A DNA stretch of 46,937 bases from Pseudomonadota bacterium (GTDB lineage: Bacteria; Desulfobacterota; Desulfuromonadia; Geobacterales; Pseudopelobacteraceae), in assembly GCA_019352135.1 (NCBI GenBank), contig JABBNX010000005.1, positions 12,727 through 59,663 of the forward strand, read 5' to 3'. Position numbers and translations under genes: made by a program. A model generated the notes under the pieces. The model ran no database searches, had not been told where the DNA came from, and saw only the letters and a list, made by a program, of their open reading frames with translations. Within the stretch, counting starts at the first letter, position 1, and the number at the start of each line of letters is the position of its first letter. This document shows, in pieces, positions 1 through 46,937 of the stretch.

Positions 1-1
1 C

Positions 2-1195
2 GTCTTCGGCTATCTGGCGCGCGGCATCAAGAAACTGGTCGACATACCGGTCATTGCCAGCCACCGCATCAATGATCCGGATCTGGCCCGGGAGATGATC
101 GCAGACGGTTACTGTGACATGGTGGCGGTCGGAAGGGCGCTGATCGCCGATCCGTACTTCCCGGAGAAAGCCCGCAGTCGCCATGAGGCAGACATCGTTC
201 ATTGCGTGGCGTGCGGGCAGGGGTGTTTCGACAACCTTTTCAAGATGAAAGCGGTGGAATGTCTTTGCAACCCGCGCGCCGGGTATGAGCGTTCTCGAGC
301 GGTTTCCCTGGCCGATACTCCATTGAACGTCACCATTGTCGGCGGCGGTGTTGCCGGAATGAGCGCGGCCATATCAGCGGCAGAGCGGGGTCACCGTGTG
401 ACGCTCCATGAATCTGGCAACCATCTCGGTGGACAGCTCCTTCTTGCGGGCGCGCCTCCAGGGCGTGAAGAGTTTATCGAACTGGCCGCAGATCTGGAGC
501 GACAGGTGAAATTATCCGGCGCTACCGTCGTGCTCAATTCATGCGTCGATGACCAGCTTTTGAAAACTGTACATCCTGACGCGTTAATTCTCGCTTCAGG
601 CGGGCTGCCTATCGCACCCGCCATTCCGGGTGCTGATCTGCCACACGTCGTTCAGGCCTGGGGCGTGCTGACTGAGTCTGTCACAACAGGAAAGCACGTG
701 GTTGTAATCGGTGGAGGTGCGGTCGGAATCGAAACGGCACTGCTGCTGGCGGAGAAGGGCACTCTTTCCGGTGAAGCGCTCAAGTTTTTGCTGGTTCATG
801 AGGCCGAGTCGGTCGAAGCTCTATATGAACTGGCCACACACGGCAGCAAAGAGGTCACCGTGATCGAAATGCTGGGAGAACTGGGCAAAAACTTCGGCAA
901 GAGCACCCGCTGGGGGATGATGCAGGATGTGGAGCGGTATGGCGTCACGACCCGGGCCACGGCAAAGGTCATTGGAATTATGCCGGATTGCGTCAGAATC
1001 GAGTGCGATGGAGTGCTCGAAGATATTCCGGCCGACTCTGTCGTGCTTGCCGTCGGCACGCGCTCCAATAATTCGCTCCGGGAAATGGTTGAAACGAGCG
1101 GTATTCCGTTTCGTATTGTGGGGGACGCCGTTCAGCCAGCCATGGTGATCGACGCTATCCATCAAGGTTTTACGGCCGGTCGTGAGATCTGCTGA
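2..1195 (+). CDS. NADH:flavin oxidoreductase / 2,4-dienoyl-CoA reductase-like protein, 5'-truncated by window edge
   Basis: Frame open from base 2; DMVAVGRALIADP, CVACGQGCFD (FeS Cys cluster) and two dinucleotide-binding motifs (VGGGVAGMSAA, VIGGGAVGIETALLLAEKG). Confidence 0.85.
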   Translation, partial: VFGYLARGIKKLVDIPVIASHRINDPDLAREMIADGYCDMVAVGRALIADPYFPEKARSRHEADIVHCVACGQGCFDNLFKMKAVECLCNPRAGYERSRAVSLADTPLNVTIVGGGVAGMSAAISAAERGHRVTLHESGNHLGGQLLLAGAPPGREEFIELAADLERQVKLSGATVVLNSCVDDQLLKTVHPDALILASGGLPIAPAIPGADLPHVVQAWGVLTESVTTGKHVVVIGGGAVGIETALLLAEKGTLSGEALKFLLVHEAESVEALYELATHGSKEVTVIEMLGELGKNFGKSTRWGMMQDVERYGVTTRATAKVIGIMPDCVRIECDGVLEDIPADSVVLAVGTRSNNSLREMVETSGIPFRIVGDAVQPAMVIDAIHQGFTAGREIC

Positions 1196-1219
1196 ACTTA
1201 CGCACCAAGGGGATTAATT

Positions 1220-1774
1220 ATGAAGAATCTGTTTGTAGCAGTTGTTCTGACCCTGCTCTTTGCAAATCAATCGTCCGCCGTGGAAGTAGCCGGGGTGCAG
1301 GTGGCTCAGTCGGTAACTGTTAATGGTCAGCAGTTGAAATTGAATGGATACGGAATCAGAAAAAAGTTTTTCTTCAAGATCTACATCGGTTCTCTGTACG
1401 CTGCAAGGCACCTGGCCAGCGCGGCAGAAGCATACGGTGACAACGGCAACAAATTGATCAGGATGAACTTTCTGCATTCAAAGGTCGACAAGGAAAAAAT
1501 CATCGAAGCCTTCAACGAAGGTTTCAGGAACAACTCACCCGACCTGGCCGGATCCGCCGAAGTGAAGAAATTCCTCGGGTTATTCACCGCTGATTTTATT
1601 CATGGTGATGTCGTTGACCTGGCTATCGGGGCTGATGGCAGCGTTTCAGTCAGCCATAACGGCAGGCATCTTGGCACTGTCATGTCTGCAAAGCTCGGCA
1701 GGGCGGTTCTTGCCATATATCTGGGTGACAAGCCGGCTGACGCGTCACTGAAGAGTGGTATGCTCGGCAATTAA
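1220..1774 (+). CDS. Chalcone isomerase-like domain protein, probably exported
   Basis: N-terminal signal peptide (MKNLFVAVVLTLLFANQSSAVE), then VNGQQLKLNGYGIRKKFFFKIYIGSLY typical of the chalcone isomerase-like family. Confidence 0.75.
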   Translation: MKNLFVAVVLTLLFANQSSAVEVAGVQVAQSVTVNGQQLKLNGYGIRKKFFFKIYIGSLYAARHLASAAEAYGDNGNKLIRMNFLHSKVDKEKIIEAFNEGFRNNSPDLAGSAEVKKFLGLFTADFIHGDVVDLAIGADGSVSVSHNGRHLGTVMSAKLGRAVLAIYLGDKPADASLKSGMLGN

Positions 1775-1794
1775 TCGGCAAGGAGTCACCTCTT

Positions 1795-2181
1795 ATGGCA
1801 CAGACCTACTCAACTCCCATTGAACTGCGATTTTCCGACCTTGACGCCTATGGCCACGTGAACAGCGCCGTCTACTTCACCTACCTCGAAACGGCACGGG
1901 TCAAGCTGTTTCATGATTTCTTCAAAGAGGTCACGGCACAGGGGATTTTCACCGTCGTCGCGCGGGCGGAGTGTGACTTCAAGATCCCGATCATGCTCTA
2001 CGACGAGGTCATCGTTACGCTCTGGGTGGCCAAAACGGGGCGTTCGAGCTTCGAACTGGAGTACCGGATCCATAACGATCACGAGAAAACCTACGCCACC
2101 GCCCGCACGACAATGGTCTGCTTTGACAGCATCAAGAATGTAGCGATACCGTTGCCCGAAACCATAAAGGCAATGGCGTGA
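1795..2181 (+). CDS. Acyl-CoA thioesterase, 4HBT/YbgC-like hotdog fold
   Basis: FSDLDAYGHVNSAVYFTYLETAR signature; RBS aaggag upstream. Confidence 0.85.
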   Translation: MAQTYSTPIELRFSDLDAYGHVNSAVYFTYLETARVKLFHDFFKEVTAQGIFTVVARAECDFKIPIMLYDEVIVTLWVAKTGRSSFELEYRIHNDHEKTYATARTTMVCFDSIKNVAIPLPETIKAMA

Positions 2182-2210
2182 CAATTGCCGATAAAGGAGT
2201 ACCTGTCGAT

Positions 2211-2987
2211 ATGAACAGCACCGATCAGATCCAGAGCGAAACAAGTGACGGCATCCTTACCCTGCGCATCAACCGGCCGGACAAAAAAAATGCCTTGAAT
2301 CTCGCCATGTACCAGACTCTGGCGGATAATCTCAGGGCGGCAGACCGTGATGACACCGTCCGGGTAATCCTGATCAGCGGTGGCGATGAATGCTTCACCA
2401 GCGGCAATGACCTGGCCGACTTTCTCTCTGCGCCGCCGACCGGCCCGGAAAGTCCGGTCATGCAGTTTCTCAGCGCGATCAGCGAAACGCGCAAACCGCT
2501 GGTGGCAGCGGTCAATGGCCTGGCGGTCGGGATCGGCGTCACGATGCTGCTGCACTGCGATCTGGTCTATGTTGGGGAAAGCGCCACCTTCCAGATGCCG
2601 TTCGTTAACCTGGGGCTCTGTCCTGAGGCCGGCTCAACGCTTCTCCTCCCACGGATAATGGGACACCAACGAGCTGCCGAACTCCTGCTTCTGGGTGAGG
2701 CATTCCATGCGGAGAAGGCGCAGCGCGTCGGGATCGTTACCGAGGTCTGTCCGGACGGCGATGTGCTGGCTTTAGCCCGGAGCAGGGCGCTGCAGCTGGC
2801 AGCCCAACCGGCGGCTGCCGTGCGTCTGGCCAAGGAGCTGTTAAAGCGTGATTATACCGTACAATTGCAGGAAACCATCGCCGAAGAGGGGAAACAGTTC
2901 ACGGTCCGCCTGAAGTCACCTGAAGCGGCCGAGGCGCTGCAGGCCTTCATACAGCGGAGAAAACCGGATTTTTTACGATTCAATTAG
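2211..2987 (+). CDS. Enoyl-CoA hydratase/isomerase (crotonase family)
   Basis: LRINRPDKKNALN, SGGDECFTSGNDL, AAVNGLAVGIGVTMLLHCDLVY; start placed at 2211 (in frame with the 2178 ORF) after RBS aaaggag. Confidence 0.85.
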   Translation: MNSTDQIQSETSDGILTLRINRPDKKNALNLAMYQTLADNLRAADRDDTVRVILISGGDECFTSGNDLADFLSAPPTGPESPVMQFLSAISETRKPLVAAVNGLAVGIGVTMLLHCDLVYVGESATFQMPFVNLGLCPEAGSTLLLPRIMGHQRAAELLLLGEAFHAEKAQRVGIVTEVCPDGDVLALARSRALQLAAQPAAAVRLAKELLKRDYTVQLQETIAEEGKQFTVRLKSPEAAEALQAFIQRRKPDFLRFN

Positions 2988-3117
2988 TCAGGTCGTACCG
3001 ATATTGCCCGTGCGGATGAAATAATGTACCGAGGCAAAAAGGATGGGCGACATTGCGTTAAGTTGATCTTGTGACCTGTTGCCGCTGGTGAATAAAAATA
3101 CAACGTGGGTACTGTGG

Positions 3118-3534
3118 CTATTTAATAAGATTGAATTCATCGACAATTCTTTGACGATAGGCCGTGATATCCTTTTCAAGGGACTGGAGGGTTGCAACCT
3201 TCTGTTTGATGCTGTTTAAATGCGTGCCAAGCAGTTCTATCAGACGCGGCATGATCTTTTCCGGGACCTTCTGCTCCTTGTCGAACAGGTCAGCCAGTTC
3301 CTTCATCTCTTCAAGAGACAGCCCCAGTTCCTTTACCTTCAGTACAAATTTAAAACGCTTGATATCTCCCTTTTCATAATATCGTACCTTACCCTCTGTC
3401 CGCTTGGGAGGTTCGACAAGCCCCATCTTTTCATACAGCCGGATTGTCCGTGTCGTGATGTTCAATTCCTCGGCCAAGTCGCTTATCTGCATATGTTCTT
3501 CATTGCTTAATCTCATACTTCTCCTTAATGTCAA
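3118..3534 (-). CDS. MerR family transcriptional regulator
   Basis: ISDLAEELNITTRTIRLYEKMGLVEPPKRTEGKVRYYEKGDIKRFKFVLKVKELGLSLEEMKEL winged-helix signature. Confidence 0.9.
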   Translation of the reverse strand: MTLRRSMRLSNEEHMQISDLAEELNITTRTIRLYEKMGLVEPPKRTEGKVRYYEKGDIKRFKFVLKVKELGLSLEEMKELADLFDKEQKVPEKIMPRLIELLGTHLNSIKQKVATLQSLEKDITAYRQRIVDEFNLIK

Positions 3535-3751
3535 CTATACTTATAAGGAAACATCTTTATATTGTCAAGAATATTTGGGCAGTCATATTCACGGTGCCGT
3601 TATATGGAGGAGAAATACAGACTGTAGGGGGCGCCAACAACAGTGGGTCGAGTAAACAGCGGAAAATTTTTACACCGTTTGCGGGAGGATTGTTAGTCAG
3701 GTTTGATGGTGGACGGCAGGGTTACCCGAAATTACCAGCGTCTGGCACTCC

Positions 3752-4162
3752 TCAACAGCCGGCTGATTCACGCAATTTTGTTGACATTTTCTGTCGATAC
3801 TCAACGATTTCCTTGCGCAAGGAAGAGAGTTTAGCGACCTTGTCATCAATCAAATCAATATGCACATCAAGAATGTTAATAAGCTCCGGAATTAATTGGT
3901 CGGTTTTCTTTGCATCACCGTAGACCCTATAGAGATTCTGGAGCTCTTTGATAGTAAGGCCCAAATCCTTCAACTTCAGGATGAATTTGATCCTGCGCAC
4001 CATGTACGAGTCGTAGCCACGGTTGCCACGGTCGAGCCGTTCAACAGATTCTATAATTCCCTCTTCTTCCCAGTAGCGCAAAGTCCGGGTAGAAATTCCC
4101 AATTCATTGCAAAGCTCGCCTATGGTCATAATGTCATCAGATTCTATTGTTGAATCGTTCAT
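3752..4162 (-). CDS. MerR family transcriptional regulator, paralog of the preceding MerR
   Basis: IGELCNELGISTRTLRYWEEEGIIESVERLDRGNRGYDSYMVRRIKFILKLKDLGLTIKELQNL; visibly co-linear with the 3118-3534 product. Confidence 0.9.
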   Translation of the reverse strand: MNDSTIESDDIMTIGELCNELGISTRTLRYWEEEGIIESVERLDRGNRGYDSYMVRRIKFILKLKDLGLTIKELQNLYRVYGDAKKTDQLIPELINILDVHIDLIDDKVAKLSSLRKEIVEYRQKMSTKLRESAGC

Positions 4163-4220
4163 AAAGCCCTCGCAAATGTATCTTCGTTGTATTGCTCCAT
4201 AGACGCAATGGCTGTTATTA

Positions 4221-4237
4221 TGACGTTGACGTGAATT
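4221..4237 (+). promoter_or_regulatory. Candidate operator ATGACGTTGACGTGAAT upstream of the merR at 4162(-)
   Basis: TGAC-n-T-n2-ACGT-like match to the shared motif, positioned for autoregulation. Confidence 0.3.
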
Positions 4238-4378
4238 AAATGCTACATAAAAATCAAGTCAGTTGTGCGTCTGATAATGAATAACCACGTTATATTAAAT
4301 AATAGTAGTACTATTAGCTAATTATGTAAGTTTGTCATAGTTATTTGATGTGTTAAAATAACAGAGTTAATTTTTGCA

Positions 4379-4395
4379 TTGACATATGCGTAAAC
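4379..4395 (+). promoter_or_regulatory. Candidate operator TTGACATATGCGTAAAC upstream of the 4484/icmF genes
   Basis: Partial match to the shared TTGACATGAACGTAAAG motif, ~90 bp before the 4484 ATG. Confidence 0.35.
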
Positions 4396-4483
4396 GCTAT
4401 ATACCCTTTTCTGTATATCGACCAGTGCGAGCGGTATTTGCCGCACCTCCCGTACGCGCTACGCATAAAGAGGAGATCAAATC

Positions 4484-5029
4484 ATGTCAAACGTGGAACG
4501 TGTCGGTGATGAAGGCGTCAGCCTTCTGTACAACCTGAGCAAGGAAGAACTGGTCAAGATTATTGTCGATGACGCCAAAAACTGGCTGGCCCATGACGGG
4601 CTCTGGTTTCAGGCGATTGAGAAGCGCTATGGTATGGACGTTGCTGTGGACGCCGACATAGAGGCATGGCGCTATTTTACCGTTATTGAAGCAAAACGGA
4701 TCATGGAGCGCCTGGGAATGAAGCCTGGTGGAGGAATTCCGGCACTGGTGGAATGCCTTAAGCATCGGTTCTATGCCCGCTTGAACCTGCAGGAAAGTTC
4801 TGAGGTAACGGATACACGAGTCGTTTTCAAAATGCTTGACTGCCGTGTTCAATCCGCCCGCAAGCGCAAAGGACTGGCGGATCACCCCTGCAAATCGGTT
4901 GGTATTGTCGAATATGGCGAATTTGCCAAGACCATTGATCCACGTTTCAGCACCCGTTGTATCGCTTGTCCGCCGGATCCGCACCCTGAAGATTACTGGT
5001 GCGCCTGGGAGTTTACCCTGGTCGAATAA
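4484..5029 (+). CDS. Conserved hypothetical protein upstream of the mutase, DUF6125-like
   Basis: ATG at 4484 after RBS agaggag; Cys-rich C-terminus [24 protein letters not shown]; family label from memory only. Confidence 0.65.
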
Positions 5030-5055
5030 TTACCCGTTACCGAGGAGGAACCACC

Positions 5056-8000
5056 ATGCAGGATGCTATTGAAACATACAAACCAAAACATAAACTGCGT
5101 TTTGTTACCGCCACCAGCCTCTTTGACGGTCATGACGTTTCCATAAATGTAATTCGCAGGATTCTTCAGGCCTCCGGGGCGGAGGTCATCCATCTGGGGC
5201 ATAATCGCTCTGTTGATGAGATTGTGACCGCTGCTATCCAGGAAGATGCCCACGGCATCAACATCAGCAGTTACCAGGGGGGGCATGTCGCCTTCTTCAA
5301 ATACACCATGGATCTGCTGCGGGAACGTGGGGCCGGTCATATCAAGGTCTTTGGCGGTGGCGGCGGTGTGATTGTACCTGAAGAAATCAAGGAGATTGAG
5401 GCGTTCGGAGTCACCAAAATTTTTTCACCTGAGGATGGCCGACGCATGGGTCTGCAGGGGATGATTAGCTTCATGCTTGAGCAGTGTGATTTCAGTCTTG
5501 GGCGTGACCCGGAAGAAGAATTGGAAAAGTTGAAAAATCAGGATATTCGCGCCATCAATACCATCATTACCCTTGCTGAGGATTCGGTACATTGCGGCAG
5601 CGATGAGGGGTATGGCACGTTACGTGAGAGAGTAAAAGAGATGGGAAAACAAACGCCTGTGCTGGGGATTACCGGTACCGGCGGCGCGGGCAAGAGTACC
5701 ATGAGTGATGAGTTGGTGCTACGCTTCCTTCATGACTTCCCTGAAAAGAGTGTCGCCATTCTGGCGGTTGATCCATCCCGTCAGAGAACCGGCGGCGCGT
5801 TGTTGGGAGATCGTATCCGTATGAATTCCATCACCGGCAAGCGGGTCTACATGCGGTCGCTGGCGACGCGGGACTCACACTCCGAACTTTCCGCGGCGAT
5901 ACAGGATGCGCTCGATGTGGTTCGGGCCTCCGGCTTTGACCTGATTGTGGTTGAGACCTCCGGTATCGGCCAGGGAGATGCCTCGGTAGTAACTATTTGT
6001 GACCTGTCCCTGTATGTGATGACCTCTGAATTCGGTGCCCCGACACAGCTGGAAAAGATCGATATGCTTGATTTTGCCGATCTGGTTGCCATTAACAAAT
6101 TTGACCGAAAAGGTTCTGAAGATGCCTTAAAAAACGTCAAAAAACAGTATCGGCGCAACCGGGTCATGTTTGATGTGCCAGACGAGCAGATACCGGTCTA
6201 TGGCACTATCGCTTCCCAGTTTAACGACCCGGGGACATCAGTGCTGTACCTTGCTTTGCTCAGCAAACTGAACGAGAAAAAAGGGAGTGCTTGGCAATCC
6301 GGGCTCGTGATCAGAGAACGTGACAGCCTGAGCAAAACCGTTATTCCGGCAGACCGTATCCACTATCTGGGAGAAATCGCCCAAACCGTGCGTAGTTACC
6401 GCAAGACCGTTGTCCAACAGTGTGTTGTTGCCCGCTCGTTGTATCAGCTGAAAGCGGTACAGGGGATGTTGGAAGAGGGTTCAGCCGCAGCGCTGGAGGT
6501 GGCCTGTCTGGCACAGACCAATGATGCCAGGCTCCATGAAGAGCCGCGTCAGCTTTTGTCATGCTGGGATGAGCTGAAACGGTCCTATCGTCAGGAAGCT
6601 TTGATAACGAAGGTTCGCGATAAAGAGATCCGCACCGAGCTGTTTACCACCAGCCTTTCCGGCACACGCATCCCTAGGGTCTCTGTCCCCGGTTTTGATG
6701 ACTGGGGCGAGATACTCAGGTGGCGTATGCTGGAGAACCTGCCGGGGTTTTTCCCGTTCACCGCCGGAGTCTTTCCCTTTAAACGGGCTGAGGAAGATCC
6801 TAAACGTCAGTTTGCTGGCGAGGGAAGCCCTGAGCGGACCAACAAACGCTTTCACTACCTCTGTCAGGACGATGGCGCAAAACGGCTCTCAACCGCCTTT
6901 GACAGCGTAACTCTCTACGGCGCTGACCCGGACTATCCGCCTGACATCTACGGCAAGGTGGGTGAAAGCGGGGTGTCAATCGCAACTATCGACGATATCA
7001 AGAAGCTGTTTGCCGGTTTTGATCTCTGCGCGCCGTCAACCAGTGTCTCTATAACCATTAACGGTCCGGCGCCGATGATGCTGGCCATGTTCTTTAACGC
7101 CGCCATTGATCAGCAGGTCGAACGTTTCACAGAACAACAGCGGCGTGGGCCGGATGAGGCCGAGTATCAGAAAATCAAGGCGGATACGCTGCAAAACGTC
7201 CGTGGCACAGTACAGGCTGATATTCTCAAGGAAGACCAGGGACAAAATACCTGTCTGTTTTCAATAGACTTTGCCCTGAAGATGATGGGGGACATACAGC
7301 AATACTTTATTGAACAAAAGGTGCGCAACTACTACTCTGTTTCGATTAGCGGCTACCATATTGCCGAGGCAGGTGCCAACCCTATTACCCAGTTGGCCCT
7401 GACCCTGTCTAATGGCTTTACCTTTCTGGAATATTACCTTGCCAGAGGTATGGATATTGATGACTTTGCCCCGAATCTTTCCTTCTTTTTCAGCAATGGC
7501 TTAGACCCTGAATACAGCGTCATCGGCAGGGTGGCCAGGCGTATCTGGTCCGTGACTATGCGGGAAAAATACGGCGCCAATGACCGCAGCCAAAAACTCA
7601 AATACCATATCCAGACATCTGGACGTTCGCTGCACGCCCAGGAAATGGACTTCAACGACATCCGTACCACTCTGCAGGCCTTGGTAGCGATCTATGATAA
7701 TTGTAACTCGCTGCATACCAACGCCTACGATGAGGCGGTGACCACTCCTACAGAAGAGTCAGTGCGGCGGGCCATGGCAATCCAGATGATTATCACCAAA
7801 GAGTTCGGTCTTGCAAAGAACGAAAACCCGATTCAGGGCTCGTTTATTATTGAAGAGCTGACCGATCTGGTGGAAGAGGCGGTCATGCTCGAATTTGAAC
7901 GCATTGATCATCGTGGCGGCGTGCTGGGGGCCATGGAAACCCAGTATCAGCGCAGTAAGATTCAGGACGAATCCATGCTGTATGAACACAAAAAGCATAA

Positions 8001-8307
8001 CGGCGAGCTGCCGATTGTTGGGGTCAACACCTTCCTCAATCCCCGCTCTGATGAAGAGGGGTTCGGGATTCCGGGTGAACTCGCCAGGGCCACTATTGAA
8101 GAGAAAGAACAGCAGATTAACAATTTGAGAGCATTTCAGGAGAAAAATCGCACTGAAGCGTTGCAGGCACTGGAGCGCCTGAAGGCCGTTGCCATGTCCG
8201 GAGATAACGTCTTTGCCGAGATGATGGAAACGGTTAAATATGCCTCGCTCGGTCAAATTACCCAGGCGCTGTTTGAGGTGGGTGGCCGTTACCGGAGAAA
8301 CATGTAA
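5056..8307 (+). CDS. icmF: Fused acyl-CoA mutase: B12-binding domain, MeaB-like GTPase, mutase catalytic domain (IcmF type)
   Basis: [32 protein letters not shown] (B12 domain), [12 protein letters not shown] (P-loop), [35 protein letters not shown] and [31 protein letters not shown] (mutase); start at 5056 after aggagg. Confidence 0.9.
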
Positions 8308-8361
8308 ACAAAGCATAATTCGTAGAATGACGGGAAAAACTTCTCAATAAAGGAGTCTGTT

Positions 8362-9138
8362 ATGGAAAAGGATCTGATCAAGACCAGAAAAGAAGGACGT
8401 ATCGGCTGGATTACCCTGAATCGCCCCGAAGCGACGAACACCTTTACTATTCCCTTCGCCAATCAGCTCGATGCAGCGCTCAAGCAGATGGAAAGCGACC
8501 CCGATGTCCTGGTTGTGGTTGTCGATGCCGCCGGGAAGAACTTCTGTACCGGCATTGGCCTGGACCAGTTTCCCCCCAGAACACAGCAGGAGGCCCGTGA
8601 TTTCCTGTACCAGATCGATGCGTTTTACGGCACCCTCACACGCATGAAGAAGGTCACCATCGCCTCAGTACATGGCTACGCTCTGGCGAACGGAGCTGGT
8701 CTGGCAATTGGTTGTGACTTGACTGTAGCAGCCGATACCGCCGTTTTCGGTACCACCGCCATTAACGTCGGTCTGATCTGTCTGGGACCTGCCGCACCGA
8801 TGATACAAAGTTTGGGGCGTAAAAAGGTTCTGGAAATGGTCTTGACCGGGGACATGATCAGTGCTGCCGAGGCCGAGAGGCTCGGCCTGGTCAACAAGGT
8901 TGTGCCGGAACAGGATCTGGCGGCAGCAACTCTGGAGCTTGCCAACAAGTTGGCGTCAAAGAGCCCGCTTGCCCTGAGAAACGGCAAGGAAGGTCTAAAT
9001 CGTCTGCCGGACCTTCCCCAACAGCAGGCGCTGGATGTCATGGATGACATTTTCTCCTCCCTGGCAGCTACCGAAGATGCCGTAGAAGGGGTTGCCGCCT
9101 TTGTGGGGAAACGGAAGCCGGTCTGGAAAAACAGGTAA
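8362..9138 (+). CDS. Enoyl-CoA hydratase/isomerase (crotonase family)
   Basis: GWITLNRPEATNTF, GKNFCTGIGLDQF, SVHGYALANGAGLAIGCDLTVAAD; RBS aaaggag. Confidence 0.85.
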   Translation: MEKDLIKTRKEGRIGWITLNRPEATNTFTIPFANQLDAALKQMESDPDVLVVVVDAAGKNFCTGIGLDQFPPRTQQEARDFLYQIDAFYGTLTRMKKVTIASVHGYALANGAGLAIGCDLTVAADTAVFGTTAINVGLICLGPAAPMIQSLGRKKVLEMVLTGDMISAAEAERLGLVNKVVPEQDLAAATLELANKLASKSPLALRNGKEGLNRLPDLPQQQALDVMDDIFSSLAATEDAVEGVAAFVGKRKPVWKNR

Positions 9139-9214
9139 GCTGCCGGTTGACGATACTTTTCTGGGATGATTGATGCGATTAAATAGCAGGTATAGAATTG
9201 CGTTATAAATGGCA

Positions 9215-9231
9215 TTGACATGAACGTAAAG
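9215..9231 (+). promoter_or_regulatory. Candidate operator TTGACATGAACGTAAAG upstream of thiolase
   Basis: Shared motif with 16952-16968. Confidence 0.45.
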
Positions 9232-9276
9232 TGGATGTATGGTTTGTCATATCAAGACAGCCTTGGAGGCGTAAAT

Positions 9277-10455
9277 ATGAAAGAAGAAGTGTATGTTATT
9301 GATGGTATGAGGACGCCGTTCGGCTCATTTGGCGGAGTATTGGCGGATGTTGCCGCCCCCCAGTTGGCCGCCACGGTAATAAAGGGACTCCTGAACCGGA
9401 ATGCTCTGTCGGCGGAGGCGGTAGGCGAAGTGATCCTGGGGCAGGTATTGAGCGGCGGCTGCGGCCAGGCGCCGGCGCGCCAGGCAATGCGCTTTGCCGG
9501 TTTACCGGATACGATCCCCGCCCTGACGATCAACAAAGTCTGCGGCAGCGGCCTTAAGGCCATAATGCTCGGAAGTGACTCGATACAGCTTGGCAACGCC
9601 GCTACGGTACTGGCCGGCGGCATGGAAAACATGTCACTGGCGCCCTATTTCCTTAAAAAAGCCCGTAACGGCTTTCGCATGGGGAATGGTGAAATCTTCG
9701 ACCTGATGATCCATGACGGCCTTCAGGATCCGTACACCGGCCGGCATATGGGTGACATCGGCGAGGCCAGTGTTGAGCGCAACTCACTGAGCCGTGAAGT
9801 TCAGGATGACCTGGCCATCCGTTCATATCGGCTGGCCCAGGCGGCGGTACGGGACGGGATCTTCAAAGACGAAATAGTCCCGGTGGTCAAGAGTGTTCGC
9901 GGTGTCGATACAGTCGTTTCTGACGACGAAGAACCGTTCAAGGGTGATATCGAAAAGATCACCAAACTCAAGCCGGTTTTCAAGAAAGATGGCAGCATCA
10001 CGGCCGGCAACGCCTCCTCCATTAATGACGGTGCCGCGCTGCTGCTGCTGGCCGGTGCCGCCGCGGTGAAAAAACACAATCTTACCGTAAAAGCCCGCAT
10101 TGTCGCTTCAGCCACCAGCAGTCTCCATCCGGACTATTTCCCCGAAGCCCCGGTTTCGGCCATTCAGGCGGTGTGCGCCAGGGCCGGCCTGAACGTTGGA
10201 GACATCGACCTGTTCGAGATCAACGAAGCGTTTGCTTCGGTCACACTGATAGCGATCAAGGAGCTGAAACTCGACCCAGCCAAGGTCAACGTCAATGGCG
10301 GCGCCTGCGCCATCGGCCATCCGATCGGTGCCAGTGGCGCCCGTCTGGCCATGACGGTGATACGCGAGCTGCATAAACGTAATCTACGCTACGGCCTCGC
10401 CACACTCTGCATCGGTGGCGGCGAAGCCGTGGCGGTAATCTTTGAACGAGTTTAG
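9277..10455 (+). CDS. Acetyl-CoA acetyltransferase (thiolase)
   Basis: [52 protein letters not shown]; start at 9277 after tggaggcg. Confidence 0.92.
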
Positions 10456-10464
10456 GAGGCAGGG

Positions 10465-11310
10465 ATGATTACAACAATCGGAGTTCTCGGGGCAGGGCAG
10501 ATGGGCAACGGTATCGCCCATGTCTTCGCGCAGTACGGTTATCAGGTGGTTCTGTTCGATATTGCCCCGGCTCAATTGGACAAGGCGCGTGCCACAATAC
10601 AGCAGAATCTGGAGCGGCAGGCGAAAAAAGGGGCGATTCCGGAGGCGCTGGTGGCTGAAACGCTCGGGCGGATCGTAACCACTCAGGATATGCACGGCCT
10701 GGCGGATGTCGACTTTGCCGTCGAAGCGGTTACTGAGTATGAACCGCTCAAGCTTGAGATCTTCCGCACGCTTGATGGTATCGTAAAAGCCGGCGCCATC
10801 CTCGCTTCAAATACGTCATCAATTCCGATAACCAAGATCGCCTCGGTTACCGGTCGTCCCGACAAGGTCATCGGCATGCACTTCATGAATCCGGTGCCGG
10901 TCATGAAGCTGGTCGAAATAATTCGTGGGCATGCCACCAGCGATGAAACCTTCAATCTGACCTCCGTACTGGTCGCTAAACTCGAAAAAGAAATGGCGGT
11001 ATCCCAGGATTATCCCGGCTTTATCGTCAATCGTATCCTCATCCCGATGATCAACGAGGCGGCCTTTGCCCTCTATGAAGGTATTGCGACTGCCGAGGAT
11101 ATCGACAAAGGTATGAAGCTCGGCACCAACCAGCCGATGGGGCCGCTGACTCTGGCGGACTTTATTGGACTCGATACCGTGCTGGCGATCGCCAATGTCC
11201 TGTATGACGGCTTCAAGGATCCCAAGTATCGTCCCTGCCCGCTGCTCGTCAAGATGGTCAATGCCGGACATCTGGGGCGCAAATCGGGACGCGGCTTTTA
11301 CATCTACTAG
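10465..11310 (+). CDS. 3-hydroxybutyryl-CoA / 3-hydroxyacyl-CoA dehydrogenase
   Basis: IGVLGAGQMGNGIAHVFAQYGYQVVLFD, ASNTSSIPIT, GMHFMNPVPVMKLVEIIRG. Confidence 0.93.
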   Translation: MITTIGVLGAGQMGNGIAHVFAQYGYQVVLFDIAPAQLDKARATIQQNLERQAKKGAIPEALVAETLGRIVTTQDMHGLADVDFAVEAVTEYEPLKLEIFRTLDGIVKAGAILASNTSSIPITKIASVTGRPDKVIGMHFMNPVPVMKLVEIIRGHATSDETFNLTSVLVAKLEKEMAVSQDYPGFIVNRILIPMINEAAFALYEGIATAEDIDKGMKLGTNQPMGPLTLADFIGLDTVLAIANVLYDGFKDPKYRPCPLLVKMVNAGHLGRKSGRGFYIY

Positions 11311-11449
11311 AAAACAGTGCGTGCCTGACGAAGGAAGATGGTTGTCTTCTCCGTCTGCAACTGGTGACCAGTGAGGAGTGGGAGATGCGTATCGAAATGC
11401 GTTCGGCAAAATTCAAAGGTAAATAAATTCCATTACGGAGGGGTAAACC

Positions 11450-12589
11450 ATGAATTTCGAACTAAGCCAGGATCACAAGGTACTTCAAGAGACAGTACGG
11501 GACTTCGTCAACAAGGAGATCAAGCCGATCGCCATGAAAATCGACGAAGATCATATGATTCCCGATGCGCTGGTACGTAAGATGGGAGACATGGGTTTTC
11601 TTGGCAGCTACCTTCCGGAAGAATATGGCGGCGCCGGTCTTGACATGCTTTCATATGCCATCGTCATTGAAGAGGTCTCAAAAGCCTGTGGTTCGAGCGG
11701 TGTGCTGATCTCCGCCCACACCTCTCTGGCCAGCGGACCGATAGACACCTTCGGCACCGAAGAACAGAAAAAAAAGTGGCTGCCCGCCTTGAATACGGGT
11801 GATAAAATCGGCTGTATCCTGCTGACCGAACCGGATGCAGGGAGTGATGCCGGCGCTATCACCACAAGCTATAAAAAAGAGGGCGATGAATACATCGTCA
11901 ACGGAGCCAAAATATTCATCACCAACGGCGGGTATCTGGGTACCGGCGTGCTGTTTGCCACCCATGACAAATCACTCAAGCACAAGGGCGTTTCCGCCTT
12001 TATTGTCGATTTGCAATCTCCCGGCGTGGTCGTGTTGAAGCACGAAAACAAGATGGGAATCCGTGGTACCTATACCACTGCCTTTGCCCTCGACGATGTG
12101 CGCATTCCTGCTGCGAACCTGCTGGGCCAGGAAGGGCAGGGGTTCAAGATCGCCATGGACACCCTGAACGGCGGCAGAATCGGTATCGCCTCACAGGCCC
12201 TCGGTATCGCCGAAGGAGCCTTCGAACGTGCGTTGGCCTACTCAAAGGAGCGCAAGCAATTTGGCAAGACCATCAGTGAATTACAGGCTATTCAGTTCAA
12301 ACTGGCCGACATGTATGCCCGGATAGAAACCAGCAAGCTGATGACCTACAAGGCGGCCTGGATGAAGGATGCTCATTTGAACTACACCTTGGAGTCAGCA
12401 ATGTGCAAGATGCTCGCCTCCGAGGCGGCCACCTACGTCACCAAGGAAGCGGTCCAGATTCATGGCGGCTACGGTTTTATCTGCGATTACGAAGTGGAGC
12501 GGATGTACCGTGATGCAAAGATCACCGAGATCTACGAAGGTACCAATGAGGTGCAACGGGTAGTTATCTCGAAACTGCTGCTTGCATAA
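11450..12589 (+). CDS. Acyl-CoA dehydrogenase
   Basis: ILLTEPDAGSDAGAITTSYKKEGDEYIVNGAKIFITNG and RDAKITEIYEGTNEVQRVVISKLLL. Confidence 0.93.
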   Translation: MNFELSQDHKVLQETVRDFVNKEIKPIAMKIDEDHMIPDALVRKMGDMGFLGSYLPEEYGGAGLDMLSYAIVIEEVSKACGSSGVLISAHTSLASGPIDTFGTEEQKKKWLPALNTGDKIGCILLTEPDAGSDAGAITTSYKKEGDEYIVNGAKIFITNGGYLGTGVLFATHDKSLKHKGVSAFIVDLQSPGVVVLKHENKMGIRGTYTTAFALDDVRIPAANLLGQEGQGFKIAMDTLNGGRIGIASQALGIAEGAFERALAYSKERKQFGKTISELQAIQFKLADMYARIETSKLMTYKAAWMKDAHLNYTLESAMCKMLASEAATYVTKEAVQIHGGYGFICDYEVERMYRDAKITEIYEGTNEVQRVVISKLLLA

Positions 12590-12645
12590 CAAGCACCCCT
12601 ACGTAGTACCTGACATACAGGTATCACGTCATGAGTGGTGTTTTG

Positions 12646-12836
12646 GTGGAAGCTATCCGTCAAATTTACTGGAACATCGGCCATGGCGTTGTCATCCCGA
12701 CCTGTGCCGCCTTCGGCGTCCTGGCCTGGGGATTTCCTCATTGAAGAGGCCTGCATGGCCGCCCACCGAACTGCAGCAGAATCCCGAACTGGCCCGTTTC
12801 TCACCCGGCGGCCTGCTGGCAGCCCTGCTGATCTGA
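12646..12836 (+). pseudogene. Decayed, internally deleted remnant of an EMO-like FeS oxidoreductase gene (third copy)
   Basis: 12646-12700 is near-identical to 17019-17073 (gtggaagctatccgtcaaatttactggaacatcggccatggcgttgtcat); ~12740-12826 matches ~17536-17623 (ELQQNPELARFSPGGLLA vs ELQQNPDLARFSPGGLLA). About 0.4 kb between is missing and frames are broken. Confidence 0.85.
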
Positions 12837-12956
12837 TCTGCCATGATTTTTGCGTTTTTTCTTTTCGTCCGGCCACTTACAGGGCGGAACCACAAGTACA
12901 TTGGGTTAGTCAACGTTCGGCATAGTGCCTGAACCATAGCTGCTAAGGAGGCGTAC

Positions 12957-14114
12957 ATGCATCTGGAACTGACAGAAGAACAAAAATTGATTCAGGATAC
13001 TGCCCGGGATTTTGCCAGGGCGGAACTGGAGCCGGTGGCCGCCGAACTTGATCAAAGCGATGATCGGGCCCCGATGCTGGCAAACCTGAAGAAACTGGCG
13101 GAGCTTGGTTTCATGGGGCTGAACATCAAAGGAGAGTATGGCGGTTCCGAGGCGGAAGTGATTGCTTTCAGTGTGGCAATGACCGAGATTTCCCGCGCTT
13201 GTGCCTCAACAGCAGTTACTGTTTCTGTAAATAACATGGTGGCGGAAGTGATCCAGTCGGTAGGTTCTGAGGAGCAGTGCACTGCCTACATCCCCAAAAT
13301 TTGTTCCGGCGAATATTCCGCCGCCGGCTTTGCCCTGACAGAAACCGGCGCCGGTTCCGATCCGGCCGGGATGTGTACCCAAGCGGTGGATGACGGCGAC
13401 AGCTGGGTGCTGAACGGCTCAAAAATTTTCATATCCAGTGCCCCCTATGCCGGAGTCTTCGTGGCCTGGGCGGTAACCGACAGGGAAGCGCCGAAAGGGA
13501 AGGGGATCAGCTGCTTCCTGGTGGAGGCGGGGACAAAAGGTCTGATCATCGGCAAAGAAGAAAAAAAGATGGGACAGCACGCCTCTGCCACCAATGAGGT
13601 GCTCTTCGCTGATTGTCGCCTTCCCAAATCGGCTCTGATGGGCAAGCTGAATGACGGTTTCCGGATAGCCGTCGGGGAACTGACCGGCGGCAGGATCGGT
13701 ATCGGCTCGCTGGGCCTGGGTGTCGGGCTTGCAGCCATGGATTATGCGACCCGCTACGTTACCGAACGGAGCCAGTTCGGGCAGAAGATCAGCAATTTTC
13801 AGGCAATCCAGTGGATGATCGCCGATGGTTATACCGATCTGGAGGCGGCCCGGTTACTGCTGATGAATGCTGCCTACCGCAAGGAATTCGGCAAGTCATT
13901 TGCCAAAGAGGCCTCCATGGCCAAAATGTTCGCTACCGAAGCCGCCAATCAGGCCTGCTACAAAGCGCTGCAGATGCTGGGAGGGTACGGCTACACTCGG
14001 GATTTTCCTGTGGAACGCTATGCGCGTGATGCCCGTATTACGGCCATTTACGAAGGGACCAATGAAATTCAGCGCTTGATTATTTCACGAGAAATTCTGA
14101 GAAATCTCAACTAA
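12957..14114 (+). CDS. Acyl-CoA dehydrogenase
   Basis: FALTETGAGSDPAGMCTQAVDDGDSWVLNGSKIFISSA and ITAIYEGTNEIQRLIISREIL. Confidence 0.93.
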   Translation: MHLELTEEQKLIQDTARDFARAELEPVAAELDQSDDRAPMLANLKKLAELGFMGLNIKGEYGGSEAEVIAFSVAMTEISRACASTAVTVSVNNMVAEVIQSVGSEEQCTAYIPKICSGEYSAAGFALTETGAGSDPAGMCTQAVDDGDSWVLNGSKIFISSAPYAGVFVAWAVTDREAPKGKGISCFLVEAGTKGLIIGKEEKKMGQHASATNEVLFADCRLPKSALMGKLNDGFRIAVGELTGGRIGIGSLGLGVGLAAMDYATRYVTERSQFGQKISNFQAIQWMIADGYTDLEAARLLLMNAAYRKEFGKSFAKEASMAKMFATEAANQACYKALQMLGGYGYTRDFPVERYARDARITAIYEGTNEIQRLIISREILRNLN

Positions 14115-14127
14115 TAAGGAGGCCAGT

Positions 14128-15096
14128 ATGAGTAACGGTAAGCGCATCACACTGCAGCAAGCCGCCGAAATAATCAAGGACGGCTCCCGTCTCACTTTTT
14201 CCGGTTTTACCATCTGGCGTCGGCCGATGGCAATAATCTTTGAGCTGATTCGCCAGTACCGAAAAAATCTGCACCTCATCGAGGTGAATGGCGGCTCCCA
14301 GACAGAATTCCTGGTTGGAGCCGGTTGTGTCGATATCTGGGAATCATGCTGGGTCGGCCATGAGTTGTACGGTAAATATGGCGCCAATCTGTCGCGCAAG
14401 GTGGCTGAAAAAAAGATTATTGTCGAAGATTACAGCCATGCCGAGATGCTGTTCCGTTTTACCGCTGCCGCCAGCGGAGCGCCGTACGCGATCACCCAAA
14501 CCTCGCTGGGAACCGATATCCATAATCCTGAATACGATATGCTGGGGCGCGCCGGACTGCGTGACGGCATACGTATTGCGAAGCACAAGTATCAGTTTAC
14601 CGAAGACCCTTTTTACGGTGCCGGTTCCCAGGTGCTCGTTCCGGCGGCCAAGGTTGATATCGCGGTCTTATGCGTTCAGCAGGTCGGCGAAGAAGGAACC
14701 GTGAGGGTGAACGGCCAGTATTACTCCGATCCGGAAGTGGCCCGGGCGGCTGACATTACGGTAGTCATGGCTGAAGAGATCGTTCCGGAAGAGTATCTGC
14801 GGCGCAATGCCGACCAGAATACCATCGCCTCCTTTGAAGTAGATCATATACTGGAGTGTCCTTTCGGCGCACATCCAACCGGTATGTTCGGCAAATATGA
14901 TGTAGACGGTGCCTTTTTGAAGGAATTTTATGCAAATACGCGCACTCAGGAAGGGTATGACGCCTTTGCTAAAGAGTGGATTCATGGACGTGATCATATC
15001 AGTTACCTGGAAAAGCTGGGCTGGCCAAGGATGATGAAACTCCGTGCTAATACCGCCATGAATTATAGTCCCCGCGAAAAAAAAGGAGGAAACTGA
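14128..15096 (+). CDS. CoA-transferase subunit A (glutaconate CoA-transferase-like)
   Basis: LTFSGFTIWRRPMAIIFELIRQ, LHLIEVNGGSQTEFLVGAGCVD; directly followed by subunit B. Confidence 0.8.
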   Translation: MSNGKRITLQQAAEIIKDGSRLTFSGFTIWRRPMAIIFELIRQYRKNLHLIEVNGGSQTEFLVGAGCVDIWESCWVGHELYGKYGANLSRKVAEKKIIVEDYSHAEMLFRFTAAASGAPYAITQTSLGTDIHNPEYDMLGRAGLRDGIRIAKHKYQFTEDPFYGAGSQVLVPAAKVDIAVLCVQQVGEEGTVRVNGQYYSDPEVARAADITVVMAEEIVPEEYLRRNADQNTIASFEVDHILECPFGAHPTGMFGKYDVDGAFLKEFYANTRTQEGYDAFAKEWIHGRDHISYLEKLGWPRMMKLRANTAMNYSPREKKGGN

Positions 15097-15097
15097 T

Positions 15098-15913
15098 ATG
15101 GGTATCTACGCATCGCCTGAAGAGTACGGCCTGGCCGATCTGCTCTGTTGTGCTGCGGCGCATGAGGTTCAGGACAATGAAGTCGTCTTTGCCGGCACCG
15201 GTTTGCCGATGGTCGCCATCATGCTGGCGCAGCAAACCCACGCGCCTCATCTGAAACTTATTTTTGAAGCGGGCACTCTTGACGGCAGGCCACCGGAGAT
15301 ACCAACATCTGTTGGTGACGCTCGCTGTGAAATGGGGGCTTCCCGCTCATCCGGTTTGTACGATGCTTTCAGTATTGCACAGCGGGGCTATGTTGATTTG
15401 GGGTTTCTCGGCGGGGCAGAGGTAGACCGGTATGGCAACATCAACACAACCTGTATCGGCGATTATCTGAATCCCGAACTTCGTTTGACCGGGAGTGGTG
15501 GCAACCCGGACATTAATTCATTTGCCTCTCGCACAGTATTTATCATGGTACATGAAAAGCGGCGGTTTGTTGAAAATGTCAGCTACATTACCAGCCCTGG
15601 CTGGCGGGTAAAAAAATGGCCGGGGGGTGAATTTGTCCATCGGCGGGAGCTCTACGGGGCCGCTTACCGTGGCGGACCATCAGCAATAATAAGCACTCTT
15701 GGGGTGTTCCGTTTTGATGAGCAGGATGGCCATATGTATCTTGATACCTGCCATTTAGGCACATCACCTGATGCAATAAAGATGCAATGCCAGTTTGATC
15801 TCGACATTTCACGGGTTAAAGGGGAGACCTCTCCCCCAACTACGGACGAGTTGCGCCTTATCCATGAGCTGCTGGATCCTGACGAAATTTTCATTCCAAA
15901 GATTAAAAAATAA
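15098..15913 (+). CDS. CoA-transferase subunit B (glutaconate CoA-transferase-like)
   Basis: LIFEAGTLDGRPPEIPTSVGD, GFLGGAEVDRYGNINTTCIGDY; one base after subunit A. Confidence 0.8.
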   Translation: MGIYASPEEYGLADLLCCAAAHEVQDNEVVFAGTGLPMVAIMLAQQTHAPHLKLIFEAGTLDGRPPEIPTSVGDARCEMGASRSSGLYDAFSIAQRGYVDLGFLGGAEVDRYGNINTTCIGDYLNPELRLTGSGGNPDINSFASRTVFIMVHEKRRFVENVSYITSPGWRVKKWPGGEFVHRRELYGAAYRGGPSAIISTLGVFRFDEQDGHMYLDTCHLGTSPDAIKMQCQFDLDISRVKGETSPPTTDELRLIHELLDPDEIFIPKIKK

Positions 15914-15939
15914 TTATTTATATTCTAAAGGTCGGATGC

Positions 15940-16878
15940 TTGGAAGAGTTTATCAAAATTGTGATGCTGTCAGGGAGAACCGCTCTGGAACTGGCTTTGT
16001 ATGTACTGCTGCCAGTGCTGGTAATCATGATGGCGTTGATGAAGGTCGTTGAAGCGAGAGGCATTCTGGCGCTGATTGCACGGATGTTGCAGCCGGTGCT
16101 CAGGATATTCGGTGTTCCCGGTGCCGGGGCATTTGCCATCGTGCAACTGCTGTTTGTCAGTTTCGCCGCACCGCTTGCCACCCTGGCGATCATGGAGAAG
16201 GACGGCACCTCCAGGCGGCGGATTGCTGCAACACTGGCCATGATCTTCACTATGTCCCAGGCAAATGTGGTTTTTCCCCTGGTGGCGGTGGGGCTGAACC
16301 TTGGCGTTATTATGTTGACCTCGCTTGTAGGCGGGCTGATTGCAGCTGCCCTGACCTATTACCTGTTTGCCCGCTCGGCGGGAGATGAAGGCTGCTCTGT
16401 TGAGCCGTTTGTAGTTGCGGCTGACAAACAGCGCAAGAGTACAACCCTCAACCTGATGATTATCGGCGGCCAGGAGGCTGTTCAGGTTATCCTCGGGGCT
16501 ATTCCTATTTTGATACTGGCAATTTTTCTGGTAAACGTCCTGAAAAGTACCGGCGCTATTGCTCTGGTAGAGACCGCATTGTCGCCCCTGTTTGCAATGA
16601 TTGGTTTCCCGGCTGTGGCTGTATTGCCACTGGCCACCAAATATCTGGCAGGCGGTACAGCCATGATGGGGGTTACCCTTAATCTGCTGAAGGAGGGTGC
16701 TATAACCACTTTGGAACTTAACCGCATGGCCGGCTTTCTCACCAACCCATGCGATCTGGTCGGGGTTGCGGTATTGATTTCCGCAGGTGCGCGATCTGCG
16801 TCGGTTGTCCGACCGGCAATAGCCGGGGCGGCTGCAGGGATATTGATTCGTGGCATATTGCATCTGATGCTTTTCTGA
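15940..16878 (+). CDS. Nucleoside-recognition (Gate) domain membrane protein
   Basis: Multiple hydrophobic helices with LATKYLAGGTAMMGVTLNLLKEG and NPCDLVGVAVLISAG; probable TTG start. Confidence 0.65.
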   Translation: MEEFIKIVMLSGRTALELALYVLLPVLVIMMALMKVVEARGILALIARMLQPVLRIFGVPGAGAFAIVQLLFVSFAAPLATLAIMEKDGTSRRRIAATLAMIFTMSQANVVFPLVAVGLNLGVIMLTSLVGGLIAAALTYYLFARSAGDEGCSVEPFVVAADKQRKSTTLNLMIIGGQEAVQVILGAIPILILAIFLVNVLKSTGAIALVETALSPLFAMIGFPAVAVLPLATKYLAGGTAMMGVTLNLLKEGAITTLELNRMAGFLTNPCDLVGVAVLISAGARSASVVRPAIAGAAAGILIRGILHLMLF

Positions 16879-16951
16879 AGCGTCACCTGGAGCAGATCCC
16901 GGTGTTTATATTTGTTAGAACGCGCTCCCTGGAATGAAAGAGTTTTTCTAC

Positions 16952-16968
16952 TTGACATGAACGTTAAG
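16952..16968 (+). promoter_or_regulatory. Candidate operator TTGACATGAACGTTAAG upstream of the EMO-like gene
   Basis: Near-identical to TTGACATGAACGTAAAG at 9215-9231; related sites at 4379 and 4221 near the MerR genes. Confidence 0.45.
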
Positions 16969-17018
16969 TTAAAGTAGTTAGGGGGTACGATTATATTATT
17001 TCATTCGCGAGGCCACCT

Positions 17019-19004
17019 ATGGAAGCAACCCGTCAAATTTACTGGAACATCGGCCATGGCGTTGTCATTCCGATGTACATCCTGGCCTTTGCCGCCTTCG
17101 GGGTAATGGTCAGGGGATTCTGGCAGCGCCTGCCGATCTGGCGTCAGGGCAAAGCGCTTGACCGTTTTGATCGCTTCGACGAACGGGTTAAACGGATGAT
17201 AGGCGAAGTATTCAGCCAGTCAAAAATCTACCGGGTCACCGAAGGCGGCGTATTCCACTCCATCTTCTTCTGGAGTTTCTTGATCCTTTTTGCCGGCACG
17301 ATGCTGGTTATGATCCAGGCCGACTTTTTCACCCCGCTGCTACAGATAAACCTCCTCTCCGGCGAATTCTACAAAGGCTTCTCGCTGGCGCTGGACATTG
17401 CCGGCATCGTGGCAATAGTCATGCTGGCAGGACTCTTCATCCGCAGATTTATCATCCAGCCAGAAGGACTGGAAATCGTAAAGGATGACTACATCGTCCT
17501 GCAACTGCTCTTCGCCATCCTCATCACCGGGTTCCTCATCGAAGGGGCCCGCATGGCCGCAACGGAACTGCAACAGAATCCGGATCTGGCCCGCTTCTCA
17601 CCCGGCGGCCTGTTGGCAGGACAGCTCTTCACCACCATGACGACCGGCACACTGCTCGTCAGCCATAAAATCCTCTGGTGGCTGCACTTTGCCCTAGTGC
17701 TCGGCTTCTTCTGTGCCATTCCCTACACCAAACTGCGCCACATCTTCACCACCAGCGCCAACGCCTTTCTGGCCCCCTTTGAGCCAAAAGGCTTTATCGC
17801 TACCATCAACCTCGAAGACGATTCGGTGGAACAATTCGGCGCCGCCACCATGAGCGATCTCAGCTGGAAGGACATCTTTGATGCCGATGCCTGTACCTCC
17901 TGCAAACGCTGCCAGGATCGTTGCCCGGCGTATGCGACCGACAAGCCGCTCTCTCCGATGAAGATTGAGAAACAGATCGGTGAGCTGGCCGAAGGTAACC
18001 CCAAGGGCAGTCTGTCAGATACCGTCAGCCAGGATGCCCTCTGGTCCTGTACCACCTGCCGCGCCTGCCAGGATGTCTGCCCCGCCAACATCGAACACGT
18101 CAACAAAATTCTGGAGATGCGCCGTAACCTGACCCTCATGGAAGGCGCCTTTCCGGGTGACGAAGTACGCACCGCTGTCAGCAACATCGAAGTCAACGGC
18201 AACCCCTTCGGCCTCACCTACGCCGCACGCGGCGATTGGGCGGAGGGGCTGCAGATAACTATTATGGAGCAGGATGCCGACGTCGATATCCTCTATTTCG
18301 TCGGCTGCTACGCCTCCTTTGACAAGCGCAATCAGGCAATTGCCAAGAACTTCATTACGATCTGTAACTCGGCCGGAGTAAAAGTCGGCATCCTCGGCAA
18401 AGAAGAAAAGTGCTGTGGGGAGCCGGTCAGAAAGCTGGGCAACGAATATCTCTACCAGATGACTGCCAACGAAAATATCGAGCTGATTAAAGCCTATAAC
18501 GTCAAAAAAATAGTTACCACCTGCCCGCACTGCTTCAATACCTTGGCTCGCGATTACAAAGATCTCGGATTAGACGTTTCGGTTGAACATTACAGCACCT
18601 ACATCAACACCCTGCTCACCACCGGCAGACTCAGGCTGGCGCCGGAACCATTCAATTTCACCTATCACGACTCCTGCTACCTGGGCCGCTACATGGACAT
18701 CATCGAGCCGCCCCGCGCTATTCTCAGCCAGGCTGGCGGAACAATTACCGAGATGGACAAAAACGGCTACGACAGTTTCTGCTGTAGCGCCGGTGGCGGC
18801 CGTATCATTGCCGAGGAAAAGCTGGGAAGCAAGATCAGCGAAGTCAGAATCAAAATGGCCGTCGACACCGGCGCTCCGCTGCTGGTATCCAACTGTCCTT
18901 TCTGCCTCACCATGTTCGAAGATGGCATTAAAACCGGCGGTGCTGAAGGTCAGCTGCAGGTCAGGGATTTGGCCGAAATCGTAGCGGAGAGAATATCAGC
19001 TTAA
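17019..19004 (+). CDS. Membrane-bound FeS oxidoreductase, HdrD-like / ETF:(mena)quinone oxidoreductase-like (EMO type)
   Basis: Hydrophobic N-terminus, two 4Fe-4S motifs (CTSCKRCQDRCPAY, CTTCRACQDVCPAN), two CCG domains (CCGEPVRKLGNEY...CPHCFNTL; CYLGRY...CCSAGGGR...SNCPFCLTM). Confidence 0.88.
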   Translation: MEATRQIYWNIGHGVVIPMYILAFAAFGVMVRGFWQRLPIWRQGKALDRFDRFDERVKRMIGEVFSQSKIYRVTEGGVFHSIFFWSFLILFAGTMLVMIQADFFTPLLQINLLSGEFYKGFSLALDIAGIVAIVMLAGLFIRRFIIQPEGLEIVKDDYIVLQLLFAILITGFLIEGARMAATELQQNPDLARFSPGGLLAGQLFTTMTTGTLLVSHKILWWLHFALVLGFFCAIPYTKLRHIFTTSANAFLAPFEPKGFIATINLEDDSVEQFGAATMSDLSWKDIFDADACTSCKRCQDRCPAYATDKPLSPMKIEKQIGELAEGNPKGSLSDTVSQDALWSCTTCRACQDVCPANIEHVNKILEMRRNLTLMEGAFPGDEVRTAVSNIEVNGNPFGLTYAARGDWAEGLQITIMEQDADVDILYFVGCYASFDKRNQAIAKNFITICNSAGVKVGILGKEEKCCGEPVRKLGNEYLYQMTANENIELIKAYNVKKIVTTCPHCFNTLARDYKDLGLDVSVEHYSTYINTLLTTGRLRLAPEPFNFTYHDSCYLGRYMDIIEPPRAILSQAGGTITEMDKNGYDSFCCSAGGGRIIAEEKLGSKISEVRIKMAVDTGAPLLVSNCPFCLTMFEDGIKTGGAEGQLQVRDLAEIVAERISA

Positions 19005-19011
19005 AAAACTG

Positions 19012-19124
19012 TCCACGAAAAACACGAAAGTCACGAAAACAAAACTAGAAAAACATACCGTTAAAAAACAAAAGATTTGAATTTAGCTTTGACGTTCTTT
19101 CGTGTATTTCGTGCTTTTAGTGGA
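19012..19124. repeat. Intergenic inverted-repeat element (arms ~30 bp)
   Basis: Left arm TCCACGAAAAACACGAAAGTCACGAAAACA (19012-19041); reverse complement of right arm 19095-19124 is TCCACTAAAAGCACGAAATACACGAAAGAA. Confidence 0.75.
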
Positions 19125-19151
19125 TAAAAGATTTTTACTGGAGGTACCACC

Positions 19152-19928
19152 ATGAAACTGCTTGTCTGCATCAAACAGGTCCCCGATCTGGAATCCCGCT
19201 TCAAGGCTGACGCCGCCGGAGTCTGGTACAACGAAACCGACCTCGCTTTCCGCATGAACGAATATGATGAATACGCCGTGGAGCAGGCTGTCCAGTTGCG
19301 GGAAAAACTGGGAGAAGGAAGTGAACTGACCGTCCTCTCTATCGGCCCGGACCGCGTCGTTGAAGCGATCAAGAAATCCCTTGCCATGGGGTGCGACAAC
19401 GCCGCCCATATCCAGGATGCTGCCGCTTTCGCCAAAGACCCGTGGCAGATCGCCTCTATCATAGCAACGTATGCACAAGACAAAAACTTCGACATCATCT
19501 TCACCGGCATGCAGTCCCAGGACCGCGGCTCGGCACAGGTAGGTGTCACCGTAGCCGAACTGCTCGGCTTTGCCTGCACCACCACAATCGTCGGCTTCGA
19601 CTACGACAACGGCATCATCACCGCCAAACGTGAACTGGAAGGCGGCATCAAAGGTATTGTCAAGCTGAAAACCCCGGCGCTTGTCACCTGTCAATTAGGG
19701 CTCAACATACCGCGCTATCCGACTCTCCCCAACATCATGAAGGCAAAAAAGAAAGAGATTGCCGCCATTCCTGTCGCCGACCTGCTGGCGGAAGAACCGC
19801 TGGCAACCACAACCAGTTTTCATCCACCGGCTAAAAAAGGGGGAGGCATCGTCCTCGAAGGTGATGTTGGAGATTTGGTGGAAAAGGTGATGGCGATACT
19901 CAAAGACAAAACCGCGGTATTGAGATAG
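19152..19928 (+). CDS. etfB: Electron transfer flavoprotein beta subunit (module 1)
   Basis: MKLLVCIKQVPDLESRFK, MNEYDEYAVEQAVQLRE, TGMQSQDRGSAQVGVTVAELLG. Confidence 0.93.
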   Translation: MKLLVCIKQVPDLESRFKADAAGVWYNETDLAFRMNEYDEYAVEQAVQLREKLGEGSELTVLSIGPDRVVEAIKKSLAMGCDNAAHIQDAAAFAKDPWQIASIIATYAQDKNFDIIFTGMQSQDRGSAQVGVTVAELLGFACTTTIVGFDYDNGIITAKRELEGGIKGIVKLKTPALVTCQLGLNIPRYPTLPNIMKAKKKEIAAIPVADLLAEEPLATTTSFHPPAKKGGGIVLEGDVGDLVEKVMAILKDKTAVLR

Positions 19929-19937
19929 GAGATCCCC

Positions 19938-20852
19938 ATGAAAACATTATTGATCGGCGAATATCGCGAAGGAAAGCTGCTCGACTCCACCTACGAACTG
20001 CTCGGCTTTGCCGGACAACTGGGTGCTGAAACCGCCATGCTGTTAGTGGGTAGTGAAACTCAACTACCTTCATACGGTGGCACGCTCTATCTGGCTGATG
20101 CGGCAAGCTGCGGTGAATATAACCCCGACCTGCACAAGAAATTGATCTTGGATGCGGTGCAGAAAGAGAACCCTGACTATATCGTATTTCTGCACTCGTC
20201 ATACGGGTGGGATCTTGCCCCTCGGGTTGCGGCTGCTCTCAGGGTAGCGCAACTGTCAGAGGTGATCGCCCTTGCGGACGGCGGCTTTGAAGTCGGCTGT
20301 TGCAACGCGAAGATGCGCCGCACGGTCAAGCCAGCTGCAGGCAGAGCCGTTGTGACGATTCAGGCCGGAGCGTTTCCGGCGCTGCAACCGGGCGGCATTC
20401 CACTGCTGCAGAAATTGTCGGCAGCAGGAACAGCTGCGCTTGAATTCATCGGTTACGAAGCGGCCGAAAAGAAGGATGTCGATCTCGGAAAGGCGGAGAT
20501 TATTGTTTCCGCCGGACGGGGTATCGGCAAGAAGGACAATGTCTCGATGATCCAGGCATTGGCAAAAGCGCTTGGTGGCGAACTGGGCGCAAGTCGTCCG
20601 GTGGTTGATGCCGGTTGGGTGGAGCATAGTCACCAGGTTGGCACCACCGGCCAGACGGTGTCCCCCAAACTATATGTGGCCTGCGGCATCAGTGGCGCTA
20701 TTCAGCATCTGGCCGGGATGAAAAAAGCCGATTTTATCATTGCCATCAACAAGGATAAGGATGCTCCAATCGGAGAAATAGCAGATGTGCTGGTCGTCGC
20801 TGATCTTATGCAATTTGTGCCGGCGCTGACGGCAAAACTGGCCAAACAATAA
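19938..20852 (+). CDS. etfA: Electron transfer flavoprotein alpha subunit (module 1)
   Basis: IIVSAGRGIGKKDNVSMIQALAKALGGELGASRPVVDAGWVEHSHQVGTTGQTVSPKLYVACGISGAIQHLAGM. Confidence 0.93.
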   Translation: MKTLLIGEYREGKLLDSTYELLGFAGQLGAETAMLLVGSETQLPSYGGTLYLADAASCGEYNPDLHKKLILDAVQKENPDYIVFLHSSYGWDLAPRVAAALRVAQLSEVIALADGGFEVGCCNAKMRRTVKPAAGRAVVTIQAGAFPALQPGGIPLLQKLSAAGTAALEFIGYEAAEKKDVDLGKAEIIVSAGRGIGKKDNVSMIQALAKALGGELGASRPVVDAGWVEHSHQVGTTGQTVSPKLYVACGISGAIQHLAGMKKADFIIAINKDKDAPIGEIADVLVVADLMQFVPALTAKLAKQ

Positions 20853-20884
20853 TTCCATATTTGAAATAAACCGAGGAGATTCAG

Positions 20885-22057
20885 ATGAACATCCATGAGT
20901 ACCAGGCAAAAGCAATTCTTAGGCAGTTCGGCGTACCGGTCCCTGACGGGCACGTCTGCTACAACAGCGCCAGCGCCCGAGAATGGGCCAAACGCCTGGG
21001 TGACGGTCCCTGGGTGGTCAAGGCCCAGATCCACGCCGGCGGCCGCGGCAAAGGGGGCGGTGTCAAGCTGGCCCGCACCCCGGATGAAGTGCGTAATGTC
21101 TCGCGCGAGATGCTCGGCATGATCCTGCGTACCCACCAGACCGGCCCGGAAGGCAAACTGGTCACACGGGTACTGGTGGAAAACAGCTGCAACATCGCCA
21201 GAGAACTTTATGTGAGCCTGGTTGTTGATCGCGCCACCTCCAAAGTAGCCGTCATGGCCTCCACTGAAGGAGGCATGGATATCGAAGAGGTTGCCGCTTC
21301 AACCCCGGAGAAAATCTTCACCGAAACGATAGATCCGCTGGTAGGGCTAACCTCTTTTCAATGCCGCAACATCGCCTTCAATCTGGGACTGACTGGAAAG
21401 GTGGCAGCCAAGGCGGTTTCGCTGCTGCAGGGACTCTACAAAACCTTTATTGCCTGCGACTGCTCCATGCTGGAGATCAATCCGCTGGTGGCGACCGTCG
21501 AAGAAAGCCTGATCTGCCTCGACGCCAAATTCGGCTTCGACGACAACGCCGTCTTCCGGCACCCAAAACTGAGCGACATGCGCGACTATGACGAAGAAGA
21601 CCCGAACGAAATCGAAGCATCCCAGCATGACCTCTCCTACGTATCGCTCACCGGCAACATAGGCTGTCTCGTCAACGGCGCGGGCCTGGCCATGGCCACC
21701 ATGGACATCATCAAACATTACAGCGGCGACCCGGCCAACTTCCTCGACGTTGGTGGCGGGGCGACCATAGAGCGGGTTACCGAAGCCTTCAAACTCATCC
21801 TCTCCGACAAAAACGTCAAAGGGATCCTGGTCAACATCTTCGGCGGCATCATGAAATGCGACGTCATCGCCACCGGGGTTATCGAAGCCGCCAAGCAGGT
21901 CTCTCTGCAGGTGCCGCTTGTAGTGCGCCTTGAGGGTACCAACGTGGAAATAGGCAAGAAGATGTTGGCCGAGAGCGGCCTCAACATTGTTGCCGCCGAC
22001 GGCATGGCCGACGCAGCCCAGAAAATCGTCCAGGCCGTGAAAGGAGCCAACCAATGA
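20885..22057 (+). CDS. sucC: Succinyl-CoA synthetase (ADP-forming) beta subunit
   Basis: [59 protein letters not shown]. Confidence 0.93.
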
Positions 22058-22926
22058 GCATCATGATTGATAAAAACACCAAAGTAATTACCCAGGGGAT
22101 CACCGGCGCCACCGGCCTCTTCCACGCCCAGGGAGCCCGTGACTACGGCACACAGATGGTCGGCGGCGTAACCCCCGGCAAAGGTGGGACAACTATCGAT
22201 GGCTTTCCGGTATTCGACACCGTCAAGGAAGCTATTGAAAAGACCGGCGCTACCGCCTCGGTCATCTACGTACCACCACCCTTTGCCGCCGACTCTATCA
22301 TGGAAGCGGTTGACGCCGGCATCGAACTGGTCTGCTGCATTACCGAAGGGATACCGGTCCTCGACATGGTCAAGGTCAAACATTTCATGCAGGGAAAAAA
22401 GAGCCGTCTCGTCGGGCCTAACTGTCCCGGTGTCATCACCCCCGGTGAATGCAAAATCGGCATTATGCCAGGCTACATCCATAAAGCGGGCAAGGTCGGC
22501 GTCGTGTCCCGCTCCGGCACGCTGACCTATGAAGCGGTCTGGCAGCTGACCTGCCTGGGGCTTGGCCAATCCACCTGCGTCGGCATCGGCGGTGACCCGG
22601 TGAACGGCACGAACCATCTGGATGTCCTGCGCATGTTCGAAGAAGACCCGAACACCGATGCGGTCATCATGATCGGTGAAATCGGCGGTAGTTCTGAAGA
22701 AGAGGGGGCATACTTCGTCAAGGAATATATGACCAAACCGGTGGCGGCCTACATAGCCGGGATCACCGCTCCTCCCGGCAAGCGCATGGGGCATGCCGGC
22801 GCGATCATCTCCGGCGGCAAGGGAACAGCGACTGAAAAGGTTGCAATTCTACAAGAGTGCGGCATCAGTGTCGCCGCAAGCCCGGCCGAGATGGCGCAGG
22901 CGCTGTTGAAGATTTATAAACCATAG
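22054..22926 (+). CDS. sucD: Succinyl-CoA synthetase alpha subunit
   Basis: [69 protein letters not shown]; overlaps sucC stop. Confidence 0.94.
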
Positions 22927-22940
22927 GTGGAGCAGCTATC

Positions 22941-23753
22941 ATGCTTGTAATCTCCTGCATCAAACAGGTACCGGATACAACACAGGTGAAAATAGATCCG
23001 GTTACCAATACCCTGATCAGGGACGGCATACCGTTTATCATCAATCCGTATGATTCCCATGCACTGGAAGAAAGCCTGAAGCTTAAGGAACGTTACGGTC
23101 TGCGCTCAGTTGCGCTATCCATGGGGCCTCCCAATGCTGAAGCTACGTTGCGCAAGGCTTATGCACTTGGAGTTGATGAAGCGATACTACTGTCTGACCG
23201 TTGTTTTGGCGGAGCCGATACCCTTGCCACCAGCAAGGTGCTCTCGGCAGCCATCGAGCGTCTCAATAAACAGGACAAGGTCGGCGTCGTTTTCTGCGGC
23301 AAGCAGACCATCGACGGAGACACCGCTCAGGTCGGACCCGGCATTGCATCCCGTCTGGGTTTCAGCCAACTAACCCTGGTAGACAAAATCGAGTCCATAG
23401 ATTTCCTGCGTAAAACCATCAAGGTGCGGCGCAAACTGGAAGGGCGGCACGAAATTGTCGAAGCCCCGTTGCCGGTTATGATTACGGTCGTCCGGGAGCT
23501 CAACCGTCCCCGTTATCCGGTAGTGCCGATGAGAATTGCAGCGGAGGAGATGGAAATCAAGGTTTGGGATAATAGCGTTCTCAAACTTGACGTCAATACG
23601 ATCGGGCTCAAGGGCTCACCGACCTGGGTCAGCAAGATATTTTCACCTGAACGGGATCAGGGTGAAATCATCGGTGATGGTATTACTGATCCGGTAGGGA
23701 CAACCAACCTGTTGATTGACAAGCTGCTCGGCAAAGAACTGCTGACAGTATGA
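22941..23753 (+). CDS. Electron transfer flavoprotein beta subunit (module 2)
   Basis: MLVISCIKQVPDTTQVKIDP, INPYDSHALEESLKLKE, CGKQTIDGDTAQVGPGIASRLG. Confidence 0.92.
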   Translation: MLVISCIKQVPDTTQVKIDPVTNTLIRDGIPFIINPYDSHALEESLKLKERYGLRSVALSMGPPNAEATLRKAYALGVDEAILLSDRCFGGADTLATSKVLSAAIERLNKQDKVGVVFCGKQTIDGDTAQVGPGIASRLGFSQLTLVDKIESIDFLRKTIKVRRKLEGRHEIVEAPLPVMITVVRELNRPRYPVVPMRIAAEEMEIKVWDNSVLKLDVNTIGLKGSPTWVSKIFSPERDQGEIIGDGITDPVGTTNLLIDKLLGKELLTV

Positions 23754-23783
23754 CAACCTCATAATAAAAAGGTTTGACCAGCT

Positions 23784-25136
23784 ATGAGCGAATTGAAACC
23801 AAAACGTAAAAAGCCACGCGGTGTCGCCACTCTGATCGAAGGCACATGCATCGGCTGCGGCGCCCGCTGCCAAAGCGCCTGCCCGGCCAACTGCATCGAA
23901 ATGACCGACTCTGGTGAACCGATCATCGAAAGTTCAAAGTGCATCGGCTGCCTGAAATGCGTAAAAATATGCCCGGCGACCGCCTTGGAGATGTACTTCA
24001 CGCCCGAAGAGCAAAAGCTGTTGGCCGAGTTGGCCAAGGAATCCGGCGGCGCCGTTGAAGAGGAGCTTGACGAAGAAGCGGAGCGGATCAAGAAGATGCT
24101 TGCCGTGTATCGCGGCGTGTGGGTCGTTATAGAGCAGTATGATGGCGTAACGGCCAAAGTTTCCTGGGAATTGCTGGGGGCCGGAACCGACCTGGCCAAA
24201 ACCCTGGGGGTTCAACTCAGTGCGGTCATCATTGGTGATACTGTTGGCCATCTGTGCAGTGAAGCCTTTGAACATGGCGCTGACAGAGCGATTATCCTTG
24301 ATGCGCCGGTTTATAAAAACTACCGTACCCAACCCTATTCTGACGCGATTTGTTATCTGATCGGGAAACACAAACCGGAAGTCATCCTGATGGGCGCCAC
24401 CGCCCAAGGTCGCGATTTGGCCGGTGCGGTGGCAACCGTGGTCAAAACCGGGCTTACCGCTGACTGTACCGGATTGGGTATCGATGACAAGCGTAACCTG
24501 ATGCAGACCCGTCCCGCCTTTGGCGGCAACATTATGGCGACCATCATGTGCGACAAATACCGACCGCAGATGGCAACCGTGCGGCCACATGTCATGCAAA
24601 TGCCCGAGTTCAAGCCAGGCAGAAAAGGCGACGTGATTCGAGAAGCATTTGCCCCGCTCGAAGAGAAGGTACTGGTTAAAATACTGGAAATCATCAACGA
24701 CCGTGACGGCAAGGACCAGGTTGATGTCGCCGCTGCGGAGATCATCGTATCCGGTGGGCGCGGCCTGATGAATAAGGATAATTTTGCCCTACTTCAGGAA
24801 CTGGCCGATGAACTGGGTGGGGTCGTCGGAGCATCACGCAGTGCCGTTGATGCCGGTTGGATATCCCACAGCAGACAGGTCGGCCAGACCGGCAAGACTG
24901 TCCGTCCCAAAATTTATATCGCTTGCGGCATCTCCGGCGCCATCCAGCATATGGTCGGCATGCAGGACTCTGATGTCATAATCGCCATTAACCGCGATCC
25001 TGAAGCGCCCATTTTTCAGGTGGCCACCTACGGGGTTGTTGGTGACCTGTTCCAGATCATACCGGCATTCATCAAGAGGATTCGTGAACTCAAGAGCAAA
25101 AACAGCTGCTGCGAGCCCTGTAGAGAAGCGGCCTGA
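23784..25136 (+). CDS. Electron transfer flavoprotein alpha subunit with N-terminal ferredoxin domain (module 2)
   Basis: CIGCGARCQSACPANCIEM and CIGCLKCVKICPATALEM fused to an EtfA C-terminus (IIVSGGRGLMNKDNFALLQELADELGGVVGASRSAVDAGW). Confidence 0.92.
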   Translation: MSELKPKRKKPRGVATLIEGTCIGCGARCQSACPANCIEMTDSGEPIIESSKCIGCLKCVKICPATALEMYFTPEEQKLLAELAKESGGAVEEELDEEAERIKKMLAVYRGVWVVIEQYDGVTAKVSWELLGAGTDLAKTLGVQLSAVIIGDTVGHLCSEAFEHGADRAIILDAPVYKNYRTQPYSDAICYLIGKHKPEVILMGATAQGRDLAGAVATVVKTGLTADCTGLGIDDKRNLMQTRPAFGGNIMATIMCDKYRPQMATVRPHVMQMPEFKPGRKGDVIREAFAPLEEKVLVKILEIINDRDGKDQVDVAAAEIIVSGGRGLMNKDNFALLQELADELGGVVGASRSAVDAGWISHSRQVGQTGKTVRPKIYIACGISGAIQHMVGMQDSDVIIAINRDPEAPIFQVATYGVVGDLFQIIPAFIKRIRELKSKNSCCEPCREAA

Positions 25137-25162
25137 AACATAAAATTAGTATGGGATCTCAC

Positions 25163-27145
25163 ATGTCTTTGCATCAAAGCGTTTTCATAGCCGTATTTTC
25201 AGTTTCGGTATTTTTCTTTATATTCAGCTGCTACCAGCGTGTGCAACTTGTAGCCATCGGTGGGGCGGAGAATCGATTTGACAACCCGGGCGGCCGTCTG
25301 CTCGGTATGTTCGGCTCCGCCTTTGCCCAGAAACGTGTGCTGGCACGGCCGTATGGAGTCAATCACTTCCTGCTGTTCTGGGCATTCTTGTTTTTGCTGC
25401 TAGCTAATGGTGAGTTTATCCTGGAGGGGTTGATTCCCGGATTAAACTTTGCGACTATTCTGCCGCCGCCACTGCATCATGTTCTGGCACTGTTATTTGA
25501 TCTTGTTTCCCTGATCGCTTTGGGAGCTGTCGTCGTTGCGTTTGCCCGCCGTCTGTTTTTTCCGCCGGAATACCTGGGTAACGACTACACCAAACCTGCA
25601 AGTTTTGAAGCTCTGCTAATTTTGGCACTGATCGCCACCCTGATGATGGCTTTCTTTCTGCTAAACGCTGCCCACATCGCAGCGGGACAGACAGATACAT
25701 GGCGGCCGGTTTCAACGGCGCTGTCCATGCCGCTGCATGGGTTCTCTGCTTCAACACTGTCAGGTGTGATTCAAGTTTCATGGTGGGTGCATGCCCTGAT
25801 ACTGTTGCTGTTCATGAATCTGCTTCCCCGCAGCAAACATATGCATATTCTCACCGCTATTCCTAACTGCTACTTCCAGAATCTTGAAAAACCGAACACC
25901 CAGCCGAGGGAAATCTTTGAGAAGGGGGCCCGCTATGGCGTCAGCAGTGTCGATCACTTCAGCTGGAAGGATCTGCTTGATTCTCTGACCTGCACGGAGT
26001 GCGGTCGTTGCCAGGATCTCTGCCCGGCCCACAACACCGGTAAACCGCTTAATCCACGCCGCATTGTTCATGACATCAAACTCAACCTGATTAAAAACGG
26101 TTCTGCCATAAAAAACGGTAAAAGTAGCGAGTTGTCGTTGATTGGCGAAGCAGCAGATGGAACCATCTGCCATGAGGCTATCTGGTCCTGTACCACTTGC
26201 GGAGCCTGTACCTCGGTTTGCCCGGTGTTGATCGAGCAGATGCCAAAAATTATCAAGCTGCGCCGCCATCTGGTTCAGGAGCAAGCACTGTTTCCTGAAG
26301 AGCTGCTTAACCTGTTTGAAAACATGGAGCAGCGTAGCAATCCATGGGGCCTCGCCCCGTCAGAGCGGACCAAATGGAGCAGCCAGCTTGGTGACCGCTC
26401 CTTTAAACAAGGCGAAACAGAATATCTCTTTTTCGTTGGCTGCGCTGGTGCGTTCGACAGTCGCAACAAACATGTTACTGTTGCACTGGCCACCATTCTT
26501 GATAGCGCCGGGGTGTCTTGGGGGTTGCTGGGTAAGGATGAGCAGTGTTGCGGTGACAGCGTCCGGCGACTCGGAAATGAATTTGTTTTTGACAAAATGG
26601 CCAAAGAGAATGTTGCGCTTTTCAAGGAACGCGGCGTTTCCAAAATCGTTACCCAGTGTCCTCATTGTTTCAGCACCCTGAAGAACGACTACCGGCAGTA
26701 TGGTCTGGAAATAGAGGTACTACACCATTCTCAGTTGATAGCTGAATTGGTTGAGAGCGGCAAACTCAAATTTTCCAAACTGTCAGAGCAGGGCACGGTT
26801 GTCTTCCACGATTCATGTTACCTTGGCCGTCATAATGACGTCTACGAAGCACCACGAGCTGTGCTGACGGCGGCAACCGGTAAGTCACCGGGAGAATTCG
26901 ACCGCAACCATGAAAACGGTTACTGTTGCGGTGGCGGTGGCGGAAGAATGTGGATGGAAGAACAGACCGGTGACAGAATTAATCTGGAACGGGTCAAAGA
27001 AGCCATGCAGCTGCAACCCGATACACTCTGCGTCAGTTGTCCTTTTTGTATGACCATGATGGAGGACGGGCTCAAGGATTTGAGCGTTGCTGACAAATGC
27101 AGGGTTAAGGATATTGCAGAAGTTGTGGCGGAGGCGCTGCGATAG
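25163..27145 (+). CDS. Membrane-bound FeS oxidoreductase, second EMO-like paralog
   Basis: Same architecture as 17019-19004: CTECGRCQDLCPAHNTGKPLNPRRI, CTTCGACTSVCPVLIEQMPKI, CCGDSVRRLGNEF, CCGGGGGRMWMEE. Confidence 0.88.
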   Translation: MSLHQSVFIAVFSVSVFFFIFSCYQRVQLVAIGGAENRFDNPGGRLLGMFGSAFAQKRVLARPYGVNHFLLFWAFLFLLLANGEFILEGLIPGLNFATILPPPLHHVLALLFDLVSLIALGAVVVAFARRLFFPPEYLGNDYTKPASFEALLILALIATLMMAFFLLNAAHIAAGQTDTWRPVSTALSMPLHGFSASTLSGVIQVSWWVHALILLLFMNLLPRSKHMHILTAIPNCYFQNLEKPNTQPREIFEKGARYGVSSVDHFSWKDLLDSLTCTECGRCQDLCPAHNTGKPLNPRRIVHDIKLNLIKNGSAIKNGKSSELSLIGEAADGTICHEAIWSCTTCGACTSVCPVLIEQMPKIIKLRRHLVQEQALFPEELLNLFENMEQRSNPWGLAPSERTKWSSQLGDRSFKQGETEYLFFVGCAGAFDSRNKHVTVALATILDSAGVSWGLLGKDEQCCGDSVRRLGNEFVFDKMAKENVALFKERGVSKIVTQCPHCFSTLKNDYRQYGLEIEVLHHSQLIAELVESGKLKFSKLSEQGTVVFHDSCYLGRHNDVYEAPRAVLTAATGKSPGEFDRNHENGYCCGGGGGRMWMEEQTGDRINLERVKEAMQLQPDTLCVSCPFCMTMMEDGLKDLSVADKCRVKDIAEVVAEALR

Positions 27146-27235
27146 GCTGCACTGGTGTTAAATTCCTTTATTCCATGATGTTGTATCGTGCGGCTCTTTT
27201 GATGTATAACAGGGACCAGAATTTGTTTCGCTTCT

Positions 27236-28765
27236 TTAGAAACTAAAGCGATTTACCATCCTATTCAGCTTTTCAACCTGTCCTTCAAGGTTTTTCGCAG
27301 CAGCTAGCGACTCTGCAGCTCCTACAGTATTTTTATCCGTTACCATACTTATTTGGGAAGCAGTTTTGCTAATCTGCTCAAGTCCTGTTGTCTGTTCATG
27401 AATAATCTCGGAAATATCATCAGCAAATGCACTGATAGCATTTGCTCCATATACTGCGTTTTCTAGTTGTTGGTCAATTTCTCGTGAAAGCTGTACTCCA
27501 TTCCTCGACAGAGTCGCTGCTGATTTAGTTATGGTGCTGGTCTTATTTGCAGCATCAGCAGACCTGGTTGCCAAACTGTGTATTTCGTCGGTCATAATTT
27601 TGAACTCGTTGCCTGCCCCTTCTACATGTGCCGCTTCAATTGCAGCATTTACACCAAGCAGATTTGAGAAGCGGGCAATAGTCATCAGGTTGGAGATTAG
27701 CTCGCTGAATTCTTCGCGTTGATCGTCCCCCATTTTTTTCTCAAATTCTTTCATTGCGCTGGCAGTTTCCATACATTGCTTGGACAATTTACGAATTTCT
27801 TGTGCAACGACACCAAAACCGCCTGCCGATATACGCATTCTGGCCGCTTTTTCTACAGCGCCCCCAGCTAGTGATCCAGTTTCTTTTGCTATTTCATCAA
27901 TTTCGTTAGCGATTGTTGTGGTCTTTTCCGCTGCTTCACTAATATCAGTCATAGAAGCAACCATACGGTTCATTGATTGTTTTGTTTTTGCAATGGCGTC
28001 AGTTGCCTGTTTTGCATTGGTATTAGCTTCCCGCGTTTTGACGGCACTGGCTCCAGCACTTTCAGATAATGTGGCAAGACTTATAGAGGTTTCATTCAAT
28101 TGAACACTTTGCTCTTCGGCTCCTTGTGACACAACAGAACTTATTCTGGTCATCTGTTGACCAACATATGAAATATGTCCAACAGTTTCTGAAACTTGTG
28201 AAATAGCATCGTGCAGTGATCCCGCTGTTGTATTCATAGCCTTTCTGATGGAAGCATGTTCGCCGCGATATTTACCGTTCATCCTGGCTTTTAGGTCATA
28301 TTTAGCCAGTCGATCCAATACGGCACCAGCTTCGGTTATCGGAGCTATAACAGCATCCAGAGTGGTGTTCATCCCACCAATCAGTTCTTTCCAGATGCCT
28401 TCATAATCCCAATCATTGCCTCGAGTTTTTAATTTACCGCCTCTAACACTGTTGATTAGGTGTTCAGTTTCACCATGCATGCCATAGAGAATCGCAAGCA
28501 ATGTATTGATGTTCTGTTTGATGTGGTTATATTCCCCTTTATAGTCGTCAATTACGAACGGGGGAAGTTTACCATGAGCAATCTCATCCAAAGCATTCCC
28601 GGCGAGCCGCATTGGCACAACCATGGCATCAATCATCTCATTTAACATTTGAACCATCTCAGCATCTTTACCCTGTAGAGCTTTACAGTCACCTCTAACA
28701 TCTAGTTGACCTGCAATCATCGCCCCTGATAGTTTTTTTATAATGCTGTGCGCCGTTGCATCCAT
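27236..28765 (-). CDS. Soluble methyl-accepting chemotaxis protein with HAMP-like repeats
   Basis: No long hydrophobic segment; HAMP-like repeats; tip-like IARFSNLLGVNAAIEAAHVEGAGNEFKIMTDEIHSLATRSADAA plus a second degenerate tip-like segment. Confidence 0.85.
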   Translation of the reverse strand: MDATAHSIIKKLSGAMIAGQLDVRGDCKALQGKDAEMVQMLNEMIDAMVVPMRLAGNALDEIAHGKLPPFVIDDYKGEYNHIKQNINTLLAILYGMHGETEHLINSVRGGKLKTRGNDWDYEGIWKELIGGMNTTLDAVIAPITEAGAVLDRLAKYDLKARMNGKYRGEHASIRKAMNTTAGSLHDAISQVSETVGHISYVGQQMTRISSVVSQGAEEQSVQLNETSISLATLSESAGASAVKTREANTNAKQATDAIAKTKQSMNRMVASMTDISEAAEKTTTIANEIDEIAKETGSLAGGAVEKAARMRISAGGFGVVAQEIRKLSKQCMETASAMKEFEKKMGDDQREEFSELISNLMTIARFSNLLGVNAAIEAAHVEGAGNEFKIMTDEIHSLATRSADAANKTSTITKSAATLSRNGVQLSREIDQQLENAVYGANAISAFADDISEIIHEQTTGLEQISKTASQISMVTDKNTVGAAESLAAAKNLEGQVEKLNRMVNRFSF

Positions 28766-29232
28766 TAGGTGCCCCCTTGCAATAATAAATCTAGTATTGT
28801 TTTCACCGCTGGGACAATGGCGTCACTAACAGCAGCGGTCATAAACTCTCTTGTTCTATTGAAACATATTCCTTCGATACCAACCAGCGTAATTCGCTTA
28901 GGCATATTTTGGGGATAAAGGGTTGCACCAATCTCAATAGTCTCGCGCAATCCAAGCCCGTGTGCAGAAATATCAGTACTATTGTATGGCAATGAGTCCC
29001 ATGGGACGACATGGATGGTTCCAGCAGGAGCGCCAAGTTGGACTGCATCCACAACAATAAGATCAGTCTCGCCTTCAAGCAGCGGCAGCATATCTATGCC
29101 GCCAACTCCAAGGTATTCCAATCGTGCAGAGCATCCAACAAGCTGCTGATAAATCTCAAACCCAATCGCATCATCAGCTATAAGCTCATTTCCTATACAG
29201 ACGACTATTGTACGAAGATCTGTAAGCTGCAT
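28765..29232 (-). CDS. Hydrogenase maturation protease (HyaD/HycI family)
   Basis: VVCIGNELIADDAIGFEIYQQL, DLIVVDAVQLGAPAGTIHV, AHGLGLRETIEIG. Confidence 0.9.
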   Translation of the reverse strand: MQLTDLRTIVVCIGNELIADDAIGFEIYQQLVGCSARLEYLGVGGIDMLPLLEGETDLIVVDAVQLGAPAGTIHVVPWDSLPYNSTDISAHGLGLRETIEIGATLYPQNMPKRITLVGIEGICFNRTREFMTAAVSDAIVPAVKTILDLLLQGGT

Positions 29233-29660
29233 TCATCACCGGAAGAAACAAGCGTTGATTTAACCGGTCTGCATAATAAACCATTGGTCATGCCATCGAA
29301 ATACGAGTGGAAAAGATGACAGAGAGCACCTCCTGTTTCTATTTTGCGTACTGCGCACATTTCTCTTATGATGCATGTCTTAAACTGCAAACTGTCACCT
29401 TCCAGCGTAAAGTCAAATCCAGCTTGCATCTGTGAACGCAGCACTTCAATAGTTTCTACAAGAGTCGGGTCAGTAAGGTGGACTGGCAGCTTCTCTGCGG
29501 TATCTCTGCCTGCTATCCTGCCAACTGGTGCCGTATTACCCCCCATGATGTTATCAATAGTACTGGCAAACGCATCCAGTAGAAATGCCACCTCGATCTT
29601 GGCTTTCTGGTAATCATCTGAAGTTAGTTCGATAACATACTTGGAATCGGTAGCACTCAT
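29205..29660 (-). CDS. V4R-like small protein, paralog of 32276-32770
   Basis: LQFKTCIIREMCAVRKIETGGALCHLFHSYFDGMTNGLL...SSGDECSLQIF, co-linear with 32276-32770 product. Confidence 0.6.
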   Translation of the reverse strand: MSATDSKYVIELTSDDYQKAKIEVAFLLDAFASTIDNIMGGNTAPVGRIAGRDTAEKLPVHLTDPTLVETIEVLRSQMQAGFDFTLEGDSLQFKTCIIREMCAVRKIETGGALCHLFHSYFDGMTNGLLCRPVKSTLVSSGDECSLQIFVQ

Positions 29661-29911
29661 AGGAATTTGTCCATCCTTTGGCAGAATTCGGCATCACGAT
29701 AAAAGTTCTTTACAGCATGGAAGTCCCCATGACTGATGGCATTAGATGGGCATATATAAGCACAAGAGAGGCAGGCGATACAGTCTTCAGCATGCCTAAC
29801 TACGCAGAGACGTTTTTCAGCATCTAATTCAAATACTTTTGTTGGACAGATATCAATACACAGTTCACATCCCCTGCATGACTGCTCGTGCACGTCTATC
29901 TCAACTGACAT
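29657..29911 (-). CDS. 2[4Fe-4S] ferredoxin
   Basis: CRGCELCIDICPTKVF and CIACLSCAYICPSNAI. Confidence 0.9.
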   Translation of the reverse strand: MSVEIDVHEQSCRGCELCIDICPTKVFELDAEKRLCVVRHAEDCIACLSCAYICPSNAISHGDFHAVKNFYRDAEFCQRMDKFL

Positions 29912-29916
29912 GGTAA

Positions 29917-31332
29917 TTACCTCCGAATGGTTCTAACGGTTTCACCGCCACGAGTAATAGCTATTTCCAATGGCATACGGCCAACGGCGTGTGTTGCACA
30001 CGAAAGGCATGGGTCATAGCAGCGGATACTGAATTCGACTGCATTCAGCAAGGCTGTCTCGTTTGGTTTGTCGATGATGTGAGATTGTGCTGCCTGCTCA
30101 ATCGAGCGATTTATGATGGCGTAGTTCTGTTGAGTCGCCACAATCAGGTTTGCGGCACGAACGATGCCTTTTTCGTCGATCTCGTAGTCATGAATCAGAG
30201 TGCCACGGGGAGCTTCCGAATGACCGACACCACGACCACCTTTGAATTTGACCGGAACTCTGGTCTCACCCCACACCGCAGGATCATTAAGAATATTGTC
30301 GGAACGTTCGATAGCCCAGATCATCTCAACCAGCTTTGCGTAGGTCTGGAACACGGTCAGATGACAGGGATACCCACCCAGCTTGGTAAATTCAGCATAT
30401 TCCGCATCAGCCAATTCAGTGCCAAACTGGCGCATCGCGTTCATTCTTGCCATTGGTCCGACGCGGTATTCATGGAGCTCTCCATCGAAATTGAAATGGA
30501 CTTTCTTCATATACGACCACTCGACTACGCTCTCAACCATGTACTTGTCATAATCTTCAACAGGGAATTCAATCTTGATGTTGCCATCTTTGTCGACGGC
30601 TCGCAGATTCCCTTCTATTAGTGAGACACGGTCGTCCTTTACTGTCCCTACAGCCCACGACGGCGCAATCCAATCGTTCAGCATGGCAGGGTGTTTATCC
30701 AATGCGTTCAGGAGCAATCCTTTAACCGCAGGAGTAACTACTGGTAACATAGCCTTGGCTTCATCCACCAGAGCTTGAATTATTTTCTTCTTCTCCTGGT
30801 CAAGAACAAATGTGATCCCACCGGCTACCGATGTTACCGGATGGGTACCACGCCCCCCAACGATTTCGTTAATTTTCTGACCTATTGTACGAAGACGTAA
30901 AGCTACTTTAGCCAGTTCGGGATTTGCCTGCACAATTCCCACTACATTTCTGATTGCAGGGTCGGCATCAAGTCCGAGTACCAGATCAGGTCCTTGGAGA
31001 ACAAAAATTGAAAGGCTGTGTGAATGAATGATATGCCCCATATACATTAGTTCGCGGAGAAGCATTGTAGCGGGCGGAGATTTAACGCCAGCAGCGTAGT
31101 CCAATGCATTTGACGCGGCAATGTGATGAGCCGTTGGACAGACCCCGCAGATCCGTGCCGTAATGTGTGGCATACGATCAGCTTCCATGCCTATGAGGAT
31201 TTTTTCGAAGCCACGAAGTTCGTTGACAACAAGTCCGGCATTTTCAAGTTTCCCGTCATCGTCAAGGTTGATGAATACCTTGGCATGACCTTCGATTCTT
31301 GTAACAGGATCTATTTTAATGGTCTTGTTCAT
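29917..31332 (-). CDS. NiFe hydrogenase large subunit, group 3 (MvhA/HoxH-like)
   Basis: L1 motif ARICGVCPTAHH, L2 motif DPCLSCATH followed by a cleavable-looking C-terminal extension AVGRMPLEIAITRGGETVRTIRR. Confidence 0.93.
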   Translation of the reverse strand: MNKTIKIDPVTRIEGHAKVFINLDDDGKLENAGLVVNELRGFEKILIGMEADRMPHITARICGVCPTAHHIAASNALDYAAGVKSPPATMLLRELMYMGHIIHSHSLSIFVLQGPDLVLGLDADPAIRNVVGIVQANPELAKVALRLRTIGQKINEIVGGRGTHPVTSVAGGITFVLDQEKKKIIQALVDEAKAMLPVVTPAVKGLLLNALDKHPAMLNDWIAPSWAVGTVKDDRVSLIEGNLRAVDKDGNIKIEFPVEDYDKYMVESVVEWSYMKKVHFNFDGELHEYRVGPMARMNAMRQFGTELADAEYAEFTKLGGYPCHLTVFQTYAKLVEMIWAIERSDNILNDPAVWGETRVPVKFKGGRGVGHSEAPRGTLIHDYEIDEKGIVRAANLIVATQQNYAIINRSIEQAAQSHIIDKPNETALLNAVEFSIRCYDPCLSCATHAVGRMPLEIAITRGGETVRTIRR

Positions 31333-32279
31333 AAGCTCTCTCCTGCTTCGTAGTCCGCATTCTCATCCTCAATCCATTTTTGGATATGGAAAGTTGGCTT
31401 GCCACCAATCATTGAGGTAGCCATAGTGTAGGAATAATGGGATTTGGAGGCTTTCTCCAATGAGTCTATAATGACGTTACGATCAATTTTAGTCAGACGC
31501 GACATTCGGTCGGCAATTTCCGTTCTGATATCCCGGTTCGGTTCAGTGAGTATCTGCATTGTTGCCCCGGCGCAGCCAGTACAGGGGACTCCGTTGGCCG
31601 GGCAAGGGGCCAGGCACCGATCCATGGTTACAGATCCCATGCATGTGTACCCTTGGCTCAAAAAGCACTGTTCATTATTTGGTATTCCTTCGGAATTTGA
31701 TTTGATCGCGTCAACATCTGTTTTTTCCATCTTCCGTTTGCATTTCGCGCAGACCGTTCGCTTGTTAACCTCTGGTGCCCGTCCTTCAACAAGAGATGTT
31801 AAAGCTTCAAAGATGAACGCAGGATGTGGAGGGCAACCTGGCAAATAAAGATCTACGTCAATTACTGCATCAATAGGTTTTACAACCGACTCTAAAGGAG
31901 AGATCTCTTTACTTGGGGGATGCGCAGATATGGTCGTCTTGTTTTCAAGGTATACCGCCTTGCCGATTTCTGCTGGAGTGTGAATATTGCCAGCTCCCGC
32001 CGGACCACCAAATACGGCGCAAGATCCCCAGGCAATCACAATATCGCAAGATTTTCGCATTTCAATTGCGGCATGGCGATCATGCTCATTGCGAATAGCA
32101 CCAGATACCAGGCCTACAGTGGCATGCGGGTAATCCTTTATGTCTGTTAGAACTGGACATCTTTGGATTTTAACGGCTTGCAGGACATTCAGAATTTTTT
32201 CGTGAAGGTCAACAATTGCAATATGGCAACCGGAGCAATCGCTTAGCCATTCCGTATTGATGGTGACTTCATTACTCAT
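31329..32279 (-). CDS. NiFe hydrogenase small subunit, group 3 (MvhG/HoxY-like)
   Basis: WLSDCSGCHIAIVDLHEKIL, IAWGSCAVFGGPAGAGN, LPGCPPHPAFIFEAL, CLAPCPANGVPCTGCAGA. Confidence 0.92.
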   Translation of the reverse strand: MSNEVTINTEWLSDCSGCHIAIVDLHEKILNVLQAVKIQRCPVLTDIKDYPHATVGLVSGAIRNEHDRHAAIEMRKSCDIVIAWGSCAVFGGPAGAGNIHTPAEIGKAVYLENKTTISAHPPSKEISPLESVVKPIDAVIDVDLYLPGCPPHPAFIFEALTSLVEGRAPEVNKRTVCAKCKRKMEKTDVDAIKSNSEGIPNNEQCFLSQGYTCMGSVTMDRCLAPCPANGVPCTGCAGATMQILTEPNRDIRTEIADRMSRLTKIDRNVIIDSLEKASKSHYSYTMATSMIGGKPTFHIQKWIEDENADYEAGESL

Positions 32280-32770
32280 GGCACCCTCCTGATAATCAGT
32301 TTTTTAAAGCAGGCGTTCTCACCGGCGTGGATAATTTCCAGCGATGACTCTCGGGCCATGATATTTTGCAACGCTCCTGCAAAGAAGCCATACATCATGT
32401 TGCAGAGCGATCCTTTCTGTGTGTGACCAAATCGGAACAATGATTGACGGATCATACAATCCCGGAAAACCAGCATTACTTCGGTTCCTTCATCACTTTC
32501 CTTTATGACTGTGTCCTGATCATGGGTTTTAAACGTCTCGAATAGCCAGAGGTAGTCATTTTGTTCAAGGACGTCTCTGGTCGAATTTAAAGCCTGTTCG
32601 ATATCATCGGTATGCGCGATACCTACTGATAATTTCTTCCCAAGGTTAACTCCCGCAAGATATGAAATACTGTTGGCAGATTCACCTATGGCTTGTTCGG
32701 TTCCAGATGCAATGGCCCCCAGAAACACCATAGCATCTTGCAGTGCGAGTCTTTGCTGACTTGTCTCCAT
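32276..32770 (-). CDS. V4R-like small protein, paralog of 29205-29660
   Basis: LVFRDCMIRQSLFRFGHTQKGSLCNMMYGFFAGALQNIM...HAGENACFKKLIIRR. Confidence 0.6.
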   Translation of the reverse strand: METSQQRLALQDAMVFLGAIASGTEQAIGESANSISYLAGVNLGKKLSVGIAHTDDIEQALNSTRDVLEQNDYLWLFETFKTHDQDTVIKESDEGTEVMLVFRDCMIRQSLFRFGHTQKGSLCNMMYGFFAGALQNIMARESSLEIIHAGENACFKKLIIRRVP

Positions 32771-32779
32771 TGACCACTC

Positions 32780-33205
32780 CTATACTAAATGTTCAAGATT
32801 TAAAAATATAACCAGCCTTTCATCAATCTGGATAACGCCACCGATCCATGATTGAGCTGTTGTTTCGACCGGTGGAGGTAGGATATCGCTCAGCTTTATG
32901 CGAATGACATCTGAAATCTCGTCGATGATAAACCCGGTCAGTTCACCCTTGAGATCCATCACTGCAATACAGCGGGTACTTTCATCACCAAGGTCAGAAA
33001 AGCCGAAACAGTTGCGTAGGGATATGATGGGAACAATGGAGCCACGAAGATTGATGATCCCTTTAATGTGTGGTGGAGAGTTGGCTGTTTTGGATATATC
33101 AACCATACCGCTTATTTCTCTGACCCGCATTACATCGATGGCATATTCTTGACCGTACAGGAAGAATGTTACTAGTTGGATATCGGCATTCGTTGACAAT
33201 TCCAC
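32780..33205 (-). CDS. CheW-type chemotaxis adaptor
   Basis: TFFLYGQEYAIDVMRVREI, PPHIKGIINLRGSIVPIISLRNCFG, GFIIDEISDVIRI. Confidence 0.93.
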   Translation of the reverse strand: MELSTNADIQLVTFFLYGQEYAIDVMRVREISGMVDISKTANSPPHIKGIINLRGSIVPIISLRNCFGFSDLGDESTRCIAVMDLKGELTGFIIDEISDVIRIKLSDILPPPVETTAQSWIGGVIQIDERLVIFLNLEHLV

Positions 33206-33267
33206 CAGGGGTCCTCCTTTTTTTAGCGGTTCAACATGATTTGTTAATGCTTCAGAGTAGAAGTTTT

Positions 33268-33284
33268 CCTGTAAGGATTACAGG
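33268..33284. promoter_or_regulatory. Palindrome CCTGTAA-GGA-TTACAGG upstream of the hydrogenase operon
   Basis: Perfect 7-bp arms, 63 bp upstream of the cheW start. Confidence 0.4.
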
Positions 33285-33635
33285 TAGGTAATAATGTTCT
33301 TAGGACACCATGACAATGACTTTGCGTTTCAGACTTTAACGTCAGTCAGGGTCAATAAACCTACTGTTTGTAGTGGTTTGAATGGCATGGTGTGGGTAGT
33401 AAAATAATTTTGGGGGGAAACTTACCCCTAGTTACCCCGGATGTCAAGGGTGATAAATGAAAGTTGATAAATGAATGTTTTAGGAATCCATTAATGTCAC
33501 AAGAGACTATGCTACGCAACCTGTCTAATAGAGGGGAGCGGGTTTGGTATGACGGCAATTCGAAGGACAATGGTGAGGGCCGAACTGAAAGAATTCAGGC
33601 CACACAACCTCCGCCGTTCATATTTTTGGGTTGGT

Positions 33636-36323
33636 CTACTTCTTCAACCACATATCCAGCTTGGCAAGCAAATCATCCAATATCAGCGGCTTGGGGAGGT
33701 GATCGTTCATCCCCGCAGCAATGCATTGGCCACGATCATCTTTCATCGCATTTCCTGTAAGCGCAATTACCGGGATGTCATGGCATCGTACCGCTGAAGC
33801 AGGATCACGGATGATGGCTGTGGCTTCATAACCATTAATTTTTGGCATCATACAGTCCATCAATACCAATGCATAGTCGTTTTCCCGTAGTGCCCTCAAC
33901 GCTGCTTCACCATCAACAACCACATCAACCAGATAGCCGTAGCTCTTCAACAATCTTGGCACAATAACTTGGGCTGTAGGATCATCCTCAGCCAACAAGA
34001 TACGAAGTCCATTTTCACTGACATTACGTTTAGAGTCTTCTCCCTCCTTGATAGGGAGGTTCAGGGGAGTTACAGTGACACTGCCTGTGGTGCTGGTAAT
34101 GCCAATGTTCACGTCCCGCTCGTCAGTGGAGGGTGCTTTAATTTGTTTTTTCAGCACGGCGGTAAACCAGAAGGTGGAACCCTTGCCTTCGGCACTCTCT
34201 GCGCCGATACTTCCCCCCATCAATGATGCCAACTGTTTGCATATGGCAAGACCCAACCCGGTGCCGCCATATATGCGTGTGGTGGAGCTGTCGACTTGTG
34301 TGAATGGCTCGAATAACGTTTCCAGCTTTTCAGACGCTATGCCGATGCCGCTGTCGCATACCAGAAAACGTAGAGTGACGGAGTGTTCGTCTTCGTTATC
34401 GTTCCGAATTTGAAGATGAACAGAACCTTTGGAGGTGAATTTAATGGCGTTGCCGACAAGGTTGGTGATGATCTGGCGTAGTCGTCCAGCATCACCTGTC
34501 AACGCCGTTGGAACGTCGGTATCAATTGATGACGCAATATCCACTCCTTTTTCGTGTGCTTGGAGCGACATAAGATTGATGATATCAGAGATAACCGGAC
34601 GCAGATCAAAATCGAATGTCTCCAGTTCAAGCTTGGATGCTTCAATTTTCGAGAAGTCGAGGATGTCGTCAAGTAGATGCACCAGATGTAAGCCTGACTG
34701 TTTGGCACCTAAGGCATACTCACGCTGTTCCGGGGTCAGTTTGGTATGTTGAAGCAGATCGATCATGCCGATAACCCCATTCATCGGGGTACGTATCTCA
34801 TGACTCATGGTAGCCAGGAAACGGCTCTTGGCTATGTTGGCCGCTTCGGCCGCAACTTTGGCCTGTTGTAATTCCTCTTCCGCCCGCTTCCGCTCGGTAA
34901 CGTCGCGGAATGACCACACTCGACTCTGTAACAACGAATCTTCTTGCCGTACCGGAGCGGAATACCGTTCCAGCACTTTGCCATCCTTAAAACAAATCGT
35001 GTCAAAACTGTATTCGTTTGAATTGTAGACGCGCTGTACCTCCCTCAGAAAAAGCTCCGGATCGGATAGTTGTTTCATTGCTAAACTAATCAGGGTTTCC
35101 TCGTCGAGGCCGATACTAATCTGGGGGATGTTCCACAATTCAAGAAACTTCTGATTGTAAAAAAGAACTTTTCTTTCTGCATTCACAGCCAATATTCCGT
35201 CTGCAGTTGCATTAAGCGTAGCATTTAAATTGTCGGATATTTCACGCATCGCTTCAGCTGCTTGATATCGCTCTTTATAGAAACCGATGTTCTGCTGACG
35301 CCAGATAAAAGCCAAACCTGCGGCAGCCGCAAGGAGTAAGGATATTACGGATCCGATGATAATAAAAAATTGCTCTTTTACCGATGCGTACGCTTCAGAG
35401 CGGTCAATAGAAGCTACCAGGAACCACGGAGAATCGGGAACTGCACGCAAAGCTGCGATCACCGGCACACCGTTATAGGACGCTCCTTCAACGATCCCGG
35501 TCCGCCCTAAGACCGCCATCGTTGTCGGAATATTGGTCTTACCCAAAGGAGTCCTGAACCTGAGCGCTGCATCTTTTTTTGACCTTAGATTGGCCAGATA
35601 CTCCGTGTCGTTACCTTGACGTCTGACAAGCAGTGTCTCAGCTGTTTTACTGGACGTGGGCCAGTGCAGGATAAAGGGGTAGAGATATTTCTCCGGGTCA
35701 ATCTGCAGAGCAATAACCCCGATTACGTGATTATCGGTCGCTGTCTCGAGGATTGGTATAAGCAGCGTCAGGTAGATCCGCTGATTAACTTCATGCCGGT
35801 AGAAGTCTGCAATCTCTATTCGTCGCGATACTACCACCTCCGCAACCCGCTTCAAGACGGCAACTGAAGCCGGTTGCAGCCCTGCCGGGTATGACATACG
35901 GGTTACACCCTGAGGGTCAAGCAGGCGTACCTGCTCATACTCATAATTCATAGTGTATTTACTTATCCAATTTCGGAGCTGTTGCTCAGCCTGCCAGTCT
36001 TTTGCATTTGTTAAAAAACGCCGTGACAGATCGGAAAAGAGAATATTTTTATACAGAATATTGGCATCCGCAAGGCGCTCGCTTCGCCATTCCTGCAGTT
36101 CAGCCACCTTCAGATCTGCAATAGTTGAAAGCTGGCGCTCTGCCTCAATGCGAGAGCGCTTATAGTAGTCGTGGTAAGTAAAGTAGCCTGCAGCCATTAT
36201 ACCTGCTGATAAAATGATATATAGTGCGACAAAGGTCCGATACCCGTAACGGACTTGTTGCCGACGCTCATGCAGCGGTTCACGAGCGATGTTTTCTTTT
36301 CTCTGGTTAAATTCAGGGTTCAT
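33636..36323 (-). CDS. Hybrid sensor histidine kinase (membrane sensor, PAS, HisKA, HATPase, REC)
   Basis: TM segments flanking an extracytoplasmic domain, [52 protein letters not shown]...[15 protein letters not shown]; start at 36323 after catggagg. Confidence 0.9.
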
Positions 36324-36961
36324 AATGAACCTCCATGTGTGCCTAGCATCCAGCCGGAACACAAAATCATCGTAAGTCATCGGAGAGCATCAGGCCCGGT
36401 TTTCCGCCGGCCGCTTTAAAACCCTTCAGCCACTCTAATGCATCAATAAGCTTGCTTCCCAACTGATTCAAACAACGGCGAAGGTTGCCACTTAATAACG
36501 CCCAAGTAGAACTTTATCATAGAAATCTTATTTATCCATAAATGCTGAGACCGCAACCCGCAGCTCTTCGATGTTCCTGGGGAATAGCAGCTTTGTACAT
36601 CGAAAAGGCGAACTCGCCCCAGAGCATCCGTGAGGCGAACGCACCTAAGCGCTTAGGGAACTGGGTGATTGCAGGAGGCTTTTCGATATAGGCTATGATG
36701 ATTTACTATGCGTTTGGAGTTTTGAAGAGACCAGAGAGTGTCTGGGTTTATGATGTGTAGTCTGGAGACGTTATGTTGCCACAACTTTCAAAAGGGAGGA
36801 TTGAATTGCCGGTTATGAACATTCACCCCAGGCAATGGTTGCTTCGATTGTCAAGGAAGAAGTTGCCTCTTTCTGCAAGTCTGTTACGGGAACGCTTATT
36901 GGATACGTCAAAACGTTCATCAAAGAATATCTGCAATTGTTGGAATCCACTTTTGGCGGCG

Positions 36962-37585
36962 TCACCCCGTCACCCCTACAGCGGCCTTTGCAAGTACCAA
37001 AGCCGCGTCTGCAAGAACGTGCTCAGCCTGCTCGGAGTTCAGTTTTTGTTGACAGCGCAGTCGATCCCAGGCTTCAAAGGAAAGTAATGTATCTAATGCC
37101 TCGATAATGTTACATGCGGCATCTCCAATGTGAGGTGAAACCACTGCCATGAGTGCTGTCCTGAATATCTGTGTTAACGTCTCATTTTGTTTTTGCAGAA
37201 ATGCCGATTGATGCTTGACAAGTTGGCCTGCGTGGCGAAAAGGCGTTATATGCTCAAAAATTCGCGCCCGACGAGCGACCAGCATGCGTAGATCATGCTC
37301 CAGGTCACCTGATGGGGCGGTTGGAAAAGGCATCGACGTGACATCGCGTAGCACGCGCTCACTAATCTTCTGATAAAGAGTCTCAACATCTTCAAACTGC
37401 CGGAAGATAGTCCTTGTCCCAACTCCAGCCCGCTGTGCAATATCTGCAATGCTTGGTGGCAAATGCGTTTCTTTTATGAGGTCAGACAACGCCTGCATAA
37501 TAGCTTCGTGGTTGCGTGTACCTCTGCGTACACGACCATCTTTCATGCCGACTGTCTTCTGATGTTTATCTTGGTTCATAGCCAT
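36962..37585 (-). CDS. TetR family transcriptional regulator
   Basis: LPPSIADIAQRAGVGTRTIFRQFEDVETLYQKI helix-turn-helix. Confidence 0.88.
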   Translation of the reverse strand: MAMNQDKHQKTVGMKDGRVRRGTRNHEAIMQALSDLIKETHLPPSIADIAQRAGVGTRTIFRQFEDVETLYQKISERVLRDVTSMPFPTAPSGDLEHDLRMLVARRARIFEHITPFRHAGQLVKHQSAFLQKQNETLTQIFRTALMAVVSPHIGDAACNIIEALDTLLSFEAWDRLRCQQKLNSEQAEHVLADAALVLAKAAVGVTG

Positions 37586-37765
37586 AATAAACTATAGCAT
37601 GTCAATATCCTCTTGACAAGTGGCATGCCTGTTGCCACTATATAATTCTAATTACAACTTACTTTTAAGTTAATGCCAATTTTCTTGGTTATGGTCGTTT
37701 GATGGTTCAGTCGATACCAAATGAGTATATACGACTGATCGTCCTGCTACTCTGAGGCACAGTTG
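37535..37765. repeat. Direct repeat, copy 1: tetR 5' end plus divergent promoter region
   Basis: Extended similarity by eye to ~40230-40465, including catgccgaYtgtcttctgMtgtttatcttggttca, tcctcttgacaagtggcatgcct and atggtcgtttgatggYtca. Confidence 0.8.
37619..37639. promoter_or_regulatory. Candidate TetR operator AGTGGCA-N7-TGCCACT
   Basis: Perfect 7-bp inverted arms in the tetR divergent region; conserved at 40324-40344. Confidence 0.6.
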
Positions 37766-37784
37766 AAATAATACCTAACAATGG

Positions 37785-38444
37785 GTGGACAAACCGACTG
37801 TAATGGAGAAAAAACGCTTTGATGATTCCGGAACACATTTACTCAAGCTGGTGCGATTATTAAACGAGGACGCAGACATAGATATCATCGAACAGACATT
37901 TCGCGGCAGTCCAGGGCTGACATATAAGCTACTGTTGCTTGTCAATTCTGTAGCCACTGGAATTCGGATCAAAGTTAAGAATGTCCGTCATGCCGTGGCT
38001 ACATTGGGGCGACAGCAATTGAAACGCTGGCTGTAATTGGCTTTATTTGCTTCGGATGACGATAACAGTCAGGAAAACCCGTTAGTCGAAATGGCTGCCG
38101 TTCGTGCTGCTTTTATGGAGCAATTGGCCAACCGCATGCCGCAACTGAATGAAAATCAGGATTCTATTGACCAGGCCTTCATGGTCGGTATTCTGTCACT
38201 TCTGGAATCAATCTTTGCCATTTCAATAGATGAAATTATAACCACGCTGTATCTATCTGAAGAAGTAAGAGGCGCCTTGACCACTCGCCAGGGTAACGTC
38301 GGAAAATTGTTGTATCTAGCCGAACTAGTTGAACAAATGGAATATCAGAAAGCTTTACAGGAATCTGAAGCATTAGGCCTGTCAGAGGAAGACGTGCAAA
38401 TCGCCCAGATGAACGCATACAACTGGCGAGATGGAATGTTGTGA
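37785..38444 (+). pseudogene. Truncated HDOD-domain protein interrupted by an in-frame TAA at 38034-38036
   Basis: ORFs 37785-38036 and 38037-38444 share a frame: ...LGRQQLKRWL*LALFASDDDNSQENPL...; N-terminus resembles the linker of EAL-HDOD proteins with no EAL domain upstream. Confidence 0.75.
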
Positions 38445-38610
38445 CAAGAACTGAGCCGATATTTTAAAATCTTACGTTTAATATACAATCAAAGGCTCCG
38501 CTTGCTCAATTTTATACTGTTGAAATGGCACTGTTTTGATGGATGATTCTTTCTGTTGACTACTGGCATGTTTGTTGTAGCCATCAATTTATAACTATAA
38601 GGTAATTTTT

Positions 38611-39732
38611 ATGTTTAAGGGAATCAATATCTTAGCAGTAGACGATGATGAACTGAGTGTTGAAATGCTGGCAGCGATCCTCGAAAGCCGAGGAGCTTTT
38701 TGCACAAAGGCTGCCAACGGCAGAGAAGCGATGGATATTCTTGAAGCAAACCCGGATATCGATATTGTGCTGCTGGATTTACAGATGCCTGTCATGGACG
38801 GCTTTGAGGTGCTTTTGCACTGTAAGAGCAATCTTAAGATCAGCGATAAACCAATCATTGTTATGGCTACGAACCACCATGAAAAACTCAAATCCCTCCA
38901 GCTTGGAGCTGATGATTTTATGAGTAAGCCATATGACTTGGATGAGCTAGAGTTACGTTTAAACAAACTGGTCCAGACCCACTATCTGACACAATCGGCC
39001 AAACAGGCAAAGCGAGAATTCCTTTCAATTGCGAGCCATGAGCTGCGCACCCCGCTGCACCATATCATGGGCCTTGGCGAACTTCTGGATGTCGAGAATC
39101 TTGGTGACGAGCAGCGGGAGCTTGTTGGCCTACTTAAAGATGCGACCGCGAATATGGCAAATACCATCAAAAATATTCTGAACTATTTCCAGTTTGAACT
39201 GGGAGCGGTAAGCGCTTCGGTGGAGCCATTTTCTCTGAGGGTTACCATACAAAATGCGCTTGAGGCACTGATAGCTAGTGCCGATAAAAAGGGCATCAGG
39301 CTTGAGTGCAGCATTGCTGCGGATGTTTCCGATTCCCTTATAGGCCCCTCGTTCTACATCCAAAGAGTCCTTGGTATTCTGCTCGAGAACGCTGTCAAAT
39401 TTTCTTATGATGGTGAGATCCGCATTGTAGTTAAGGAGGAGCCGCTTGGGAGATTTGGCTCCCGGTTCAGCTGCAGTATTAGTGACCATGGAATCGGAAT
39501 ACCTGCAGAATTCCACGGAAAGATTTTTGAGCCATTTACCCAGGTGGACAATTCCAACACCCGAAAATATGGCGGTATCGGGCTTGGTCTGGCGATTGCG
39601 ATGAGGTTGGCAGAACAGATGGGCGGTACCATAACTGTTCAAAACGGCAAAGGGGCGGGCAGCTCTTTTAACTTCACTTTCTATTGTCATTTGGAGGGGG
39701 ACCCTGAAGTGGCGCAGTCACAATGCTTATAA
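38611..39732 (+). CDS. Response regulator-histidine kinase (REC-HisKA-HATPase)
   Basis: ILAVDDDELSVEML...VLLDLQMPVMDGFEVL, FLSIASHELRTPLHHIMG, GGIGLGLAIAMRLAEQMGG. Confidence 0.88.
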   Translation: MFKGINILAVDDDELSVEMLAAILESRGAFCTKAANGREAMDILEANPDIDIVLLDLQMPVMDGFEVLLHCKSNLKISDKPIIVMATNHHEKLKSLQLGADDFMSKPYDLDELELRLNKLVQTHYLTQSAKQAKREFLSIASHELRTPLHHIMGLGELLDVENLGDEQRELVGLLKDATANMANTIKNILNYFQFELGAVSASVEPFSLRVTIQNALEALIASADKKGIRLECSIAADVSDSLIGPSFYIQRVLGILLENAVKFSYDGEIRIVVKEEPLGRFGSRFSCSISDHGIGIPAEFHGKIFEPFTQVDNSNTRKYGGIGLGLAIAMRLAEQMGGTITVQNGKGAGSSFNFTFYCHLEGDPEVAQSQCL

Positions 39733-39846
39733 TATTAAGCTGACAACAGGTTAGAGGTGATTGGTTGTTGGACTGTAGCATAAAGTACTATGCTTTACAT
39801 TTTGGCGGGAACTCCACTCCATGTGCCAACAAAAAAAAGGGGAACA

Positions 39847-40087
39847 ATGAATATTAAAACCAGAAAAGTAATCATTTTATTAGTAGGCTACGTGCCGTAA
39901 CATTTTCGGGGTACTCGGTTTGGCCGGTATGAAATCGGCGGATGTCTCTATGGAGTACTGTTCAAGGAGAATCTGACTAATAGTACACAAAACAGTCAGA
40001 TCATGTTGGCTTATGCGTGATAACAAATTCAACTGTTGCTGGCCCTTCAGCAACACCTGGAAAACCCGGGTGTTGTTAAATCTCTCC
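39847..40087 (+). pseudogene. Decayed 5' fragment of a 4HB-type methyl-accepting chemotaxis protein
   Basis: Pieces in shifting frames: MNIKTRKVIILLVGYV* / GLAGMKSADVSMEY / FKENLTNSTQNSQIMLAYA** / QLLLALQQHLENPGVVKS. Confidence 0.65.
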
Positions 40088-40095
40088 GGGTTATA

Positions 40096-40220
40096 TTCCC
40101 CGCCCCTCGGGGCGAGATACCCGCGTCTTTCAGACCCTTGATGGGTTTGAAGGACTCATATAGCAATGCAGCAACCTTCTGGACTGCTGCTCATACCCCG
40201 TTGCTTGCGGCGGGGTAGTT
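40096..40220. other. Hairpin-rich intergenic element, possible mobile-element remnant or structured RNA
   Basis: Successive stems: CGCCCC/GGGGCG (40101-40114), GTCTTTCAGACCC/GGGTTTGAAGGAC with two G-T pairs (~40125-40155), GCAGC/GCTGC (40168-40190), TACCCCG/CGGGGTA (40194-40217). Confidence 0.5.
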
Positions 40221-40229
40221 GATTTGCAC

Positions 40230-40465
40230 AACCATTTTTCATGCCGATTGTCTTCTGCTGTTTATCTTGGTTCACAAACACAATTTTAGCATGTCAATCA
40301 CCTCTGTCAATCTCCTCTTGACAAGTGGCATGCCTATTGCCACTATGTGATGCTAATTGCAATTTATTATGAAGTTAATATCAACGTCCCTGAACATGGT
40401 CGTTTGATGGCTCAATCGGCATCAATTGAGTATTCCGATTGGTCGTTCTGTTGCACCGCTGAATT
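40230..40465. repeat. Direct repeat, copy 2: truncated tetR 5' end plus promoter region
   Basis: See copy 1; retains about the first 17 tetR codons (antisense) and the AGTGGCA-N7-TGCCACT operator at 40324-40344. Confidence 0.8.
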
Positions 40466-40505
40466 AGCATAACAACCAACGTATGGATAGCCATGAATTA
40501 ATCGG

Positions 40506-42669
40506 ATGAATTGGATTTGCCCTATGGATTATGCAAAGACACCTCTCCTGAGCCAATGGGGTGAGCTCTATGTACCGCACGAGTCTGATATTGACGGGAT
40601 CCGGGATCTTCAGGGCAAAACGGTAGCCGTAATGAAGGGGGACTTTAATGCTGCAGGTCTCATGGATCTGGCCCAAAAAATCGGCGTCAGTTGCCGGTAT
40701 GTAGAAGTTCCCGGCTTTGAAGAGGTATTTAAGGATGTAGCAGAAAAAAAATTCGATGCCGGCGTAGTTAGCAACGTCTTTGGCGTGCCGAAGCAGCATG
40801 AATATCGCCTTCGCCCCACCGGTATCGTGTTCAGCCCGTTTGATGTTTTCTTTACTGTTGCGAAGGGAAAGAATCAGGATCTGCTGGCACTCCTGGACGG
40901 TTATCTGGACAAATGGCGACACCAGAAGGATTCGGTCTACAACAGCACTCGCCAGAAATGGTCTCACGGCAGCAACGGTACACTGAATGTCATTCCGCGC
41001 TGGGTGATAACGTCAACCGTTGTGCTTGCCGCGCTGGGTGCTTGGCGCCCTTGTCTTTATCCTGCTGCTCAAGAGACAGGTGCGCCGCGCCACGGAGGAT
41101 ATCAGGCAACAGGAAGAAGGTTTGCGGAAAAGTTCGGCAATGGTTAAGCTTTTGCTGGATTCCACGGCAGAGGCAATCTATGGTCTGGACACTGACGGTA
41201 ATTGTACCTTTTGCAATGCCGCCTGCCTCAGGATGTTGGGGTACGAACAGCCGGAGCAATTGCTGGGCAGAAACATCCATGAACTTATTCATCACACTCA
41301 TGGCGACGGCACATCGTCTGAAGTCGGCGAGTGCCTCATTGCAGCGGCTTTGCGCCAGGGTGAGGAGATACACGCGGATGACGAGGTGCTGTGGCGGGCT
41401 GATGGCACCAGTTTTGCGTCTGAATACTGGGCGCATCCCGTGCGCCGGGATGGGAAGATCATCGGGTCGGTTGTGACGTTTCTGGATATCACTGAACGGA
41501 AGCGGATGGAAGAGGCCCAGAACTTCATCTTTCAGTGCGGGCTCCGCTATGCCGGAGAAGATTTTTTCGAGTCGTTGGCAATGTTCCTGGCTCAGAGCCT
41601 TGACATGGACTATGTATGTATTGACAGCCTTCATGGCGACGGTCTGAACGCACAGACAGTGGCGATCTATTATGATGGCAAGTTTGAGGACAATGTGCAG
41701 TATGCCCTCAAAGACACACCCTGCGGTGATGTGGTTGGAAATACTATCTGCTGTTTTCAGCAGGGCGTCCGTAATTTGTTCCCTCAGGACACGGCGCTTC
41801 AGGAAATGCTGGCCGAAAGCTATGTTGGTACCACCTTGTGGAGTTTTGACGGGAAACCGATCGGCCTGATCGCGGTTATCGGGCGACAAACATTAAAAGA
41901 CCCCCGTCAGGCTGAAGCTGTGCTGAAACTGGTATCGGTGCGTGCGGCCGGTGAACTGGAACGCAAGCAGGCGGAAAAAAAACTTCAGGATAAAAACAGA
42001 GAGTTGGAGCGTTTCACCTACACCGTTTCACACGATCTGAAGAGTCCGCTGATAACTATCCAGAGTTATGCCGGTATGATCAGACAGGATATGGAGACCG
42101 GAAATCACGAACGTGCCAAGGGTGACATAAAGAGGATTGAGGATGCGGCCGAAAAGATGACTAATCTTCTCAACGACCTCCTGGAGCTTTCCCGCATCGG
42201 CAAGCAGATGAACCCAACGTCTTTGGTTGATATGAGACTCCTGGTAACCAATGTCCTGTCCCAGTTGGTCGGGCCTCTCAAGCAGCGACTGGTGGAGGTT
42301 GTGGTGCAACCAGACCTTCCTGCTGTTTACGGCGATCATCGCCGCATTGCCGAGGCGTTGCAGAACCTGGTGGAAAACGCCGTAAAATATATGGGCGATC
42401 AACCTGTGCCACGTGTTGAGATCGGCTGCCGACAAAACGATACCGAGGTGGTGTTTTTTGTCGGTGATAACGGCCAAGGCATTGACCTGCGCCACCACGA
42501 AGATATCTTTGGCCTGTTCAACAAGTTGGATGCCAAAAGCGAAGGTACAGGTGTCGGTCTGACGCTGGTAAAACGGATCATAGAACTGCATGGCGGCAGG
42601 GTCTGGGTTGAGTCGGAAGGGGGCGGGATGGGGAGCAGGTTCTGCTTTACGTTACCATTGCATGCCTGA
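40506..42669 (+). pseudogene. 5'-truncated, frameshifted sensor histidine kinase (substrate-binding-protein-like sensor, TM, PAS, GAF, HisKA, HATPase)
   Basis: ORF 40506-41147 gives a partial SBP-like sensor (GIRDLQGKTVAVMKGD...FDAGVVSNVFG) to TM start VLAALGA; it continues in the +1 frame from 41020 (GALVFILLLKRQVRR...FTYTVSHDLKSPLITIQSYAG). One-base change near 41040. Confidence 0.7.
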
Positions 42670-42682
42670 AAGGGAGTGATGA

Positions 42683-44215
42683 ATGAGCCTTAAAATGAAT
42701 GCAACCTTTGGTGAAAAAATTCGTCACTTCATTCGGCAGGCCGCGTTACCGGTTATGGCCATGGTTATTGTAGCGGTGACCCTCCAATATGCCATATCTG
42801 CTTTCTTCATAAACGACGCCGAGGACAAAGTACATAACCTTCTGCTTTCTCACCGCGGACTTCACCAATATATCCAGAGGGTCATGCACCCTGAATTTTA
42901 CAAGGCCAGGAAGCAGGGCGCTATCGCCTCTGATTATTATTCTCCCGAATTGTTTTCATCCACTTTCATAGTTCGTGTCGATCACGAACTTTACAACGAG
43001 GAACGAAAAAAAGCCGGGCTTCCGGAAATATATTACAAGATGGCCTCAAACAACCCGCGCAATCCGGTCAACAGGGCCGACAAAACCGAGGCTTCGCTAA
43101 TCCGGATGTTCAATGAGAACCGAAATGTTAAAGAGTACCGGAGCATTGTTACCCTTGGTGGCCAAAAGTATCTTTATTACGCTATTCCCTTTATCAAAAC
43201 CAATAAGGACTGTCTCAGATGTCATGGCAAAAGGGAAGACGCACCGCCAGGACTGCAAGCGCTTTACCCCGGTCAGGGCGGTTTTAATGAGAAAGCCGGT
43301 GTTTTCCGTGCAATTGAATCCATTCGAATGCCGATCAGCCAAGAGATATCTACCGCCTATATTTTAACCTGTTCCATTCTGGTTGGAATCGCTGCGCTGC
43401 TGATGCTGTTCTTCTTCAATACCCGACTCAAATCGCTGGTGCAGGCCAAGACAGCAACACTTGAAAAAGAGGCTGAGGAACGGAAAAAACGGGAAGCCGA
43501 CCTCGAAATTAAAAACGCCGAACTGGAGCGCTTCACCTACACTGTTTCTCATGATCTCAAAAGCCCGATCATCACGATCAAAGGGTTTACCGGCTCGCTG
43601 GAAAAAGACCTGGAAAATGGTAACTATGGGCGGATGGCTGGTGATCTGAAACGGGTCAGCGCAGCAGCGGACAAGATGGATAACCTGTTGCGCGACCTGC
43701 TGGAACTCTCAACCATCGGCCGTATTATCCAATCACCCGGTCCGGTAGATATGAATCTGTTAGTGCATGATGTGCTGGAACAGTTGGCCGGGTCTTTAAA
43801 AAACAATGCCATTACTGTTACCGTGCAGTCCGATCTTCCCACGGTTTTCTGCGACCGGCAGCGCCTGGCCGAGGTAGTGCAAAACCTGGTTGAAAATGCG
43901 ATCCGTTACCGGGGGGATCGGATTGATCCGCAGATACGTTTCGGCATGAGGGAAGGCGACGGTAAACATATTTTCTTTGTGCAGGACAACGGTATTGGCA
44001 TTGATAAAAAATATCATCACAATATCTTCGGTCTGTTCAACAAACTTGACCCAAAAAGTAACGGGACCGGCATCGGGCTGGCGCTGGTCAAGCGCATTGT
44101 CGAGGTGCATGGCGGCAAGGTCTGGGTAGAGTCGGATGGGGAAGGCAGAGGTAGTACGTTCTGTTTTACGTTAGCTCAACAAAATGACGCTATAAGGAAG
44201 GATAGTACATCATGA
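42683..44215 (+). CDS. Sensor histidine kinase with DUF3365/Tll0287-like haem-binding sensor
   Basis: N-terminal TM, CxxCH motif NKDCLRCHGKREDAPPGLQALYPGQGGFNEKAGVFRA, second TM, FTYTVSHDLKSPIITIKGFTGSLEKDLE, GTGIGLALVKRIVEVHGG. Confidence 0.85.
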   Translation: MSLKMNATFGEKIRHFIRQAALPVMAMVIVAVTLQYAISAFFINDAEDKVHNLLLSHRGLHQYIQRVMHPEFYKARKQGAIASDYYSPELFSSTFIVRVDHELYNEERKKAGLPEIYYKMASNNPRNPVNRADKTEASLIRMFNENRNVKEYRSIVTLGGQKYLYYAIPFIKTNKDCLRCHGKREDAPPGLQALYPGQGGFNEKAGVFRAIESIRMPISQEISTAYILTCSILVGIAALLMLFFFNTRLKSLVQAKTATLEKEAEERKKREADLEIKNAELERFTYTVSHDLKSPIITIKGFTGSLEKDLENGNYGRMAGDLKRVSAAADKMDNLLRDLLELSTIGRIIQSPGPVDMNLLVHDVLEQLAGSLKNNAITVTVQSDLPTVFCDRQRLAEVVQNLVENAIRYRGDRIDPQIRFGMREGDGKHIFFVQDNGIGIDKKYHHNIFGLFNKLDPKSNGTGIGLALVKRIVEVHGGKVWVESDGEGRGSTFCFTLAQQNDAIRKDSTS

Positions 44216-44652
44216 ATGGAGAACCGTTGACGATTTTACTGGTAGAGGACAACCCCGACCATGCCGAATTGGTGATGCGCAATATGGAGGATTTTCAGGT
44301 GGCTAACAAGATCATCCATGTGGAAGATGGCGAGGCTGCGCTTGATTATCTGTGGGGCCGTGGCGAGTATGCAGATCGTAGATCCTTCCCCATACCCCAC
44401 CTGATGCTGCTGGATCTGCGCCTCCCCAAGGTGGACGGCCTGGAAGTGTTAAAAGAGGTCAAAAGCAATGCTGATCTGCGGGCTATGCCAGTGGTGATTT
44501 TGACCACCTCTGATGCCGAACGGGACATGGCGAAAGCGTACAAATTTCACGCCAACAGCTACGTAACCAAGCCGGTGAATTTTGGGGAGTTCAGCAGATT
44601 GTTGAAAGATCTGGGTTTCTACTGGCTGGCCTGGAATAAAAGGCCGTGGTGA
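44212..44652 (+). CDS. Rcp1-like response regulator
   Basis: ILLVEDNPDHAELVMRNMED, HLMLLDLRLPKVDGLEVLKEVKSN, VVILTTSDAERD; 4-bp overlap with the kinase. Confidence 0.93.
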   Translation: MNGEPLTILLVEDNPDHAELVMRNMEDFQVANKIIHVEDGEAALDYLWGRGEYADRRSFPIPHLMLLDLRLPKVDGLEVLKEVKSNADLRAMPVVILTTSDAERDMAKAYKFHANSYVTKPVNFGEFSRLLKDLGFYWLAWNKRPW

Positions 44653-44745
44653 TATTTCGACTCCACCAGGGACCGGAGTTTATTTTTTAATGGGCAGAGT
44701 TGAACCGTAACATCAACGTTTTAATCAACATAAAAGGATTCGCCT

Positions 44746-46692
44746 ATGCTGACAGATAACCCGGCTACTACATCAATTCTGGTTGTCGAAGACGAAGTCA
44801 ATCATGCCGACCTGATTCAAAGATCTTTTGAAGAGATTCCGGGAGTGTATATCCTGGAGATTGTCTCTTCACTGGCGGAAGCCCGCACGGCCATGGAACG
44901 ATGCATACCACATCTTGTCCTGACTGACTATCGGTTGCCGGATGGAGATGGTTGTGAATTGATAGTGGCATCAAAAGGCGCGTGCCCGGTTATCATGATG
45001 ACGTCGCAGGGTAACGAGCAGATAGCCGTTGAAGTGCTGAAGACCGGAGCGCAGGATTATATCGTAAAGTCTGTGGAAACATTCCTGACGTTGCCGCGAA
45101 TCGCACAACGCACCTTGCGTGAATGGGAGATGATACAGGAACGGAAAAAGACGGAAGACAAGTTGAAAAAAAGCGAGGCACGTTTTCGGGCGTTGTTTTC
45201 CGATGCAAGTGACGGTATTTTAATCATAGATTCCAGCGGCAGGTTGCATGATGTCAACGAATCGTTTGCCCGAATGCACGGTTACAGTACACAGGAAATG
45301 CAGCATTTTAACCTGAAAGATCTGGATACACCTGATACGTTTCGACTATTTCCCGAAAGAATGCGCCGCATTTTGTCAGGAGAAAAGCTGGTTTTTGAAC
45401 TGGAACATTTTCATAAGGACGGTCATGCTGTTCCGTTTGAGGTCTCCTCCAGACTAGTCTCGTTCGATGGAGATATATATATTCAGAGCTTTTACCGCGA
45501 CATTGCCGAGCGCAGAAAGACCGAAGAAGAACGCTATAATTTGGAACGGCAGTTTCAGGAAGCACAAAAGTTGGAAAGCCTTGGGATTTTAGCTGGTGGT
45601 ATTGCCCATGACTTTAACAACATCCTGACAATTATTCTCGGTCATTGCTATATGGCCAACGCTGATATTATTTCAGGAGATGAATATAAAGCGTCTTTTA
45701 AACAGATTGAAATCGCCAGTAGTCGTGCCTCCGACTTGTGTCAGCAAATGCTGACATATGCCGGCAAAAACCAGTTGGTACAGACGAATGTAAATACGCG
45801 GCTGCTGATGGATGAGGTTGTGAAAATGCTGCAAGCGGCGATCAAAAAAAACGTGACCATCGAGCTTCGCTTGGAATGTGACGTTCCTGAGATTAAAGCC
45901 GACAGCAGTCAGATCCAGCAGATAATCATGAACCTGATCATAAATGCCGCCGAGTCAATCGGCGATAACAACGGTACTGTCAGAGTCGTTCTTGAAAAAT
46001 CTATTATTGATGAAGATCTAACGGATACTGATCTGTTTGGTACAAAAATAAAGAGTGGCAGTTATGCCTGTGTGGAGGTTACGGATACCGGCTGCGGCAT
46101 GGATGAAAATACACAACAGCGTCTTTTTGAACCATTTTTTACGACTAAATTCACCGGGCGCGGTTTGGGTATGTCGGCAGTACTCGGCATCATAAAATCT
46201 CACCAGGGCTTTATTCAAATGATGAGTAAACCGGGTATGGGGACTACTTTTAAAGTATTTTTCCCATTAATCACATCTACAGATTGTTTTAAGACAATAG
46301 AAACTGAGCCAATCCCATTTGCCCAAACAAATGGCACTATATTGTTGGTGGATGATGAGGAAGTACTTCGTAGCATCGGAGTAACCTTGCTGAAGGCGAT
46401 AGGCTTTTCCGCCATGACCGCACAGCATGGCAGCGAAGCACTTGAGATTTACAGTGAGCGCGGTCATGAAATCGATGCGATTTTGCTGGATCTTGTTATG
46501 CCAAAGATGGGGGGTATTGAAGCTTATCATGAGGTCCGAAAAATTAATTTGACTGTCCCAATTATCATCTGTAGCGGTTACAGTGTTGATTCGGTTGAAA
46601 ACCTCATTGCCAACGATGAATACTTGTTTTTTTTACATAAGCCCTACAAGCCTGAGAAGTTACGAAATATCTTGGTGAGGATTATGAATTAA
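44746..46692 (+). CDS. Hybrid histidine kinase (REC-PAS-HisKA-HATPase-REC)
   Basis: ILVVEDEVNHADLIQ, FNDASDGILII-like PAS, LAGGIAHDFNNILTIILGH, GRGLGMSAVLGIIKSHQG, ILLVDDEEVLRSIG. Confidence 0.9.
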   Translation: MLTDNPATTSILVVEDEVNHADLIQRSFEEIPGVYILEIVSSLAEARTAMERCIPHLVLTDYRLPDGDGCELIVASKGACPVIMMTSQGNEQIAVEVLKTGAQDYIVKSVETFLTLPRIAQRTLREWEMIQERKKTEDKLKKSEARFRALFSDASDGILIIDSSGRLHDVNESFARMHGYSTQEMQHFNLKDLDTPDTFRLFPERMRRILSGEKLVFELEHFHKDGHAVPFEVSSRLVSFDGDIYIQSFYRDIAERRKTEEERYNLERQFQEAQKLESLGILAGGIAHDFNNILTIILGHCYMANADIISGDEYKASFKQIEIASSRASDLCQQMLTYAGKNQLVQTNVNTRLLMDEVVKMLQAAIKKNVTIELRLECDVPEIKADSSQIQQIIMNLIINAAESIGDNNGTVRVVLEKSIIDEDLTDTDLFGTKIKSGSYACVEVTDTGCGMDENTQQRLFEPFFTTKFTGRGLGMSAVLGIIKSHQGFIQMMSKPGMGTTFKVFFPLITSTDCFKTIETEPIPFAQTNGTILLVDDEEVLRSIGVTLLKAIGFSAMTAQHGSEALEIYSERGHEIDAILLDLVMPKMGGIEAYHEVRKINLTVPIIICSGYSVDSVENLIANDEYLFFLHKPYKPEKLRNILVRIMN

Positions 46693-46843
46693 TGGTAATC
46701 GAGCACAACGTGATTGTGGGGAGTCTGACTAACCTTCAAGAGGTATCAAAAACTCTGACATTTCCTCTTTATGTTGGAAAAAGTGTATAATACTTCAGTT
46801 GGGTGTCAACAGATGAGCGGCACATCATCAAGGAGAAAACTGC

Positions 46844-46937
46844 ATGGTAACATCGCCCGGCTCAATGCTGATCACCGGTGCCACTGGCTTCATTGGCAAA
46901 CGTTTGGCCCAAAGACTTGTTAAGGACGGTTTTTCCG
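46844..46937 (+). CDS. NAD-dependent epimerase/dehydratase, 3'-truncated by window edge
   Basis: MVTSPGSMLITGATGFIGKRLAQRLVKDGFS with Rossmann GxxGxxG; RBS aaggag. Confidence 0.8.
   Translation, partial: MVTSPGSMLITGATGFIGKRLAQRLVKDGFS

Follow-up and report, generated by a model that had tools for sequence, protein, structure and literature searches.

A conserved [NiFe] hydrogenase operon with two V4R-type proteins and a soluble chemoreceptor: a candidate H2/redox sensory module

What does a [NiFe] hydrogenase do in an operon that also encodes a chemotaxis receptor? The question is raised by positions 27236-33205 of the window (the whole 46,937-nucleotide stretch of DNA that was analysed), where the ORF calls place eight minus-strand genes that are packed tightly or overlap. 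In order, these are cheW (32780..33205), encoding a 141-aa CheW-like adaptor (Pfam CheW, 112 bits); V4Ra (32276..32770), a 164-aa V4R/Bet3-fold protein; hydS (31329..32279), a 316-aa MvhG-like hydrogenase small subunit; hydL (29917..31332), a 471-aa MvhA/HydL-like large subunit; a gene for an 84-aa 2[4Fe-4S] ferredoxin (29657..29911; Pfam Fer4/Fer4_7); V4Rb (29205..29660), a 151-aa V4R-related protein; a gene for a 155-aa maturation protease (28765..29232; Pfam HycI, 52.6 bits; NCBIfam TIGR00072, 92 bits, above cut-off); and a gene for a 509-aa soluble methyl-accepting chemotaxis protein (MCP; 27236..28765) with a poly-HAMP input region and a signalling domain. The cheW gene starts with GTG, with AGGAGG just ahead of it, and is set apart from V4Ra by 9 bp, the largest gap in the operon. 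Further along, V4Ra/hydS and hydS/hydL overlap by 4 bp each, hydL and the ferredoxin gene are 5 bp apart, and the remaining overlaps are 4 bp (ferredoxin/V4Rb), 28 bp (V4Rb/protease) and 1 bp (protease/MCP). Pfam and NCBIfam matches to CheW, both [NiFe] subunits, the 2[4Fe-4S] ferredoxin, a HycI-type protease, HAMP_2 (two stretches) and MCPsignal agree with the gene identities proposed in the first-pass annotation, all of which correspond to ORFs. Scans of the operon region for sigma-70 promoters and terminators, and of the window for sigma-54-like patterns, gave no more matches than in shuffled sequence. Elsewhere in the window (40464-41889), a binding-protein-like gene and a histidine kinase ORF overlap in different frames in the ORF list, which suggests a frameshift or a fragmented sensor gene.

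The arrangement recurs well beyond this genome. Counting hydL matches at an identity of at least 68% (the next values drop to 46%), we found the hydrogenase in 32 of 141 genomes of the order, all of which also carry the MCP; the only further genome with the MCP is G137, with the gene at the end of a contig, which brings the number to 33. The order V4Ra-hydS-hydL-ferredoxin-V4Rb-protease-MCP is kept in every locus uncut by contig ends, the G107 and G088 loci being truncated or split between contigs, and both order and content hold in three families of this order as well as in loci attributed to other phyla. Examples include records of Trichlorobacter thiogenes, Geomonas paludis, Geomonas azotofigens, and Geobacter sp. 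OR-1. A flanking FeS gene (25151-27145) has no tblastn match in any of these loci, which makes the MCP the boundary of the conserved block. Because gene order is kept in all checkable loci while this neighbour is absent, the block goes beyond chance; the genetic unit is real and strongly conserved. A search for its exact gene order in other genomes, which the first-pass annotation had advised, thus finds seven genes constant wherever contigs permit, without cheW.

The hydrogenase and the receptor also share a history. A tree of 79 large subunits, built by quick search, places the MCP-linked hydrogenases, which come from several phyla, in one clade (SH-aLRT 99) of 37 rows plus L114, whose locus is cut at a contig end; no loss of the MCP is seen within this clade. 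Distances among the MCPs correlate with those among the large subunits at r = 0.94, against 0.92 for small and large subunits, values that partly reflect shared descent. Among 15 sampled genomes whose V4R-hydrogenase has no linked MCP, 14 are without relatives of the MCP described here (E <= 1e-30). A survey of 395 genomes of the phylum detected the MCP in 4 and V4Ra in 6, these 4 included, with at most three MCP and nine V4Ra candidates scored per genome. The cheW gene follows another pattern: it is found in 18 loci (window included) and absent from 13 that carry the MCP, and the rows bearing it are confined to one subclade nested within the MCP-linked clade. Judged by this distribution, CheW is a later-gained, partial member, and we dropped it as a candidate core part. 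The earlier proposal that the hydrogenase is read by the soluble MCP through CheW therefore holds in part: conservation, single origin and co-variation strongly support hydrogenase-MCP coupling, but CheW does not define the unit.

The receptor itself is assigned by HAMP_2 and MCPsignal matches (the latter 88 bits, against a cut-off of 34.6), an AF2 model, and its conserved adjacency. Since no hydropathy peak exceeds 1.51 in any of the 37 MCPs, a membrane helix is not expected. The input part is poly-HAMP without a recognised ligand-binding domain, and the HAMP region is conserved at 0.74-0.78, like the tip. The signalling domain contains two tip-like segments, at about residues 285-330 and 353-410, and the AF2 model, of modest confidence (mean pLDDT 72), places a single turn between them at 343-346. 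Residues 285-410 have the appearance of a tandem-duplicated tip, the first copy better preserved in its C-terminal half and the second in its N-terminal half; both copies are less decayed in distant homologues such as that of L143. CheA and flagellin are encoded in 14 of the 14 genomes tested.

Sequence features of the enzyme indicate an intact active site and Mvh-like Fe-S ligands, as in a group-3-type hydrogenase. The two CxxC nickel-iron ligand pairs of hydL (C62/C65 and C442/C445) and H448 are invariant in the in-group sequences, 12 cysteines of hydS are invariant across 72 homologues, and hydL carries a C-terminal extension of 23 residues past H448. The closest solved structures are MvhG 5odc_E for the small subunit (E 3e-72) and 7t2r_D and MvhA 5odc_F for the large subunit, which also matches Pfam NiFeSe_Hases. 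VhuA and VhuG are the best NCBIfam matches (VhuG, 248 bits), both below curated cut-offs. The MvhG-type small subunit, the two CxxC pairs and these best matches are shared with the HdrA-linked group 3c Mvh/Vhu enzymes; the operon differs from them in lacking HdrA and MvhD and having the V4R pair and the MCP instead. In agreement with the first-pass annotation, the ORF list contains no HdrA, MvhD, or HoxF/HoxU diaphorase in the operon or the window.

H2 sensing by a hydrogenase coupled to a kinase pathway is known as a concept from the [NiFe] group 2b regulatory hydrogenases (HupUV/HoxBC with HoxJ). These have neither a C-terminal extension nor a protease, whereas the enzyme described here keeps both the extension and an adjoining protease gene and is partnered by an MCP, not a histidine kinase; it is closest to group 3 enzymes, the tree holding no group 2 reference. 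HydDB lists [NiFe] group 2b as kinase-linked, group 2c as cyclase-linked, and [FeFe] group C2 as "chemotactic (putative)" (PMC5037454). The last shares the MCP linkage, its hydrogenase being proposed to sense H2 through MCPs, but our enzyme is [NiFe] (NiFeSe_Hases family), not of the H-cluster type, and is accompanied by V4R adaptors.

The same genome encodes a further group-3c-type hydrogenase, accompanied by HdrA- and MvhD-like genes, on contig C181. There (L107:1-11799), it lies about 60 bp downstream of an MCP-CheB-CheR-CheA-response regulator cluster; a similar arrangement occurs in four other genomes (L193, L195, L199, and L200, the last with an extra gene between), while the HdrA/MvhD-type loci L188, L189, L190, and L197 have no che genes. 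In G117 (L191:10890-11873), a 327-aa MCP-domain protein is encoded about 20 bp upstream of a group-3c-type small subunit, and in G077 (L194:10199-14876), the group-3c-type small and large subunits are separated by genes for a GGDEF response regulator and a hybrid histidine kinase.

A link between chemotaxis genes and such a hydrogenase has in part been noted before, as the first-pass annotation had allowed. Passages of two proteomics papers name an MCP, MvhV, in the Mvh cluster GSU2416-2423 of Geobacter sulfurreducens; they cite a suggested role of this hydrogenase in H2 production and give no sensing role for MvhV (PMC7894505, PMC8691401). GSU2416-2423 spans eight locus tags in a row, with the two subunits at GSU2418/2419 and an MCP in the cluster, and is probably the same operon type as ours, as judged by locus-tag order. 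We also considered that the G. sulfurreducens Mvh is an HdrA/MvhD-type hydrogenase, which fits less well: no MCP was detected next to that enzyme in the homologous loci L188, L189, L190, and L197, although L191 has one. On this ground, the window-type operon is the better, if unproven, match. A table in a 2025 neighbourhood survey records an MCP cluster in the vicinity of [NiFe] hydrogenases.

The two remaining proteins, V4Ra and V4Rb, have no Pfam match individually in the window. Across family members, Pfam V4R matches are weak and below cut-off (best E-values 0.05 and 0.013), V4Rb members also matching ATC_hydrolase, and the assignment therefore rests on fold and profile. Foldseek relates the AF2 model of V4Ra (pLDDT 84) to Bet3, YslB, MopR/PoxR, and the V4R protein MJ_1460, and profile comparison relates V4Rb to V4Ra (hhalign, 96%), which bears out the V4R-like reading of the first-pass annotation. 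An alignment of 72 V4Ra sequences showed that C105, H116, C123, and C154 are invariant; V4Rb conserves C96, C102, C114, and C144, with C102 present in 97%. These cysteines fit a redox or metal role, as judged from their conservation. A precedent for redox-responsive V4R cysteines is MsvR, a V4R regulator of methanogens whose conserved cysteines affect its redox switch (PMC3729527); MsvR is a DNA-binding protein, and the comparison with V4Ra and V4Rb is at the level of the domain, not of single cysteine positions. Among the titles returned by a literature text search, none names a link between V4R and hydrogenase.

Scanning named genomes with the V4Ra alignment recovered 80 loci, some of the distant ones from MAGs in which misbinning is possible. 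By HMM annotation, nearly all of these loci carry the core module to the extent that flanks permit, and V4Ra adjoins hydrogenase genes in every annotated locus where flanks allow the check. The neighbours vary: many loci have the MCP, others Roadblock/LC7 genes, and some histidine kinase and response regulator genes. Pfam searches on sampled loci confirmed Robl_LC7, a response regulator-DUF4388-Roadblock protein, and histidine kinases, and showed an Arf-like GTPase adjoining the Roadblock genes in L168. In this Aegiribacteria MAG (L168:4409-7943), two Roadblock genes, the Arf-like GTPase, a DUF4388 gene, and a DnaA-like ATPase gene precede the V4R-hydrogenase module. The V4R pair thus stays with the hydrogenase even without the MCP, where other signalling genes sit nearby.

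Taken together, we consider it probable (roughly 0.68) that the operon encodes a V4R-coupled [NiFe] H2/redox sensory module, joined here to a soluble poly-HAMP receptor and CheA. The two V4R-type proteins are likely its coupling elements, and the joint inheritance of hydrogenase, V4R adaptors and soluble MCP suggests a built-in H2 sensor that may steer the cell or its gene activity. In the proposed mechanism, H2 would reduce the hydrogenase, and electrons would travel from the small subunit through the ferredoxin to the two V4R proteins, with their cysteine/metal site serving as a redox switch. The pair may then dock on the HAMP input region of the MCP, and the receptor would alter CheA activity, through the operon's own CheW in the subclade that has it and through other CheW proteins in the remaining lineages. 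The output would probably be H2 or redox taxis, possibly gene regulation, and in related lineages, the same module is apparently attached to other outputs.

The alternative that fares best, though we think it unlikely, is that the hydrogenase is metabolic and exchanges electrons between H2 and ferredoxin, the V4R proteins being accessory or assembly subunits and the MCP a co-transcribed energy-taxis receptor that responds to its activity or to an unrelated signal. The active site, processing protease and ferredoxin are indeed complete, and the role in H2 production suggested for the G. sulfurreducens Mvh in the passages cited above points the same way. So does the Desulfobulbales clade, where scoring of the stretch covered gave neither MCP nor Roadblock for 12 of 15 tree rows; Roadblock counted wherever it occurred in the fetched flank, beyond the operon too, and histidine kinase genes were left out. 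One Desulfobulbales locus (L155) has HtpG and PCMT genes upstream of the module, and ORFs of like size precede several others. Against a metabolic role, the operon has no HdrA, MvhD, or NAD(P) subunit, this specific MCP was never seen lost within its clade, and different signalling genes lie near the module in other lineages.

Considerably less probable is that a small molecule or metal is the signal for the V4R pair, in the manner of the MopR/PoxR sensor domains, with the hydrogenase supplying or removing electrons, so that the stimulus is not H2. The resemblance of the V4R fold to phenol sensors and the conserved Cys/His site in both V4R proteins would suit such a role, yet V4Ra adjoins hydrogenase genes in the annotated loci wherever this is checkable, and in more distant lineages, the ferredoxin and V4Rb are a single fused protein, which ties V4Rb to electron transfer. 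Incidental adjacency of unrelated genes without functional coupling, for which only the presence of CheW in part of the clade speaks, is very improbable given an order and content kept across three families and other phyla, a single supported clade, co-varying distances, and no genome found with this MCP or this hydrogenase alone.

The sensory reading may extend to a wider family, a proposal that we rate as evenly balanced. In such a V4R-coupled [NiFe] sensory family, a fixed core (V4Ra, small and large subunits, ferredoxin, V4Rb, and protease) would turn the H2/redox state into a conformational signal, and the outputs would be exchangeable: an MCP with or without CheW, a histidine kinase with a response regulator, or Roadblock proteins with an Arf-like GTPase.

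If the sensory module is real, it would be the [NiFe] equivalent of the [FeFe] hydrogenases listed as putatively chemotactic, with V4R-fold proteins as a candidate link by which H2 oxidation could reach the receptor. H2 taxis becomes testable in the named strains that bear the operon, and the finding is relevant to the ways in which iron-reducing bacteria might locate partners that produce H2.
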